A stretch of DNA of 64,000 nucleotides from Phycisphaerales bacterium (GTDB taxonomy: Bacteria; Planctomycetota; Phycisphaerae; Phycisphaerales; SM1A02). The position numbers and the translations under genes are program-made. Of the stretch, positions 1 to 64,000 are shown piece after piece; the first letter of the stretch is position 1; every line of letters begins with the position of its first letter. The notes beneath the pieces are model-generated. The model searched no databases. It was given only the letters and a program-made list of their open reading frames with translations, and was not told the origin of the DNA. Where the stretch lies: contig JAQWNP010000006.1 of NCBI GenBank assembly GCA_029268515.1, positions 372,001 through 436,000 on the forward strand. The letters are read 5' to 3'.

Positions 1-1548
1 CGATGTGGATGAGTGGTTGGGAAGCAGTTTGGACTGCTTTAGATGCTGATGTATCTCGGTCCGGATCCGACGTGCGCTCAGCCCAGCGGCCTGACCATGA
101 TCAGCACCTGGCAGCATCACAATGTACCCCGTACCGCTTGATTCTGGAGCCTTCGATTGAACCATCTCTGAAAACCGTTCGACGGCGCGCTCCAGATAAA
201 ATGAATCTTTATCTCCACAGATCAGATGGACACGATTTAACACCACTGGCTGGAGAGCAGGCCACTGCTTCTCAACAAGGCGTGTGATGTCATAGTTCGA
301 CCAGTTTGCCACAACCTCGTGGTCAATCTTGCCTGTGGATTGATCAAAAAGTGGAAGCGGCTTTTGCGTTGTCGGATCAAGCGGAGAGAACATCGACTCC
401 CACGTATCCCATTGCTGGCCCGAACCACCACTTGGATCCATGGCCCACTCCATATCTGTTTCTTGCTTGATCGTCATGGCAACTTCATCTGAATCAGTGC
501 GATAAACAGGGCGAGCTTTACCTGTCTTGTCTACAAAGATGTTGTCTTCTTGATAAAGATCAACCATGCCAAAAGCTGAGAAGTCAATCGGATCTGGCGC
601 CGTTGACCATGTCCCACCAAAAACATCGGGGTGATTAAGTTGTAGCCATAGTGCGGCCCAACCTCCGGAAGAATGTCCCGTCAGCAGTCGCCCCTCCGGC
701 TTATCCGCCAATCGAAAGTTGGCTTCTAAATGTGGAATCAGTTCTTGAACCAATGCGGTTGCACGTGGTCCATTGGCCGGACTATCAGCAAATCCGTGAT
801 GAGATAATGGCGCATCTGGATCAAGCAAGACATAAACAACTGGTAACGAGTTTTCCGTCCGCGACTGCTGCCTCGCCAGTCGCCTTACACCTTCAAGACG
901 TCCACCAAAGCCTGGAATCATATAAACAGCACCCCACTTGTGCTGCTCATTTTCAGACGCCTCATAGCCGACTGGCAATACAACTGCGGCACGATGGTTC
1001 ACTGGGAAACCTGCATGTGCTGACAGGAGCGGGCTTGGCAATTCTATATATCTGACATTTGGGAATTGAGGTGCCTCTGAAACCTCAACAACTTGATCTA
1101 AGACGATGTTGATCTTGTCATCAGCTGACCTTGAAACAGTCCATTTCTGTGGTCTGCTATATACATTCCCTTCACCCTCCGAATGCGAACGCACGCGATG
1201 ATCAACATCAAGTACCGCTTGAACCCGAAGTACACCGTCAAGTTGATCGAGTGGCACAGGCACAGACACGACGTTATGAGAGAGCTCTATCTGGTCGCCT
1301 GGCTTAAAGTCACGAACCGCCATTGAAGCAATCGGCTGCGGGTCTTCATAAAAAGGACCGTCCATTGGATCAGTTCGATCCCACCGCCACCCCTGCTTGT
1401 TGACCACAAACAGTATCAATCTGCCTGTGCGTGGCGTGCCGCCAAGATCTTCGGAAAGCGTGACTACATAAGAATCTGCTGACGAATATGTGCTACAGAA
1501 CAAACTAAAGAATACGAACAAGCAACTCATCTGCAGCCAATTAATCAT
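1..1548 (-). CDS. Secreted alpha/beta-hydrolase esterase, 3' end beyond window
   Basis: The frame is open for 516 codons from an ATG at 1548 to the window edge, so the C-terminus is missing. Residues 1-24 form a signal peptide ending at an SSA/D site, so the product should be exported. A beta-rich N-terminal region (about 25-160) precedes an alpha/beta-hydrolase domain of the putative-esterase (esterase D / enterochelin esterase) type: the oxyanion-side stretch YMIPGFGG lies near residue 210 and the nucleophile elbow GHSSGG near 291-296, with Ser293 the likely nucleophile. A later PGADHG probably holds the catalytic His. The ATG overlaps the stop of the upstream MFS gene in an ATGA, so the two are probably translationally coupled. 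The substrate cannot be read from sequence; a carbohydrate ester is plausible. Fold confident, substrate unknown. Confidence 0.8.
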   Translation of the reverse strand, partial: MINWLQMSCLFVFFSLFCSTYSSADSYVVTLSEDLGGTPRTGRLILFVVNKQGWRWDRTDPMDGPFYEDPQPIASMAVRDFKPGDQIELSHNVVSVPVPLDQLDGVLRVQAVLDVDHRVRSHSEGEGNVYSRPQKWTVSRSADDKINIVLDQVVEVSEAPQFPNVRYIELPSPLLSAHAGFPVNHRAAVVLPVGYEASENEQHKWGAVYMIPGFGGRLEGVRRLARQQSRTENSLPVVYVLLDPDAPLSHHGFADSPANGPRATALVQELIPHLEANFRLADKPEGRLLTGHSSGGWAALWLQLNHPDVFGGTWSTAPDPIDFSAFGMVDLYQEDNIFVDKTGKARPVYRTDSDEVAMTIKQETDMEWAMDPSGGSGQQWDTWESMFSPLDPTTQKPLPLFDQSTGKIDHEVVANWSNYDITRLVEKQWPALQPVVLNRVHLICGDKDSFYLERAVERFSEMVQSKAPESSGTGYIVMLPGADHGQAAGLSARRIRTEIHQHLKQSKLLPNHSSTS

Positions 1549-3077
1549 GTTGTATCTGCTTCCAGTGTGACAGTTTTATAGCCACCTCTCATTCGAAAGC
1601 CAATAATCATCGCTATGTATGAAACAAACATGATGGCAGGAAGTATGGCGACGTAACGGAGTGCTGCACTTTTTCCCTCACGCTGTGCTGTTGCTATCAG
1701 TTCTCTATGTTCATTAGCAGGCACATTGGCGCCCTTGTTTAATGATTGGTACTGACCAAAGAGGCTGTCTTTAGGTTCGCTTATATACTCAGCAGCCATC
1801 GTAGGCGCATTTGCTTGCAGTGTTGCCACAACTGTTCGATCCTGAACATTACCAAGCCACGGATTTCCCAGAATTCCTACGCCAAGCATGCCAACACCAG
1901 CAATCACATTAATGGTCATCGCCCCGCCACGAGGGAAACGTTCTGCCACAACACCCAGTGTTGTAGGCCAGAAGAATGTTTGCCCAATCGCATAAATTGT
2001 CGCCGCAACAATAATGATGATGGCGGTTGGCTCCACATCTGATCCAAGAACCGACAACCAGAGAATGCCCACTGTGGCCAGTGCGGCACTGAGCGCAAGG
2101 ATGCCCAGAGGTTTCAAGGTCTGTACAAACGGTCCAGCCAAGAATCGGAGCGTCATCATGATGGCTGCTGTATAGACCAAGACCCATCCTGAGTCGATAC
2201 CGATACCTGCCTTAATAGCGGGCTTGAGGAGATCTTTGACCCATGCATCCGTTCCTAATTCTGTGGTCGCCAAAAGCAACATCAATATCAAAAGGAAGAC
2301 AAAGAGTGGTCGCCCAAAAGCTCGACAGTACATCCCATAAATAATTGCAATGATCGCGGCGATACCAAGTTGAGCCCAGATCACTTTCATCCATTCGATA
2401 TCAATGACGTTTGTTGTTAGCTCCATAACAATCAAAAGCGAAACAATAAAAGCGCCCGCCCAACCAACTTCAGCAAGCATCCCTCGATAAGACACGCCCG
2501 CTGTCACACGTTCATTAACGGGTAGTTTTGTAGACAAGATCATTAACATGAAGATGATTGCAGGGATGAGGATCAACGCAATCTTCCACTGCCAGCTTAT
2601 GGTGTCGCCCAGACCCAGAACCACGACACCAGTCACAACGAGTCCGCCGGGCCAACCAGCGTGCAAGATGTTGAGCCACTTGGTTTTCTTCTCTTTATAA
2701 AGCGTGGCAATAAGTGGATTGATCGCGGCTTCTACAGCACCGGCGCCGAGACCACCGAGAATGCTCGCCCAATAGAGCATTTCGAAACCCTTCGCAAAGA
2801 TCGACATGAGGGCAAATGCGACAAAGCAAAGAAATGCAAAGACAAATGATGCTCGATATCCAACCCTGTCAATAATAAGACTGAACACCACAATGCTCAC
2901 CCCAAAGGGCCAGAAGCCAGCCCCGAGGATGATCCCAATCTGTGTTTTGTCGAGATTGAACTCTGCTTCCCAAACCTCAAGAAGTTGCACACGCAACATA
3001 AATGCAAACGCTGTTGTCACAAGCGCCACAAACGAAGCCCAGAAGATAAAGGTGCGATTTGCTTCGGGGAGTTTCAT
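1545..3077 (-). CDS. MFS transporter, 12-TM type
   Basis: A 510-residue polytopic inner-membrane protein. The N-terminal TM helices are followed by the loop DRVGYRASF, the MFS loop 2-3 motif, and about 12 hydrophobic segments can be counted. A long polar insertion (about residues 405-470) lies before the last helix, which is longer than usual for the superfamily and may form a periplasmic or cytoplasmic hairpin. It is the first gene of a minus-strand pair whose stop overlaps the start of the secreted esterase, so uptake of a product released by that esterase is a reasonable inference. The closest named family cannot be fixed by eye; sugar or nucleoside symporters are candidates. Confidence 0.85.
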   Translation of the reverse strand: MKLPEANRTFIFWASFVALVTTAFAFMLRVQLLEVWEAEFNLDKTQIGIILGAGFWPFGVSIVVFSLIIDRVGYRASFVFAFLCFVAFALMSIFAKGFEMLYWASILGGLGAGAVEAAINPLIATLYKEKKTKWLNILHAGWPGGLVVTGVVVLGLGDTISWQWKIALILIPAIIFMLMILSTKLPVNERVTAGVSYRGMLAEVGWAGAFIVSLLIVMELTTNVIDIEWMKVIWAQLGIAAIIAIIYGMYCRAFGRPLFVFLLILMLLLATTELGTDAWVKDLLKPAIKAGIGIDSGWVLVYTAAIMMTLRFLAGPFVQTLKPLGILALSAALATVGILWLSVLGSDVEPTAIIIIVAATIYAIGQTFFWPTTLGVVAERFPRGGAMTINVIAGVGMLGVGILGNPWLGNVQDRTVVATLQANAPTMAAEYISEPKDSLFGQYQSLNKGANVPANEHRELIATAQREGKSAALRYVAILPAIMFVSYIAMIIGFRMRGGYKTVTLEADTT

Positions 3078-3150
3078 GTTAAATATCTCCTGCTCTTCCC
3101 CGGAACAGTTTGTTTAGTGAACTCCGATGAAGTCAATCAGAGCCACAGAC

Positions 3151-3567
3151 TCATGAGCCAGACATTTCAAGCTCGATATAGGCCTTGAGGCGGTAAAGCG
3201 CGCCGCCCCAATGCGTATTGCAAGAGGCCAGGTGACCATCATCTTCATCCCATTGGCCATCAGTCAATTCCAGCAAAGTCGATTTTGGCCCGCGACTTGA
3301 GAGGGTATAGACCACCTGTTTTCCAAGTGAACCCTCAGGTCCCTCGACACACTCTTGGGCAATGCGCTCACGGCCGACGATCTCGTTCGTCTTCCAGCCA
3401 AATTTTAGGTCTGAACTTGGGTTGATGTAGAGCACTTCCCCAACCGCGAGGTCACCTTGTACTGGACCATGGTGCCAAGCAGCGATGTGCTTTACCTGGC
3501 TTAATGCAAGAAAGACGACCTCTAACGGAGCATCAATTTTGATGGCATGCCTGAGAATCAGACTCAT
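3151..3567 (-). CDS. SRPBCC (START-like / AHSA1) domain protein
   Basis: A 138-residue soluble protein with the helix-grip pattern of the SRPBCC superfamily: an N-terminal beta strand leading to IDAPLEVVFLALSQ, then W-H-H-G, mid-domain GWKTNEIV, and a C-terminal helix beginning near THWGGALYRLKAYIE. The ATG at 3567 was chosen because GAGGG lies 8 bases upstream and because it gives the family's usual length; the frame stays open further upstream but without family-like sequence. Such proteins bind small hydrophobic ligands or act as cyclases or chaperone cofactors; no specific role can be assigned. It lies 73 bases upstream of the MFS gene on the same strand and may be co-transcribed with it. 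Confidence 0.7.
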   Translation of the reverse strand: MSLILRHAIKIDAPLEVVFLALSQVKHIAAWHHGPVQGDLAVGEVLYINPSSDLKFGWKTNEIVGRERIAQECVEGPEGSLGKQVVYTLSSRGPKSTLLELTDGQWDEDDGHLASCNTHWGGALYRLKAYIELEMSGS

Positions 3568-3744
3568 AGGGGTTCCCTCGTCACTCGTCTCACGAGCTCC
3601 TGTTCCACATGGTACCAGAGAAGTATTCGTATAAGAGACGCAACAGCGCCTCAACTACAAAGCACCCATACATCACAAAAGGAGATAGAATCAAGCGAGA
3701 TTGTCGATCCTTTTGGACAAGGACTGCCCTTCTAAGGACGCCAC

Positions 3745-4521
3745 ATGAGCCACATCAATAAACGTATCATCAGATTAGGCCTTTTGATCTCAGCAACCAT
3801 GCTTATCGGAGGCTGCACGACGGCTCAAAAACGACTCAAGCCAGTCGTGCTTCCGGTACAAGGCCCCGTCCAAGTGCTCGTCACCTCATTCGCTGGCGAC
3901 GTACGAATTATTGCTGATCCTGAGGCAACAGAAGCAACCATTACAGCAACAACGCAGGCTTACCATAGTCTCGTTCGGGTTCAAGACGCTGCAGACTCGC
4001 TAGCGAACATCCAATTTCATGCCGTTCTTGTGCCCGCAGAGATTGGCCAAGCAATTCAAGTCAGAACAACCACTGATGATGTGGAAGATCACTACCAAGG
4101 TGTACACCTCACTATTACTGCACCGATGATTGATGGGGTCTCAGTGCAAACAAAGCGAGGAAGCGTCGTCCTCGATCAGATCAGTGGCGAAGTTGACGTA
4201 ACAACAAATGACGGTGATGTTTCAATCATTACTACATATGCTATGACGAGACCTGTCAAAGTACTCAACGTTGATGGGGATATCATCTATCGAGTGAGAG
4301 GCGAATCAACCGGCAAGTTTGATTGTGAAGCTATCCACGGCTCTGTGAACTTCTTTGCACAACATTCAAAAGCAGTCGTGCACCGTAACTCCGATCATGA
4401 CTCGCTTGCTGCAACACTCAATAATGGCGAAAATAATGTGCTTCTTCGAACTGTACATGGTGATATTAACGTCTCCGTGTCGAGCGACCCACATGACTTT
4501 GGGCTGCATCTCTTCCACTAA
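3745..4521 (+). CDS. Lipoprotein with DUF4097-like beta-helix repeats
   Basis: A 258-residue protein starting with a lipoprotein signal: basic residues, a hydrophobic core, then LIGGC with the acylated Cys at about residue 24. The rest is built of short beta repeats such as VSVQTKRGSVVLDQISG, VDVTTNDGDVSII and VLNVDGDIIYRV, the G-S/D-V rhythm of DUF4097/DUF2807 adhesin-like beta-helices. An AAGGA lies 7 bases before the ATG. It probably sits in the membrane facing the periplasm; DUF4097 proteins have no agreed biochemical role. It is followed after 15 bases by rlmE, with no functional link that I can see. Confidence 0.75.
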   Translation: MSHINKRIIRLGLLISATMLIGGCTTAQKRLKPVVLPVQGPVQVLVTSFAGDVRIIADPEATEATITATTQAYHSLVRVQDAADSLANIQFHAVLVPAEIGQAIQVRTTTDDVEDHYQGVHLTITAPMIDGVSVQTKRGSVVLDQISGEVDVTTNDGDVSIITTYAMTRPVKVLNVDGDIIYRVRGESTGKFDCEAIHGSVNFFAQHSKAVVHRNSDHDSLAATLNNGENNVLLRTVHGDINVSVSSDPHDFGLHLFH

Positions 4522-4536
4522 TATCACTGAATTCTT

Positions 4537-5214
4537 ATGCCACGTGAGCTCCACGATCACTATTTCAAGATGGCCAAAAAAGAGGGCTATCTTGCACGTG
4601 CTGCCTATAAGTTAATTGAGATTAATGAGCGCCGCCGGGTTTTTCGTCGTGGACAAAACGTTCTTGATTTTGGATCAGCCCCTGGTTCGTGGCTTCAAGT
4701 TGCTTCCAAAAAAGTAGCCCCAAGCGGGAACGTGGTGGGGGTCGATCTGTCCGAAGTTCATCACACTTTTTGTGATGGCAATGTGACCTGCCTTGTAGAC
4801 GATGTTTTCACCATGAAACCTGATGTGGCGCTTGCAGAACTTCCGTCCTCCGCAGGTCAAACCCGTGGATTTGATGTGGTTCTCTCTGACATGGCCCCGA
4901 AGACAACTGGTGATTCTGCAATTGATCATCACGGATCTATTCACTTATGTGATGCGGTGTTAGATCATTGCTACAAACTATTGATCCCTGGTGGCACTTT
5001 GGTGATGAAAGTCTTTGAGGGTGAGGCTTCTCCAGATCTGATGAGGCGCGTCCGAGCCTGTTTTGATCACACCAAAGGATTCAAGCCGAAGGCATCCCGA
5101 AGCGATTCGCGCGAGATGTACATCATTGCATCAGGCTATACGAATGAGCCAATCGCTCCACAAGCTCAGGCGTTGCCCCCGATACCAAAGATGCCCAGCG
5201 GATGGGGTTCTTAG
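4537..5214 (+). CDS. rlmE: 23S rRNA 2'-O-ribose methyltransferase RlmE/FtsJ
   Basis: 225 residues, close to the 209 of E. coli RrmJ. The SAM motif DFGSAPGSW and the acidic motif LSDMAPKTTGD are present, as are the FtsJ catalytic tetrad positions: an N-terminal Lys in GYLARAAYKL, Asp in SDMAP, Lys in VMKVFEG and a Glu in the late strand. The enzyme uses S-adenosylmethionine to methylate the 2'-hydroxyl of U2552 (E. coli numbering) in the A-loop of 23S rRNA during late 50S assembly. The product carries a Pro-rich C-terminal tail of about 20 residues. It acts in the cytosol on the 50S subunit. The identification is firm. Confidence 0.93.
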   Translation: MPRELHDHYFKMAKKEGYLARAAYKLIEINERRRVFRRGQNVLDFGSAPGSWLQVASKKVAPSGNVVGVDLSEVHHTFCDGNVTCLVDDVFTMKPDVALAELPSSAGQTRGFDVVLSDMAPKTTGDSAIDHHGSIHLCDAVLDHCYKLLIPGGTLVMKVFEGEASPDLMRRVRACFDHTKGFKPKASRSDSREMYIIASGYTNEPIAPQAQALPPIPKMPSGWGS

Positions 5215-5326
5215 CAATAGCGCAGAATGAGCAGATGCAGATGACTTTTTCAGCGCAGTTATTGCTGTATATAAAAACCGAGCAAGCTTAAAAACGCTTT
5301 CGTTGCTTCTCCTGACACATTTTGGG

Positions 5327-5346
5327 TTCGGCATGATTTTTGCCTT
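5327..5346 (+). promoter_or_regulatory. Sigma-54-type promoter for the dockerin-like gene
   Basis: TTCGGCATGATTTTTGCC fits the -24/-12 consensus TGGCAC-N5-TTGC with the invariant GG (5330-5331) and GC (5342-5343) separated by exactly 10 bases. Mismatches are the first base of the -24 box (C for T) and its last (T for C). The predicted start near 5355 leaves a leader of about 28 bases before the ATG at 5383. Requirement for an enhancer-binding activator is inferred from the class. No rpoN gene lies in the window. Confidence 0.6.
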
Positions 5347-5382
5347 ATGTAATACTGTCAACCTTTTTTGGAGCAACTCTAT

Positions 5383-6129
5383 ATGCGTATTGACTCTGCG
5401 ATGCCCTATATCCCAAAGTACACGACAGATAAGGCCCATGGCCCCGGTAATAATCAGCCAGATGCAGCCTTGAGAAGCGGGACGCCGATCAATGGCAAGC
5501 TCCTGAATTCCATCCTCATGGATTCCGGAGGCAATATAAGTGCTCCTCGAAGAAGCCACCAAACCCAGCCAAGTCCAACACCGCCAAACAACAATATGCC
5601 CCAACTCTCGATGGATGGCATGATTGCGGCATTTGGTACGAACGATGCCGCGTACGACCTGAATGCCGATGGCATCGTAGATCTTGATGACTTTTCGCAA
5701 TTCCTCATCAATGGTGCAACAGGGTTCCATCCAGACGGAGCGATCACGGCTGAAGGAATTGAAGCGAATCTTGGTTCAAACAACTTGGCGTACGATCTGG
5801 ATGGAGATGGTAGCGTTGGCCTCAGTGACTTCACAGAATTCCTTGTGAACTACGGGCAGAACACTCAAAATAGTCAAAACGCTCCAGATAATTCAGTCAT
5901 AAGACAAGAGCTCTACACCAAACCCCATGATAATTCAGTCATAAGACAAGAGCTCTACACCAAAAACAATAACTTTGGCAATCAAACCTCGTCAATCGCC
6001 CAACTCACTGACGGTCCAATGTCGATACGTGGCAGCAGTTTGTTTGGAAAACAAGCCATCCAACTCTACCAGCAACTTTGGAATCACTCAGGAAATATGC
6101 CACCACGCCAGTTGCTGTCTGGCGCTTGA
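5383..6129 (+). CDS. Dockerin-like protein with two Asp-rich EF-hand loops
   Basis: A 248-residue protein. The ATG at 5383 is preferred over a TTG at 5368 because GGAG stands 9 bases before it. There is no clear signal peptide. Residues about 65-165 contain two dockerin-I/EF-hand-like units, each of the form AFGTNDAAYDLNADGIVDL and NLGSNNLAYDLDGDGSVGL, each followed by a helix (DDFSQFL, SDFTEFLVNYG). Asp/Asn spacing fits Ca2+ binding. A perfect 36-base direct repeat follows. Dockerin repeats in planctomycetes are common in proteins not linked to cellulosomes, so function is unknown. It is preceded by a sigma-54-type promoter and followed by a terminator, so it is probably a single-gene transcript. 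Confidence 0.75.
   Translation: MRIDSAMPYIPKYTTDKAHGPGNNQPDAALRSGTPINGKLLNSILMDSGGNISAPRRSHQTQPSPTPPNNNMPQLSMDGMIAAFGTNDAAYDLNADGIVDLDDFSQFLINGATGFHPDGAITAEGIEANLGSNNLAYDLDGDGSVGLSDFTEFLVNYGQNTQNSQNAPDNSVIRQELYTKPHDNSVIRQELYTKNNNFGNQTSSIAQLTDGPMSIRGSSLFGKQAIQLYQQLWNHSGNMPPRQLLSGA
5887..5964 (+). repeat. 36-base perfect direct repeat inside the dockerin-like gene
   Basis: Positions 5887-5922 and 5929-5964 are identical over 36 bases with a 6-base spacer, so the period is 42 bases or 14 codons. The protein repeat is NSVIRQELYTK followed by three variable residues. Identity at third codon positions indicates a recent duplication. Confidence 0.95.
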
Positions 6130-6202
6130 GCCTGGGAACGCACACACCTGGAACCAGCTTTCCCCAACTCATTACATAGCTGCCAAACAGCAACGGAATC
6201 TC

Positions 6203-6233
6203 GTAAGGCCTCGCTTGCTCGGCGAGGCCTTAC
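6203..6233. terminator. Hairpin terminator between convergent genes
   Basis: An 11-base perfect stem (6203-6213 with 6223-6233) encloses a 9-base loop. It lies between the dockerin-like gene ending at 6129 and the dehydrogenase gene ending at 6263 on the other strand. No long T run follows on either strand, so efficiency as an intrinsic terminator is uncertain, but placement and stem strength favour a terminator used from both sides. Confidence 0.75.
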
Positions 6234-6262
6234 TTATTGAAAGTCAATATTAGATTGAGTCG

Positions 6263-7294
6263 CTAGACCATTCTCGCGCCAGCTGCTCGCGCAGACTCAA
6301 CAATACGTTCAGCTGTACGCACCGCAGCAAGCCCGGCTAAAGCATCGATTTCTGGGCGCCGCCCTAACCTGACATTGGCGAGAAAATCGTCAATTTCTGT
6401 TTCCAGTGCGTCAGCGCTACCAACCGCAAGCTCTTCAAGCTCGATAATGTCTAAGTAATTCACGCCCGAGAGGTCCTCACCTGAAGCAAGCATTTCACGA
6501 ACATCTGCCATCTTCTCTGCATTGGCAGTCTTTCGAACAACCGTGCCACGACGCTCAACAAAGTCTGCAGAGATGTACATCTCATCCGAAATCAGGCGGA
6601 CCTTGCGCTCTGTCTTCATTGCGAGACGACTTGCTGTGACATTTGCAACACAACCCGACTCTCGCTCAGGTGTCGCATAGACAAGGCGCGCGTTACACAC
6701 ATCCTCTGCTTCACTGAGCACACTGACTGCGCTTGCATGAATAGACTCTGGTTCTTGACCTATCAGCCAGTGCAGTAAGTCTAGATCGTGAATCATCATG
6801 TCAAGAACAACACTGACGTCGATGCTCCGGAATGTCATCGGGCTAATACGATCCATCTCAATAAATCGTGGGTTTGAAAAACCGGTTTCACGAATTGCTT
6901 GCATGACGGGGTCATACCGCACAATGTGGCCAACCTGTAAGACGGCTTCACTGCGCTGAGCCGCATCCACAAGCATGGCTGCTTCTTCAGCATCTGGCGC
7001 CAGTGGTTTCTCGATCAAGCATGCGATTTGTGCCGCCAAGAGGGGTTCGGTAAGGGAGCGATGTGTGACTGTTGGCGTTGCAATTGTGACTGCATCAACA
7101 CCCATTGCCATCAACTCATCGAGTGTCGCAACCGGCACACCGCCCCACTGACTTGTCACCTCTTGTGCTCGGTCAACATCCAGATCACAAATTCCGACAA
7201 GCTCAACATCAGTTCGCTGCGAATAAACACGCGCATGGTGCTGACCCATTCGGCCAACCCCAACGACACCACAACGTAAAACCTTTTCGGACAT
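6263..7294 (-). CDS. Gfo/Idh/MocA-family NAD(P)-dependent oxidoreductase
   Basis: 343 residues from the ATG at 7294, which has GAGGAG about 9 bases upstream; longer starts lack family sequence. The N-terminal Rossmann fold shows VVGVGRMGQHHARVY, and the dinucleotide-binding domain ends with the hallmark EKPLA containing the conserved Lys. The C-terminal alpha/beta substrate domain includes MMIHDLDLLHWL with the conserved His. The family oxidises or reduces sugars and cyclitols; substrate is not deducible. The gene is 7 bases downstream of the zinc-ribbon membrane protein gene and at the end of a purL-purQ run, but no role in purine synthesis is known for the family. Confidence 0.85.
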   Translation of the reverse strand: MSEKVLRCGVVGVGRMGQHHARVYSQRTDVELVGICDLDVDRAQEVTSQWGGVPVATLDELMAMGVDAVTIATPTVTHRSLTEPLLAAQIACLIEKPLAPDAEEAAMLVDAAQRSEAVLQVGHIVRYDPVMQAIRETGFSNPRFIEMDRISPMTFRSIDVSVVLDMMIHDLDLLHWLIGQEPESIHASAVSVLSEAEDVCNARLVYATPERESGCVANVTASRLAMKTERKVRLISDEMYISADFVERRGTVVRKTANAEKMADVREMLASGEDLSGVNYLDIIELEELAVGSADALETEIDDFLANVRLGRRPEIDALAGLAAVRTAERIVESARAAGARMV

Positions 7295-7301
7295 CTTCTG
7301 C

Positions 7302-8234
7302 TTACTCCTCGCCCTCAAGTTGCTCTGATGCGGAATCCGCCTGTCGGTTCCGATCAAGCATTCCACCATAAAACCGATCTTTTCGCTCGCGTTGACGCCG
7401 AATTCGGCCCTGGTGCTCCTTTGCATGGCGTACCGAGTGAGAAATTGACGCGCCCAAGGAAACAAAACCAATACCAAAGGCACAGGCGCTCACGATCCAC
7501 AACAACAAAAAAATCAAAGCCAGTGGCACATACCACATGCTCAATGACGTGATGATCATCCCCGTGACGCCGAATCCTAAACATTGTTTTGCCAAGCCGT
7601 CTCGTACCCAATCAGCCAACTCACAGAGCAAGACGACTTCCAAACACAACCCCAGCATCCCGATGGCCAACATGACAAAGAGCAATATCCACCAATACAA
7701 CTCCACTTGAGTCAACCAAGGCGGCGCTGGGCTCACCGTCTTTGCAACGACTGCCCCAATTAATAAAAACACGAGCGGGAACCAAGCCAACTGTAACCAT
7801 CGGCCCAACTTTCTGACACGGCTCGTGCCAGTAAAACCCCGCCAAGCGCCTTGCGGCAACACCAACGATGGCGTCAAGAACCACGCACCAGTTATCCATA
7901 GCATGCCCCCGATCAATAATAAAAGGCACGCAAGACTTGGATATTGCCACTCAATCAGCAACACCGCCGCCACCATGATGGAGACCAATCCTAGAATCGA
8001 AAGTAATGCGCCGAAACGAAAACGCTTGATCACAGGCATTGGCATCAGCGAAAGCGCGTCATCAATTTTGCCGATGGGCATTTCGATTGGCAAGCCACAC
8101 TCCGGGCATTGCCCTTGCGCTGGTGCGCCTCGTAAATCATAATTACAGGCTGGGCACTCGCGCCACTGATGGACTTTTTGATTAAGTCTTCCCGGCATTC
8201 GAGGGTCTAACGGTCGAGAATTTTGATCAACCAT
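7302..8234 (-). CDS. Zinc-ribbon membrane protein of unknown function
   Basis: A 310-residue protein not recognised as a named family. The N-terminus carries a zinc ribbon, CPACNYDLRG then CPECGLPI, a head often found on planctomycete membrane proteins. After a cytosolic linker about six or seven hydrophobic segments follow (residues about 75-270), and the tail is strongly basic (RRQRERKDR) then acidic. The ATG at 8234 is preferred to a TTG one codon earlier because AGGTGA precedes it. Located 54 bases after purQ and 7 before the oxidoreductase, so probably one transcript. Function unknown. Confidence 0.75.
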   Translation of the reverse strand: MVDQNSRPLDPRMPGRLNQKVHQWRECPACNYDLRGAPAQGQCPECGLPIEMPIGKIDDALSLMPMPVIKRFRFGALLSILGLVSIMVAAVLLIEWQYPSLACLLLLIGGMLWITGAWFLTPSLVLPQGAWRGFTGTSRVRKLGRWLQLAWFPLVFLLIGAVVAKTVSPAPPWLTQVELYWWILLFVMLAIGMLGLCLEVVLLCELADWVRDGLAKQCLGFGVTGMIITSLSMWYVPLALIFLLLWIVSACAFGIGFVSLGASISHSVRHAKEHQGRIRRQRERKDRFYGGMLDRNRQADSASEQLEGEE

Positions 8235-8288
8235 CAAAGCTCACCTACAACGAAGCACATCCCATTACTTTGTTTCAATGTGCGATCT

Positions 8289-9092
8289 CTAAAGCACTGC
8301 AGCGGACCGTGCATGCTCAGCAGCTTTATGAAACATCTGAATGCCAAATGGCTGCTTCAAACGAGTTGCCTCGGGAAGCCTCGTCCATGTCGGATGATTT
8401 TCCCACACAGTATAGCGCTCCGGATGAGGCATCAGCCCCAACACCAGCCCCGATGCATCACAGATCCCTGCAATGTTGTCGGATGAGCCATTGGGATTGT
8501 CATGAGCAGCGTATCGAATTGCAATCTGACCCGTTCTCTCAAGCGACTCTAGAACACGCTCTGATGAAGCCATGAATCGCCCTTCTCCATGTGCAATTGG
8601 CAGCACCTGAACATCCGAATCAGCCGACAGCCCTGATGTCCAAATGCAGCGTGTCTGATCAGGCACCGTGACCTCAACCCATTTGTCTATAAAACGCGCT
8701 GATTCGTTATCGCTTAATGCGACCACTGGTGGTGGCGCCAGCGCCGGCCAAGAAGCGCCTATCTCTGGCCCCGGCAAAAGTCCCATTTGCACTGCAATCT
8801 GGAAACCATTGCATGGAGCAATAATTGGAACGCCACGTTCAACCGCCTGAACAAACGCGGGATAGAGCTCACGTCGCATGAGCTGGGCCGCAATGCGCCC
8901 CGCGGCGACAGCATCGCCATAGCTAAATCCGCCAGGCAATCCTATCAACTCAAATTGCTCGACCAACTTTGGTTTCGCCAAGAGTTTCTTCAAATGCACA
9001 AAGCTTGGCTCAGCACCAACCAACTGAAATGCTTCTGCCAATTCCTGGTCACAGTTGATACCAGCAGTTGTCACAATTAAAGCTCGAAGCAC
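8289..9092 (-). CDS. purQ: Phosphoribosylformylglycinamidine synthase, glutaminase subunit
   Basis: 267 residues if translation begins at the GTG at 9092, seven bases after the purL stop and preceded by GAGGA inside the purL stop region; a longer start at 9131 would overlap purL. This is a class I glutamine amidotransferase: PIIAPCNGFQ holds the nucleophile Cys, and HPERYTVWE near the C-terminus supplies the His and Glu of the triad. It hydrolyses glutamine and channels ammonia to PurL in step four of de novo purine synthesis. It is somewhat longer than B. subtilis PurQ (about 227). Assignment is firm. Confidence 0.93.
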   Translation of the reverse strand: MLRALIVTTAGINCDQELAEAFQLVGAEPSFVHLKKLLAKPKLVEQFELIGLPGGFSYGDAVAAGRIAAQLMRRELYPAFVQAVERGVPIIAPCNGFQIAVQMGLLPGPEIGASWPALAPPPVVALSDNESARFIDKWVEVTVPDQTRCIWTSGLSADSDVQVLPIAHGEGRFMASSERVLESLERTGQIAIRYAAHDNPNGSSDNIAGICDASGLVLGLMPHPERYTVWENHPTWTRLPEATRLKQPFGIQMFHKAAEHARSAAVL

Positions 9093-9099
9093 GTCGTCC

Positions 9100-12072
9100 T
9101 CACCATCCCAGTGGCGCCAGCCAGGCGTCACGTAGTTCTGTTAGCTCAATGTTTAGGTCGGTTCCGGAAACACGAAGTGTTGTTGCCTTATCAAACATAC
9201 CAATAACAGACCAAGGCAGATCCGCTAGATGTGTTTCGATGCTGGCGAGGTCTTCAGGCGCCACTTCTAACAAGTAACGGCTCGGTGTCTCTGAAAAGCA
9301 AACTTCTCCAAGCGAGCTGCCGCCTTCTTTTAGCAACGCATCGCCATCTAGCGAAAGTCCAACATGCCCGGAAAATGCCATCTCTGCGGCAGCGACAATT
9401 AAGCCACCGTCAGAACAATCGTGCGCTGCGCAAACACAACCAGATGCAATCAACTTAGCAACTGCATGCGCCAAACTTGGCCCTTGCGCAAGATCGACTG
9501 TGGGCAACGATCGATCAGCCCATGCCTCTGGCCACTGGGCCGCAGCACGGCTGCCACCCATTTGAGATGTGGTCTGCCCAACCAAAACGAGTAAGTGCCC
9601 TGCACTCTTTGCGTCCATCGTGACACAGGTAGCAACATCATTCACTGGTGAAAAGCCGGAAATCAGAAGTGTTGGTGGGATCTGGATAGTTTGCCCGTCT
9701 TCAGTCGTAAACTGATTGTGTAGTGAGTCCTTCCCAGAGATAAACGGAGTTGCGTAAGCCTTTGCTGCGTCGTAACAACCCCATGCCGCCTGTACCAGAC
9801 TGCCCATCATTTCAGGTGCATCACAGCTAGGCCAACAGAAATTATCGAGTATGGCAATCCGACTTGGATCAGCTCCAACACAAACAAGGTTGCGTACACA
9901 CTCATCAATTCCTGCCAGCGCCATGAGATACGGCTCTGTACTCCATCCAACGGCAAGGCCATTGGCAATAGCGAGGCCACGATCACTTCCCGCAACGGGT
10001 CGAATGACTGCTGCATCAGATGGACCTTGTCCATCAGGACCAACCAATGGTTTGATAACTGATCTACCTTGAACTTCATGATCGTACTGGCGAATAATCC
10101 ACTGCTTACTGGCAACATTAAGATCACCAAGGATGTCGAGTAGATCAGCGCCGAGGTCCTCGATTCGACGAGGCCGGGCACCATCGCTTGATGATTCACT
10201 TGGCGACCAACTCGCATCGCGAACGGTATTGGGAATACCCTCATGGAGAAGTTGCATGGGAATCCGGCCAACTTCAGTATCGTAATAACGCAGTATCAAC
10301 TCACGACCAGGCGTTCCAAACGTGCCTAAGTCACACATCTCGACATCATTCTCATCACAGATTTCTTGCAGTCTTTTCAGATGACGCTCGGGCACAGCCA
10401 TGACCATGCGTTCTTGCGCCTCTGATATCCATATTTCCGTGGGGGTCAGTCCGTCATATTTCAATGGCGCTCTTTCGAGCTGTACCGAAGCGCCAATCTG
10501 TTCACCCATTTCACCAACTGCACTTGAAAATCCCCCAGCGCCGCAGTCAGTAATCGCGCTAAACAAGCAGCCACCTTGCTCGACCGGATTGTCCCGCGCC
10601 TCCAGGATTGCATCGAGCACTTGTTTTTCAGTAACAGGGTTACCAATCTGCACTGCATGGCTAAATTCATCTGCATGTGAGTCTGTTAATTCTGCCGAGC
10701 TGAATGTTGCACCATGTATGCCATCCCGACCCGTCCGGCCACCCAAAGCAATAATATGGTCACCAGGCTGCGAATCGCCCTCGCAGCGATCTCTTGGCAT
10801 CACGCCTACACAACCACAGAACACGAGCGGGTTGCCGACATAGTTTGGATCGAACCAAACAGTGCCATTGAGCGTTGGAATACCCATGCGATTGCCGTAA
10901 TCACGCACGCCACTGACAACTTGCTCCAGTATTCGTCGCGGCGGCAAACAACCAGTGGGTACTTTCTTTGTATCTGGTGGTGCCACACAAAACACATCTG
11001 TTGCCGCAATTGGCTTGGCTGCCAAGCCCGTCCCAATGATGTCTCGAATACAGCCGCCGATGCCGGTTGCCGCGCCGCCATAGGGCTCGATCGCTGAGGG
11101 GTGATTATGTGTTTCTACTTTAAAGCAAACGCCATGCTCTTCATCAAAAGCAATAATGCCTGCGTTATCAACAAAGACTGATAAGCACCAATCAATACCC
11201 TCTTCAATGAGCTCATGTGTGGCCGCCGCAACAGTCGATTTCAGTAAATTATCAATCACGATGGCGCCATCCGAATCGACCGTATGCCCTGGCCTATTCG
11301 CTGTTCCAGGCATCGAGCCCACATAGCGCACTCTTGACTTCAGCGTTTTGTGTACACAATGTTCTGACCAGGTCTGCGCCAATGTCTCTAACTCAATTTC
11401 ACGGGGCTCGACGCCCCGGCTCTTGTACGCAACCTGAATCGCTTTCATTTCATCAAGGCTGAGAAAGAGATGGGCTTCTCTAGACAACGACATAAGTGCT
11501 TGGTCATCTAAGGAGGTGATCGCCACATCTTTAACCTCAAGTTCATATGGCGCACCTGCAGCAAACGTGGCTGGGTGATAGCGGTGATCGTGTATGGCGT
11601 GAACGACTGGGTTCGCGAAGCACTGAAGTGCAATCACATGTGCCTGCTCGCTCGACATTCCAACGAACTCAAACCGACGTCCGGTTCGCACTGAAACGCC
11701 CTGCCCCAACAATGAGGCGATCGCCAACTCGACTGCCTGAGCGGCTGGATCCATCACGCCCGGTAATGGGTGAACCTCAATCTCACTGACCAGTCCAGCT
11801 TGGTTGCCATTGTGATGATGCCCATTGGCTTCGTCGCCAGGTGCATACAAGGTCGCCACTTCTGTCACTGGATCAGCAAGAAGCTCATTCGCAATCTGTT
11901 GCATTTGAGCGGTCGATAGAACGCCCTGCACCAAGAACACACTGGCCGTGTTAATTTTATCTGGCACACAGTCAGGAGATGAAGATGCGACCTGACGGCA
12001 AGCGGCATCACCGCGTGCGTCGCCACTAGAGGAGTGTGGTCGAACCTCCACTCGATAGACAACTTCTGTCAT
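9100..12072 (-). CDS. purL: Phosphoribosylformylglycinamidine synthase with fused PurS-like N-terminus
   Basis: 990 residues, well above the about 740 of stand-alone small PurL. Residues about 200-990 are the synthetase: the linker QTWSEHCVHKTL, the ATP/metal motif FKVETHNHPSAIEPYGGAATG, and the second half with GKDSLHN and HDCSDGGL. The extra N-terminus (1-190) holds two stretches resembling PurS; the second, from about 95 to 185, has the PurS pattern EVHPLPGVMDPAAQAVELA then FANPVVHAIHDH, and the first ends in a similar NELLADPVTEV. It therefore looks like a PurS-PurS-PurL fusion, which would explain why no purS lies beside purQ. It converts FGAR, ATP and ammonia to FGAM. An upstream GAGG lies about 10 bases from the ATG. 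Confidence 0.93.
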   Translation of the reverse strand: MTEVVYRVEVRPHSSSGDARGDAACRQVASSSPDCVPDKINTASVFLVQGVLSTAQMQQIANELLADPVTEVATLYAPGDEANGHHHNGNQAGLVSEIEVHPLPGVMDPAAQAVELAIASLLGQGVSVRTGRRFEFVGMSSEQAHVIALQCFANPVVHAIHDHRYHPATFAAGAPYELEVKDVAITSLDDQALMSLSREAHLFLSLDEMKAIQVAYKSRGVEPREIELETLAQTWSEHCVHKTLKSRVRYVGSMPGTANRPGHTVDSDGAIVIDNLLKSTVAAATHELIEEGIDWCLSVFVDNAGIIAFDEEHGVCFKVETHNHPSAIEPYGGAATGIGGCIRDIIGTGLAAKPIAATDVFCVAPPDTKKVPTGCLPPRRILEQVVSGVRDYGNRMGIPTLNGTVWFDPNYVGNPLVFCGCVGVMPRDRCEGDSQPGDHIIALGGRTGRDGIHGATFSSAELTDSHADEFSHAVQIGNPVTEKQVLDAILEARDNPVEQGGCLFSAITDCGAGGFSSAVGEMGEQIGASVQLERAPLKYDGLTPTEIWISEAQERMVMAVPERHLKRLQEICDENDVEMCDLGTFGTPGRELILRYYDTEVGRIPMQLLHEGIPNTVRDASWSPSESSSDGARPRRIEDLGADLLDILGDLNVASKQWIIRQYDHEVQGRSVIKPLVGPDGQGPSDAAVIRPVAGSDRGLAIANGLAVGWSTEPYLMALAGIDECVRNLVCVGADPSRIAILDNFCWPSCDAPEMMGSLVQAAWGCYDAAKAYATPFISGKDSLHNQFTTEDGQTIQIPPTLLISGFSPVNDVATCVTMDAKSAGHLLVLVGQTTSQMGGSRAAAQWPEAWADRSLPTVDLAQGPSLAHAVAKLIASGCVCAAHDCSDGGLIVAAAEMAFSGHVGLSLDGDALLKEGGSSLGEVCFSETPSRYLLEVAPEDLASIETHLADLPWSVIGMFDKATTLRVSGTDLNIELTELRDAWLAPLGW

Positions 12073-12226
12073 CAGCGCGGGCCCTCAAACTGTAATAACC
12101 ACTTGAGTGGAACAGACCCCTGACGGACATTCCGAGGGTTAAAATAGGTCTTAATGCGATCCATCAACAGCACAATCGATCCTAGCAGAAAAACAAGTCC
12201 GCCTTATATCCACAAGGAGTCAGAAC

Positions 12227-12736
12227 TTGGGCTGTTTGGCTGGAGTGCCCTATCATGGTGGCGTGGTCACCAAGACGCCCCAATATGCACTCTTCACTGA
12301 TGGAGCTTGCTCCGGTAATCCCGGGCCAGGTGGCTGGGCCTACATACTGAGGTCTATGGAAACTGGTGAAGAAGAGGTGGCCTATGGTGGCGCCGCTGAT
12401 ACGACCAATAACAGAATGGAGCTTTTGTCGATTATCACACCACTAGAGGGCCTCACTAGCCCAGCGGTGGTGGATATCTACTCTGATAGTAAATATGTGC
12501 TGGAAGGCCTTGCTAAGTGGATGGATGGCTGGATTGCGAAGGGCTGGAAGCGAAGCGGCAATAAGCCTGTGAAGAATAAAGACCTCTGGCAGCGTTTAGA
12601 CAGCCTGAGGCACCACCATCAGCTACGTGGACACTGGATCAAGGGCCATAATGACCACCCAGAGAATGAGCGATGTGACCAAATGGCGGTCATCGGTGCT
12701 CAAGAAGCATCTGAAGAACGACAGAATGATCGTTAG
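12227..12736 (+). CDS. rnhA: Ribonuclease HI
   Basis: 169 residues from a TTG at 12227 that has AAGGAG 7 bases upstream; a GTG at 12263 would give a protein starting nearer the family's usual N-terminus and is an alternative. All acidic catalytic positions are visible: Asp in FTDGACSGNPGPGGW, Glu in NNRMELLS, Asp in YSDSKYV and Asp in NERCDQMA, plus the conserved His loop GHNDHPENE. It cleaves the RNA strand of RNA-DNA hybrids (R-loops, primers) in the cytosol using two Mg2+. It stands alone upstream of rpsL. Confidence 0.93.
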   Translation: MGCLAGVPYHGGVVTKTPQYALFTDGACSGNPGPGGWAYILRSMETGEEEVAYGGAADTTNNRMELLSIITPLEGLTSPAVVDIYSDSKYVLEGLAKWMDGWIAKGWKRSGNKPVKNKDLWQRLDSLRHHHQLRGHWIKGHNDHPENERCDQMAVIGAQEASEERQNDR

Positions 12737-12814
12737 GCGCCTTGAAGGGGCCATCAGCCCTTGCTAGAGTACGCGGCCCTGAATTTCCAGAGTATCCCGT
12801 AGAGTAACTCCACA

Positions 12815-13186
12815 ATGCCAACGATCAACCAACTGATACGCAAGCCACGCCGGGCGCCGACTGTCAAGTCGAAGGTTCGTGACTTAGAAGCTTCACCGCA
12901 AAAGCGTGGTGTCTGCCTTCAGGTGAGAACAATGACGCCCAAGAAGCCGAACTCTGCACTGCGAAAGGTTGCTCGTGTTCGCCTTTCAAATGGCAAAGAG
13001 ATTACGGCGTACATTGGTGGTGAAGGTCATAATCTTCAAGAGCACTCGATTGTGCTTGTGCGGGGTGGTCGAGTTCGTGACCTTCCTGGTGTCCGCTATC
13101 ACGTGGTTCGTGGATCACACGACACACTGGGTGTCGATGGGCGTAAGCAGGGTCGATCAAAGTATGGTTCCAAGCGAGCTAAGTAG
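12815..13186 (+). CDS. rpsL: 30S ribosomal protein S12
   Basis: 123 residues, matching the family (124 in E. coli). Hallmarks are the N-terminal [12 protein letters not shown], the decoding-centre loop [17 protein letters not shown], and the second loop [17 protein letters not shown]. It contacts helices 18, 27 and 44 of 16S rRNA at the decoding site. The streptomycin-relevant Lys positions in KPNS and LPGV loops look wild type (Lys in PKKPNS; Arg in VRDLPG context). rpsG follows after 129 bases, but fusA and tuf, usual partners in the str operon, do not. Confidence 0.97.
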
Positions 13187-13315
13187 CCCGCTCACAAAAA
13201 CAGAACGGCAAGTAATCGTGGCTCTCATCCTCTGGTTCTGCTCGAAGCAGCCATTGGGCCACGGTGAACAAGAAGCTCCACACACTGGAGTGGCTGAGCC
13301 AAAAAGGAGACCGCC

Positions 13316-13810
13316 ATGGCGGGACGTATTACAAAGTCTCAACAGCAACTGCGACCTGACCCCAGGTTCAATGACATTGTCCTTGCCAAATTCATCAATT
13401 GCGTGATGTTGGATGGCAAAAAGTCGACTTCTCAGAAAGTGGTCTATGGTGCCCTAGATCAGATTCAGAAGCGCCTGGACAAAGACAAGCTTGAGCAACT
13501 TCCCAAGACCTCTATCGAAGTCTTTCGGCAAGCTATCGACCGAGCCAAGCCTGACGTCGAAGTACGATCACGTCGCGTTGGTGGTACGAATTACCAAGTT
13601 CCTATGCAGGTCACACAGGCACGCCGTCAAAGCCTTGCGTTTAGATGGCTTATTCAGGCTGCTCGCAGTGAGTCAGGAAAGCCAATGGCCAATCGTCTGG
13701 CGCGGGAACTCTATGATGCAGCCAATGGTGAGGGCAAAGCAGCAACAGTGCGTGAAAATACGCACCGAATGGCTGATGCAAACAAAGCCTTTGCTCACTT
13801 CGCCTGGTGA
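13316..13810 (+). CDS. rpsG: 30S ribosomal protein S7
   Basis: 164 residues against about 156 in most bacteria. Typical S7 blocks are present: KFINCVMLDGKKSTSQKVVYGAL near the N-terminus, EVRSRRVGGTNYQVP in the middle and ENTHRMADANKAFAHFAW at the end. It nucleates assembly of the 30S head by binding 16S rRNA. A strong AAGGAG lies 6 bases before the ATG. With rpsL it forms a reduced str operon; the next gene encodes an unrelated secreted protein rather than EF-G. Confidence 0.97.
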   Translation: MAGRITKSQQQLRPDPRFNDIVLAKFINCVMLDGKKSTSQKVVYGALDQIQKRLDKDKLEQLPKTSIEVFRQAIDRAKPDVEVRSRRVGGTNYQVPMQVTQARRQSLAFRWLIQAARSESGKPMANRLARELYDAANGEGKAATVRENTHRMADANKAFAHFAW

Positions 13811-13905
13811 TGCCTCAGATTTGCCTTGGACTGATTTGGCTACATACGCTCAAGGTAGCGTAACCGTCAGCCTGACCCTTACTGCAATTGCAGGAAGGAA
13901 ATGCC

Positions 13906-14826
13906 ATGGCCCATAACAGCCCACTTTGGATGTCATTGCTCGCTGTGTTATGGCTCTCGCTCATGGGCGGATCCCACGCTGCTATTGGCCAACAAGATCC
14001 GCCGCGGGTGATGAGCCCAACCGCACAAATGCAGGCCATTCTGCGCCAGTTGCGAGAAGAAGCGATCGCCGCACAGAAGGGCCAAAAACCAATGCGCGAT
14101 GAAGCGAGTTTCGCTCTTGAAACAACACTCTCGCCACCACCAAATCTGATTAGCCAGAACCTTATTCGAACACAACATCGTGATCCGTTTATAGATGCCT
14201 ATATCAGGTGGCAACTCACTGGCTTCAATCCTACTTTTCCACAGTTGCCAAAAAGAAAACAGCAAGATGTGTTGCGTAAGCTGCCAGCACTAACCGCAAA
14301 TCCACTGAGTGATCCTGCGGTTTTGAATCGTGTCAATGAGCTCCTACAGATTCCTATATTGACCGAACAAGAGCAGTTACAAATAATCACGGAATACACA
14401 AAGCTCACCGATGCCCAACGTCGCGCTGCTAAAAATAATGTACCGGCCACCAAACTTCGAATGTGGCTCATCAAGAGCTTTCCACCACAATCGCGTGCTG
14501 GCTTAGAAGTTCGGGTTGAACTGGTCGCCACGATGGTGGGCAGCGGATGGCCCGCCGGTGGTCCAAAAAACCTACTTAAAAGTGGTTGTGAAATGGCGGG
14601 CAAAAACCAAGAGCTTTCAAAGGCCGACCGTGAGAGCATTGCTCAACTTCTTACAAAACTAACCGGCTTGAGCAGCACCATGGTTGACGATCTCAGCACA
14701 GGCGACTTTACTCTGCAAGCAGACTTTCGCAGTTCGGCCATACAAGACTTTGAAGTCCGGGCGTGGACCAGACTACTCTACGGCCAAGACGGTTCTGATG
14801 ACAATCAAACTGGCATGCAGCCATGA
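13906..14826 (+). CDS. Secreted protein of unknown function
   Basis: 306 residues from the ATG at 13906, which has AGGAAGGA 5 bases upstream. The first 24 or so residues are a signal peptide (hydrophobic LLAVLWLSLMGGSHA, cleavage at A-A-I). The rest is Pro- and Gln-rich then largely helical, with no motif I recognise; one Cys (SGCEMAG) and the stretch GSGWPAGGP stand out. The stop overlaps the ATG of the ThiF/MoeB-like gene in ATGA, which implies translational coupling, yet a secreted protein and a cytosolic adenylyltransferase have no obvious joint task. Function unknown. Confidence 0.7.
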   Translation: MAHNSPLWMSLLAVLWLSLMGGSHAAIGQQDPPRVMSPTAQMQAILRQLREEAIAAQKGQKPMRDEASFALETTLSPPPNLISQNLIRTQHRDPFIDAYIRWQLTGFNPTFPQLPKRKQQDVLRKLPALTANPLSDPAVLNRVNELLQIPILTEQEQLQIITEYTKLTDAQRRAAKNNVPATKLRMWLIKSFPPQSRAGLEVRVELVATMVGSGWPAGGPKNLLKSGCEMAGKNQELSKADRESIAQLLTKLTGLSSTMVDDLSTGDFTLQADFRSSAIQDFEVRAWTRLLYGQDGSDDNQTGMQP

Positions 14827-15938
14827 ACCGATACCATCGTCAAATGATCTTGCCGGATATTGGCGCCCTGGGGCAAGATGCCATTGGCAACGCTCATGTA
14901 TGTGTCATCGGCTGCGGCGCTTTGGGTTGCTGTAGTGCAGAACTACTGACACGTGCAGGCATTGGGAAACTCACTCTAATCGATCGAGATGTTGTCGAAG
15001 AAACCAATCTGCAACGACAAATACTTTTCAGCGAGCGCGACGCCTTAAACGCGATGCCAAAAGCAGAGGCCGCGAAACTGCGTTTGCAGAGCATTAATAG
15101 CACAACTGAAATTGAGTCCCAAGTCCAAGACCTCGATGCGACCAATGTGGGTCAGTTGGTTGGATCTGCTGACCTGATCATTGATGGGTTGGATAACTTT
15201 GAAAGCCGCTACCTTGTGAACGACTTTGCTGTACATCAAGGCCGAGCCTATTTGTATGGCGGTGCCGTTGGTACAACCGGACTTGCAATGCCGATACTAC
15301 CCCACCCCACCTCACGTCTGGCAAGTTCAGATGTGAAACCAAACTGGAGTGCATCAGATGCAACACCCTGCCTCCGATGCATTTTTCCAGAACCACCTGC
15401 TGCTGGAAGCACGCCAACCTGTGATACCGCTGGTGTACTCGCGTCAATTGTGACAATTGTTGCCTCTTTCCAGGTGAGTGAGGCAATCAAGATCATCACC
15501 GGCAACCTTGAAAGACTAGATCGTTCGCTTTTTAGTATTGATCTCTGGTCAAATGTCACCCACCGAACTGATACCTCAACTGCTCGCAACAAGACATGCC
15601 CCTGTTGCGCACAAGGCCATTTTGAGTTTCTTGACAGACAACGAGAACAAACAACTTCGACCTTATGCGGCCGCAGCGCCATCCAAATCTGGCCAACAGA
15701 TTTCGCAAGCAATGGATCTGTTTCATCCGTCAATTTAGAAGCTCTGCTGAGCCAACTTGAACCGCATGGCGACTTTCGTACCAATGGTCACCTCATTCAT
15801 GGCTCCTTTACGCATGAACAGGGTGACCAAGACGACCCCATCAAGCTTTTACTCTTCCAAAATGGCAGAGCTGTGATCAGCGGCACCAGTCAGACAGCCC
15901 GTGCCCGGACCCTGTATGCGCGATATGTTGGCATGTAG
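14823..15938 (+). CDS. ThiF/MoeB/HesA-family E1-like adenylyltransferase
   Basis: 371 residues. The Rossmann ATP site CVIGCGALGCCSAELL and the DRDVVEETNLQRQ motif with its catalytic Asp and Arg are intact, as is DGLDNFESRYLVND. Two Cys pairs, CLRC and CPCC, would hold the structural zinc. The Cys of PTCDTAGVL aligns with the conserved Cys of MoeB/ThiF. A C-terminal domain of about 100 residues without rhodanese features ends in ARTLYARYVG. The family adenylates the C-terminal Gly-Gly of a ubiquitin-like sulfur carrier (MoaD or ThiS) for molybdopterin or thiamine synthesis. No carrier gene is adjacent, so the pathway cannot be fixed. Confidence 0.85.
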   Translation: MNRYHRQMILPDIGALGQDAIGNAHVCVIGCGALGCCSAELLTRAGIGKLTLIDRDVVEETNLQRQILFSERDALNAMPKAEAAKLRLQSINSTTEIESQVQDLDATNVGQLVGSADLIIDGLDNFESRYLVNDFAVHQGRAYLYGGAVGTTGLAMPILPHPTSRLASSDVKPNWSASDATPCLRCIFPEPPAAGSTPTCDTAGVLASIVTIVASFQVSEAIKIITGNLERLDRSLFSIDLWSNVTHRTDTSTARNKTCPCCAQGHFEFLDRQREQTTSTLCGRSAIQIWPTDFASNGSVSSVNLEALLSQLEPHGDFRTNGHLIHGSFTHEQGDQDDPIKLLLFQNGRAVISGTSQTARARTLYARYVGM

Positions 15939-16274
15939 GGTGCGATTGATGCTCATGAGCAACAGGCCGCTGGCAGCACGCGTAGTGGGGTCTTGAGCAG
16001 CCGCCACCGGGGACTTCACCTATCTGAGAATCAGCTATTTTTGGGTCCTAGCGGTGCCACAGCACGCTAATCTGGCCAATTTCACTGACTTCTAATGCAG
16101 ATGATTCACTTAGCCACCAGAAGTATGAGCCGATCGGCTAGAATTGATCCTCTTCTTTGCTGGTGAGGGTTCGTTTTTGGAACCTTTTCGCCAACCTGGG
16201 TTCTAAGTGTATGTACCCAAATTGTTGGACAGTATGTCCGTGTAGAGAAGTGTCGAAATGAGAGGAAGCGATCG
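15939..16274. other. 336-base gap with palindromes upstream of the helical secreted protein
   Basis: I see no gene. The stretch holds two perfect 12-base palindromes, at 15950-15961 (TGCTCATGAGCA) and 16128-16139 (AGCCGATCGGCT), and a short hairpin at 16168-16184 (5-base stem, T-rich loop). A TAGAAT follows the second palindrome directly at 16139 and could be a -10 box, but no good -35 stands 17 bases before it. A regulatory region for the gene at 16275 is the most likely content; operator function is a guess. Confidence 0.4.
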
Positions 16275-18785
16275 ATGAAGTTGTCTTGTGCCAATGTAAT
16301 CTCTGTGTGCCTTAAAAAGACTCAGCTGCGCCTGACCATGATTGTGACTGCGGCAATATTTGCCAGCCTTATCGCTGTGCCAACAGCGATGGGTCAAGGA
16401 ACATATGGCGCAATGCCAGATCCGATCTCACAACGCGAGTTGGCTCGTTACGCGGATCGACTTCAGTTGACTGATGCCCAGCGGCAAGGATTGGACCAGA
16501 TTCATGCTGCCTATGGAGAGACATTCCGCGAACTACGCGAAGGTGAAATTGAAGAGTTCATGACCGATGTCACATCTCGTGGCATGCAACTCATGACGAA
16601 TCCAGATCTCCTTAAGAAAACGTTGTCTCGCTACTTACGAATAAATAACCAGATCGAAGCAATGGATGTCGCGCTCTTTGAAGAGCTTCAGCAACTTCTT
16701 AGTGATGAGCAACTTGCATTACTCGAGCGTGTGCTTATGGCTCGACAGCGAATTCGAAGCCAAGCTGCGTCAACGCTACTCCTACGACAAATGAACCCTG
16801 CTGCTTCTATTGACTTCAGCACCATGTATGACGAAATGATGATTACGCCAGATGTTCTTGCCGCTGCTGATCCCGTCATGCAGGACTATGAAGAACGACT
16901 CACCCAAGGAACAACGCGCCTCCATGAATATGTCGTCCGTATTCCAACCAAACTCATCGATGAATTGGAAAAAATGGGCTATACCGCTGAGAGCATCTCT
17001 GACCCAAGTATGCGAGGGCAACTCTTCCAAGATTTTCGAACTGTTTGGGGTGATCTTGAAGTCGAATTGGTTAAGAAGAGTTTTCAGGTCAGTGATCTGA
17101 ACCGTAACGCTCTTACACAATTGCGAACCGTCTTAAGCGATGATCAAGTAGACCAGCTATGGCGAAACTATCTCAAGAATGGCTATCAGTCAGCAAATCC
17201 TGTTTCAGGCTCCGTGAAACAGTACTTCGATGCAGCGTTGACGCTTGACGGTCTAACCCAAGCAAAGCGGGACATGATCGCCATGGAAGCGATGGAGCTA
17301 GAAGAACGTGTTGATACGATCACTAAAAAGATGGTTGATGCGATTGATAGCGACCGAAAAAACACCCGCATGATGGATCGCTGGGGAAGAAATAACGAGA
17401 ATGAATATCGAATCCGACTCGGTGAGCTTCGTGAACAACTCAGTGAGTTACGAGAACAGGCGCTGGCAAGCTTGGAGCTCATTCTTGGTCAAAACGATAT
17501 GCAGCAGGTCAAGGCCCAACTTCTTGCCGGTCAGTCAACACAAACAGCCTCAACAGAAACCGGCGCGGGTCGGCGACGAGGACCCCGATCATGGCGATCA
17601 ACATCGGGAAGCAAAGGCGTTACTGCTCGCTGGCTTTCGCCTCCAATAAGTCAAGGTGAATTAGAACGACTGAAAGCAAGACTCGACTTGCCTGCATCAG
17701 AGAATGAGCTTGTCAATGAACTGTACAACGACTATCGAGACGAGTACCAGGAATTACTTGACGGAGATCTTGCACAGGCCGATGAGGTTCAAAAAACACT
17801 TTGGGCACTGAATCTAGAAGAAGATAAGGACGTAACACCTCCCTCACGTAGCGATCTCGATGATGCATTTTCTCTACGCTCAGGTGCGATTGCTCAGCTT
17901 GCTGAACTCGATCAGTCTTTTCTGAATAATGTCAGTCTTATGTTTGTGCCAGAAGGCTCACCTCTCGTGCAAAGGCTGGTGGATGACCGCACAAGATCTC
18001 GGTGCATTTCTATGCGAGCAGGTCATTTAGATTTCATACCCACGTGGATTATTGGGATGGAAGACACTGATGAACCCACGATTGACCTGGTCAACGTGGT
18101 CTATTCGAGTGAGTTGTCGAGAGACGAGCTGATTAGCCTCGATGCGGTACTTATGGAATATGAGCAAATTGCGACTGCCGCTTTTGTGAGAGCTCATGAG
18201 GATGGCCTGGCATTCGAGAATGCTGTTGGTGGTGTCATGATTGATGCTGCCATGGAAGAAAACCAGCGTTCCAGCTGGCGCCGCTTCAGAAATATTGATG
18301 CCGATTCAATGCGATCCTCTCAAGCGGTCTTAATGCAAATCAACCGCCAATCTCTTCAAACGGTGCTGTCCGAACTAACACCTGACAGTGGCTCTAGGGT
18401 GGAAAGCACTTACAATCGCCAAGGATTTGGTGTTGTTTACGAAGACAACAAATCGGCAGTAGATGTACTCCAACAGGCTTTGTCATTACCTGATTTAACG
18501 GCGACCCAACGACAACGCATTGTTGATATATCGTTGGAGTATCGAGCAAAATATGAAGAGCTCAGTGGCCAGTTAGTCGACATGGCCATTGTCGCAACAG
18601 ATCCGAATAAAGAAGAGGCTGATGATCGAAACTGGCGATCTCGAATGCAGACAGAACGATCGCGAGAACAGATTGAGTTTGAACGGGATGAACTTAGTGA
18701 GCGTACTCGCAATCAAATTCGATTAGTGCTTCAAGACGATCAGATTGCGCAGCTCAGTGGCATGGAGCCCACTCAAAGTCAATAA
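16275..18785 (+). CDS. Large secreted helical protein with repeated LTxxQ-like modules
   Basis: 836 residues, with GAGGAAG 6 bases before the ATG. An N-terminal signal sequence (hydrophobic 21-39, cleavage after AMG) exports it. The mature part is almost entirely predicted helix, rich in Glu, Arg, Leu and Gln. A repeating unit recurs at about residues 50-160, 315-418, 457-550 and 728-832: a short LxLTxxQR segment, then a helix with LxxxYRxxYxEL, and after a charged linker a DDQxxxL end. The first and third copies are clearest (ISQRELARYADRLQLT against ISQGELERLKARLDLP). The motif recalls Spy/CpxP LTxxQ periplasmic chaperones, but far longer; relationship is inferred. A paralogue lies at 26802-28070. 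Function unknown. Confidence 0.75.
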   Translation: MKLSCANVISVCLKKTQLRLTMIVTAAIFASLIAVPTAMGQGTYGAMPDPISQRELARYADRLQLTDAQRQGLDQIHAAYGETFRELREGEIEEFMTDVTSRGMQLMTNPDLLKKTLSRYLRINNQIEAMDVALFEELQQLLSDEQLALLERVLMARQRIRSQAASTLLLRQMNPAASIDFSTMYDEMMITPDVLAAADPVMQDYEERLTQGTTRLHEYVVRIPTKLIDELEKMGYTAESISDPSMRGQLFQDFRTVWGDLEVELVKKSFQVSDLNRNALTQLRTVLSDDQVDQLWRNYLKNGYQSANPVSGSVKQYFDAALTLDGLTQAKRDMIAMEAMELEERVDTITKKMVDAIDSDRKNTRMMDRWGRNNENEYRIRLGELREQLSELREQALASLELILGQNDMQQVKAQLLAGQSTQTASTETGAGRRRGPRSWRSTSGSKGVTARWLSPPISQGELERLKARLDLPASENELVNELYNDYRDEYQELLDGDLAQADEVQKTLWALNLEEDKDVTPPSRSDLDDAFSLRSGAIAQLAELDQSFLNNVSLMFVPEGSPLVQRLVDDRTRSRCISMRAGHLDFIPTWIIGMEDTDEPTIDLVNVVYSSELSRDELISLDAVLMEYEQIATAAFVRAHEDGLAFENAVGGVMIDAAMEENQRSSWRRFRNIDADSMRSSQAVLMQINRQSLQTVLSELTPDSGSRVESTYNRQGFGVVYEDNKSAVDVLQQALSLPDLTATQRQRIVDISLEYRAKYEELSGQLVDMAIVATDPNKEEADDRNWRSRMQTERSREQIEFERDELSERTRNQIRLVLQDDQIAQLSGMEPTQSQ

Positions 18786-18828
18786 ACAAAGTCTTTAAGT
18801 CTGTATTCCCAATCAAGTGGGGTCAAAA

Positions 18829-19713
18829 ATGACAAGTATGAATGCGGAGTCAAAAGAACTCGTGGAGGTTTCTTTAAACCAACCAGCTCGTGGTGATGCC
18901 CCTATTACCATGCAACAGATCCGCAAAATGGCGCGAAGCCAGCAGCGCTTCACGTGCCTCACTTGTTATGACGCGACGACCGCTCGCTGGCTTCAAGAAG
19001 CTGGCATAGAGCTTCTCTTGGTCGGCGATACCGCTGCAGAAGTTATTCTTGGCTTGCCCGAGACTATTCATGCGCCCCTTGACTTCATGATCCTTCTTAC
19101 AGCAGCCGTCAAGCGTGGTGCTCCAAAATGCCTCGTGATGGCTGACATGCCATTTTTGAGCTACCAAATAAATGATGAACAAGCACTCACCAATGCTGGA
19201 CGCTTCTTAACTGAAGGTCAAGCCGATCTGGTCAAACTTGAGGTGGATCATCGTTTCACTAGCACCGTTGAACACTTGGTGCGCGGTGGTATCCCTGTCG
19301 TAGCCCATATCGGATCGCGACCACAGCAAGCCAAACTCACCGGTGGCTATCACTCCACTGGACGCACTGCACAGGATGCAAGGCGCCTCGTCAATGATGC
19401 TGTCCTTATGGCTGAAGCCGGCGCCATCATGCTTCTACTTGAAGCGACGCCCGTTGAAGTAGCGCAACGAATCGTTGAGTCTGTTGCCTGCCCAGTCATC
19501 AGCTGTGGAGCTGGACCTGACTGTCACGGCCAGGTGGTGGTGCTTCAGGACATTCTCGGTTTGAGCAGTTGGCAGCCAAAATTTGCGCAGCCGCAGGCTC
19601 AAATTGGACCACAAATCACCACCGCTGTAGAACGATGGGCAACCCAAGTACGTAACAATGATTTGGGTGAGCACCCGTACACCATGCGTGAAGGCGAGGC
19701 CGATCTCTTCTAG
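18829..19713 (+). CDS. panB: 3-methyl-2-oxobutanoate hydroxymethyltransferase, divergent
   Basis: 294 residues from the ATG at 18829 (GGGG upstream); a GTG at 18817 is an alternative. PanB blocks are visible in order: TCYDATTARWLQEAGIELLLVGDT with the metal-binding Asp, VMADMPFLSYQ with the second Asp, VKLEV, IPVVAHIGSRPQ, LLLEATP and ISCGAGPDCHGQVVVLQDI. The middle stretch differs from the common GHLGLTPQ and the N-terminal metal loop lacks the usual SLGMV, so it is a divergent member. The enzyme transfers a hydroxymethyl group from methylenetetrahydrofolate to 2-oxoisovalerate for pantothenate and CoA synthesis. panC is not adjacent. Confidence 0.88.
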   Translation: MTSMNAESKELVEVSLNQPARGDAPITMQQIRKMARSQQRFTCLTCYDATTARWLQEAGIELLLVGDTAAEVILGLPETIHAPLDFMILLTAAVKRGAPKCLVMADMPFLSYQINDEQALTNAGRFLTEGQADLVKLEVDHRFTSTVEHLVRGGIPVVAHIGSRPQQAKLTGGYHSTGRTAQDARRLVNDAVLMAEAGAIMLLLEATPVEVAQRIVESVACPVISCGAGPDCHGQVVVLQDILGLSSWQPKFAQPQAQIGPQITTAVERWATQVRNNDLGEHPYTMREGEADLF

Positions 19714-19776
19714 TTGGCTTTGGTTGACCCGGAAATGCGATTTTAAGGTGATTCAGACATCTTCCTGAAGGAAAGA

Positions 19777-19802
19777 AGGGGAACCGCCAAAGGCTGTCCC
19801 CT
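19777..19802 (+). other. Nested hairpin in the leader region of the HtrA gene
   Basis: A 6-base outer stem (19777-19782 with 19797-19802) encloses a 3-base inner stem GCC-AAA-GGC (19786-19794). It lies 64 bases after panB and 90 before the protease ATG, with no T run after it. It could be a weak terminator for panB or a leader structure. It matches no riboswitch I know. Confidence 0.4.
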
Positions 19803-19892
19803 AGGATGCCGAAGAATCTCCATGTACGTCCTTATCCATGGGGGCGGAAGCTCTGTCCGTCTATCAGCCATCGTAAAAAACAGGAGTCGCAA

Positions 19893-21359
19893 ATGCGACG
19901 GATCAACTCATACGGCCCCGCCATTCTTGTCCTTTGTACTGCTGTATTGATATTGCTACTTGGTCCTGAACTCGCTCATCGACTTACTTTTCAACACACT
20001 CAAGCGCGCATTGTGCAGGCCCAGACGCGACTCACTGAAAGCACAATCCTTGAAGAAATGAACGCTTCATTTCGAGACATTGCCACGCTCGTTGAACCTT
20101 CTGTCGTACATGTTGATGCTCGGCATGAGATGTCAACGGGGCTTCGTGGAAGAATACAGGGGTATGCCTCTGGAAGTGGTTGGGTCTATGACGATCTGGG
20201 ACACATTGTGACCAATAGCCATGTTGTTGCAGACGCTAGTGAAATTCAAATTCAGCTCTATGACGGTGATCTACTTGATGCTCAAGTTGTGGGTTTAGAC
20301 GTCTCAACTGATATTGCTGTTTTAAAAGTGAGCCCGGGAAACTTGCACCCTGCACGACGATCCCTTTCATCTGCCGACGTTCAACAAGGCGATATGGTCT
20401 TCGCCTTCGGTTCGCCGTTTGATTTCCGATTCTCAATGTCTGCTGGTGTTGTCTCTGGCAAAGGCCGAAGTGTTGGTTTACTTCGTACCGACACTGGCAT
20501 GGCACCTGGCTATGAAAACTTTATCCAAGTAGATGCGGCAATCAATCCAGGCAATTCTGGTGGACCGCTCACAGATATTTATGGCCGTGTCATCGGCATG
20601 AATACGGCCATTGCAACTGGGCGTGATCGTGGTTTTGAAGAGGGTCAGTTCGCAGGTATCGGCTTAGCAATTCCGATGTCAATGATCTACCCGGTCGTTG
20701 AGCAGATCATCTCAACCGGTGAGGTCCAGAAGGGTTTCTTGGGGGTTAACATTGTTGACCTAAATCAGCCCATCGCCGACAGCCTGGCCGCACAGGGATA
20801 CCGTGGCTGGGGATTACTGCTTAACAACGTTGAACCAGATTCTGCAATCGCGCGCCATGGCATGCTTGCGGGAGATGTGATCATTACTATCAACGGACAA
20901 ACTGTCGCTCAGCGACGCCAACTGATGAAACAGTTGTTTGATTCACCAACAGACACGGTTGAATTCAACGTTTGGCGTTATGACACAAAAGCAAACAAGT
21001 CTCAACGCCTTCCCATCAGTATGGATTCTGAATCCGCGCGTGAACTTGGATCATCTGCCATTCTAGAAATTGATGAACCTATTTCCAAAGCATTAGAGCT
21101 TGATGGATTCAGTACCAAAGGCGTTTGCGTAAGCTCGGTCACGAAAAGTGGACCTGCCTGGGAGAGTGGCATTTTACCTGGTGACGTCATCACCCACGTC
21201 AACGATGAGGCTATTAGCAGCGTCTCGCAATTACGTTCAACAATCTCTTCAATGATGCCGGGGAGTTCAGCGAAGCTTCGCGTCTGGCGATCTGACGAGA
21301 ACGACAGCAGCGGAGATACGCTGACCATCTCGGTCCCACTGAGTCGGTTAACACCCTAA
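19893..21359 (+). CDS. HtrA/DegP-family periplasmic serine protease
   Basis: 488 residues from the ATG at 19893, chosen because CAGGAG precedes it by 6 bases and a hydrophobic export or anchor segment (about 7-27) then begins the protein. The trypsin-like domain carries the full triad: His in VTNSHVVAD, Asp in STDIAVLKV and Ser in NPGNSGGPL. Two PDZ domains follow (about residues 290-385 and 400-485), the DegP/DegQ arrangement. It degrades or refolds misfolded periplasmic proteins. Its stop overlaps that of the convergent PqiA-like gene by four bases. Which HtrA paralogue it is cannot be told. Confidence 0.92.
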   Translation: MRRINSYGPAILVLCTAVLILLLGPELAHRLTFQHTQARIVQAQTRLTESTILEEMNASFRDIATLVEPSVVHVDARHEMSTGLRGRIQGYASGSGWVYDDLGHIVTNSHVVADASEIQIQLYDGDLLDAQVVGLDVSTDIAVLKVSPGNLHPARRSLSSADVQQGDMVFAFGSPFDFRFSMSAGVVSGKGRSVGLLRTDTGMAPGYENFIQVDAAINPGNSGGPLTDIYGRVIGMNTAIATGRDRGFEEGQFAGIGLAIPMSMIYPVVEQIISTGEVQKGFLGVNIVDLNQPIADSLAAQGYRGWGLLLNNVEPDSAIARHGMLAGDVIITINGQTVAQRRQLMKQLFDSPTDTVEFNVWRYDTKANKSQRLPISMDSESARELGSSAILEIDEPISKALELDGFSTKGVCVSSVTKSGPAWESGILPGDVITHVNDEAISSVSQLRSTISSMMPGSSAKLRVWRSDENDSSGDTLTISVPLSRLTP

Positions 21360-22465
21360 GACGCCTGGTTATTCGACAGTGTGATGCCGATGCGGCGTAA
21401 TAGGATGCGAGCAAATACGGTTGAAAAGAACATAACGATAACCGTCGCAATGAGCAGCCAAACGCCCACATCTACATCTAGTTCTACCATTTTTTTGCCA
21501 TCGATCAGGAACAAGCCGAGCGCTAACAGAAATACATTGAGCATTGACCAGTGATTTGCCATTCGGTACAGAACCAAGACCCTTGTACTCGCTTGAACCG
21601 TCCGTTTGCCTAGCCAAAGGTACAAAATCATCGCAAGTGATAGCAGCGGCATGATGAGCAAAAACAAGAGCATGAAAATTCCAAGGCCCCAATGCCAATG
21701 CTTAAACAACTCCTCTGTGGCTGTCCACAAAGTGTACTTATGAGCGTACAAAAACATCTTGTTAATTTTGACGAGTGGGGCAAAGAAAGTCACTGCAATT
21801 ATCAGCATGGATGCGATAAGCAAAATTGGAACTGCTAGTCCAGGCCAGCCCACTCGTACGAGTGGAATGAACTTACTTTCTAATTCGCGTTCTTTAATCT
21901 TTGTCCGATGGCTGTACCCATCCATGACAGCGATGATTCTTGCCATGACCATGTTACCGATTATTGCAAGTACAAAACAGAGCATGCCAATCATTGGCTT
22001 GGCTCCGATGAATAGTTGGTCGGAAGTAAATACGAGAATGAGAATCATCACATAGATGTCCAGCATCGACCACTTGCCAAGCGATTCAAATATATGAATT
22101 GCATGTAACCGTTTCTTTGGTTCCATTGGTGAAAACCAAAGGAAAATTAGAGAAACGTTTTTGAATAGTGGGAAGATCACTGAGAATAAGATGATGAGCA
22201 AACAGATCGGAATGAGACCGGCTTCCCAAAGCAGCGAGATTGTATTGAGAAGACTATAGACGCCCGGCCTAAGACCACTGATTGTTAAAAACGGCAGGAA
22301 CAAAGCAATAATGTTGGAAACCAACACCAGAACAAGACATATTGGTACCAACCAACCACGCCGACCAAAAACATGGTGGAGTGTGTCAGGGGATCGAGCT
22401 TCAACCGCGGTGGAATTGGCTGGCTGGCTACCTCTCTTGCGGGCCTCTGGTATATGCTTAGTCAT
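21356..22465 (-). CDS. PqiA-like integral membrane protein, two tandem halves
   Basis: 369 residues with eight predicted membrane segments in two similar halves. Each half contains the PqiA-type signature before a helix: KWSMLDIYVMILIL near residue 133 and HWSMLNVFLLALGL near residue 308. PqiA proteins work with MCE-domain PqiB in lipid movement between membranes in proteobacteria. No MCE gene lies adjacent here. The Cys-rich zinc ribbon that precedes each half in E. coli PqiA is absent. Its 3' end overlaps that of the HtrA gene. Fold assignment good, role unproven. Confidence 0.8.
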   Translation of the reverse strand: MTKHIPEARKRGSQPANSTAVEARSPDTLHHVFGRRGWLVPICLVLVLVSNIIALFLPFLTISGLRPGVYSLLNTISLLWEAGLIPICLLIILFSVIFPLFKNVSLIFLWFSPMEPKKRLHAIHIFESLGKWSMLDIYVMILILVFTSDQLFIGAKPMIGMLCFVLAIIGNMVMARIIAVMDGYSHRTKIKERELESKFIPLVRVGWPGLAVPILLIASMLIIAVTFFAPLVKINKMFLYAHKYTLWTATEELFKHWHWGLGIFMLLFLLIMPLLSLAMILYLWLGKRTVQASTRVLVLYRMANHWSMLNVFLLALGLFLIDGKKMVELDVDVGVWLLIATVIVMFFSTVFARILLRRIGITLSNNQAS

Positions 22466-22606
22466 ATCTGAACACAGTATCGGCTGGTGGACCTACCCGC
22501 TCATTAACCAATTCACATTTTCTGACTCACCTCGAATTCGGAGGGGGTAGATCATTCAAAAAACGCCTCCTGGAATCTCGAAAATTGGATTTCAGTATCA
22601 CCATCT

Positions 22607-23539
22607 ATGTTTTCAGCGGAGGCGTACCTCAGATCGGCTACTATCAATGTCATGACTGGTGCCACTGTTCATAACCGCTCGCAAGCCTCGACAGGTGACG
22701 GCCAGCCACTCCTCAGCGTGCAAAATCTGAGCACTTACTTTCCGGTCAGAACTGGTCTCTTCAGACGTGTTACAGGCCAACTTAAGGCCGTTGACGATGT
22801 TTCTTTTGATCTTCATCGAGGCCATACACTAGGACTCGTTGGTGAGTCCGGCTGCGGCAAGTCAACACTGGCTCGAACTATTCTCCGCCTCATAAAAGCT
22901 CACTCTGGCAATGTCAACTTCGATGGTCAGAATCTCATGGCCCTTTCAGGGCGGCAGCTACGGCGCCAACGCCAATCAATGCAAATTATTTTTCAAGATC
23001 CTGTGGGTTCTCTCAATCCACGTCTTCGGATTGGCTCAATTGTTGGAGAACCACTACGTGTCCATCGCATTGCATCGGGCAAAGAACTTCAGAAGCGTGT
23101 CCATGCACTACTCGAAGAGTGTGGAATGCCGGCATCAGCTGCACAACGCTTTCCCCATGAATTCTCAGGTGGACAGCGCCAGCGCATTGGTATTGCACGC
23201 GCTCTAGCCCTAGAGCCCCGACTTGTTGTTTGTGATGAGCCTACTTCAGCACTCGATGTTTCAATTCAAGCTCAGATTCTCAACCTACTCCAGGATCTTC
23301 AAGACCGACATGGCCTCGCATACCTCTTTATCAGTCACGATATGGCCGTGATCAGCCATATCTGTGACCGCATCGCAGTCATGAATAAAGGTAAAATTGT
23401 GGAACTGGGGCCTCGGGATCAGGTTGTCAAAAACCCTCAACATCCATACACCCAACGGCTTCTTGCAGCTGTACCCACGGTGGACAACTGGCAACCACCC
23501 ACACAAGGGAGACCCCTTGCCGAACCGGCTGTAGGATGA
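22607..23539 (+). CDS. Oligopeptide/dipeptide-type ABC transporter ATPase
   Basis: Up to 310 residues. The Walker A GESGCGKST, signature FSGGQRQRIGIARAL, Walker B LVVCDEPTSALD and switch His in ISHDMAV are all intact. The C-terminus has the Opp/Dpp-specific NPQHPYTQRLLAAVP. It is closest in type to OppF/DppF, the second ATPase of peptide importers. The start is uncertain: the ATG at 22607 has no good ribosome site, and an ATG at 22652 gives a more normal N-terminus. No permease, binding protein or partner ATPase is nearby, so the rest of the transporter must be elsewhere. Confidence 0.88.
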   Translation: MFSAEAYLRSATINVMTGATVHNRSQASTGDGQPLLSVQNLSTYFPVRTGLFRRVTGQLKAVDDVSFDLHRGHTLGLVGESGCGKSTLARTILRLIKAHSGNVNFDGQNLMALSGRQLRRQRQSMQIIFQDPVGSLNPRLRIGSIVGEPLRVHRIASGKELQKRVHALLEECGMPASAAQRFPHEFSGGQRQRIGIARALALEPRLVVCDEPTSALDVSIQAQILNLLQDLQDRHGLAYLFISHDMAVISHICDRIAVMNKGKIVELGPRDQVVKNPQHPYTQRLLAAVPTVDNWQPPTQGRPLAEPAVG

Positions 23540-23584
23540 CCGAATCATGACCCGTTCGATCTGCCCAGACTTTGAAAGAAGATC

Positions 23585-24379
23585 ATGCAACAGTACCTCG
23601 ACCTGATGCAAACCATTCTGAATAATGGCACAAACCGTACTGACCGCACTGGTACTGGTACCCGAAGCCTCTTCGGCTATCAAATGCGTTTCGATCTCTC
23701 TGAGCGATTCCCACTGCTCACGACAAAGAAGCTTCATCTGCGTTCAATTATTCACGAGTTATTGTGGTTTCTTCGCGGAGACACAAATACATCTACGCTG
23801 AATGAGGTGGGCGTATCGATTTGGGATGAATGGGCAGACAAAGATGGAAATCTTGGTCCTGTTTATGGCCATCAGTGGCGATCCTGGACAGCGACGAATG
23901 GTCGCACCATTGATCAGTTCAGTGATGTCCTCGAACGTATTAAAACCTCACCAGACTCAAGACGCTTAATAGTCAGTGCCTGGAATGTTGGCGACTTAGA
24001 AGAAATGGCCCTACCACCGTGCCATGTACTTTTTCAGTTTTATGTATCAGAGGGCAAACTGTCATGTCAGCTCTATCAAAGAAGTGCGGATGTTTTTCTT
24101 GGTGTTCCGTTTAATATCGCATCGTATGCTTTACTCACATTGATGGTTGCACAAGTTTCTGGCCTAAAGCCGGGCGAGTTTGTTCACACATTGGGTGATG
24201 CGCATTTGTATAGCAACCATATAGAACAAGCTCAATTGCAGCTTGAGCGAAAACCAACGCAGCTGCCTCGAATGAAAATGAACCCAGAGATCAAAGATCT
24301 TTTCTCCTTTTCTTTCGAGGACTTTGACTTAGTCGAATACAAACCTCAGCCACACATATCTGCTCCGGTTGCGGTCTAG
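23585..24379 (+). CDS. thyA: Thymidylate synthase
   Basis: 264 residues, exactly the E. coli ThyA length. Conserved blocks: [15 protein letters not shown] with the phosphate-binding Arg, the catalytic Cys in [12 protein letters not shown], then [22 protein letters not shown] and the His/Tyr block GDAHLYSNH. It methylates dUMP with methylenetetrahydrofolate, producing dTMP and dihydrofolate. folA follows after 32 bases, so the enzyme that recycles the dihydrofolate is made from the same transcript. Confidence 0.97.
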
Positions 24380-24411
24380 CAACAAGGCGCTGAGAACAGG
24401 ACCAACAACTT

Positions 24412-24921
24412 ATGTCTGTCTCCATGATTGTGGCTGTCTCAGAAAATGGGGTGATTGGCAATGCGGGGGCTCTGCCTTGGCGGCTCTCGCGCGATCTGAT
24501 CCGCTTCAAGCAACTCACTTCCGGACATTGTCTCATCATGGGGCGAACAACTTTCGAAACCCTGCCAGGGCCGCTACCCAATCGAGTCAATATCATTATT
24601 TCTCGAAATCCGAACTACAAGGTGCCAGGAGCAATTGTCGTTTCGAGCATTGAAGCAGCATTGAATGTTGCTGGACATGACAGTGAACCGTTCGTTGCAG
24701 GCGGATCACAGATTTATCGTGTGGCCGAGCCACTGGCTTCTCGTGCCTACGTTACTCGTGTGCACGCCAATGTAGATGGAGATGTCCGTTTCGCTGATCT
24801 CGATACAAAAGAGTGGCAACTGGTCAGCGAAGAACATCATGGCCAAGACGCCAAGAATTCATTTCCAGTCACTTTCTTAAATTACAAACGCTTCACACCT
24901 GTCGATTGTCGCCCACGCTAG
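24412..24921 (+). CDS. folA: Dihydrofolate reductase
   Basis: 169 residues. Typical DHFR features: SMIVAVSENGVIGNAGALPW with the Met20-type loop, LSRDLIRFKQLT with the acidic substrate-binding residue, the NADPH block IMGRTTFETLPGPLPNR, and FVAGGSQIYR near residue 95. It reduces dihydrofolate to tetrahydrofolate with NADPH. Its position just after thyA is the classic thyA-folA pair. Confidence 0.96.
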   Translation: MSVSMIVAVSENGVIGNAGALPWRLSRDLIRFKQLTSGHCLIMGRTTFETLPGPLPNRVNIIISRNPNYKVPGAIVVSSIEAALNVAGHDSEPFVAGGSQIYRVAEPLASRAYVTRVHANVDGDVRFADLDTKEWQLVSEEHHGQDAKNSFPVTFLNYKRFTPVDCRPR

Positions 24922-24948
24922 GTTCTTGCTGCAATACGCAGTGTTGCT

Positions 24949-25386
24949 TTAGTTTGTCTCGCCAGAAGCGATAGAGATCATGCCGACCAGTGGCTCTTGA
25001 TCGTTGATCTGGATCTCGGCCATGCGAACTGGTGTCGGTATTGAAGTTCTAAGAAGACCACCAGCATTGAATGACTCACCGAGCTGATTTCGGAAGTCCC
25101 AAAGTGAAAGAACAATAGTCTCCCCCGCTAGAAGTTCTGGGATACTCGAGACATATTGTTGATTGATCCAAATCTTGGGCTCGTAATAACTGGTTGCTGT
25201 CGCATTTACAATCAAGATCCACTGGCCATCACGGAAGGCTTGGATGTTGGTTGAAGAAGTAGCGTGCAAATGCACTGGATAGGCAACTGTCGCTTTCTCA
25301 GGCAGATACCGCGGCGGATGGCACGACGCGAAGAAAAGGCTGACTCCAGCAACGGTCAAAAACAGGATTTTATTTGTACGGCACAT
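24949..25386 (-). CDS. Small predicted lipoprotein
   Basis: 145 residues. The N-terminus has a hydrophobic core and lipobox FFASC with the acylated Cys at about residue 22, so it should be membrane-anchored. The remaining 120 residues look like a single beta-sandwich (alternating strands, AFRDGQWILIVNATA, IWINQQYVSS, GETIVLSLWDFRNQLGE). I do not recognise the family. It is a single gene between folA and the dihydrouridine synthase, both on the other strand. Confidence 0.7.
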   Translation of the reverse strand: MCRTNKILFLTVAGVSLFFASCHPPRYLPEKATVAYPVHLHATSSTNIQAFRDGQWILIVNATATSYYEPKIWINQQYVSSIPELLAGETIVLSLWDFRNQLGESFNAGGLLRTSIPTPVRMAEIQINDQEPLVGMISIASGETN

Positions 25387-25441
25387 AATCTGTGAGAAAG
25401 TCTATCAGAGACTGCCCCCCGTTCCTCCCCTATTCAACTGA

Positions 25442-26662
25442 ATGCCTCTTCACGGGAGGCTGATTGCGCCCCTAGCCTACTTTGTGGAGGCCTCAGCAGT
25501 CGACAGCGGTATCATGGACAGCCTCATGTCAGTCAATCTCTCAGCAGATAACATCGAATTGGGTGAGTCGCGGTCTATCGACCGATCTGTCATGCAGGTT
25601 GCTACCTGCTGGGAAATGGATCGCCGTATCACCGAATTGCTGCCTCGTTTTGACGCACCTTTTTTCCAAGCGGGGCTGGCTGGCTATTCAGATGCCGCCA
25701 TGCGATTAGTCGCTCGCCACCATGGGTGCCCTTACTGTGTCACAGAAGCACTACTTGATACAACGCTGATTAGTGGCGGTAAGGGACGAACAAGGGAAGA
25801 CCCTGACCTGCTCGCCGCTGAGTGTGGTTTAGGTGACCCTGTACATAACCGCCTTGGTGGGTTAGATGACCATCCTGTTGCTGGACAAATTATGGGTTCT
25901 GAGCCAGAAACAATGGCCAAGGCTGCGCACCTTCTCATTGACATGAACTATGACGTGGTTGATGTGAATCTTGCTTGCCCGGTTAAGAAAATTCGCAAAC
26001 GTCGCCGCGGCGGTCACTTTTTGGCTGCCTCTGATGAAGCCATTGCTGTATTGCAAGCTGTCTATGATGCCGTCGACAAACGACGCCCAGTGACCGTGAA
26101 AATTCGGCGCGCTTTTGAAGACTCACCGGAAATGGAAAGACACTTTGAGCGGATTTTTGATGCGGCTTATGAAATTGGATATGCCTGGGCCACCGTTCAC
26201 TGTCGAACTGTTGTGCAAAAATATGTTGGACCAGGTCGATGGACGGCGCTGCGTAACTTAGTTCAGAGATATCCCGATCGAGTCATCTTTGGAAGTGGTG
26301 ATATTTGGGAAGCAACAGATATTTTTCACATGCTTGAATATACGGGGGTGCATGCTGTTTCTGTCGCCCGAGGCTGCATTGGCAATCCATGGATATTCCA
26401 GCAAGCAAGATCTCTGATGAAGGGATGCTCTGTCGATCAACCCTCGATCACCGAGCAGCGCGAGGCGCTACTTGACCACTTCACTGTTTCGCAACGACTC
26501 CATGGAGATGCGCTGGCCTCAAAATTAATGCGTAAGTTCGGCATTAAGTTCTCTCAACACCATCCCAATGCTGATCAGGTCAAGAAAGCCTTCATTGAGT
26601 GTAGTAGTGGCGCGCAATGGCTCAAAGTCATCAATGCGCATTATCCAGATACAGCCTCATAG
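25442..26662 (+). CDS. dus: tRNA-dihydrouridine synthase
   Basis: Up to 406 residues. Dus features: FQAGLAGYSDAAMRLVARHHG as the FMN-binding first strand, GQIMGSEPETMAKAA, the catalytic Cys in VNLACPVKKI, the KIRR block and GSGDIWEATDIFHMLEYTG. It reduces specific uridines of tRNA using FMN and NADPH. It is closest in outline to DusB/DusA but has a DusB-atypical RKRRRGGHF after the catalytic loop. The first 70 residues precede the domain and have no ribosome site at 25442, so the real start may be an ATG near 25514 or 25526. Confidence 0.88.
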   Translation: MPLHGRLIAPLAYFVEASAVDSGIMDSLMSVNLSADNIELGESRSIDRSVMQVATCWEMDRRITELLPRFDAPFFQAGLAGYSDAAMRLVARHHGCPYCVTEALLDTTLISGGKGRTREDPDLLAAECGLGDPVHNRLGGLDDHPVAGQIMGSEPETMAKAAHLLIDMNYDVVDVNLACPVKKIRKRRRGGHFLAASDEAIAVLQAVYDAVDKRRPVTVKIRRAFEDSPEMERHFERIFDAAYEIGYAWATVHCRTVVQKYVGPGRWTALRNLVQRYPDRVIFGSGDIWEATDIFHMLEYTGVHAVSVARGCIGNPWIFQQARSLMKGCSVDQPSITEQREALLDHFTVSQRLHGDALASKLMRKFGIKFSQHHPNADQVKKAFIECSSGAQWLKVINAHYPDTAS

Positions 26663-26717
26663 GCCTTGTTCTTTTTAATGGACCTCGTCCAGATGAGGCT
26701 CTTGAGAATCCGCTTCA

Positions 26718-26801
26718 CCAGAGTTCCATCTTACGAACAAGATGGGCACCACCAATGGCTGCCAAAATACCTAATAACATTAGAGCGAAGTTAAGCGTTG
26801 G
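26718..26801 (-). other. In-frame hydrophobic tail after the stop of the helical paralogue
   Basis: Directly after the TAG at 26802-26804 the same frame stays open for 28 codons (to a TGA at 26715-26717). The translation is Pro-Thr, then a hydrophobic LMLLGILAAIGGAHLV segment, then RKMELW. It resembles a C-terminal membrane anchor. It may be a chance reading, a separate mini-ORF from the ATG at 26780, or an anchor cut off by a nonsense mutation. Confidence 0.35.
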
Positions 26802-28070
26802 CTAAAGATTGGCTCGCCATCGACGAATGTCTCGTTGCAGCGACTCGTGAGTCTCCGTATCAAGTAAGCCCATCAAAGAGGCCAACGCTTGTGAGTTTGT
26901 CACGCTACAAGAGCCTGTAAGACGCAAGTACGCTGCTTGTAGTTCACCTCGCCTACCAGAGTCGATCACTCTGTTAGACATGTTGGGCTGTAACACAATG
27001 CCATCATCTGAACGAGCATTGATAATCATGACGATCATTTGATTCTTGAGATCACCCATTCGTTCGTTATACGAATCCATGACTGGCTGAGCTGCAGCGG
27101 AATATTCTGGATGCTCACGAACAATCCATTCATAAACAAACACTGGCTCGCTTTGGACAAACAACCAAGGAAAGTTGGCTTTTTTAATTTGTTCCAACCA
27201 GCTAGAGGCCACGTTCGCTTGGCCAAGTGAGGCAAAATGCTCCGCAATCTGCCGTCCTCGCCTCTGGTTCAAGTCATACAGTTGGTCCCATCCAGAGATC
27301 ACCGTTGCCTCAAGCTCAGCAAGCCGATCAACATCTTTTGCAATGCTTGCTATTTCCATTTCGATCTGGATTAGCAGGTGCCTTCCAACTGCATCAACAA
27401 TAATCTGATCAACCTCTTGTTCGTAGTCGCGATAGATTTGGCTCAGGACGCGATCTGCTTCTAAATCGATTCCGATATCACCTGATTGTTCCAAGAGCTG
27501 ACAAATGTCAACGCCATCACCTGCGTACGACTCTAAATTGCCGTCAGCCTGGCGGGCGTGCAAATAGACTTGGCGGCGGAGACTCCTGACAGCTCCAGGC
27601 CACTTCGTAACCTGCATATCCATCAGCACCATCTCTAACTCTTGCAATAGTTCTTCTAAAAGCTGGGTGCCGCGATTCGCACAATTTTGCTCATAGCTTG
27701 ATAGAACTGCTAAACGCATATCGCGTAACTGATCCGCCATCAGAACTGCTCGTCCCTCCATGGCGGCCAGAATTTTTTGGCGACCAACAGTGTCTGCTTG
27801 TGCATCTGCCTGGCTCGCAGTCGTAGTGACATCTTCTAAATAGTCTTCGAAAAGCATATGAAACATAGATCGCTGCTGAGGATCGAGGTCCAGTGCATTA
27901 CAGAGATCTTGGAAGTTGGCCCGCTCCATCCGTGGCTGCAAGTAGTTCATCGCTGCTGGCTGCGCGACAACAGCAGCTGTTGCACTAAGAAACGCCAGCA
28001 GTACCCCAATCGCCATCGCCTGGCGAACAGCGACTCTGAATTGAACGTTTATGATCTGGCCCATCGACAT
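26802..28070 (-). CDS. Secreted helical protein, paralogue of the 836-residue protein
   Basis: 422 residues. A signal peptide (hydrophobic about 16-37, AVVAQ cleavage) exports it. The mature protein is helix-rich with many Glu, Gln, Arg and Leu and carries LCNALDLDPQQRSMFHMLF then EDYLEDV, the same LxLxxxQR-x8-LxxxY pattern as the modules of the protein at 16275. The similarity is weak but covers signal peptide, motif and charge pattern. The name LTxxQ-like is only descriptive. Residues QLLEQSGDIGIDLEADRVLS resemble the linkers of the larger protein. It ends at TAG followed in frame by an anchor-like tail. Function unknown. Confidence 0.72.
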   Translation of the reverse strand: MSMGQIINVQFRVAVRQAMAIGVLLAFLSATAAVVAQPAAMNYLQPRMERANFQDLCNALDLDPQQRSMFHMLFEDYLEDVTTTASQADAQADTVGRQKILAAMEGRAVLMADQLRDMRLAVLSSYEQNCANRGTQLLEELLQELEMVLMDMQVTKWPGAVRSLRRQVYLHARQADGNLESYAGDGVDICQLLEQSGDIGIDLEADRVLSQIYRDYEQEVDQIIVDAVGRHLLIQIEMEIASIAKDVDRLAELEATVISGWDQLYDLNQRRGRQIAEHFASLGQANVASSWLEQIKKANFPWLFVQSEPVFVYEWIVREHPEYSAAAQPVMDSYNERMGDLKNQMIVMIINARSDDGIVLQPNMSNRVIDSGRRGELQAAYLRLTGSCSVTNSQALASLMGLLDTETHESLQRDIRRWRANL

Positions 28071-28157
28071 ACTCCGGAAATACCAAGCTTTTCATAGGCC
28101 TGGGTAGCTCCATATTGTAACGCATAGATCCCCCAAATATTTCTTCATATTTGATAT

Positions 28158-29075
28158 CTATGGACGTGGATGGTGTTTTTCAATAACCGCCTGGAGATGC
28201 GACCGATCTACGTGTGTGTAAATCTGGGTTGTTGAGATATCGGCATGGCCCAACATTTCCTGGACCGCCCTTAAATCAGCACCGCCCACCAAGAGGTGAG
28301 TGGCAAAGCTGTGGCGAAGCATATGCGGATGCACATGTTCAAGCCCTGCTTGCTTCGATAGCCGCTGAATGATCTGCCAGATTGCAATTCGCTCAAGCGG
28401 CCGTCCACCATGTGAAAGGAAGAGCCTATTCTTGTCGCGTCGATCATCAAACCGAGCTAGTTCTGAACGCAGTGTTTCAATATATTTCTCAGTCCAATGT
28501 TGAGCAGGCTTACCAATTGGCACCAACCGCTCTCGATTCCCTTTGCCCAAGACTCGGAGCACCCCAATTTTTTTGTCAAAGTCATTAAGACCAATGTGAC
28601 CAACTTCGCTTGCGCGTAGCCCTCCAGCATACATGCACTCAACGATGGCGCGATCACGAATCCAAAGACGTCCAGATCCTTCGCAGGCAGCCTCAACTAG
28701 TTTTCGCATTTGATTGGGCGTGAGTACGCCAGGCAGACGTTTCCATCTTGATGGGGACTCGAGGAGCCGTGTTGCATCTTCTTCAACAACACCCGTTGCC
28801 TTGAGAAAGCGGAAGCACATCCGCAGCGTGGAAAGATGTCTCGCAACCGATGCCGGCTGAAGGCCTTGTCGTGTATGTAGATCTCGAACATGATCCGCCA
28901 GGAGCCGTGGGGTGGCTGCACCAAAGTGGTCGATTCCCTTTGCTTCGAGGAACCGGACAAGCCTGGCGGTGTCTCGTCCATAGGCATCGAGGGTGGCCGC
29001 CGCGAGCCCTGCCTCAATTCTCAAGTAAGTGAAGAAGGCCTGAAGTGGCTGCTGAAATAGATTGGTGGCCTGCAT
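28158..29075 (-). CDS. xerD: XerC/XerD-type tyrosine recombinase
   Basis: 305 residues, the usual XerC/D length. An N-terminal SAM-like core-binding domain (about 10-95, LAAATLDAYGRDTARLVRFL) precedes the catalytic domain. The catalytic residues are visible: Arg in GLRASEVGHIGL, Lys in GKGNRERLVPIG, His-x-x-Arg in HMLRHSFATH, His in LGHADIS and Tyr in TQIYTHVD. It resolves chromosome dimers at dif with its partner. Size and architecture favour a housekeeping Xer recombinase over a phage integrase, and there is no attachment site or other mobile gene nearby. XerC versus XerD cannot be settled by eye. Confidence 0.88.
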   Translation of the reverse strand: MQATNLFQQPLQAFFTYLRIEAGLAAATLDAYGRDTARLVRFLEAKGIDHFGAATPRLLADHVRDLHTRQGLQPASVARHLSTLRMCFRFLKATGVVEEDATRLLESPSRWKRLPGVLTPNQMRKLVEAACEGSGRLWIRDRAIVECMYAGGLRASEVGHIGLNDFDKKIGVLRVLGKGNRERLVPIGKPAQHWTEKYIETLRSELARFDDRRDKNRLFLSHGGRPLERIAIWQIIQRLSKQAGLEHVHPHMLRHSFATHLLVGGADLRAVQEMLGHADISTTQIYTHVDRSHLQAVIEKHHPRP

Positions 29076-29260
29076 CTGATCTCATATCGGATGAAAATGG
29101 CCTCCAGCATCTCAAGCGCCGCTGTTCTCAACTATGAGGCCCATAAGCTTACAGCGCAATAGATGCGCAAGCGTGATGCGTGCGCCTCACAAGTTGATGG
29201 GCTTGGAACCAGAAAACGCCTTTTTGAGGATTAGAAGTCCTCTTTGCAGTTCCTTTTAAG

Positions 29261-29280
29261 AACGGCACGGTAATTGCATT
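29261..29280 (+). promoter_or_regulatory. Sigma-54-type promoter of the flagellar cluster
   Basis: CGGCACGGTAATTGCAT matches the -24/-12 consensus TGGCACG-N4-TTGCA with only the first T replaced by C. GG at 29264-29265 and GC at 29276-29277 are separated by exactly 10 bases. Transcription would start near 29289, giving a 31-base leader to the ATG at 29320. A 5-base inverted repeat (GAGGA at 29226, TCCTC at 29238) lies just upstream. Sigma-54 control of rod and ring genes is well known in other flagellated bacteria. Confidence 0.8.
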
Positions 29281-29319
29281 ATTTGATTTGATCCACCATT
29301 AAGGGCAAAGGAGTGCCGT

Positions 29320-29517
29320 ATGAGGGACCTCTTCACACGATCGAATCAATCTAGCAGACCCGTGGTTGGCCATAGAGATGAGCAAGTGCTCAACCTCTTA
29401 GCAGCCGAAGCCATTCGTTTGGCTCATCTGGCTACAGATTTGCATCTCGCAGCCACAGCGAGTGACCCCGAAAGCGCTCATATCAGTGATGCCGCGCCGC
29501 GGGAGCCTAGACCATGA
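29320..29517 (+). CDS. Small protein upstream of flgF, unknown function
   Basis: 65 residues, first gene behind the sigma-54-type promoter, with AAGGAG 5 bases before the ATG. Its stop overlaps the flgF start in ATGA, a sign of translational coupling, so it is probably real. It is hydrophilic with a helical centre (DEQVLNLLAAEAIRLAHLATDLHLAA) and a Pro/Glu-rich tail. It has no signal or membrane segment and matches no flagellar protein I know. A chaperone-like or regulatory role in rod assembly is possible but only inferred from position. Confidence 0.6.
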   Translation: MRDLFTRSNQSSRPVVGHRDEQVLNLLAAEAIRLAHLATDLHLAATASDPESAHISDAAPREPRP

Positions 29518-30290
29518 ACTATGGACTGTACCTATCAGCGAGTGGGATTCTCACCAACATGCACCGCATGGGCGTGATCTCCAACAACCTTGCCAATGCT
29601 CAGACGCCTGCTTTTAAGGAGTCAATGGTTGCAGCGATGCAGCGGCTGCCCGCAAGATTGGAAGACCCTTCTTCAATATCTGATCCACAATTGATGTTGG
29701 AAGGACTCGGCGGCAGCACCCTTGTTGATGACACTCGACTGGTATTCAAACAAGGCACCATTAAAGAGACTGGTCAGTTCACTGATCTTGCTCTTGATGG
29801 CGATGGCTTTTTTATTGTCGGTGATGGAACAGCTACCGATCCTGACCAACTTCAATTCACACGTGACGGACGACTCACCATCAATCGAGAGAGTCAGCTC
29901 GTCATGGTGACCACTGGTCTTCCAATATTGAATGAGCTTAACCAACCGATAAAGGTGCAACCTGGTGCCTTCTCAATTGATAATGAAGGACAAGTCACAC
30001 AAAACGGTACGGACCTAGGCAAGATTCGTATCGCATCAACGAAGTCATATGCAGACTTGATTCCAAAAGGCGACAGTCTTATGAGTTTCTCGCCGGGGAG
30101 CAAAAACGAGTTAACCGCTTCTGATGCAACCCTACGACAAGGTTCAATTGAATCAAGCAATGTTGACCCAGTGCGATCAATGGTCAATTTACTTAAAGCC
30201 AGTCGATCTATTCAGGCTTCAACGGTCATGATGCAATATCAGGACAACATCATGGGACAAGCCATCAACACATTTGGTCGGGTTACCTGA
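29514..30290 (+). CDS. flgF: Flagellar basal-body rod protein FlgF
   Basis: 258 residues. The N-terminal flagellar rod helix (MNYGLYLSASGILTNMHRMGVISNNLANAQTPAFK) contains the family pattern NNLANAQTPAFK. A central beta-rich region (LALDGDGFFIVG, FTRDGRLTIN) and the C-terminal coiled-coil helix MVNLLKASRSIQASTVMMQ follow. Together they make it one of the axial proteins of the flg family, and the adjacent flgG supports FlgF. It forms the proximal rod. It is coupled to the preceding small gene and followed 31 bases later by flgG. Confidence 0.92.
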   Translation: MNYGLYLSASGILTNMHRMGVISNNLANAQTPAFKESMVAAMQRLPARLEDPSSISDPQLMLEGLGGSTLVDDTRLVFKQGTIKETGQFTDLALDGDGFFIVGDGTATDPDQLQFTRDGRLTINRESQLVMVTTGLPILNELNQPIKVQPGAFSIDNEGQVTQNGTDLGKIRIASTKSYADLIPKGDSLMSFSPGSKNELTASDATLRQGSIESSNVDPVRSMVNLLKASRSIQASTVMMQYQDNIMGQAINTFGRVT

Positions 30291-30321
30291 CACCGCTTTT
30301 CTGAAAACGAAGGAAAATGAT

Positions 30322-31137
30322 ATGGGCTTTCTAGGAATGGATACTGCGGCTACTGGCTTGTCGGCCATGAGCCAGTCGCTTGAGATCACCGCCAACAACT
30401 TGGCAAACTCTCAAACACCCGGATTCAAAAGTAGCAGAGCAAATTTTGAAGATCTGTTCTACATGGAGTACGGTCAACCTGGTGCAGAGAATTCCATCGG
30501 TGACGAGCGCCCAACGGGCCTATACATCGGCCTTGGCACTGCGGTGTCAGGAACACAGCTTGACTTCAATCAAGGGCCAGCCCAAAAGACAGGCGGGGCT
30601 CTGGATGTCATGATTGAGGGTGGCGGGTTCTTTGTCGTTCAAGTTGATCCTGACATTAGTGATGGTCTGGCCTACACAAGAGCAGGCAAATTCACCACCA
30701 ATTCAGAAGGTGAACTTGTGATGGCGAACTCCCAGGGACGACGCCTTTTGCCAGAAATTATTGTTCCCCCAAATATCGATGTCAATACGATTCAAATCAC
30801 AAATGATGGTTATGTTTGGGCGCCAGAACCTGGCGGAAACCAGCTCGTCGAACTTGGACGGCTTGAATTAGCGCTCTTCACAAATAACACCGGACTTGGC
30901 CAGATTGGTGAAAATCTCTACATCCAAACAGAAGCATCTGGTGAGCCCTTTATTGACTTTCCAACGGTCGAGGGGCGTGGCATGGTCATGCAACGCTTCC
31001 TTGAGCAATCCAATGTGAACCCAGTCAATGAACTTGTCGGCCTCATCACAACGCAGCGATCATTCGACATGAATAGCCAAGCTGTCCAAGCTGCCGACGA
31101 AATGTTGCAAGCACTGCTCCGCATGAGACGCTTCTAA
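30322..31137 (+). CDS. flgG: Flagellar distal rod protein FlgG
   Basis: 271 residues from the ATG at 30322, preceded by GAAGGAAAA. The N-terminus MDTAATGLSAMSQSLEITANNLANSQTPGFKSSR and the C-terminal PVNELVGLITTQRSFDMNSQAVQAADEML are diagnostic of FlgG; the body has FFVVQVDPDISDGLAYTRAG and LPEIIVPPNID. It forms the distal rod that passes through the P and L rings. The preceding flgF and following flgA and flgH agree with a rod-and-ring operon. Confidence 0.95.
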   Translation: MGFLGMDTAATGLSAMSQSLEITANNLANSQTPGFKSSRANFEDLFYMEYGQPGAENSIGDERPTGLYIGLGTAVSGTQLDFNQGPAQKTGGALDVMIEGGGFFVVQVDPDISDGLAYTRAGKFTTNSEGELVMANSQGRRLLPEIIVPPNIDVNTIQITNDGYVWAPEPGGNQLVELGRLELALFTNNTGLGQIGENLYIQTEASGEPFIDFPTVEGRGMVMQRFLEQSNVNPVNELVGLITTQRSFDMNSQAVQAADEMLQALLRMRRF

Positions 31138-31182
31138 AAACTCTGACTAAAACCTCACGCTCTTGACCCAGGATTCCGCAAC

Positions 31183-32313
31183 ATGAATTGCCACCACTTG
31201 TTCTCACTTACTCTTGCTGCACTTACGATTTCGATGACGAGCTACGTCAACGCTGACACAATTCAGCTACGACGTTCTGTCAGACTAAAAGAAGCTGGAC
31301 AACCTATTTGCCTCAAAGATATAGCCATCCTCGATGGCGAATTAGCAGAGACCCTTGCTGGAACCATTGTTTCACCAGCACCGAGCTCTGAAAGAGCATT
31401 TGAGATTCCATTGGCTGCTGTACGTGTCTCACTTCGTGACCTGAAAGTCAACTGGGGGCTCATTAACATCAGTGGGTCAAAAGTTATTGTTCGCCCAGCT
31501 ATTGCTTCTGTTGTACAGCCACCGCTTGCCATGCAATCTATGACCATTGAGCCGCTTGTTGAACAACCGCCAACCATCTCTCAAACAAAAGAAATGCCGT
31601 TTATCGATGCTACATCATTGGTGCTTGAGCCAACACTACGCGGCTTTATTGCAATGCACGCACTTGAAAAGCTCGGCACTGACGCAACGAATACACGGTT
31701 TGCTTTTTCTCGCAACAACAGCGAATCACTTCGTCTTTCTGCGAGTGAATTTCGTTTCGAACTATCATCATCAGGCGCCACAGCACGAAGTGATCGCATA
31801 CAAATTATCGCTCAGGTTTGGAAAAACAACTCACATGTTGCAGATCATTCGATACTGATAAAGCCAAAACTCAAGACTCAACTCGCTATCATTAAACGGG
31901 GAATCAATCGCAACGAGACGATTCATGAACGTGATATAGAGATAATGACTCAGTGGCTGTCCCCAACAGCTATTCAAGAAAATGCATTGCCTACCTATGC
32001 CTATGGTCGGGTTGCGACCAGCGATCTTCGAAAAGGAGATATTCTTCGCAGCACTGACGTAAGAAAAAAAGTGGTTATTCAGCGCGGTGACACCGTAACG
32101 GTCAATTGTCTCATTGGAGGCCACGTGTTGAGATGCCAAGCGAAAGCACAAGAGGCGGGCGCTATCGGGCAAATGATAGAGCTTCAAAAATTAGGCGAGC
32201 GAAATGTTTTCTTTGCTGTCATCAGCAAGCCTGGCGAATGCGTCTTAGATTTTTCGCCAACAAATAGCGTATCGATACAAACTTCTACAACACCTAATAC
32301 TGGCGGCATCTGA
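31183..32313 (+). CDS. flgA: Flagellar P-ring assembly protein FlgA
   Basis: 376 residues, longer than E. coli FlgA (219). A signal peptide (1-24, VNA cleavage) sends it to the periplasm. The C-terminal third is a SAF/ChapFlgA domain: IKRGINRNETIHERDIEIM, then GRVATSDLRKGDILRSTDVRKK and VQRGDTV-like IQRGDTVTVNC. The N-terminal 200 residues are an additional region without recognised motif. FlgA chaperones P-ring monomers; flgI, which encodes them, is not in the window. Confidence 0.88.
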   Translation: MNCHHLFSLTLAALTISMTSYVNADTIQLRRSVRLKEAGQPICLKDIAILDGELAETLAGTIVSPAPSSERAFEIPLAAVRVSLRDLKVNWGLINISGSKVIVRPAIASVVQPPLAMQSMTIEPLVEQPPTISQTKEMPFIDATSLVLEPTLRGFIAMHALEKLGTDATNTRFAFSRNNSESLRLSASEFRFELSSSGATARSDRIQIIAQVWKNNSHVADHSILIKPKLKTQLAIIKRGINRNETIHERDIEIMTQWLSPTAIQENALPTYAYGRVATSDLRKGDILRSTDVRKKVVIQRGDTVTVNCLIGGHVLRCQAKAQEAGAIGQMIELQKLGERNVFFAVISKPGECVLDFSPTNSVSIQTSTTPNTGGI

Positions 32314-32328
32314 TCCGGGAGTCTTTTT

Positions 32329-33222
32329 ATGTTGATCCGAACTTTCTTTGCAGCTGCTGTTATTACCCTGAGTTGTTCTATTAGCACGGGGCGGCAGATT
32401 GCGCCAGCACCGATGCCAATAGCTGCCCCAATAGCACCCATGCAAATCGCGCCAATGACAAATCTGGTTAATGGAAACATGATACCAGGCATGTCTAATG
32501 CACTCTTTGCTCAACCTGTCATTGACATGTCACAGCCAGTCTTTCCACAGATGATGGGAACAAGTTGGATACCTGCAGCTCCTCAATTTGGTCCTTCTGG
32601 CTCACTCATGGCGCAAGCTGTTGGGATTCAGTATGCAAGAAATCACGCTGGTGGATCAGAAAATCCAACCCATCTTGAGTCATTTAGCATGTTTGTTGTT
32701 GCAGAGCCAGAACCACCATCTTTTGAAAAGCATGATCTCATTACGATTATCGTAAGAGAGGCCAGTCAAGCTGTGAGTGAGCAAGGGCTTGAAACTGATA
32801 AAGAGTATGGTTTGGCAGGTGAGATCCCTTACTACCCCAGTGCCCAAGCTGGCATCCAACTCTTCCTTGGTAAAAGCGAACTTATGCCCGAGCTTGAGAT
32901 CGTTGCAGAGAAAGAGTTTTTGGGTGAGGGTGAGTATGAACGAGAAGACTATCTGACCGGGCGACTCACCGCCGAGGTTATTGAGGTCTTGCCGAACGGC
33001 ACGTTGGTATTAGAAGCCAACACCTTTATTCGAAATGATAATGAAACGATGCAGATGCAACTCACTGGTATCTGCCGACCTGAAGATGTTTCGGCCGCAA
33101 ATACGCTTATATCAAATCAGATTCATGATTTGAACATCTCCAAGACTCATGACGGTGAAGTTGCCAAGAGCGCTGAAAAAGGCATCATCTCGAAGGTCTT
33201 AGATACCATCTTTGCGTTTTAG
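32329..33222 (+). CDS. flgH: Flagellar L-ring protein FlgH
   Basis: 297 residues, longer than the E. coli protein (232) because of an N-terminal Pro/Met/Ala-rich insert (about 24-110). A signal sequence starts the protein; a Cys at residue 16 (TLSC) is not in a good lipobox, so acylation is unclear. The FlgH core is at about 115-290: KHDLITIIVREASQAVSE, YLTGRLTAEVIEVLPNGTLVLEA, TGICRPEDVSAANTLISNQIHDLNI. It forms the outer-membrane ring. Last gene of the cluster; its stop overlaps that of convergent trpS, leaving no room for a terminator. Confidence 0.9.
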   Translation: MLIRTFFAAAVITLSCSISTGRQIAPAPMPIAAPIAPMQIAPMTNLVNGNMIPGMSNALFAQPVIDMSQPVFPQMMGTSWIPAAPQFGPSGSLMAQAVGIQYARNHAGGSENPTHLESFSMFVVAEPEPPSFEKHDLITIIVREASQAVSEQGLETDKEYGLAGEIPYYPSAQAGIQLFLGKSELMPELEIVAEKEFLGEGEYEREDYLTGRLTAEVIEVLPNGTLVLEANTFIRNDNETMQMQLTGICRPEDVSAANTLISNQIHDLNISKTHDGEVAKSAEKGIISKVLDTIFAF

Positions 33223-34286
33223 CAATAGCGAATCGTTCGATCAAAGAATTGTAGATTCGCGGCCTCTTTAGCCGCCTTAAGGGTGACTTCCGTGGCCGCG
33301 ATTGCCTTTTCAGATCCATCCTTAAGAATTCCCAAGATCCGCTCTCTATCGTTTTCATAAGCGCGACGCCGCTCTTGCATGGGCTCAAGTAACTTAGAGA
33401 TCGATTCCGCCACCTCAACTTTGATCTCTCCATCACCTATGTTGTCACCGCGAGCGTATCGGTCTCGCAACTCAGCAACTCGGCTTTTGTCGTCAATAAA
33501 GACATCAACGTAATGAAACAGTGAATTGTCAGTATCACCCGGGTCTGTCGGGCTTTGGCGCCCCGTGTAAAGCTTGCCCATTTTCTTACGAACCTGCTTC
33601 GGCGTATCGGTAATGAGAATTGCATTATTCAATGACTTGCTCATCTTATTGATGCCGTCAGTACCCACCAAGCGACCAATTTCTCCAACATCTGCCACGG
33701 GCACAGGAAACACGCCACCGAGGCCAACGTGTTCATCGTCGTCAGCTTGATCAGAAACACCGCAATATATCTGATTAAAACGTCGAGCAACCTCACGAGT
33801 GAGTTCCAGATGAGGCACCTGATCTTCTCCAACTGGAACACTGTTTGCACGAAATGCTAAAATGTCTGCCGTTTGCCCCACTGCATAAAGTGGAAATCCA
33901 AAACTGTAGTTATCTCCAAGGCCCTTTACTTTGATCTCGTCTTTCAAAGTGGGATTGCGCAAGACTCTGTTAAATGGCAGTAACATTGCAAATAAATATG
34001 TGAGCTCAGAAATCGCAGGCACTTCGGTCTGGAGAAAGATTGAAGAGCGTTCTGGATCGATGCCCATTGCAATGTGATCAAGCACAATATCGAAGCAGTC
34101 ACTGCGAATCTCTTCAGAATGCTCTGCCCGGGTTGTAAATGCATGCATGTTTGCAAGTAAGAAATAGCATTCATGTGAATCCTGCATCTCAACACGTCGC
34201 TTGACTGAACCAAAATAGTGACCAAGGTGCAACTGCCCTGTAGGTGTGTCACCGGTAAGTACAATTGGACGGTTTTTTGAATTCAT
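33219..34286 (-). CDS. trpS: Tryptophanyl-tRNA synthetase
   Basis: 355 residues, the normal class Ic length. The HIGH-type signature is PTGQLHLGHYFGSV and the KMSKS loop is intact (NKMSKSLNNAI). Tryptophan-pocket blocks FLLANMHAFTT and AVGQTADILAFRA are present. It charges tRNA-Trp in the cytosol. It lies 14 bases downstream of the CPBP protease gene on the same strand, so they may be co-transcribed. trpC is close by but faces the other way, so no operon logic links them. Confidence 0.95.
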   Translation of the reverse strand: MNSKNRPIVLTGDTPTGQLHLGHYFGSVKRRVEMQDSHECYFLLANMHAFTTRAEHSEEIRSDCFDIVLDHIAMGIDPERSSIFLQTEVPAISELTYLFAMLLPFNRVLRNPTLKDEIKVKGLGDNYSFGFPLYAVGQTADILAFRANSVPVGEDQVPHLELTREVARRFNQIYCGVSDQADDDEHVGLGGVFPVPVADVGEIGRLVGTDGINKMSKSLNNAILITDTPKQVRKKMGKLYTGRQSPTDPGDTDNSLFHYVDVFIDDKSRVAELRDRYARGDNIGDGEIKVEVAESISKLLEPMQERRRAYENDRERILGILKDGSEKAIAATEVTLKAAKEAANLQFFDRTIRYC

Positions 34287-34300
34287 AGATCGGTACTCTA

Positions 34301-35227
34301 TCAGGCGGAGAACAGCAGCGCATAGCCTGCATTGACTCCATTAAAGCTGGCATGAAAGGCAAACGGCGCAATGATCGATCCTCCTCGCTCATAAACCCAT
34401 CCAAAGCCTAGAGAGAGAATAAATAGACCCGCTAGTGCTGGTGGCTCAACAACACCAAGATGCATCATTGTAAATGGAAGGCTTGCCGCGACAATTGCCA
34501 CCCAAGGAGGAAAACCCATCGCTCGGAAACCTCGCTGCACGAGCCCACGGTAGAGAATTTCTTCGAGCAGCGGCGTCACTAAAATGACCATCAACAACAC
34601 CGGCAGAAGATAGACCTTGTCTTGTGAAACAAGCATAAGCTGGAGCCCACCATGGGCAATACCATCATCTTGATTGCCAGTCATCCAGTACTGGATGATG
34701 TAACCAATATTCAAGGCAAACAAGACAACTGGCAACGTCAGTATCAAACCAATCAATCCCAGGCCCACCATCTTTGCGACACTTGGCATTGTGAAGCTGT
34801 TTCGATTTGTACTCTTGATAAAAAAGTACACCGCAACAGGTAACTGCGCAACGATTGATCCAATCATCAAAATACACATAGTTCGTAGTGTTGGTTCGGC
34901 TTGCATATCGAGACCACTGGATGCAAATCCTTTGCCTAATGTAGCCAGCAGGAGCATGACAAAAGCAAGAACAAAAGCGCCCGTCACCCCACCTATACCA
35001 TTCATATTTCCATCTGGAATTCGATGAGGTGATAATTTAAAAAAGCGAAAATGCACCCAAATCCAAAGGGTGAAAATTGCCAAACTCCCCCACAAAACGG
35101 GGTACCAATCGAATGTGGCGCTAGCTGTTGGAACGTTTGTTGAATTGCCCCCTTGATCAATATCGACAAGATTCGCTATAACTGGTTCAGTAATAGATCC
35201 AATAGCGACAAGGAAACCAAATAGCAT
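34301..35227 (-). CDS. CPBP-family intramembrane metalloprotease
   Basis: 308 residues from the ATG at 35227, with AAGGA 8 bases upstream inside trpC. The N-terminus is signal-like, followed by about seven membrane segments. The CPBP (Rce1/CAAX-like) motifs are complete: EEILYRG (Glu-Glu-x3-Arg), MMHLG with the second-motif His, and HASFN with the third-motif His. The family cleaves substrates within the membrane; bacterial substrates are mostly unknown. Its ATG shares the palindrome CATG (35225-35228) with the ATG of trpC on the other strand. Confidence 0.85.
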   Translation of the reverse strand: MLFGFLVAIGSITEPVIANLVDIDQGGNSTNVPTASATFDWYPVLWGSLAIFTLWIWVHFRFFKLSPHRIPDGNMNGIGGVTGAFVLAFVMLLLATLGKGFASSGLDMQAEPTLRTMCILMIGSIVAQLPVAVYFFIKSTNRNSFTMPSVAKMVGLGLIGLILTLPVVLFALNIGYIIQYWMTGNQDDGIAHGGLQLMLVSQDKVYLLPVLLMVILVTPLLEEILYRGLVQRGFRAMGFPPWVAIVAASLPFTMMHLGVVEPPALAGLFILSLGFGWVYERGGSIIAPFAFHASFNGVNAGYALLFSA

Positions 35228-36038
35228 GAGCACGATCCTTGATGAGATCGTTGACCTAAAGCGACAAGAAGTCGAAGTCCGGCGCAAACACATAACACCG
35301 GCAGAACTGGCGCAACGCGCTGCACAATTATCACCTACTCGTGATTTTTGTAAGGCATTGATAAGCATTGAGCCAGGCACCTCGGTTCGTGTGATTGCAG
35401 AAGTTAAACAGAAAAGTCCGTCGGGCGGTGTTTTTAAAGATTCATATGATCCAGGGCGCATTGCTGCCCAATATGCTCAGTTCGGCGCGTCGGCGATCTC
35501 CTGCCTTACTGATATGCCCTTCTTTGGTGGTCGGGTAGATGATATGGGTCGTGTGCGACATGCGGTAGATTGCCCCATTTTGCGAAAAGATTTCCTCATT
35601 GACACTTATCAAATCTGGGAGTCTCGTTACTACGGTGCTGACGCCATCCTCTTGATTGCTGAGATCCTACCCGACGAACTACTGTTAGAGATGATGGCGC
35701 TCGCCCATGAGCTGGGTATGGCAACATTAGTTGAAGTCCATAGTCTTGAGAACCTCGAACGCGTTCGTCCTCTACTGGATCAATGTGATTGGAAACAATG
35801 TTTACTAGGAATCAACAATCGGAATCTGGCCACGCTTAAGTCCGATCTTCAGCATTGCATTCGCTTGGCTGGCACTCTTCCCGAAACCAATCGGGTCGTG
35901 GGTGAGTCAGCCATCAGCACTTATGAAGATCTCGATACGCTTGCCGCTGCTGGAATCCAAATCGCTCTCGTTGGCGAGTCATTGCTTCGACAGGACGATC
36001 CAGGTACTGCCCTTCACCAGTTACTTGGCGGATCATGA
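35226..36038 (+). CDS. trpC: Indole-3-glycerol phosphate synthase
   Basis: 270 residues. TIM-barrel IGPS motifs: VIAEVKQKSPSGGVFKD with the substrate-binding Lys-x-Ser-Pro-S, ISCLTDMPFFGG, LRKDFLIDTYQIWESRYYGADAILLI with the catalytic Lys, LVEVHSLEN and GINNRNL with the Glu/Asn catalytic group, VGESAI. It converts CdRP to indole-3-glycerol phosphate. It is monofunctional. Its only upstream sequence is the coding region of the CPBP gene, and AAGGA stands 12 bases before the ATG, which is a poor spacing. It is isolated from other trp genes and abuts GT2 at the 3' end (TCATGA). Confidence 0.95.
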   Translation: MSTILDEIVDLKRQEVEVRRKHITPAELAQRAAQLSPTRDFCKALISIEPGTSVRVIAEVKQKSPSGGVFKDSYDPGRIAAQYAQFGASAISCLTDMPFFGGRVDDMGRVRHAVDCPILRKDFLIDTYQIWESRYYGADAILLIAEILPDELLLEMMALAHELGMATLVEVHSLENLERVRPLLDQCDWKQCLLGINNRNLATLKSDLQHCIRLAGTLPETNRVVGESAISTYEDLDTLAAAGIQIALVGESLLRQDDPGTALHQLLGGS

Positions 36039-36761
36039 TGAGCTACTGCGACGATGTCCCCACCATAAAATAATGATCGTTGTGGTGATCTTCCAGCCAG
36101 CTCGAATCGCCCCCACAAGCGTGCCAGAAATCTTTGACCGACCGGCATGACGCCTGCGGTATGGTACATCAACCTCTTGTACGCGAAGCTTTAGCAGCGC
36201 TGCTTTCATTTGCATCTCAACAGTCCAGCCCCAAGTCTGATCCCGCATTGACATCGACTTGAGTGCATGAGATGTAACACAGCGCATCGGTCCTAGATCA
36301 GAATATTTTTTCCCTGTTGTCCAATACATCAACGTACATGCAATGCGGTTCCCAAACCGTTGAATAAAATTGAGTGACCCCGGCTGCGCTAGCCGTACAC
36401 GAGAACCAATAACAAGCTCAGCCTGGCCTGCTTCAATAGGTGCAAGAACATGCCGCATCGCCGCTGGATCATCAGAAAGATCTGCATCAAGAAACAACAC
36501 TGCATCAATACCTAGCTTCTGTTGATCAAGCCATGACAATCCACACAAACAAGCTGCTCCATATCCCCGACGCGGCTCAGCCAGAACAACCGCGCCATGA
36601 GCCCGCGCCAAATCAGCCGTCTCGTCTGTAGAGCCGTTATCAACAACAACAACGCTTGAAAAAGATATCCCTGTTGCCTTATCGAGGGCCTCAAAGAGCG
36701 GCTGAATGTTCGGTGCCTCGTTATAGGCAGGAATAAGTAGGGCAATATTCACAATGCACAT
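36033..36761 (-). CDS. Family 2 glycosyltransferase, polyprenol-phosphate type
   Basis: 242 residues from the ATG at 36761. GT-A fold: ALLIPAYNEAPNIQPLF, VVVDNGSTDETADLA, PRRGYGAACLCGL and the DxD-like FLDADLSDDP. The second half keeps GSRVRLAQPG, a conserved MRCVTSHALK and WGWTVEMQMKA, resembling dolichol/polyprenol-phosphate mannosyltransferases without the C-terminal membrane domain. It probably transfers a sugar from a nucleotide donor to a lipid or polysaccharide acceptor. The tail is basic and Ser-rich (GHRRSSSS). It converges on trpC and starts 17 bases away from the divergent enoyl-CoA hydratase. Confidence 0.85.
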   Translation of the reverse strand: MCIVNIALLIPAYNEAPNIQPLFEALDKATGISFSSVVVVDNGSTDETADLARAHGAVVLAEPRRGYGAACLCGLSWLDQQKLGIDAVLFLDADLSDDPAAMRHVLAPIEAGQAELVIGSRVRLAQPGSLNFIQRFGNRIACTLMYWTTGKKYSDLGPMRCVTSHALKSMSMRDQTWGWTVEMQMKAALLKLRVQEVDVPYRRRHAGRSKISGTLVGAIRAGWKITTTIIILWWGHRRSSSS

Positions 36762-36778
36762 CTTACGACCAGAGAACA

Positions 36779-37561
36779 ATGGCAGCTTCCGTGAGGGTTG
36801 CTACAGTCCGTGATATGGATGCATTAGTAGATCTCACGATCGATGGCCCAACAGCCACAATTACCCTCAATCGCCCGGAAGCACGAAATGCGCTTTCATT
36901 GGCATTGATCAATGAACTGCATCGTGTTCTGGACCAGCTAGAACAGAACCCTGATGTGCGGGTCTTACTTATTAAGGGTGAAGGGAAGTCGTTTTGTGCT
37001 GGGATGGATCTCAAGGGTGTCATGCAAGATCCCCAAGCAATGGCAGCGATGCTACATGGTCTTGCGAGGGCATTTGAGCGAATCCGACGACTGAGTATGC
37101 CCTCTGTGGCTGTGGTCCAGGGCGCTGCCGTTGGTGGTGGATGTGGACTCATGATTGTCTGTGACTTTGCGATCTCTCATCCAGATGCAAAAATTGGTTA
37201 TCCCGAGGTTGATTTAGGAGTCTGCCCAGCTGTGGTCGCACCCTGGCTCATTCGTAAGATTGGTGCCGGTAAGGCTCGATCCCTTTTGCTCAGCGGCGGC
37301 ACACGAACTGGTCAAGACGGCCTAGAACTTGGTTTGCTCACACATCTCACTGATCATGGAAGCCTCAATGACGTCGCTGAAAGGCTGGCAACTGAGCTCT
37401 CCCAAGGAGGCATGATTGCGATGAAGGCGACCAAAAAATGGCTGAATGAGTTAGATGGATCTATGGAAGATGAGATTCACCAGAGAGCGGCCCAAATTTC
37501 TGCCGATGTTATTGCTCACTCAGAAACCCAGCAACAGTTGCGAAAGGTCTTTAAGGCCTAA
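36779..37561 (+). CDS. Enoyl-CoA hydratase/isomerase (crotonase) family protein
   Basis: 260 residues (or 248 from the ATG at 36815). Crotonase motifs: NRPEARNALS, the oxyanion loop FCAGMDLKG, VQGAAVGGGCGLMIVCDFA with the second oxyanion Gly, and YPEVDLGVCPAVVAP with the Glu position of the second catalytic residue; the first position has Gly-Cys instead of Gly-x-Glu, so hydratase activity may rely on one Glu only. It resembles methylglutaconyl-CoA hydratases, which would fit leucine breakdown in the genes that follow. The exact substrate is inferred from context. Confidence 0.83.
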   Translation: MAASVRVATVRDMDALVDLTIDGPTATITLNRPEARNALSLALINELHRVLDQLEQNPDVRVLLIKGEGKSFCAGMDLKGVMQDPQAMAAMLHGLARAFERIRRLSMPSVAVVQGAAVGGGCGLMIVCDFAISHPDAKIGYPEVDLGVCPAVVAPWLIRKIGAGKARSLLLSGGTRTGQDGLELGLLTHLTDHGSLNDVAERLATELSQGGMIAMKATKKWLNELDGSMEDEIHQRAAQISADVIAHSETQQQLRKVFKA

Positions 37562-37938
37562 AAAATAGGATAAGCTCCTGATAAGCAATCGCTTACTCCC
37601 TAGCAAATCGGCTTCTGTGACCTTATAATGGGTCCCAAGCATGTTTGAGCGGTCTCCGCGACCGACCCGTGGTTACCAGCAGGTGGCCTCAAGCATCAAG
37701 CCGTTGGCCTCCCCACTTTTGAAGGCCACGACATTCAATCCGGTGTGCCCCACCGCTATTCTCAGCAGGGTACCCAGCGGCGTGATCTATCCCGTTCGCG
37801 GACATCTTTCCCGATCCTGATTTTCATCAGCAAGACCTCTTCGCTTGTTGATTTAGGGCTGATTCTGGTGCGTCTGTCGGTGTTTGATGAGCCGAGCTAT
37901 CGAAGTCTGTTTGACATTCTTGAAGTGGAGTTTTTTGG
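37562..37938. other. 377-base gap with hairpin and small coupled ORF
   Basis: No convincing gene. A TATAAT stands at 37624-37629 without a good -35. A CGGTC/GACCG stem with a 5-base loop follows, flanked by GGGT and ACCC (37630-37673 region), a possible leader RNA. A 65-codon frame from GTG at 37745 to 37942 overlaps the next ATG as ATGA, but its protein has no family features. It may be a leader peptide or chance. Confidence 0.35.
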
Positions 37939-38817
37939 ATGACCGTGATTTCTTGCCAACTTAGACAACAACGTTGTGAGACTGGTGTCATCACACTCTG
38001 GTTAGACAATCCAGAGAGAGATGTTGCTGTTCTCGATCAATGGCTCCTAGAGCAAATACATTCCGCTCTCGATTTACTGAGCCAGGATCAATTTCCAAAG
38101 GGCCTCATTCTAAGAACATCGGGTAGCCGTGCCTTTATTGCCGGCGCTGATTTAGCAGAGATTGACTCGCTCAGTGATGAGCGGCTCGCTGAGTACCTCC
38201 GATTTGGCAGTGATGCATTTCACCGAATCGCTGACCTGCCATACCCCACTGTCGCTGCGATTGACGGTGCTACTCTTGGTGGTGGACTGGAGCTAGCGAT
38301 GCATTGTGATGCACTGATCGCGAGTCGACCAGATCCCGACCGAAGGCCATACCACATTGGTTTGCCGGAAGCATCATTGGGCTTGTGTCCTGGCTGGGGT
38401 GGGACACAGTTACTGCCTGCTCGAATGAATCCGTCACAGGCGATCTGTATGGCAGCGACTGGCGTAACAGTGCCAATTACTGAAGCGCCGGATGGACTCA
38501 TTACAACAATGGTCGATCGCCCAGAGGACCTACAGGCCGCGGCCACTAAATGGATTCTGGCGAACGGAAATGAAGCAAGTAAGGGACCAAAGTCCTTTTC
38601 TTGTAGAGATCAAATTGTAGAAGTCGCACTGGCTGAGGCAAAAGATCAAGTTGATCAGACAGATGCTTCTGAAGCGGTCTTCCTGGCGGTTCAAAAGGGG
38701 CTTGAGATTGGATGGGATGCAGGGCTTGCAACAGAACAAAAGCAGCTCATCCAACTACGCAGTACCACTGTTGCTAAAGCCAAGCTTGATTCGTTCCTAC
38801 ACAAACCTCGATCCTAG
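37939..38817 (+). CDS. Second enoyl-CoA hydratase/isomerase family protein
   Basis: 292 residues; GGAG lies 8 bases before the ATG. FadB/FadJ-like crotonase domain: AFIAGADLAEIDSL as the oxyanion loop, DGATLGGGLELAMHCDALIA with the first catalytic Glu in GLELA, and LPEASLGLCPGWGGTQLLPA with the second Glu. Both catalytic Glu positions are intact, unlike in the upstream paralogue. The about 90-residue C-terminal part is more divergent and Gln-rich. It probably hydrates unsaturated acyl-CoA in branched-chain amino acid or fatty acid oxidation. Next to it is acyl-CoA dehydrogenase, the preceding step of that pathway. Confidence 0.86.
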   Translation: MTVISCQLRQQRCETGVITLWLDNPERDVAVLDQWLLEQIHSALDLLSQDQFPKGLILRTSGSRAFIAGADLAEIDSLSDERLAEYLRFGSDAFHRIADLPYPTVAAIDGATLGGGLELAMHCDALIASRPDPDRRPYHIGLPEASLGLCPGWGGTQLLPARMNPSQAICMAATGVTVPITEAPDGLITTMVDRPEDLQAAATKWILANGNEASKGPKSFSCRDQIVEVALAEAKDQVDQTDASEAVFLAVQKGLEIGWDAGLATEQKQLIQLRSTTVAKAKLDSFLHKPRS

Positions 38818-38848
38818 ATCAGTCTTTTATTGACTGTGGAGTTTTATT

Positions 38849-40792
38849 GTGCAAAAGCAAGATCTTTCTAAATCTCTCAAGAACCTCTCGGCGAAAGACC
38901 GTAAGCAGATTGAAGATGCTCAAGAAATGCTCGGCCCTGATCCTGATCAGATGGGCGTGATCAAAAACATGTGTTGGGGTCGAATCCGCGAAGAGTTGAT
39001 TTTGCAGTACCCAGAAATCGCTCCGGATGAAACAGTAAGGTGTGACGCCCTACTGAAAGAGCTCGATCTATATTTAAGAAACGAACACCCTCATCATGAG
39101 ATCGACACCAAGCAAGAGATTCCCCCGTGGGTCATGAAGCGTCTTTTTGACATGGGCGTTATGGGCATGATCATTCCTCAGGAATATGGTGGCGGTGGCT
39201 TTAGTATTACAAGCTACAACCGAGTGCTGGAACGTATTGGTTACAGCTGTGGCTCCACCGCTGTGATGGTTTCAGCTCACCAGTCGATTGGCTGTGGGGC
39301 GATCAAACTTTTCGGTACAGATGAACAAAAACGTGATTTTCTACCCTCACTCGCCACAAACCTTGTGAGTGCTTTCTGCCTTTCCGAACCAAACGTAGGT
39401 TGTGATGCTGGTGGGCAAGAAACGCGTTGTGAGGTTTCCGAAGATGGCGAATACTACATCCTTAATGGGGAAAAGAAGTGGGCCACATCCGGCGCCTTAG
39501 CTGGGCTGCTGACTGTCATGTGCAAACAGTCTCTTGTGAACCCCAAGACTGGCAAGGCAAAAGACAGTGTCACAGCGCTGATTTGTAATCCAGAAATGGA
39601 AGGTATTGAGATATCAAGTTGCAATCGATCCAAGTGTGGTATTCGAGGCACATGGCAAGCACGAGTTATATTCAAGAATGTAAAAGTACCCCGGGCTAAT
39701 CTTCTACATAAGGAAGGAAGAGGATTAAATGTTGCACTAACGTGCCTCAATTATGGCCGCTGTACCCTTTCAGCTGGAATGGTGGGCGCTGCACAAGCTG
39801 CCTTCCAACAATCAACTAAGTGGGCTCAGTACCGCAACCAATTCGACCGACCACTGGCTGACTTTGACCAAGTACAATCAAAAATCGCGACGATGGCTGC
39901 CTATTGTTATGCACTCGATGCCATGCTCTATATGACAACTGGCATTGTTGACCGCGGTGATGATGACATCATGCTTGAGACCGCGATCTGCAAAGTATTT
40001 TGCTCGGATATCGGTTGGAAAGTAACTGATGAGGCTATGCAGATTATGGGTGGCGAGGGCTACATGACAGAAAATGTAGTTGAACGACTCTGGCGAGATA
40101 GCAGAATCAACATGGTCGTTGAAGGCGCTAACGAAGTCATGCATACATTCATCTTCGCGTATGGATCTAAGCAACTAGGCGAGTATCTTTTGGGCATTAA
40201 AGCGAAACCTCTTTCAAATTTGATCCCTGCCATAAAAATTGCTGCCGAGTTATATCTTGGTGTAAAAGCCCGTGCACCACGATTTGAAACACTACATCCA
40301 TCGCTCCAGCCTTATGGAAAATTACTATCGAATACGATTCGTGATATTAGCCACGCCATCAAAATGAGCTTTAAGCGACATGCTGAGGGGCTCATCACAA
40401 ACCAGATGATTCAGGCCAGATTAAGCTGGTCAATTATCTGGGCCTATGCGATTTCATGCAGCCTTTCAAAGCTGGACAGTGACATTAGCAAGGGGATTAG
40501 TGGTGAAAAACTGGAGCATGATCGGATCCTCGTGCGTCATATCTGTGCCTTTGGTATCGATGAAGTAAACGCAAACATTCGTGCTCTTACAGATAACCAC
40601 GACGACACCATGCGGAAGGCCGCCACTGCTGGCCTAAAATATGTTTCTGGCCTTCCAAACGCCGACTACGTGATGCCTGAAAGCACCCCAGATCCGACTG
40701 CTCTGGGTAAGGGGCGGGTACCTGATCAAACTGCGATACCGCAATTTGGCCATGGCTCTTTGTTTGAGATGGATGCCAAAGTTCGACAATAA
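38849..40792 (+). CDS. Acyl-CoA dehydrogenase with C-terminal extension
   Basis: 647 residues, starting at a GTG with GGAG 7 bases upstream. Acyl-CoA dehydrogenase signatures: AFCLSEPNVGCDAGGQ, the flavin block WATSGALAGLLTV, RCTLSAGMVGAAQAAF, and MQIMGGEGYMTENVVERLWRD followed by VVEGANEVMH with the catalytic-base Glu. A 60-residue N-terminal and about 170-residue C-terminal extension make it resemble VLCAD-type or FadE family members. It oxidises acyl-CoA at C2-C3 using FAD and passes electrons to ETF. Neighbours suggest isovaleryl- or related branched acyl-CoA; sequence alone does not prove the substrate. Confidence 0.9.
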   Translation: MQKQDLSKSLKNLSAKDRKQIEDAQEMLGPDPDQMGVIKNMCWGRIREELILQYPEIAPDETVRCDALLKELDLYLRNEHPHHEIDTKQEIPPWVMKRLFDMGVMGMIIPQEYGGGGFSITSYNRVLERIGYSCGSTAVMVSAHQSIGCGAIKLFGTDEQKRDFLPSLATNLVSAFCLSEPNVGCDAGGQETRCEVSEDGEYYILNGEKKWATSGALAGLLTVMCKQSLVNPKTGKAKDSVTALICNPEMEGIEISSCNRSKCGIRGTWQARVIFKNVKVPRANLLHKEGRGLNVALTCLNYGRCTLSAGMVGAAQAAFQQSTKWAQYRNQFDRPLADFDQVQSKIATMAAYCYALDAMLYMTTGIVDRGDDDIMLETAICKVFCSDIGWKVTDEAMQIMGGEGYMTENVVERLWRDSRINMVVEGANEVMHTFIFAYGSKQLGEYLLGIKAKPLSNLIPAIKIAAELYLGVKARAPRFETLHPSLQPYGKLLSNTIRDISHAIKMSFKRHAEGLITNQMIQARLSWSIIWAYAISCSLSKLDSDISKGISGEKLEHDRILVRHICAFGIDEVNANIRALTDNHDDTMRKAATAGLKYVSGLPNADYVMPESTPDPTALGKGRVPDQTAIPQFGHGSLFEMDAKVRQ

Positions 40793-40857
40793 AATATTTT
40801 TGACTGACCCTGAACTGTGACCAAGAAATCTAAACCCTGCGATAATCTGAGGAAGTA

Positions 40858-41922
40858 ATGTCGATACTGCAACAAATGATGGCGTTTGGCCACGAGCGAG
40901 TCTGTTTTCATCATGATGAGGACACTGGCTTAAGAGCCATTGTTGCCATTCACTCAACCGTTCTTGGCAATGCACTTGGTGGAACACGACGCTGGCACTA
41001 CGCTTCTGAAACTGAAGCGATCTACGACGTGTTACGCCTATCTGAAGGAATGACTTACAAAGCTGCGGCAGCCGGCCTCGCTATGGGCGGTGCCAAGAGT
41101 GTCGTACTTCTGCCTGGCCGTGGTTCACCTGGATCTGAAGCTGAAGCAAGAGCACTCGGTCGGTTCGTTGACACCTTCTCTGGCAACTACATCGCTGCGG
41201 AAGATGTTGGCACCACTCCAGAATATGTTGACTGGATGGCAATGGAAACACCACATGTGATGGGCGGTGACCGTGTGTCGCGTGGCGGTGATCCTTCTCC
41301 GTTTACTGCTCAAGGTGTTGTTAATTCAATGAAAGCATGCCTTGCTCACCTAGGCCGCCCTGTAGATTTCTCGGGCTTAACTGTAGCCATCCAAGGGGTG
41401 GGTAGTGTTGGGCAGAATGTGGGCCGCATTATGGTGGAGAATGGAGCCAAGATTGTGGTCGCTGATATCTGCGAATCCTCAACAAAAATGATGGCTGAAC
41501 AGTTTGATGCAAAGGTTGTCTCAACAGAAGAAATATTCACCTCTGCCTGCGACATTTTCTCACCATGTGCTTTGGGTGGCGTGATCAGTGCTATGAATGT
41601 CCCCTCTTTACAATGTGACATCGTTTGCGGTGGCGCCAATAATGTGCTCCAAGATCCTGAAGAAGATGCCGCAGCCCTCTATCGTCGTGGCATTCTCTAT
41701 GCACCAGACTTCGTTGCAAATGCAGGTGGCCTAATTGAACTAGCTGGTCTTCACTTAGGCATGACGCGCGAAGAACTTGATGATCGAAATGCTGGAATTG
41801 AGGATACAACCCTACATGTTCTGAAAATGACCAAAGACGTTGTTTCATCACACCAGGCTGCTGTGAAATTTGCCACCGATCGCATCGCTGTTGCGAAGCA
41901 GGAGAATGTACATGCCCATTAA
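40858..41922 (+). CDS. Leucine dehydrogenase family (Glu/Leu/Phe/Val dehydrogenase)
   Basis: 354 residues, close to Bacillus leucine dehydrogenase (366). The substrate and catalytic regions are clear: GNALGGTRRWHY, EGMTYKAAAAGLAMGGAKSVV with the catalytic Lys pair, APEDVGTT-like AAEDVGTTPEYVDWM with the catalytic Asp, and a Rossmann fold VAIQGVGSVGQNVG. Deaminates branched-chain amino acids with NAD+ to 2-oxoacids, supplying the dehydrogenase complex encoded immediately downstream. The stop overlaps the E1alpha start by 11 bases. Confidence 0.92.
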   Translation: MSILQQMMAFGHERVCFHHDEDTGLRAIVAIHSTVLGNALGGTRRWHYASETEAIYDVLRLSEGMTYKAAAAGLAMGGAKSVVLLPGRGSPGSEAEARALGRFVDTFSGNYIAAEDVGTTPEYVDWMAMETPHVMGGDRVSRGGDPSPFTAQGVVNSMKACLAHLGRPVDFSGLTVAIQGVGSVGQNVGRIMVENGAKIVVADICESSTKMMAEQFDAKVVSTEEIFTSACDIFSPCALGGVISAMNVPSLQCDIVCGGANNVLQDPEEDAAALYRRGILYAPDFVANAGGLIELAGLHLGMTREELDDRNAGIEDTTLHVLKMTKDVVSSHQAAVKFATDRIAVAKQENVHAH

Positions 41923-43045
41923 AAAAGCTCTCGACATCACTATTGAGCACATCTCAATTCTGGACGAGAACGGGAAATTTGATGAGAAGCTTGGTAAGGA
42001 TTTAATTCCAGATGAGGATGTTGTTCGACTTTATGAGCACATCACTCTCTGCCGTCACTTAGATGAGATTGCTTTTAAGTTGCAGCGATCTGGCAGAATG
42101 GGAACTTACCCAGAAAATCGAGGCCAGGAAGCAACCTCTGTCGGCGCGACCTATGCCCTCCAGGGCAAAGATTGGCTTGTGCCTTGCTATCGAGAGAATG
42201 CAGGGCTTTATCTACGAGGTCTACCTATTGAATATGTGCTCCTGCACTGGATGGGTGATGAACGCGGCAATCAGATTCCTGAAGATCTACACATCACTCC
42301 AATCGCAATACCAATTGGAACCCAAATGCTGCATGCAACAGGACTCGCATGGGCAAGCAAGTATCGCGGTGATGGTGGAATTGCATGTACGTTTTTTGGT
42401 GATGGCGCCACCAGTGAAGGTGATTTTCATGAGGCAGCTAATTTTGCATCAAGCCTCAATCTACCGGTGATCTTTCTTTGCCAGAACAATGGCTGGGCTA
42501 TTTCGGTGCCTAGTTCTGTTCAGTCTGCTGCACCAACCTTTGCGCAACGTGGTGTTGCGTATGGTATGCATAGTGTTCAGTGCGATGGGAACGATCTGTT
42601 TGCGATGGTCAAGGTTGTTCGTGAAGCTGCTGAACGAGCCAGAACTGAAAACCGACCCACGTTTATTGAGGCCGTTACTTACCGCCTGGGCGATCATACG
42701 ACCGCAGATGATGCTCGCCGATATCGTGATGCAGATGTCCTGGATAAGTGGACACAAAAAGACCCACTCATTCGGCTACGGAAATATCTCGAAGATCGAA
42801 AACTGTGGGACGATACTCGACAAAAAGCCGCTGAAGCAAAAGCGAAGAAAGAGGTTTCGGCTGCTGTTAAGAGAGCCGAAGAGATTGAGCCACCTAAGGC
42901 AGAAGCTATGTTTGACTCTATGTATGAAAATCTTCACGACGAGCTGTTACTACAGCGTGAAACCATGCGAACGAGTAGCCTCGGCCAGAATCCTCATGAG
43001 ATTGATCCGGCTGCACATTCACACGCTCAGAACACCACCGATTAA
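41912..43045 (+). CDS. 2-oxoacid dehydrogenase E1 alpha subunit, branched-chain type
   Basis: 377 residues from the ATG at 41912, with GGAG 8 bases before it. ThDP-binding motif FFGDGATSEGDFHEAANFASSLNLPVIFLCQNNGWAIS is complete, as is the phosphorylation-loop-type YRLGDHTTADDARRYR. The alpha subunit decarboxylates the 2-oxoacid with thiamine diphosphate and works as a heterotetramer with E1 beta, encoded next. Leucine dehydrogenase upstream favours the branched-chain (BCKDH) over the pyruvate complex. A Lys/Glu-rich helix precedes the C-terminus. Confidence 0.92.
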   Translation: MPIKKALDITIEHISILDENGKFDEKLGKDLIPDEDVVRLYEHITLCRHLDEIAFKLQRSGRMGTYPENRGQEATSVGATYALQGKDWLVPCYRENAGLYLRGLPIEYVLLHWMGDERGNQIPEDLHITPIAIPIGTQMLHATGLAWASKYRGDGGIACTFFGDGATSEGDFHEAANFASSLNLPVIFLCQNNGWAISVPSSVQSAAPTFAQRGVAYGMHSVQCDGNDLFAMVKVVREAAERARTENRPTFIEAVTYRLGDHTTADDARRYRDADVLDKWTQKDPLIRLRKYLEDRKLWDDTRQKAAEAKAKKEVSAAVKRAEEIEPPKAEAMFDSMYENLHDELLLQRETMRTSSLGQNPHEIDPAAHSHAQNTTD

Positions 43046-43083
43046 TAGTGCTGCCTAAACGTGCAGCATAGTATGGAGCCACC

Positions 43084-44052
43084 ATGGCAAACCTGACACT
43101 GGTACAAGCAATCAACCTAGCACTCATCCAAGAAATGGAAGAGGACGACCGCATTATTCTGCTCGGCGAAGATGTGGGCAAGAACGGTGGCGTCTTTCGA
43201 GTGACTGAAGGACTATGGCAAAGATTTGGTGCGAATCGTGTCGTTGACTCTCCACTTGCTGAATCAGGCATTCTTGGCACTTCTATTGGCTTAGCGATGG
43301 CTGGGTTGCGCCCTATTCCAGAAATCCAATTCGAAGGCTTTCTTGGCCCAGCTTACGATCAGATTTGTACACATGCTGCTCGCATGAGAACCAGAACAAG
43401 AGGCGCTTATACGGTGCCACTCACTATTCGGGTTCCAGTTGGTGGTGGCATCCATGCTCCTGAACTTCACAGCGACAGTCCAGAGACAATCTACACACAT
43501 ACACCAGGGCTGAAAGTGGTCATGCCGGCTTCGCCATATGACGCCAAGGGATTGCTTATCAGCGCCATCCGTGATCCTGATCCCGTGATTTTCTTTGAGC
43601 CGAAACGGATCTACCGCGCTTTCCGTGAGGAAGTACCTGAAGATGAATACACGATTCCGATTGGCGAAGCTCGTATCATTCAAGAGGGTGAGGAACTCAC
43701 AATGGTCTCCTGGGGCGCCTCTGTCATTCAGTGTATGAATGCCATCGAGAATTCGGATCGCTCTATTGAACTCATTGATCTGCGAACCATTGCTCCAATG
43801 GACATGCAGTCTATTGAACGTTCGGTCAAAAAGACGGGAAGATGTGTCGTCGTACACGAGGCTCCAAAGACACTTGGCCTTGGAGCTGAGATCGCCTCCC
43901 GCATCATGGAGCATTGCTTCCTTCACTTAGAAGCACCGGTCCAGCGCGTAGCTGGATTCGATACAATCATGCCCTACTACAAGCTGGAGCTTGACTACAT
44001 GCCGGATGCAGCCCGCATCACAAAGGCCATTGACGAGGTTTCTGCATACTAG
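43084..44052 (+). CDS. 2-oxoacid dehydrogenase E1 beta subunit
   Basis: 322 residues, typical length. Signature blocks: RIILLGEDVGKNGGVFRVTEGL, FGANRVVDSPLAESGILGTSIGLAMAGLRPIPEIQF, RVPVGGGIHAPELHSDSPE, and KTGRCVVVHEAPKTLGLGAEIASRI. With E1 alpha it binds ThDP, and its C-terminal domain contacts the E2 core. Located 38 bases after E1 alpha and 34 before E2. Confidence 0.94.
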   Translation: MANLTLVQAINLALIQEMEEDDRIILLGEDVGKNGGVFRVTEGLWQRFGANRVVDSPLAESGILGTSIGLAMAGLRPIPEIQFEGFLGPAYDQICTHAARMRTRTRGAYTVPLTIRVPVGGGIHAPELHSDSPETIYTHTPGLKVVMPASPYDAKGLLISAIRDPDPVIFFEPKRIYRAFREEVPEDEYTIPIGEARIIQEGEELTMVSWGASVIQCMNAIENSDRSIELIDLRTIAPMDMQSIERSVKKTGRCVVVHEAPKTLGLGAEIASRIMEHCFLHLEAPVQRVAGFDTIMPYYKLELDYMPDAARITKAIDEVSAY

Positions 44053-44086
44053 GCTTGCCTTACCCGGCTCTCAAAGGCGATTAGAC

Positions 44087-45406
44087 ATGACTACCAATCA
44101 ACCTACCGACCAGTCACACTTCCTCCTACCTGATCTAGGCGAAGGTGTCCATGAAGCAGAACTCATCAAATGGCGCGTTAAGCCAGGTGAGCATGTCGAT
44201 GAACACCAAACCTTGGCAGAAATGGAAACTGATAAAGCCATGGTCGAGGTTCCAAGCCCATGGGAGGGGACCATTGATGGCCTCAACGGCAAGGAAGGTG
44301 ACATCATTAACGTTGGCACCATCTTGGTGACCTATCTCGGGAAAAAGAAATCTTCTAAAGCGAGCGGTAACGGCGAAGTCATTGCGGCCTCAGCAGGCGG
44401 CACTAAAGAAGAAGAAGAAGATGCTGGAACAGTTGTTGGTTCTGTTGATACCTCACTAAGTGTTCCTGGCCAATTTACGAGACAATCGAAAGAAGCCGTT
44501 GCAACCGAAGCCAAAGTATTAAAGTCGCTCGCAACGCCAGCTGTTCGCAAGATTGCAAAAGACCTCAATGTGATGATTGATCATGTCACTGGCACAGGGC
44601 GAGGTGGCCGCGTTACGGCCACTGATGTGCATGAACATGCTTCTGGCGATCCGGTTGCAACTGGTCGCCCAACAGCCGGCGAGAGACCGCTCAGCACTCC
44701 TGCTCCGTCTCGCACAAATGTCGCGCAGAGAATCCCCTTCCGTGGCGTAAGACGTAAGATCGCAGACGCCTTGAGCACCTCCATCAACACAGCTGTTCAT
44801 TTCACAGTGAACGATGACGCTGATGTCACAGAGCTCGATCGCAAACGCAAGGAATACTCTCGCGTTGTTGGCCAAAAACTTGGCTATTTGCCATTCATCA
44901 TGGTTGCAACGATCCGTGCCTTGCAAAAACACCCTTCATTGAACGCAAATGTTGATGATCACGCTAATGAGATTCTACTAAAAGATGCTGTTCATCTAGG
45001 TTGTGCTGTTGATACTGATCACGGACTTATGGTGCCTGTGATTGATGACGCGCAGCATCTGAGTGTTGTTGAACTCGCTGGCCGTGTTACAGAATTAGCA
45101 ACCGGCTGCCGAGACCGATCGATTAGCCGTGACCATTTGATTGGCGGCACATTTACAATCTCAAATGTGGGAAGCTATGGCGGCATGTATGCAACACCCA
45201 TCATCAACTATCCCGAAGTTGGGATTTTAGCCACTGGGCGAGTTACTGAGAGAGTCATGACTCGTGACAGCATGTTCTATGCTGGCAAAGTCTTACCCTT
45301 GAGCTTGAGCTGCGATCACCGTGTTGTAGACGGCGCTGAGGGCGCTCGATTTTTGCACACTATCGTTAAGCTTCTTGAGTCACCAGAACATCTTTTTGGT
45401 GTCTAG
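44087..45406 (+). CDS. Dihydrolipoamide acyltransferase (E2) of the branched-chain complex
   Basis: 439 residues from the ATG at 44087 (AAGGCG about 9 bases upstream). Domain order: one lipoyl domain (7-85) with the lipoylated Lys in METDKAMVEV; a linker with a Glu-rich run; a peripheral-subunit-binding domain (about 143-180, ATPAVRKIAKDLNV then GTGRGGRVTATDV); a Pro/Thr-rich linker; and the catalytic domain with SLSCDHRVVDGAEGARFL containing the active-site His and Asp. It transfers the acyl group to CoA. The E3 (lipoamide dehydrogenase) gene is not adjacent. Confidence 0.94.
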   Translation: MTTNQPTDQSHFLLPDLGEGVHEAELIKWRVKPGEHVDEHQTLAEMETDKAMVEVPSPWEGTIDGLNGKEGDIINVGTILVTYLGKKKSSKASGNGEVIAASAGGTKEEEEDAGTVVGSVDTSLSVPGQFTRQSKEAVATEAKVLKSLATPAVRKIAKDLNVMIDHVTGTGRGGRVTATDVHEHASGDPVATGRPTAGERPLSTPAPSRTNVAQRIPFRGVRRKIADALSTSINTAVHFTVNDDADVTELDRKRKEYSRVVGQKLGYLPFIMVATIRALQKHPSLNANVDDHANEILLKDAVHLGCAVDTDHGLMVPVIDDAQHLSVVELAGRVTELATGCRDRSISRDHLIGGTFTISNVGSYGGMYATPIINYPEVGILATGRVTERVMTRDSMFYAGKVLPLSLSCDHRVVDGAEGARFLHTIVKLLESPEHLFGV

Positions 45407-45475
45407 CAAGCAGATTACCTTACTCGTTTACAATAGCCGTCTTAATCTCTTCTTATGTGAAGTACTATTACTACC

Positions 45476-46822
45476 ATGCTCACAGAACAAAATGTAATGA
45501 ACGATATTGCTACTCAGCTACACGAGAAGCTTGAAACAAGAAACGCTACTATCGGTATCATCGGCCTTGGCTATGTTGGGTTGCCACTGGCTCAAGCTGC
45601 ACACAAAGCCGGATACAAGGTGTTGGGATTTGATACAGATACCCAGAAGGTCGAGAAACTTAATAGCGGTGAAACCTATCTACAGCACCTTGGCAATGAC
45701 CTCGTCAAGACCCTTCATTCATCTGATCGGTTTACGGCCACTGACACTCCCGATGAACTAGGTGATGCTGATGCAATTTTACTGTGCGTTCCAACTCCGC
45801 TGGGGGCACATCGCGAGCCAGACTTAAGTTATGTCACTGCGAGTACTGAATTGGTTGCAAAGATATTGCGCCCTGGCCAGCTGATTGTTCTTGAATCAAC
45901 GACTTATCCTGGGACCACACGACAGGATATGTGTCCCATTCTTGAGCGTGGTGATCTGGTTGTCGGTCGTGATTTCTTTGTTGCATACAGCCCAGAACGA
46001 GAGGACCCAGGTCGTGCTGGGACAACAACAAGCACCATCCCAAAACTTGTTGGAGGCACTGATGTCACGAGTGGCAAGCTCGCTGCCACCATGTATCGTC
46101 AGATGATTGATACCGTACACCTGGTATCAACTGCAGAAATCGCTGAAGCCGCAAAGCTACTAGAGAATATCTATCGGGCGGTTAACATCGCGATGGTCAA
46201 TGAGCTTAAGACTGTTCTTTCTGATATGGACATTGACATTTGGGAGGTCATTGAAGCAGCAGCCACAAAGCCATTTGGATTCCAGGCATTTTATCCTGGC
46301 CCAGGTCTTGGCGGTCACTGTATTCCAATTGATCCCTTCTACCTTACTTGGAAGGCGAAAGAAGTTGGGCACACGACGCGATTCATTGAACTTGCTGGGG
46401 AGGTCAATGCGCAAATGCCTTCTTACGTTGTTTCTCGCATCGCTGAAGCTCTTAACCACCACAGTCTCTCTATTCGAGGCTCAAGAATTCTGCTTCTTGG
46501 GATCGCCTACAAGAAAAATGTTGATGACATTAGAGAAAGCCCTGCTGCTGAGATTATCGATCTTCTTAACGGTTCAGGTGCCCATGTCGTCTACCATGAT
46601 CCGCATGTAACCGATTTTCCTGAGATGCGACACCACAATATTAATATGACCTCTATGCCGCTGACGGAAGAAGAGATCTCTAAAGCAGACGCGGTCGTTA
46701 TTGTCACTGACCATGACCAGGTTGACTATGATCTTGTCGGACAAAACGCTAAGTTGATTGTAGACACACGCAACGCTATGGAACGTGTAGAAAATCCATC
46801 ATCGCTCATCGTAAAATCCTGA
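45476..46822 (+). CDS. wbpA: UDP-N-acetylglucosamine 6-dehydrogenase (WbpA-like)
   Basis: 448 residues (441 if translation starts at the ATG at 45497). The nucleotide-sugar dehydrogenase layout is complete: N-terminal Rossmann IIGLGYVGLPLAQAA, central helix with KLLENIYRAVNIAMVNELK, the catalytic Cys in GPGLGGHCIPIDPFYL, and the UDP-binding C-terminal domain with GIAYKKNVDDIRESPAAEI. It oxidises C6 of UDP-GlcNAc to the uronic acid with NAD+. The wbpB, wbpD and wbpE homologues on the opposite strand nearby support this sugar rather than UDP-glucose; the gene symbol is by analogy with Pseudomonas. Confidence 0.87.
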   Translation: MLTEQNVMNDIATQLHEKLETRNATIGIIGLGYVGLPLAQAAHKAGYKVLGFDTDTQKVEKLNSGETYLQHLGNDLVKTLHSSDRFTATDTPDELGDADAILLCVPTPLGAHREPDLSYVTASTELVAKILRPGQLIVLESTTYPGTTRQDMCPILERGDLVVGRDFFVAYSPEREDPGRAGTTTSTIPKLVGGTDVTSGKLAATMYRQMIDTVHLVSTAEIAEAAKLLENIYRAVNIAMVNELKTVLSDMDIDIWEVIEAAATKPFGFQAFYPGPGLGGHCIPIDPFYLTWKAKEVGHTTRFIELAGEVNAQMPSYVVSRIAEALNHHSLSIRGSRILLLGIAYKKNVDDIRESPAAEIIDLLNGSGAHVVYHDPHVTDFPEMRHHNINMTSMPLTEEEISKADAVVIVTDHDQVDYDLVGQNAKLIVDTRNAMERVENPSSLIVKS

Positions 46823-46850
46823 CCTCATCTTTTAGCTGGCAACTTATCCA

Positions 46851-47684
46851 ATGACTTGGACTTCTATGGTTCTTCGTGCCGGAAACTTCCGCCTTGATGG
46901 TGGCAGTATGTTCGGCGTAGTTCCTAAAGCGATCTGGTCACGCCTCGTAGAACCCGACGAGGCCAATCGTATTCCACTACAAACCAATTGCTTACTCCTT
47001 GATGATGGCGTACACCGAGTGCTTGTTGAAGCTGGTTATGGTGGTGGCTGGGATGACAAATCCAAAAGTATTTTTGCGCTTGAAGATCGCACTATTACAG
47101 ATGCACTTCAAGAAGTTGATATTGATCCAGAATCTGTCACCCACACAATTGTGACACACTTGCACTTCGACCACTGTGGCGGGTTGACCAAGTCAGATGA
47201 ACACAATCGTCATACTCGAGTTTTTCCAAATGCAAAGTGCATCGTACAGAAATGCGAATGGCTGGACGCTCAATCCAAGCGGTCTACGATGTCCAAAACC
47301 TACCTCAGCAATAATCTAGAGCCCCTCGAAGAAAAACTGGAACTGGTTGAGGGCACCCATGAGGTGCTGCCTGGATTAACAGTGTGGCCAACGATGGGTC
47401 ATACCTGGGGACATCAGTCTGTACGGGTTGATACGCAAGACGAAGTCGTTGCTTTTTTGGGCGATGTCGTACCAACCTGTAATCACGTACCACTTGCATT
47501 CAGTATGGGCTACGACATGCTGCCATGGGACAACATGAAAACCAAAGAAGCTGTTCTTAAGCTGGCAATGGATGAAGGATGGCGACTTGTATTAGCGCAT
47601 GAGCCAGGTCACCCCGAAGTACGAGTCATCCCCGATCCAGCCGGCCATGGCCGAATGACCTTTCAGTCACTTGAATCAAACTAG
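46851..47684 (+). CDS. MBL-fold metallo-hydrolase
   Basis: 277 residues. The metallo-beta-lactamase motif HLHFDHCGG gives the two-metal site, followed by a later His in TMGHTWGHQSV, an Asp in AFLGDVVPT and a final His in LVLAHEPGHPEV. The length and motifs resemble N-acyl-homoserine lactonase-like or quorum-quenching relatives, but the fold covers many reactions. It sits between wbpA and the convergent wbpEDB set without a known role in that pathway. It ends 15 bases from wbpE. Confidence 0.85.
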   Translation: MTWTSMVLRAGNFRLDGGSMFGVVPKAIWSRLVEPDEANRIPLQTNCLLLDDGVHRVLVEAGYGGGWDDKSKSIFALEDRTITDALQEVDIDPESVTHTIVTHLHFDHCGGLTKSDEHNRHTRVFPNAKCIVQKCEWLDAQSKRSTMSKTYLSNNLEPLEEKLELVEGTHEVLPGLTVWPTMGHTWGHQSVRVDTQDEVVAFLGDVVPTCNHVPLAFSMGYDMLPWDNMKTKEAVLKLAMDEGWRLVLAHEPGHPEVRVIPDPAGHGRMTFQSLESN

Positions 47685-47699
47685 AACCTCGGGCTTCGC

Positions 47700-48893
47700 T
47701 CAGACCTTGGCTGGGGCATGTTCCTCGACAAACTTACAAACGGTTGATGCAACATGATTCTGTTGTTCTTCAGAAAGTTCTGGGTAGATCGGCAGTGCCA
47801 GTGTCTCTCGGGCAGCTGACTCAGATTCAGGAAGATCGCCCAGCTTGTATCCCAGTGAAGCAAAACACGCCTGCTCATGAAGTGGTACTGGATAGTATAT
47901 TTCTGTGCCTATCCCCTGCTCCTTCATATGGTCACGCAATTGATCACGAATCCCATCAGGAACACGAATGCAGTATTGGTTGTAGATGTGCCGTGAAGGA
48001 TCAGAAACGCCCTGTGGTGTTCGCAGTGGAAGCCCGCCTTCACTCAGTAGCGTTGCCGAGGTTTTTGACCCCGCTGATTCGAAGATCTCGTTGTAGCGAT
48101 TAGCGTTGCGCAGACGAGCGGCATGCCAGTCATTAAGGTGCTTGAGTTTGATCGATAAGATCGCCGCTTGAAGTGCATCCAAACGAGAGTTAATGCCAAC
48201 AACATGATGGTAATACTTTGGCTTGCCTCCATGCACACGAAGAATGCTAAGCCGCTCAGCTATTTCATCATCATTCGTGGTCATGATTCCGCCGTCGCCA
48301 AAACCGCCGAGGTTCTTCGATGGGAAAAAGCTAAAGCAACCAACGGTTCCAGTTGAGCCGGCAAAACTTCCATTGTTATCAATAGAGCCAATTGCTTGGG
48401 CAGCATCCTCGATAACAGGGACACCTAGTTCTGTGCCGAGTTGGTTGTACGCTTTCATATCAACCGTCTGACCAAATAGGTGAACAGGTACGATCGCCTT
48501 GAGTCGGGTACACCGACTCGCAGCCTCGCGTACCAGTCCAACATCCATGTTGTAGGTAGTGGGATCAATATCAACAAATACTGGCTTTGCACCAAGTCTA
48601 TGGATTGATCCTGCTGTGGCAAAGAATGTATAAGAAGGACAAATCACTTCGTCGCCAGGCTGAATACCAATTCCCATCAGCGCCAGTAACAGAGCATCGG
48701 AACCTGATGCGCATCCAATGGCATGTTTCGCATGACAGTACTCGGCAACTTGTGTTTCGAGCTCTTTGACTTTCGGGCCCATAATGAACCACTGTGCCTC
48801 GATGACTTCTGTCATTGCAGCCATAATTTCGTCACGAAGTGGACCGTACTGCGCTTTCAAATCGAGCAAAGGGACTGTTATAGACTGGCTCAA
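47700..48893 (-). CDS. wbpE: PLP sugar aminotransferase (WbpE-like, DegT/DnrJ/EryC1/StrS)
   Basis: 397 residues. The PLP Lys lies in [17 protein letters not shown]; other family blocks are [41 protein letters not shown] and [17 protein letters not shown]. In the WbpB-E pair it uses glutamate to put an amino group at C3 of the UDP-3-keto-GlcNAcA made by the dehydrogenase. Its start overlaps the wbpD stop (ATGA-type, 48890-48893), so translation is coupled. It is the last gene of the three-gene minus-strand operon. Confidence 0.88.
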
Positions 48894-49516
48894 CTGAGCA
48901 CCTCCTGGGCTTGTAATTCTTTAATAGGCTCAAGCATGCCCGCTTCTTCTTGATACTGATTGCCACAACTCGGGCAGTTGATTGTGTTTGAGGTTGTCGC
49001 TGCCGGCAGTGGAACACCACAACGACATACCCAACCCTTTTTTCTAGCTGGAACACCAACCATGAGTGCATAGGGTGGCACGTCTTTCGTCACGACCGCG
49101 CCAGCTGCAACAAAGGCAAATTCCCCAACACGACTTCCACAGACAATCGTACAGTTCGCCCCCATTGATGCACCCTTGCGAACAAGCGTTCGAGCGTATT
49201 GATCACGGCGGATAATTTCACTGCGCGGGTTGTTGATATTCGTAAAGACCATGGATGGCCCACAGAAGACATCGTCTTCCAAGACAACACCCGAATAAAC
49301 AGAAACATTGTTCTGTATTTTGACATTATTACCAATGACGACATCGGGAGAGATCACAACATTTTGGCCAATGTTGCATTTGTCACCAATCTTGCAGTTG
49401 GGCATCACATGCGAAAAATGCCAAATCTTTGTGCCCTCGCCAATCTGGCAAGGTGCATCGACATAGGCTGATTCGTGAATCTTTACGCCAGGGAATTGAT
49501 CGCCATAGTCAGGCAT
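48890..49516 (-). CDS. wbpD: Sugar N-acetyltransferase (WbpD-like), left-handed beta helix
   Basis: 208 residues from the ATG at 49516, which overlaps the end of the wbpB-like gene by 8 bases; longer frames lack family sequence. A run of hexapeptide repeats forms the left-handed beta helix ([65 protein letters not shown]). A C-terminal CRCGVPLP...CPSCGNQY pair of CxxC/CxC motifs looks like a zinc ribbon, known in some WlbB homologues. It should acetylate the 3-amino group using acetyl-CoA, giving UDP-2,3-diacetamido-2,3-dideoxyglucuronate. Confidence 0.87.
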
Positions 49517-50600
49517 TTGTTGATGCCCCCGTGAGGCCCAGTTCCTCGGCAGCGTTGGCTGAATTGACCCCGTCTGTCTGCAGAGGCTGATTTTCCATTG
49601 TGAAGAGCACTTTACTGCCATTGGTCATCAGCGACTGCTGCGCGGCATAAAGAATACGAAGAACACGCACGCCATTTTCCCCATCAGTCAGAGGTGTTTC
49701 GCGGGTCGTGACATACTTGAGAAAGTGTTCACATTCCGCACGCAGTGGTTCATCTGCTGGGAATTCTACCTGTACACCATCACCTCGGACTGGAACGGGC
49801 TGTCCCTCTTGCCAATCCACTCGCTGGTCGTAGAGAATTAACTCTTTGGTAATGTCACAAAAGCTAGCCATCTTCTTAGAGCCAACAACGACTAATCGTT
49901 GCTCCTTGAATGGGTGTAGCCAAGATACAAAGATATGTGATCGAACGCCGTTATCAAACAGTAACTGAGTCAAGCTCGTGTCAGCAATATTTGGTGTTAC
50001 ATAACTTCCACCAGTTGCAACGATCTCGAAAGGCATTGCGTCAACTAATCGCAAGATGACTGCGATATCGTGTGGTGCAAAAGACCACAACGCATTCTCT
50101 TCAGTGCGAATCTTCCCCAGATTCAGTCTATTTGAGATGACGTATTGAATATTACCCAGCTCGCCTGCTGCAATCATCTCGCGAAGCTTTAAGATCGCGG
50201 GGTGGTACTCCAACAAATGTCCAACCATTAATATGCGGCCTTGGTTCTTCGCCCGCACAACAAGATCTTCTGCTTCTTCGAGATTCAGGGTAATCGGCTT
50301 TTCAACAAAGACGTCTTTACCCGCAGCCATTGCTCTGCATGCCAATGAATAGTGCGTTTCCGCTGGCGTGGCAATCATGACCGCTTGTATATCAGCCCGA
50401 TTTAACACGTCCTCAATATCACTGTAAACATCAGCATCAGGCGCAAGCTCACGAGCTCGTTGCTGGCCAGCCTCAGTCGGGTCAACAACTGCTGCCAGCG
50501 AGCCAATGGTATTCATGGTGCGGGTTATATTTTTACCCCACCCCCCACAGCCAATGACTGCAACACGGATGTTTTGATCATATTGAACATCTAACGACAT
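49509..50600 (-). CDS. wbpB: Gfo/Idh/MocA oxidoreductase (WbpB-like)
   Basis: 363 residues; AGGAGG stands 8 bases before the ATG. Rossmann motif [15 protein letters not shown] and the domain-end [15 protein letters not shown] are clear, with [14 protein letters not shown] as the substrate-domain signature. Its order before WbpD- and WbpE-like genes matches UDP-GlcNAcA 3-dehydrogenase WbpB/WlbA, which makes the 3-keto sugar for the aminotransferase. In P. aeruginosa WbpB recycles NAD+ using 2-oxoglutarate. First gene of the operon. The epimerase WbpI is missing. Confidence 0.85.
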
Positions 50601-51250
50601 AAGAACTTCCTCCTCAGCACAAACTGCCCACTTCTCTGACTGCCGATACCTCCCACAGCGGCCGGCTCGCCAATCTTCCGCTCCATGCCCCCTACGGAAT
50701 CGCCATCAGGGGCAATCCCAAGGAATTGGGACCACCACATAGGACTCTATCAAGAGGCCAAATAGGGCTAGAAAGGTAGGGTATACACCCCTGAAGAATG
50801 GGTCAATGTATGCTTATTACAGGGGATACGGAATCTCGCCAGATGCCGGCCAGTACATCTCAGAGTGGTCTTAAATGGGTCGGGCCCTGGCGAGAAAACC
50901 CTCTTAGGAGGCTCTCACCAGGGCTCGCGAACCCGCCGCCCCTCCCTCAAGGGGTCTCATTAACAAGCAGGAGCAAGGACAACAGGAGCAATGTGTCCTC
51001 GTTGCTTCTAAAGTCCATGCGATGACTTTTAGGAGTAGGGGCCATCTCAGGTAAAAAAGATGTGCTACGGACTGATGCTCAAGCTCGCCAACAGCTCTCA
51101 GATCGATGAAATAGACCTTCTAGGGCGTTCTTTACGCTGGTATTGACCAAAAATAAAAAGACACGCATTGCTGCTACAAATCGCCACTGTCCATGAGCCC
51201 TCGGCTGCCTTTACTCTGGACCACTATAATTTGGGGGAAGGAGCATTGTT
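50601..51250. other. 650-base gap with strong hairpins, candidate structured RNA
   Basis: No supported protein gene. It holds a 6-base stem with a GGAA (GNRA) tetraloop at 50716-50731; a long interrupted hairpin at 50884-50924 (GCCCTGG with CCAGGGC, GAGA with TCTC, inner CCTC with GAGG); and a CCCC/GGGG stem at 50939-50954. A downstream purine-rich leader ends in AAGGAG before nbaC. It could be an ncRNA gene or a long 5' leader; I recognise no known class. Confidence 0.5.
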
Positions 51251-51793
51251 ATGACTACAAAGACCTCAACCGTAATACCGGCCATCAACCTTATGAAATG
51301 GGTCGAAGAGAATAGAGATCAGCTTAAGCCACCAGTGGGCAACAAATACCTCTATGTAGGCGAAGACTTCTTCATCATGGTCATTGGCGGCCCCAATGCT
51401 CGTAGCGACTTTCATATCACGAACTCTGAGGAGTACTTCTATCAAGTGAAGGGCGATATCGTCGTTCGCATTCGCCAGGATGATGAATCGATAGAAGACT
51501 TTGTCGTACGTGAGGGTGAGACTTTTTTCATTCCACCAAACGTGCCTCACTCTCCAGTCCGTGGCCCGGACACGATTGGTGTCGTTGTCGAGCGAAATCG
51601 ACCCGCTGGTGAAACCGAGCACCTCGTCTTTTATTGTGAAAAATGTGGTGACCTGGTACATGACATGGAGTTTGATTGCCGCGACATCGTTGAACACTTC
51701 AGTCAAGCGATGGAAGACTTCTGGGTTAATTCCGAGCTATCAACTTGTAAAGCTTGTGGCACCAGAGTCAAAAAACCAACGCCCATGACCTGA
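51251..51793 (+). CDS. nbaC: 3-hydroxyanthranilate 3,4-dioxygenase
   Basis: 180 residues, the bacterial HAAO length. Cupin iron ligands: His in RSDFHITNSEEYFYQ (with the Glu), and His in PPNVPHSPVRGPDTIGVVVE. The C-terminal Cys pairs (YCEKCGD and CKACGTRV) form the rubredoxin-like second metal site seen in bacterial enzymes. AAGGAG lies 7 bases before the ATG. It opens 3-hydroxyanthranilate to aminocarboxymuconate semialdehyde, which leads to quinolinate or to catabolism. No other kynurenine-pathway gene is in the window. Confidence 0.93.
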   Translation: MTTKTSTVIPAINLMKWVEENRDQLKPPVGNKYLYVGEDFFIMVIGGPNARSDFHITNSEEYFYQVKGDIVVRIRQDDESIEDFVVREGETFFIPPNVPHSPVRGPDTIGVVVERNRPAGETEHLVFYCEKCGDLVHDMEFDCRDIVEHFSQAMEDFWVNSELSTCKACGTRVKKPTPMT

Positions 51794-51818
51794 AACAAAA
51801 GGCGTAGCTCCCTTTAGA

Positions 51819-53153
51819 TCAGCTGGTGCTTGCTGTGGTCGTATCTTCTTCTGATGTGGCGCCTATATCCTCAGGTTTATGAGGATGAGGGCCGCCTATG
51901 TACTGGGCCTTCGTGGGTCGGATCACCATGACCGCAATGACTGAAACAGCACAGAAAATCACAAAAACCGTCATACCCTCTTGGAAGTGCTCAACACTAT
52001 CACCCTTCTTAATGTCTGCAAAATAACTCGGCATAAGAGATAAGCAAAAAGCAGCAACACAACCTGTTGCATTACATAGGCCCATTGCTGTCGCTTGATT
52101 ATCTGGTTTTACCGACTCGCTGATCAACGCAAATACGACGACGCCACCACCAAGAAAGAACCCAAGAAATGCGAAGCTCACCGCAGCCTCGGTGTAACTG
52201 TCATATGGCAGATAAAGACAAAGTGAAACCATGAGTGTGGCGCCCACGCTTGAAACAAGCATGACTTTTTTACGACTCTTGACCAGATCTGAAATCCAGC
52301 CTGCAAGCGGTGCAGAAATCGCCATCCCCACCCAAAACCATGAATTGAGTCCGGCAGCATCTTCAAGCGTGAGTCCATAAGAGCGTTGAAAAGGGATATT
52401 CCAAATGCCGCCAAACGCCAACAATGTACCGCTCATTCCGGCATAGTAAACACTACCTAACCAAACCTGACGGTTTTTACAAAGCGCCCATATTTTCTGT
52501 GGAACACGTCTGACAGGCACCCGAGCACCACCACCAACACCTTGTCCCGGCGGTCTATCTCTCACAATAAAAATCAAAGAAGCGGTGATAAATAATCCAA
52601 TAATGCTGAGCATCTGCATGATGCCACGCCACTGTTCATCACCGTCAGTCAAAAGACTGGGGAAGACAATGTTGCCTGCCCATGATCCGGCGCCCTCAGC
52701 AAAATCAGCAAGCCCCATTGCTAATGCAAAGATACCTGGAATCAACCATCGTCTTGCGAGGAGTGCCGCACCAACAAATGCGCCGGATGAGGCGATCCCC
52801 ATTAACAATCTGGCACCTACAGCCATTCCAAAAGAGTCAGCAATACTGAAAAGATAGGTACTAATCGCTAACAAGAGCGCTCCGCTTCCCAGAATGATTC
52901 GGGGACCGAATCTGTCAAGCATAATTCCAACCGGTATCTGCATGAGGGCATAGCTGAACAAAAATGATCCCGAGACTACTGTCAATTGGACTGCACTGAT
53001 CTCCAGTGCTGTTCCAACCTCCTTCTGCATGACCCCGAATGTGTTCGAGATAGAAAACTGGTAAACCACAAAAATAGCGCCGACCACCCAAATAATCCAT
53101 GCATGGATTTGGGATACATGTGGCTTGCGAAGATCTTGAGGAGGATTATGCAT
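51819..53153 (-). CDS. MFS transporter
   Basis: 444 residues with 12 predicted membrane segments. The conserved loop 2-3 motif appears as GIMLDRFGPRIILGSG. It belongs broadly to the anion/organic-acid (ACS/OFA-like) part of the superfamily: the YAMS-like LMGIASSGAFVGAALLARRW and a domain split near residue 200 fit. Substrate unknown. Its 3' end is 25 bases from the convergent dioxygenase gene, and it starts 78 bases from the divergent dehydrogenase, so no firm functional tie. Confidence 0.85.
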   Translation of the reverse strand: MHNPPQDLRKPHVSQIHAWIIWVVGAIFVVYQFSISNTFGVMQKEVGTALEISAVQLTVVSGSFLFSYALMQIPVGIMLDRFGPRIILGSGALLLAISTYLFSIADSFGMAVGARLLMGIASSGAFVGAALLARRWLIPGIFALAMGLADFAEGAGSWAGNIVFPSLLTDGDEQWRGIMQMLSIIGLFITASLIFIVRDRPPGQGVGGGARVPVRRVPQKIWALCKNRQVWLGSVYYAGMSGTLLAFGGIWNIPFQRSYGLTLEDAAGLNSWFWVGMAISAPLAGWISDLVKSRKKVMLVSSVGATLMVSLCLYLPYDSYTEAAVSFAFLGFFLGGGVVVFALISESVKPDNQATAMGLCNATGCVAAFCLSLMPSYFADIKKGDSVEHFQEGMTVFVIFCAVSVIAVMVIRPTKAQYIGGPHPHKPEDIGATSEEDTTTASTS

Positions 53154-53231
53154 TGTTTGGCTTTAAGGATTGTCGCCTGTAATCGTGAATCATGGAAGGC
53201 CCTTACCTCACCTATCCTATAATGAGAACCT

Positions 53232-56180
53232 ATGGAACTTCCAGTACTGGCAACGAAAGAAAGTCGTGGATCGCGCACTTTAGATCTTCTTAATGACCTC
53301 CGTCCAGAACTCGATGGTGAGCTGCGAACGAGTCGCCATGACCGCAAACTATACGCGACTGATGCCAGTATGTATCAGGTCGAACCACTTGGCGTCGCGG
53401 TCCCCCACCACGATGGCGATGTCATCCGAATATTTGATTTTTGCCGTACCCATGGTATCGCTCTACTGGCAAGAGGCGCTGGTACATCCTTAGCAGGGCA
53501 AACTGTTAATGAAGCGCTGGTTATTGACACCTCTGCCTGGATGACACGGATTATCTCGGTTGATGAGGATGCTCGACAGGCCGTTGTGCAGCCGGGCGTT
53601 GTGCTCGATGATCTCAATAAAGCCGCCAGAGAACATGGCCTTCGATTTGGTCCTGAAGTTTCTACTTCGACTCACGCCACGTTAGGTGGCATGATCGCAA
53701 ATTGCTCAGCAGGACTTCATTCACTGATCTATGGGATGACTGATGAACATGTGCTCAAAATTGATGCCGCGCTTTCCGATGGACGGCGGCTTCAATTTTA
53801 TGAGGGCGCGAGCGAAAATGATGGAGATATTTTTGAGCTCACACGTCGTATCAGTGATGTGGTGATGCCCTTAGCTGATGAGATTGACACTCGCTATCCC
53901 AAGGTTCGCAGAAATACTGGTGGGTACAAACTAGATGTCATTCTTGATCAACTGCGCCGCTCAACACCTGGAACCTACGACAAGGTCAATCTGGCTCGAC
54001 TCTTGACTGGCAGCGAAGGAACACTTGGTTTTACGCTTCAAGCCACTCTTAATCTCGTGCCCGAACCTGCTTTCAAGGGCCTGGCTGTCGTAGGTTTTCG
54101 AACACTTGATGAAGCGATGGATGCGCTTGTTCCACTCCTAGAGACTCATCCATCCGCGATTGAGTTGATCGATGAAAAGGTAACTAATCAGGCAATCGCT
54201 CATCCTCTCTATAGTCAATACACAAAACTACTACCGCAGATTAATGGGTCCCCCGCCCGCACGGCGCTCTACGTTGAGTACTTCGGCCAAACTCAAGAAG
54301 AAATCGACGAAGCCCTCTCTTTGGTATTAAAAAACGGTTCAAGCGGCAACATCGTTACTTACACTGATACGCCATCAACGACCTCACTGTGGACACTTCG
54401 TAAAGTTGGTCTTGGGTTGCTTGGTGCCATTAAAACAAAACGCCAAGCGATTGGCTCACTTGAAGATTGTTGTGTGCGGGTTGAAGATCTGGGCCAGTTT
54501 CGTCGTGACTTCGAAGTGGTCATGAGTAAACACAACACAACCGCCTCATACTATGCTCACGCATCTGTTGGGTTGCTACATATCCGACCAATGCTCGATC
54601 TTGATGACGTTGTCGACCGAGAAGCATGGTCGGCAATGTGTGAAGAAATAGGTGAAATCGTGAAGGGCTATGGCGGCTCTGTTTCTGGTGAACATGGCGA
54701 TGGCCGATCGCGTGCTGAAATGGTGCAAGCGTTCTATGGACCAAAGCTCCATGAAGCATTTGGTTCTATCAAAAACATATTCGATCCTACGTTTCTGATG
54801 AACCCGGGCATGATCACTGGCGATCTAAAAATGGTGGCCGATTTGCGTCGTGAACCAAATGGAACGCCATTGCCCGAGGCAGAAGTTGACACCTATTTTC
54901 ATTACGAAAATGAAAATGGATTTCATCAGGCCGTCATGCAATGCAATGGCAATGGCCTATGCCGTAAAGATCATGGCGGCACCATGTGTCCCTCCTATCG
55001 AGCGACCCGTGACGAACGACATGTCACGCGTGGACGTGGCAATGCATTGCGCCTTGCTATTACTGGTCAGTTTGCGGAAGACGGAATCTCACCAAATTTC
55101 GATGATCCAGAAACACTCGAGACACTTGATTTATGCTTGTCATGTAAAGCGTGCCGGAGAGAGTGCCCCAGTCACGTAGATATTGCCAAACTCAAGGCGG
55201 AATATTATGCCCAGCACTATCGATCAACTGGGCGAATTCCATTCCAAAAGAAGTTCTTTGCTCGTGTTCGAAGAATGAACAAGCTTGGATCACGCTTTCA
55301 TATGCTTGCAAATCTGGTTGCTTCGTTTCCACCAGTCAAGTGGAGTACACAATCGATGCTCCATCTTGACAAGCGGCGCACGATCCCAAAATATTGCAGT
55401 TCACTTCACAAGTGGTTTGACCATCGACCACTTATCAATACAGGCCAACCTGTGGTTGTACTTTATCCCGACTGCTTTACGGTTTACAACGATGCGCACA
55501 TAGGAAAAGCAGCTGTCGAGGTGCTTGAGGCATTTGGTTATCGTGTCGTACTTCCGGAAATCGGCTGTTGTGGTCGGACCTACTTTTCTACCGGAATGCT
55601 CGAAGAAGCGCAACGCGTTGTCACTGACAGCGTCGATAAACTCCGACCAGTACTAGAAGCGCATGATCCTGTCGCCATTGTTGCCTGCGAACCGAGTTGT
55701 GCCTCTTCGCTTTCCCAAGAGTGGCAAGAACTCAAGACGAGCGTGCCATCAGAACTCATGCAGCAGATTGGCTCGATCACACATACCATTGAAGGTTTTC
55801 TTGAAAGCCGTTGGGAGCAACACCCTCAACAAGTCTCTTTCAAAGAGTCTTTGAGCGACCCACTTACGATCCATGCCCACTGTCATCAAAAGGACATTGG
55901 GCCAGCCACAGAATCCCTACTGGGGCGGTGTGGCTACGCAGGAGCCGCTCTTGTTGACTCTGGTTGCTGTGGCATGGCTGGCTCTTTTGGGTACACCAAA
56001 GAACATTTCGAGATTTCAATGGATGTTGCAGAACTCTCATTGGGCCAAGCGATACGTCAACAGCCCAAAGGGCCGCTGGCCGCCGCCGGTACCAGTTGCC
56101 GCCACCAGGTAGAAGATGCCTTTGGTCGTACCGCATTGCACCCTATTGAATTGATTCATCAACAACTCAATCGCGAGTAA
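53232..56180 (+). CDS. FAD-linked / Fe-S D-2-hydroxyacid dehydrogenase (YdiJ-like)
   Basis: 982 residues. The N-terminal half is a PCMH FAD domain (LLARGAGTSLAGQTVNEALVID, STHATLGGMIANCSAG, LLTGSEGTLGF) with a GlcD-like C-terminal cap and metal site (SGEHGDGRSRAEMV). The second half carries two 4Fe-4S sites (CNGNGLCRKDH...MCPSYR and CLSCKACRRECPSHV) and CCG domains (PEIGCCGRTYF, DSGCCGMAGSFGY). This is the fused GlcD-GlcF design; YdiJ of E. coli (1018 residues) oxidises D-2-hydroxyglutarate. The exact hydroxyacid here is unproven. A TATAAT at 53218-53223 lies so near the ATG that a leaderless mRNA is possible. Confidence 0.9.
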   Translation: MELPVLATKESRGSRTLDLLNDLRPELDGELRTSRHDRKLYATDASMYQVEPLGVAVPHHDGDVIRIFDFCRTHGIALLARGAGTSLAGQTVNEALVIDTSAWMTRIISVDEDARQAVVQPGVVLDDLNKAAREHGLRFGPEVSTSTHATLGGMIANCSAGLHSLIYGMTDEHVLKIDAALSDGRRLQFYEGASENDGDIFELTRRISDVVMPLADEIDTRYPKVRRNTGGYKLDVILDQLRRSTPGTYDKVNLARLLTGSEGTLGFTLQATLNLVPEPAFKGLAVVGFRTLDEAMDALVPLLETHPSAIELIDEKVTNQAIAHPLYSQYTKLLPQINGSPARTALYVEYFGQTQEEIDEALSLVLKNGSSGNIVTYTDTPSTTSLWTLRKVGLGLLGAIKTKRQAIGSLEDCCVRVEDLGQFRRDFEVVMSKHNTTASYYAHASVGLLHIRPMLDLDDVVDREAWSAMCEEIGEIVKGYGGSVSGEHGDGRSRAEMVQAFYGPKLHEAFGSIKNIFDPTFLMNPGMITGDLKMVADLRREPNGTPLPEAEVDTYFHYENENGFHQAVMQCNGNGLCRKDHGGTMCPSYRATRDERHVTRGRGNALRLAITGQFAEDGISPNFDDPETLETLDLCLSCKACRRECPSHVDIAKLKAEYYAQHYRSTGRIPFQKKFFARVRRMNKLGSRFHMLANLVASFPPVKWSTQSMLHLDKRRTIPKYCSSLHKWFDHRPLINTGQPVVVLYPDCFTVYNDAHIGKAAVEVLEAFGYRVVLPEIGCCGRTYFSTGMLEEAQRVVTDSVDKLRPVLEAHDPVAIVACEPSCASSLSQEWQELKTSVPSELMQQIGSITHTIEGFLESRWEQHPQQVSFKESLSDPLTIHAHCHQKDIGPATESLLGRCGYAGAALVDSGCCGMAGSFGYTKEHFEISMDVAELSLGQAIRQQPKGPLAAAGTSCRHQVEDAFGRTALHPIELIHQQLNRE

Positions 56181-56182
56181 AA

Positions 56183-56205
56183 AAGCCCGCAAGGAGCGGG
56201 CTTTG
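56183..56205. terminator. Strong hairpin terminator
   Basis: A perfect 9-base stem (56183-56191 with 56197-56205, AAAGCCCGC) with loop AAGGA stands right after the dehydrogenase stop at 56180. The stem starts with an A run and ends with a T run, so it can work for both the plus-strand dehydrogenase and the minus-strand secreted protein gene that ends at 56232. Confidence 0.9.
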
Positions 56206-56231
56206 GAGAAGGTCTTGGTTTCTTATTCAAT

Positions 56232-57002
56232 TTAGTCGCGGCAGCGGCGGCGGCGACCAAAAATGGCGCCTCCAAGTAACATGGTGGTTAGTACGCCTGG
56301 CGTTGGCGTTACACCTGCACCATCAATACTAATGCCAAATGGATTTGGATCACCAAACAAGCCACTTGTACGAGGTGGTTGTGTGAAATCCCATCCTATG
56401 GTGAAAGTTTCGGATGGTGATCCTGGTGTTGGACTACTAGGTGGCCAGTTACTTGGTAAGAACTGAATCACGGTTGAATTGGCGAAGGCAGAATCAATCC
56501 ACCCGGAGAATGGGGAGAAGTTGGCACCTTGTTGGTTGTAGGTTCCAGAGTCATTCGTATTACCAAACCAATAGCCAGGTATATCACTCGGATCCGGTCC
56601 AAGTGGACCAGGAGCTGATGGAAAGGCTCCAGGAGCAGAATTCATCTCATCGATGAATTGTGTTTGGGTGTAGCTACCGCCGAAGGCAATGTCCAAGGCG
56701 ATAAAAAGCCCAGAGCCGGGAATGTAGGTGTTGAAATCTTCAAGGTAAAAGGACGCATAGCCTTTCAGTGGCACTGAACCAGAAACCGATGCGAACTCAT
56801 AGCAGCCCACACAAGTTTGATGAAACAGCGTCGCCAAACCCACATCGACTCCGGGGCCAAATGCATTAGTGAAGCCGTTACTTTCAAGCCAACTCACATC
56901 CCGATCCAACTCGATATAGCTGTTTGATGATGCAGAAACGCGATTTTGAATGGTTAGGGCGCAAGCTATAGCCCCTAACACAACCATACTCTTCGAAAAC
57001 AT
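56232..57002 (-). CDS. Secreted protein with PEP-CTERM-like sorting tail
   Basis: 256 residues. A signal peptide (1-25, VSA cleavage) begins the protein. The middle is low-complexity Ser/Gly/Pro/Phe beta-type sequence with one CVGC pair. The C-terminus PTPGVLTTMLLGG then AIFGRRRRCRD is a Planctomycetota-type PEP-CTERM signal: Pro-rich motif, membrane segment and Arg cluster, so it should be processed by an exosortase-like enzyme and held at the surface. A shorter relative of its C-terminal part survives as a remnant at 58270-58434. Function unknown. No SD consensus is optimal (AGAGG very close to the ATG). Confidence 0.75.
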   Translation of the reverse strand: MFSKSMVVLGAIACALTIQNRVSASSNSYIELDRDVSWLESNGFTNAFGPGVDVGLATLFHQTCVGCYEFASVSGSVPLKGYASFYLEDFNTYIPGSGLFIALDIAFGGSYTQTQFIDEMNSAPGAFPSAPGPLGPDPSDIPGYWFGNTNDSGTYNQQGANFSPFSGWIDSAFANSTVIQFLPSNWPPSSPTPGSPSETFTIGWDFTQPPRTSGLFGDPNPFGISIDGAGVTPTPGVLTTMLLGGAIFGRRRRCRD

Positions 57003-57265
57003 ATCCTCTTAATCCCTCTTCTCGTTCTTCCCAGGCATCTCTCAAGAACCAGCACGGACGGCCTCGGCTCTCTCGACTCTCTCGACTCTCTCTAGAGTGC
57101 CTAGGTTATCAGAAACTGGGGCCGCTCTGAACTGTTAAATCCCAAAATTGAGCCCTTTGAAACCCCTGGGGATAGCATGTAGACAGGGCAAAAACGTTCA
57201 CTTTTGTCGCCAAAATGCCATTCTTAAGGGCCACAAGTTAGTTCGTTCCTACTTGGAGTTGTAGT
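57003..57265. other. Upstream region of the PEP-CTERM-like gene
   Basis: Contains a 9-base tandem repeat at 57069-57095 (TCTCTCGAC twice, then an imperfect TCTCTCTAG). At 57150-57190 a run including AGCCCTTTG and GGATAGCAT resembles the sequence before the symporter gene at 58450-58470, so it looks like the leader of the decayed symporter copy that follows. Confidence 0.5.
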
Positions 57266-57325
57266 GTCTGGGACCTTCTGATCATCGTGGTGTTTGTCAT
57301 TTACTCGATCAGCGCGGGCTTTTTA
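57266..57325 (+). pseudogene. Remnant of a sodium:solute symporter N-terminus
   Basis: 20 codons read WDLLIIVVFVIYSISAGF after a GTC, against the intact symporter's start MWDLLIIAAFVIYSITIGF at 58507. The GGAG ribosome site also matches, with the same 7-base spacing, but the TTG start codon is GTC here. Most differences are in third codon positions, so the copy diverged while still under selection and then decayed. After residue 19 similarity ends; the frame stops at 57419-57421. It is not expected to be translated. Confidence 0.8.
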
Positions 57326-57410
57326 GAAGTACTTTATTTTTCGAAAACCTGGTTTCTCCACCTCTTGGGTGATCATGCAAGCGAACTCTGTGTAGCCAGT
57401 GTTTGCTATT

Positions 57411-58223
57411 TCACTTACTAGGATTGCTTTCCTTCTTCGGCTCCCAGGTCGAGAGGTTGAAGATTCGAGGGGGGATGGGGCTGTTGACCTCAGCCGTCAC
57501 CAGGTTCATCACGGACAGGCAATGGCTTCCCGGGTCATGCGTACTCCAGCCGCCTTTGGCACGAGGTGCGATGACCCACTCTGCAACCCGCCCCGGAACC
57601 TTGTGACCTTCAAACTCCTTGTAGTCACCATAGATCGTCGCATGCATCATCCCATGGTCGAGATGCACCACCATTGCTGCGAGCGTTGTATCCTCGTAGA
57701 ACTGCATCAAGATATTCCCATGGGGGAACCCATGCAGGATGAGATCGGTTGTCTTCTCGTGCATGATATGGCCGTGGCCAACCGTGATCTTCGTCGTCTT
57801 CTCGAACAGCATCCGCATCATCTCATGTGGATGCGCAAGGGCCATCTGTTTGATCCGCTCCTTCAGGGTCATGGTGACCGGCTTCCCATTGACGGCCTTG
57901 AATGTCGTGCTGTCGATGTCACCGAGAACCGTGACCATGCCGGTCGATTCAACGGTGACCTTCGTGACGATGCTTCCATCACCCAACCAGGTCTCTCCCG
58001 TCATCTCGTGATCAAGTGCGGTGCCCTTCATTTGAAGATGAACCGTCTTTGGCGCCTTGTCGATCTGGGCCCAGAGCTTCTTGATCATTTCCTTCGCTTC
58101 GGGGCTGTCCGCTTTTTCGAGCCCAGGTGGGTTTGGAACAACACCGGCCGATTGAGCTGCCGCACCGATAGATGTAAGCACCAGTGTGACGATCAAGATC
58201 TTTGTGAATAGCCGAATGACCAT
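57411..58223 (-). CDS. Secreted His/Met-rich protein with foreign-looking codon use
   Basis: 270 residues from the ATG at 58223, with AAAGG 6 bases upstream. The N-terminal signal peptide (hydrophobic 8-22) exports it. The C-terminal two thirds recall a DUF1579-like beta sandwich. It is rich in His and Met: HPHEMMRML, VGHGHIMHE, HGFPHGN, LDHGMMHATI, suggesting metal contact, which is inference. Lys is nearly always AAG and Ile nearly always ATC, unlike neighbouring genes that use AAA and ATT freely, so it was probably acquired from a higher-GC source. It sits exactly between the two decayed remnants. An equally long frame on the other strand has no signal peptide and is a shadow. Confidence 0.7.
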   Translation of the reverse strand: MVIRLFTKILIVTLVLTSIGAAAQSAGVVPNPPGLEKADSPEAKEMIKKLWAQIDKAPKTVHLQMKGTALDHEMTGETWLGDGSIVTKVTVESTGMVTVLGDIDSTTFKAVNGKPVTMTLKERIKQMALAHPHEMMRMLFEKTTKITVGHGHIMHEKTTDLILHGFPHGNILMQFYEDTTLAAMVVHLDHGMMHATIYGDYKEFEGHKVPGRVAEWVIAPRAKGGWSTHDPGSHCLSVMNLVTAEVNSPIPPRIFNLSTWEPKKESNPSK

Positions 58224-58269
58224 GGCAGCCCTTTCTAAGGCCAGGCTTTACAGAAAAATAGCCTAGGGC

Positions 58270-58434
58270 CTAGTTTCTTCTACGACAGCGACCGCCAAAC
58301 AAGGCGCCCCCAAATAACATCGTGGTCAGTACACCTGGCGTTGGCGTAACGCCGTCACCATCGATACGAATGGCGAAGGGATTGTCTTCACCACTTCGCA
58401 AACCACTTGTTCTGGGAGGATAGTCTAAAAAGCC
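58270..58434 (-). pseudogene. Remnant of a second PEP-CTERM-like gene (3' part)
   Basis: 55 codons to TAG at 58270-58272 read YPPRTSGL, NPFAIRIDGDGVTPTPGV and LTTMLFGGALFG with a CRRR end. They match the C-terminus of the intact gene at 56232 (PPRTSGLFGD, SIDGAGVTPTPGVLTTMLLG). The frame opens after a TAG at about 58480 and has no start codon or signal peptide, so the N-terminal three quarters are lost. Third-position differences show long divergence. Confidence 0.82.
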
Positions 58435-58506
58435 CTTTTTAACCAGGAAAAGCCCTTTGGAGATAGCATATGGACACCCAAAGGGTCCCTAACCTGGAGA
58501 AACCAT

Positions 58507-60495
58507 TTGTGGGATTTATTGATCATTGCAGCCTTCGTGATCTACTCAATCACGATCGGCTTTATTGCCCGCCGAAAGGCCTCTCGAGGGCTTTCTGAGT
58601 TCTTCCTGGCTGGCCGCAGCCTTCGAGGCTGGCAAGCAGGCACCAGTATGGCTGCCACCCAATTTGCTGCTGATACGCCCCTGGCTGTGATGGGTCTGAT
58701 TGCGACCGGGGGCATCTTTATGGTCTGGCGCTTTTGGATCTACGCCATCGCTTTTCTGCTGATGGCTTTCCTCTTAGCGGGGCAGTGGCAGCGCGCCCGT
58801 GTGATTACAGATGCAGAACTTGTTGAAGTGCGTTATAGCGGCCGGGGCATGGTTCTCTTGCGTGTGGTCAAGGCACTTTACTACGGCACCCTCTTTAATT
58901 GTGTCGTGCTGGCGATGGTGTTGACCGCAACCCTCACCATCTCAGAAGTCTTCTTGACTTGGCATCAGTGGCTTCCAGATTGGTTCTACCAATCACTTTC
59001 AACAAGTCTCTCCAATGGCCTTGGTCTGCAATTCCAGTCACCTTCATCTGAACTACCCCTCGAAATTGCAACGACGAACAATGTGCTAAGCCTCATTGCA
59101 ATCTTGTTATTCGTAAGTCTGTACTCACTCACTGGTGGCTTGCGTAGTGTGGTAGCCACAGATATCGCACAATTTGTTCTGGCAATCGTCGGCACTATTG
59201 CGCTGGCTTGGGTTCTTGTTGGTGAAGCGGGTGGACTCACAACTTTGACAGATAAAGTCACTGAAATGTATCCGTCATTACCCGAGGGTGTGACCGCAGA
59301 TAGTTATAGCGATGCTTCCCAACTTCTCTCATTTTCGCCTGGCTTTGGCGCTGCAGTCATGCCATTCCTGATACTGCTGGGGTTACAGTGGTTTTTCCAG
59401 ATCAATGCTGATGGCACCGGTTATCTTGCCCAACGATCAATGGCGTGCAGAGATGAAAAACAAGCCACGATTGCTGGTGTTGTTTTCACATGGCTACAGA
59501 TTTTTGTTCGTAGTCTTCCATGGCTCTTGATTGGCGTTGCCTTACTCGTACTTTATCCATTTGCCCCTGCAGATACTCAAGTTGACGGCTTTACTGGAAG
59601 TCGTGAACGGCTTTTTGTAGTCGCCATTCATGATTACATGCCGCCTGGTCTGCTTGGCATTCTCTTGGTGGCATTGCTTGCGGCGTTAGCCTCCACCCTT
59701 GATACCCATATGAACTGGGGTGCAAGCTATTGGAGCAATGACATCTACAAACGCGCGGTCTGCCAAGCATGGCTCAAGCGTGATCCTGGTAACAAAGAGT
59801 TGGTGCTTGTGGCTCGGCTATCAAATATCTTGGTGATTGCGCTGGCCCTGATCGTACTACCCTTTGTTGGTTCGATTCAGGAGGCTTGGTATCTAACACT
59901 TTTGTTTGGTGCCGGCGTGGGCAGTGTTCTGGTCTTGCGCTGGGTATGGGATCGAATCAACCTCTGGTCTGAATTTGCCGCCATTATTGCATCAGTGATC
60001 ACCGCTCCCATTCTGCTCATCTTGACCAGTCATGGCACGATTGCCGCTGGCGAACCTGGCGAGTGGATAAGGCTTGGCATTATGGCATTGGTCTCGACGG
60101 CCGCAGCAGTAATCGCTGCGTTCGTGGCTCCGCGCACGGACCGAGAAAAGCTAAACGCCTTTTATAAACAGGTACAACCGGCAGGATTCTGGGGACGTGT
60201 CGCTCAAGACAATGGTGAAGATAAGCGAAGACCGCTACGCCGCCTTGGTGTCGAACTCGGGGCCACTGCTGTTGCTTCAGCAAGTGTGTTCTTTTGTCTC
60301 TACGGAGCAGCCAGACTCTTAATCCCAGCACCTGATGGAACACCATGGTGGCCTCTGATTAGTTTGGTGATTGGTCTGGCGTTGATTCCAATATGGTGGC
60401 GGCAAGTTCTGGTTCGTGGCCATTCAACGCCAGTGGATCGGGGCGTTCAAGATCCAGGTCCCGGCGATGGACTGGGAGCTGGCCCATCCTGTTGA
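58507..60495 (+). CDS. Sodium:solute symporter family transporter
   Basis: 662 residues from a TTG with GGAG 7 bases upstream; the remnant copy at 57266 shares this start region, which supports it. SSS features: first helix DLLIIAAFVIYSITIGF, then AGRSLRGWQAGTSMAATQFAADTPL with the Na+-site region, and YSLTGGLRSVVATDIAQF in helix five. About 14 membrane segments follow. It takes up an unknown solute (sugar, acid or nucleoside) with Na+. The C-terminal 50 residues are Gly/Pro-rich and overlap the 3' end of the convergent CotH gene by 49 bases. Confidence 0.9.
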   Translation: MWDLLIIAAFVIYSITIGFIARRKASRGLSEFFLAGRSLRGWQAGTSMAATQFAADTPLAVMGLIATGGIFMVWRFWIYAIAFLLMAFLLAGQWQRARVITDAELVEVRYSGRGMVLLRVVKALYYGTLFNCVVLAMVLTATLTISEVFLTWHQWLPDWFYQSLSTSLSNGLGLQFQSPSSELPLEIATTNNVLSLIAILLFVSLYSLTGGLRSVVATDIAQFVLAIVGTIALAWVLVGEAGGLTTLTDKVTEMYPSLPEGVTADSYSDASQLLSFSPGFGAAVMPFLILLGLQWFFQINADGTGYLAQRSMACRDEKQATIAGVVFTWLQIFVRSLPWLLIGVALLVLYPFAPADTQVDGFTGSRERLFVVAIHDYMPPGLLGILLVALLAALASTLDTHMNWGASYWSNDIYKRAVCQAWLKRDPGNKELVLVARLSNILVIALALIVLPFVGSIQEAWYLTLLFGAGVGSVLVLRWVWDRINLWSEFAAIIASVITAPILLILTSHGTIAAGEPGEWIRLGIMALVSTAAAVIAAFVAPRTDREKLNAFYKQVQPAGFWGRVAQDNGEDKRRPLRRLGVELGATAVASASVFFCLYGAARLLIPAPDGTPWWPLISLVIGLALIPIWWRQVLVRGHSTPVDRGVQDPGPGDGLGAGPSC

Positions 60496-62111
60496 GGTGG
60501 TGGGCCACCAGGTCGAGGATCGCCACGGCGGTTATCAGAGCGGCCCCGACCACCGCGATCTCGCTTGGGGCCCCGACGACGCTGAACAATAATCTCACCT
60601 GACTCTGTGCCAGCTAATTGCGCCCGCACTGAATCAATGCGTTGCATGATAAATGGGATGAGCGTTGGAACACCTCCTGGCCCACGACCGGCCCGCTGCC
60701 CTTCACCGATTTCTGCCATGTCACCATTAATACTGAGGCGCATCTCCTGAATTTTCTTTGGATCTTGTGTCTCTTCGACGAGTGGAGCAATCACTTTTAA
60801 GTACTTCTCGATCAGCGCTTCCAGCCGCACCTTGGTAAAGGCGCCAGCCATGAGTGATGCCAGTTTATCGCGGTATCTCTGTTTAAATTCTGGATGCTGA
60901 AAAAGGCGTGTTAGCAAAGGTCGTTCGATGACCCAGGGGCGAGCAATTGACCAGTTGGCAAGGACTCTTACAGGGGAACCAAAACTGAAACCGCCGAATG
61001 CTTCATTGATATCCCACGGCAAAAGGCGAGCCCGCCCATCTTGGGGATCAATAAAGACATAATAGTTGTGGATCATGCCTATGTAACTATCAAGATTGAC
61101 GAGTAATGATGTTGCGGCAAGGTAACCCGCGAGCATATCGAGATCTAACAATGATCCAATCTTGGCGTGAAACACATCGTCTGGCGCCTCATTAATCAAA
61201 CGCAATAGCTCCGCAAAGCGTAAGACCATCTCCTTGTTTTCACCACCTAATTTAATGTCATAGGCTTCATACGCACTTGGATCTTGTCCCATGTAACGCC
61301 ACTCTGAAACTTCTGGTTTTAACAAAAGCCCGTCCGCTGCTTTATCGCCAAAAGTGCGACGTATATAAGCCTTATCGACCTGTTCAACGATGACATACGG
61401 TCCTACATCATGCGTCTGCTGGGTATCTTCAAAATGTAATTTGATTGTGCTCCAACCAACGCCCGGGCTGGGAACACCTGCTGCGCGGTAGATCCCATAT
61501 CCAAGCTTTTCACGTAGATACGCTGGATCCTTAAATGAAATAGATAGGTTGAGCTTAGTACGCCCGTGAAAGTTCTGATCTTCAACGAACCTGTCGGTGT
61601 CGATCTTGAGCGGGCGTTTCATACTGCGCATTGACGATTGATAGGAAGAGTTTCCTTTGAACCGTAGGCCTACGTTATCTAAGACCTCACCATTGATAAC
61701 CACTTTGGCTAGCACGTATTCGTATTCGCTCTCATCCGGCATTGGGGCAGGCATTGCTGGTGGAGCCGGCACCATGCCCTGCCCTGGTTGATGGCTGGGG
61801 GGCGCATCCTGTTGGTTTTCAAATGGCGGTACCACTCCATTGGGCCGTCGTGGCTCTTGATCTGGCCGGCCCTTGGGACCACCGCGACCACGACGCCTGG
61901 GCCTGTCTGGTTCCATCGTGTTCCATTTATCTTGAGTCAGATAAATATCGATACGGAGCACGGTTTCACCCCGGAAGACTGAAGTCCAATACGCAGCCTC
62001 GTCCCCCCCTACTGGCGCTGGTGGATCTGCATCCTGCGCGAAAAGTGCAGAACCCAAAAAGCCCGTCACGGCAAGACTCATAACAATAAACCAACGAAGG
62101 ATGTCTGACAT
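60447..62111 (-). CDS. CotH kinase family secreted protein
   Basis: 554 residues; AGAGG lies 5 bases before the ATG. A signal peptide (about 1-25, LFAQ) exports it. After a Pro/Arg/Gly-rich insert (70-125) comes the CotH kinase domain: VGLRFKGNSSYQ, KRPLKIDTDRF, NLSISFKDPAYLREKLGY, GPYVIVEQVDKAYIRRTFG, LLVNLDSYIGMIHNYYVF and LLPWDINEAFG with the metal-binding Asp. CotH phosphorylates spore-coat proteins in Bacillus; planctomycetes have many secreted relatives of unknown target. The last 50 residues are low-complexity Arg/Gly/Pro. Confidence 0.88.
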   Translation of the reverse strand: MSDILRWFIVMSLAVTGFLGSALFAQDADPPAPVGGDEAAYWTSVFRGETVLRIDIYLTQDKWNTMEPDRPRRRGRGGPKGRPDQEPRRPNGVVPPFENQQDAPPSHQPGQGMVPAPPAMPAPMPDESEYEYVLAKVVINGEVLDNVGLRFKGNSSYQSSMRSMKRPLKIDTDRFVEDQNFHGRTKLNLSISFKDPAYLREKLGYGIYRAAGVPSPGVGWSTIKLHFEDTQQTHDVGPYVIVEQVDKAYIRRTFGDKAADGLLLKPEVSEWRYMGQDPSAYEAYDIKLGGENKEMVLRFAELLRLINEAPDDVFHAKIGSLLDLDMLAGYLAATSLLVNLDSYIGMIHNYYVFIDPQDGRARLLPWDINEAFGGFSFGSPVRVLANWSIARPWVIERPLLTRLFQHPEFKQRYRDKLASLMAGAFTKVRLEALIEKYLKVIAPLVEETQDPKKIQEMRLSINGDMAEIGEGQRAGRGPGGVPTLIPFIMQRIDSVRAQLAGTESGEIIVQRRRGPKRDRGGRGRSDNRRGDPRPGGPPPQQDGPAPSPSPGPGS

Positions 62112-62227
62112 AGATGCCTCTAAATCAAGTAAAACTTAGTGAGAATCATCGCCTCTCTTAATAGTGCCTGTTCAATACAAATCAGAACACCTTCATAACA
62201 AGAAGGTTCTAGAACTTTCTCGACGAC

Positions 62228-64000
62228 TTAGTGATTCGTCTCAGTCGTGATCACCCCTGCCTCAACTGTGGTGTGTTGCTCAAGAATAAGCTCATTAATC
62301 TTCGCTTCAAGATCAATATCGTTTGGATGCCCTGTCCACTGTATCACTCCAGCTTGATCAATGAGAAAGCAAATAGGTACATATTGGACTGCAAAACGCT
62401 TTGCACCTGTAGAATTCCATCCATCATTTTCCGATGGACACCATGCCTGTCTGACATTCCAGCAGTTCATCTTTGATACATGATCTTGAATCTTGCCAAG
62501 ATCATCATCGATACTGGCTCCGACAATGATCGCTTTACCTTTCCAATCGGTGCGTGCTTCCATCAGTTTGTCGTTGTGCGCCATCGGCGCCTGGCATGGA
62601 CCGCACCAACTTGCCCAGAAGTCAAGGAAAACAACCTGTCCACGTAGAGACTCAAGATCAAAATCATTAGAGCCATCTAAAGGCCTTAGGGTAATGTTGG
62701 GCGCCTCCATGCCTGGTATAGGTGGAAGGTATATTGTCTTTTCAACAGGCTTTTCGCCCACATCCGAAACCTGATTGATCACTTGTTCGTTCTTATCATC
62801 TACAACCACCACCAGGTAACCATCTTCAAAGAGTGAGCCTCGACAGAGAGGCAAGTTCGTCGCTTCCACGATTCCAGAATCTGGAACGGTCTGACTGAAA
62901 CTCACGACGCTCTTGTTAAATCGATCCAACAAGTGCACGACTTCAACTCGACTCCCCACAGCAGGTTTGCCATCAGCATTTTTGACCTTAATCAATAGCT
63001 TGCCGGGGCCGTGGGCGAGGGTTTCCATCGCCTGCTCGTCCCAACTTCGCATCGGAATAGCGTATTTCTTGACCTCCTTGTTGTTGATATCGCCGCCGCT
63101 TGCTTCGATTTCGCTCGTGCGATCAATCTCACCAAAGTAGTTGTAACTGACTACTTCTTCACCACCAAGATCTGTATCTGCGGAAGCATCGATTGCAAAG
63201 AGCCCCGGAGCAAGATCATTGAACTCCCAATCATAAGTGGATTTCTGGGTCCTAAACCGGTCAACAACGATCTCCCATCTTGATGTATCTGGTGCGACTA
63301 ACAACTCACCTCGAAGAACTTGATAGTCATGTGGCTTTGATTCATCTGGTTTAAAATTCAGGACAATATTGATTGGTTGAGGCAGCTCAAATTTCAACTG
63401 GCCACGTACAGCCTTTGGGTTGAGTAAATCTGAAACTGCCGCCCGTAAAAAACCGGGATGATTCACAAGCACCCAAATAGCCTCAACATCGACTGGCACC
63501 TGGAATTCGTATTGGCCCGCGCCGAGTTCTTTCAGAACGGCGCAACTAAAAGACTGTTTTTGACCCGCCACAATCTGGTCAGCTTCTTCGACATTACGAT
63601 CCCAAGTAATCGTTCCCATATCAGTCGCAAATATTGCTGGTGCCAAATCCCTTGGCAGCTTCTTGCCTTCCGGAGCAGTCAGTTGTAAATGAACCGTTCG
63701 GCTCGGACCAGGCACGACATTGATGACTGGATCTTCTTCGGATGTGGGTACTGAGTGAACCTCCCATCCAAATTCTTCCCCGCGTAAGACAACAGAAAGA
63801 GGCTCATCTTCATCTGGCAAATCCATGGAGATCTGTCCAGACGCATCAGTTCCTGTCCAAATCTGGCTCACCGCCCAAGGGCCATCAGCCCTCATAAGAA
63901 AGCCCTCTCCTTGTAAAGGGGCGCCATTGGCATCCCTCACATTGACAGTCAGCGTAGGGTTGCCTGTTTCCTGACTTGATGCGATTTGATCTTGACTGTG
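62228..64000 (-). CDS. TlpA-like thioredoxin-domain protein, 5' end beyond window
   Basis: At least 590 codons; the frame continues through position 64000 without a stop, so the N-terminus is outside. The visible part begins with an Ig-like or carboxypeptidase-regulatory beta domain (NPTLTVNVRDANGAPLQGEG), then further beta domains, and near the C-terminus a TlpA/ResA thioredoxin domain (LDFWASWCGPCQAPM with the CxxC, then GASIDDDLGKIQDHV and VPICFLIDQAGVIQW with the cis-Pro-type loop). Such proteins are periplasmic thiol-disulfide reductases. TGA stop at 62228. The partners are not in the window. Confidence 0.85.
   Translation of the reverse strand, partial: HSQDQIASSQETGNPTLTVNVRDANGAPLQGEGFLMRADGPWAVSQIWTGTDASGQISMDLPDEDEPLSVVLRGEEFGWEVHSVPTSEEDPVINVVPGPSRTVHLQLTAPEGKKLPRDLAPAIFATDMGTITWDRNVEEADQIVAGQKQSFSCAVLKELGAGQYEFQVPVDVEAIWVLVNHPGFLRAAVSDLLNPKAVRGQLKFELPQPINIVLNFKPDESKPHDYQVLRGELLVAPDTSRWEIVVDRFRTQKSTYDWEFNDLAPGLFAIDASADTDLGGEEVVSYNYFGEIDRTSEIEASGGDINNKEVKKYAIPMRSWDEQAMETLAHGPGKLLIKVKNADGKPAVGSRVEVVHLLDRFNKSVVSFSQTVPDSGIVEATNLPLCRGSLFEDGYLVVVVDDKNEQVINQVSDVGEKPVEKTIYLPPIPGMEAPNITLRPLDGSNDFDLESLRGQVVFLDFWASWCGPCQAPMAHNDKLMEARTDWKGKAIIVGASIDDDLGKIQDHVSKMNCWNVRQAWCPSENDGWNSTGAKRFAVQYVPICFLIDQAGVIQWTGHPNDIDLEAKINELILEQHTTVEAGVITTETNH

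Follow-up and report, generated by a model that had tools for sequence, protein, structure and literature searches.

A probable two-species mosaic, formed by additive recombination, at a symporter locus of a Phycisphaerales bacterium

How do two intact neighbouring genes come to lie beside fragments of each other, with a gene of foreign composition between the fragments? The question is raised by positions 56232–60495 of the 64-kb stretch of DNA analyzed here (the window, to which all coordinates refer unless stated). Gene A (56232–57002, minus strand) encodes an intact secreted protein with a PEP-CTERM-like tail. It is followed by b (57266–57321, plus strand), a fragment of about 18 codons from the 5′ end of a B-type symporter gene, by gene C (57411–58223, minus strand), and by a (58270–58434, minus strand), a fragment of A. 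The intact gene B (58507–60495, plus strand) encodes a sodium:solute symporter (Pfam SSF, PF00474, E = 1.1e-33; 117 bits against a cut-off of 22.8). This order, A-b-C-a-B, and the open frames of A, C, and B are as laid out in a preliminary description, which also placed the B fragment at 57266–57325. That description took the fragments for old, selected paralogues of one genome, left by tandem duplication of an A-B pair whose junction was eroded or replaced by C. We compared the locus with the only congener sampled, G001 (GenBank CALCOW01, an uncultured Phycisphaerae metagenome-assembled genome of 540 contigs), so that the genus is represented by two genomes, both of which carry C.

To the left, the locus is flanked by native gene D (53232–56180, plus strand), an FAD-linked oxidase with Fe-S domains (Pfam FAD_binding_4, FAD-oxidase_C, and CCG), and by its terminator hairpin (56181–56208, plus strand; 9-bp stem, −16.1 kcal/mol, z −4.2). 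To the right, B and a convergent CotH-like gene overlap at their 3′ ends by 49 bp (60447–60495). PEP-CTERM proteins are defined by a Pro-Glu-Pro motif, a transmembrane helix, and a basic end (PMC1569441). Gene A lacks the PEP motif and has no Pfam PEP-CTERM match; its tail takes the form TPTPG-hydrophobic-RRRRCRD. Fragment a reaches only E = 0.08 against Pfam PEP-CTERM, and the genome encodes two exosortases. Upstream of A, a 9-bp unit, CTCGACTCT, is tandemly repeated in 3.3 copies (57063–57092).

Fragment b resembles the symporter gene of the other species far more closely than its own neighbour: of 54 bases compared, 1 separates it from G001 B and 18 from the adjacent B. Together with the sequence upstream (57213–57321), it matches the 5′ end of G001 B at 96.3% over 109 bp (BLASTN, E = 4e-47). 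Homology to a B gene spans 57269–57321, and ahead of it come some 50 bp from the region upstream of B (57213–57266); the donor-type upstream region proper (57213–57265, plus strand) is 94.2% identical to that of G001 B. When the region was compared with itself by BLASTN, b gave no match to its own B, the DNA likeness being too weak; the aligned peptides agree at 14 of 18 residues (WDLLIIVVFVIYSISAGF versus WDLLIIAAFVIYSITIGF). The similarity of the fragments to the intact genes is significant for a, which matches A at 73% (BLASTP, E = 1e-19), whereas for b and its own B it is visible only in the aligned peptide. The third-position bias that had been reported is also present, with differences at the three codon positions of 3, 4, and 11 for b against its own B and 8, 1, and 16 for a against A. 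The copies left by an old duplication should be closer to each other than to relatives, or as old as the split from them, and b does not fit this. Where its start codon should be, b has GTC and is therefore dead; its sequence identifies it as a piece of the B gene of a sister species, a donor scar. Because b would be donor derived, its third-position differences from the native B reflect ordinary divergence between two species and not selection on b.

A baseline of divergence was obtained from 0.85 Mb of the window's genome and 0.40 Mb of G001. Mean identity over 105 kb of aligned DNA is 74.4%. The native parts of the locus conform to it: the stretch from B to CotH (58508–62142) is 74.5% identical in DNA (B and CotH, 74–77%), and D, at about 75% in DNA, 83% in amino acids, and 0.39 at fourfold sites, stands at background divergence. 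In contrast, C with its flanks (57311–58372) is 94.6% identical to G001 and is the sole alignment of at least 300 bp above 88% in the 105 kb. Identity at fourfold sites is 0.946 for C, 0.385 for B, and 38–43% across B, D, and CotH. The 69 orthologue pairs, a set that lacks C because its antisense frame was preferred and with which its separately computed value is compared, have a median of 0.36 and a maximum of 0.76. Both non-coding flanks appear to have been imported along with C; the 3′ flank (57322–57410) is 93.6% identical to G001 when measured over 57317–57410, and the 5′ flank (58224–58269) is 93.5% identical. Since these flanks (93–94%) are as conserved as C, protein constraint cannot explain the identity. 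As C, flanks, and b are alike about 95% identical to G001, arrival in one tract is the simplest account.

The order of genes in G001 supplies the counterpart. Its contig C109 carries, in sequence, a terminator-like hairpin, C, a decayed copy of A with internal stops (a′), B upstream sequence, intact B, CotH, and a thioredoxin-like gene. G001 D lies at the end of contig C122, which stops directly past the D stop codon, and D and C are probably adjacent in G001 across this contig gap. The preliminary description had held that C as an ordinary syntenic gene without fragments in a relative would speak against its reading. G001 goes half of the way: C sits beside a′ and B with no b, but a decayed a′ is present.

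Two other stretches stand above background in this comparison. One, at 62226–64221, runs past the end of the window and holds the thioredoxin-like gene with its flank; its identity to G001 is 86.6% (0.73 at fourfold sites). The change lies at about 62200, only 2 kb from B, and the stretch is possibly a second, older between-species tract. Elsewhere in the genome, a 5.6-kb stretch (L034:7272–12835, compared with L122) that by eye encodes an RND/Cus-type efflux system is 85.7% identical to G001 (fourfold identity, 0.58–0.76), and is a candidate for another exchanged tract.

Gene C is alien in composition in both genomes. In the window its GC3 reaches 0.697, higher than in any of the 536 open reading frames compared (mean 0.460, SD 0.043); in G001 it is 0.672. 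The AAG and ATC bias noted earlier is confirmed, with 19 AAG to 3 AAA and 16 ATC to 1 ATT. No protein of the neighbourhood is more conserved than C (97.0% in nucleotides and 96% in amino acids to G001). Homologues are patchy, occurring in 6 of 181 genomes of the family, from three genera; those in one other genus are 41–44% identical and those in the third about 25%. By eye, the 41–44% homologues adjoin genes for a MOSC-type protein, an ion channel, and malate dehydrogenase, a different neighbourhood. The contig collection (genome_contigs) held homologues at three loci; in 392 genomes of the phylum there were none besides the window's own genome, and none were found among plasmids and phages. 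Because C is alien in both genomes, patchy, and differently placed elsewhere, these distributions suggest that it was gained once, by the genus or by the donor lineage, and then handed between species. C has no match reaching cut-off in Pfam or NCBIfam and only chance-level matches among PDB sequences, and structure prediction with four sequences gave a mean pLDDT of 43 and no usable model. A hydrophobic, signal-peptide-like stretch seen by eye at its start makes an exported envelope protein the most likely reading. An antisense open frame of the same length (270 codons; 57399–58211, plus strand) probably arises from the codon bias and can mislead gene-calling programs; protein homologues were found for the minus frame only.

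Fragment a corresponds to the last 49 residues of A (209–256), and in DNA the two are about 78% identical (BLASTN of the region against itself, E = 7e-21). Their affinities to G001 are reciprocal. Counted from the A 3′ end, the first 25 columns have 11 informative sites at which a carries the G001 base and none at which A does; from column 30 onward, the count is 12 for A and 0 for a. Both switches fall within the same homologous 6 bp (56256–56262 in A, where affinity counts pass from native to donor type, and 58294–58300 in a; nominal p = 7e-7), in a stretch of the A 3′ end that is 76–82% identical. Thus about 25 bp at the 3′ end of A is native and the adjoining part is of donor type, while a is of donor type to about 58294 and native thereafter. 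Just such a reciprocal switch would result if a circular or repeated donor unit recombined with the A of the recipient through one crossover, the two intervals being images of one event; a chance coincidence of two separate crossovers is possible, as crossovers need a conserved stretch. Judged by these affinities, the intact A appears to be mostly the donor version, the intact B native, and C gained. The stretch 56339–57212 is assigned to the donor from its neighbours, G001 having no counterpart to it. Since the A gene of G001 is a pseudogene, the donor would be an unsampled relative and not G001 itself.

The joint between b and C lies at 57314–57321. It coincides with 8 bp, GCGGGCTT, common to the 5′ end of G001 B and the G001 sequence left of C. 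At the joint, G001 B reads GATCAGC-GCGGGCTT-GATGG (with a one-base overlap in this way of writing; GATCAGCGCGGGCTTGATGG), the G001 sequence left of C reads GCATAGAGCGGGCTTTTTAGAAG, and the window reads GATCAGCGCGGGCTTTTTAGAAG. The motif occurs four times in the 64-kb window, and chance would give a joint with at least 8 bp of identity in about 1 of 10,000 cases (about 1e-4). One of the occurrences (56196–56203) is inside the D terminator. The G001 contig begins, next to C, with a weaker terminator-like hairpin (−7.1 kcal/mol, z −1.7), so it is taken for the D terminator mainly because the two hairpins are alike and because D stops at the edge of a contig. No Rfam family matched in 56000–58700.

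Taken together, the locus is probably a two-species mosaic produced by additive (insertional) recombination, in which a donor unit C-A1-B1(5′ end) entered the recipient's A. Before the event, the recipient would have had the order D-A2-B2, presumably lacking C. The donor, a relative of G001, would have had D-terminator-C-A1-B1, with the alien C already downstream of A1. Joining at the 8 bp that occur both in the terminator and in B1 near its 5′ end (about codons 17–19) would give a circle or tandem repeat of C-A1-B1(5′ end) of about 2.04 kb, a unit length taken from the 2038 bp between the two A 3′ ends. Had this unit entered through a single crossover in the A 3′ end, or through two at one point, the outcome would be D-[A2/A1 hybrid]-upstream B1-b1-C-[a1/a2 hybrid]-B2. 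Afterwards, the 5′ part of the native A2 would have been deleted, leaving a as the remnant; b1 would never have been more than a scar. Transfer would have run from donor to recipient, because b1 belongs to a B gene that is intact and native in G001. Across the G001 gap between C122 and C109, this scheme predicts the D stop, the hairpin, TTTAGAAG, and C. Several points weigh against it: the single congener is fragmented, D and C are on different contigs there, its A is a pseudogene, and A and its native counterpart differ by about 18–24%, at which plain homologous recombination is inefficient, and the crossover may itself have been aided by microhomology. This account keeps part of the preliminary description, in that the locus is the fossil of a duplication-like event and C is foreign and came with that event. 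It does not keep an old tandem within one genome, given the affinity of b to G001 B, nor erosion of a junction later filled by C, given that C and b share the same identity of about 95% to G001. The gain is datable in relative terms, at about 5% fourfold divergence, with no clock.

The sequence would be fitted almost as well by a tandem in the donor lineage. There, an array D-A1-b1-C-a1-B1 would have supplied the tract A1-b1-C by two-crossover recombination, and the G001 lineage would later have lost A1-b1 between the GCGGGCTT copies. Deletion from the terminator copy (56196) to the joint copy (57314) gives exactly the G001 order, and a free circle becomes unnecessary. We think this history unlikely, as it adds one event, does not account for how the b1|C joint arose, and requires two crossovers to hit the same 6 bp; the T-run past the G001 hairpin also resembles an original terminator and not a deletion product. 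It is less plausible still that C and neighbouring A form a recurrent small circular cassette moving between Phycisphaerae species, closed by terminator-derived microhomology and integrated homeologously with no mobile-element gene.

An old duplication in this lineage, in which selection kept both copies and foreign C took the place of the junction, would account for the likeness of the fragments to A and B, the third-position differences, and the composition of C. We give it very little credence, since b is much nearer the B of another species than its own, b has lost its start codon, and C, flanks, and b are all about 95% identical to G001. An assembly chimera of two co-occurring species in one metagenome bin seems just as improbable. 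The assembly comprises 20 contigs, its contamination is estimated at 4.18%, and other congeners may co-occur, but the joints lie on 8 bp and about 6 bp of identity, below usual assembly overlaps, C differs from G001 by about 5%, the start codon of b is lost, and the contig spans 651 kb. Vertical inheritance under unusually strong constraint on C, with no transfer, can appeal to the 96% amino acid identity, the highest in the neighbourhood. It is scarcely credible at all: fourfold sites and non-coding flanks are equally conserved with no RNA family matched, and constraint on C leaves the likeness of b to G001 B unexplained.

The preferred reading, additive recombination, has known relatives. 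Insertion with long target duplication is reported from strains of Helicobacter pylori, where it concerns restriction-modification genes (Nobusato et al., 2000, Gene 259:99, as cited in PMC1643837 and PMC4978471). As in the cases outlined there, a gene lies between direct repeats of adjoining chromosomal sequence, as a single crossover leaves; here the A 3′ end occurs at 56232 and again at 58270, 78% identical. In contrast to those cases as outlined, C is no restriction-modification gene (none was found in the insert, C having no Pfam or NCBIfam match at cut-off), and the repeat copies come from two species, that is, they are xenologous. Homology-facilitated illegitimate recombination joins divergent DNA through one homologous side and 3–10 bp of microhomology (de Vries and Wackernagel, 2002, as cited in PMC6382021). 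The 8 bp at the b|C joint provide such a short end. That process would normally replace or insert a linear piece, and a simple linear version fails to give the b|C joint unless the recipient had C. A linear one-sided insertion into a recipient already with C was set aside, C itself showing the same recent identity to G001. Campbell-type single-crossover integration predicts reciprocal hybrids of the crossed gene on both sides of an insert. Such hybrids are present here at A and a, but the insert carries no recognized vector or mobile-element genes, an 8-bp microhomology would have closed the unit, and the homology is only about 76–82%. In xenologous gene displacement in situ, a foreign version takes over from the native copy. 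Gene A would likewise be largely foreign, with the native copy decaying in place, although here the displacement would have passed through a tandem state created by addition, of which traces can still be seen; the term itself occurs in PMC1274311. Of these processes, insertion with long target duplication and integration by a single crossover or with facilitating homology come closest. The event is of a known type; what is unusual is how legible its detail is.

A patch made up of the larger part of A, the opening codons of B from a sister species, and C, spliced beside the bacterium's own A and B, would be a case of ordinary between-species transfer that can still be read. A gene order that resembles an ancient, selected duplication may be a recent splice between species, and one related genome suffices to distinguish them. 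Third-position differences between neighbouring fragments do not justify calling old, selected paralogy without a relative for comparison. For the Phycisphaerae, a group mostly known from metagenomes, the locus would be a clear trace, left in nature, of additive recombination across a species divide at which DNA identity is only about 74%.
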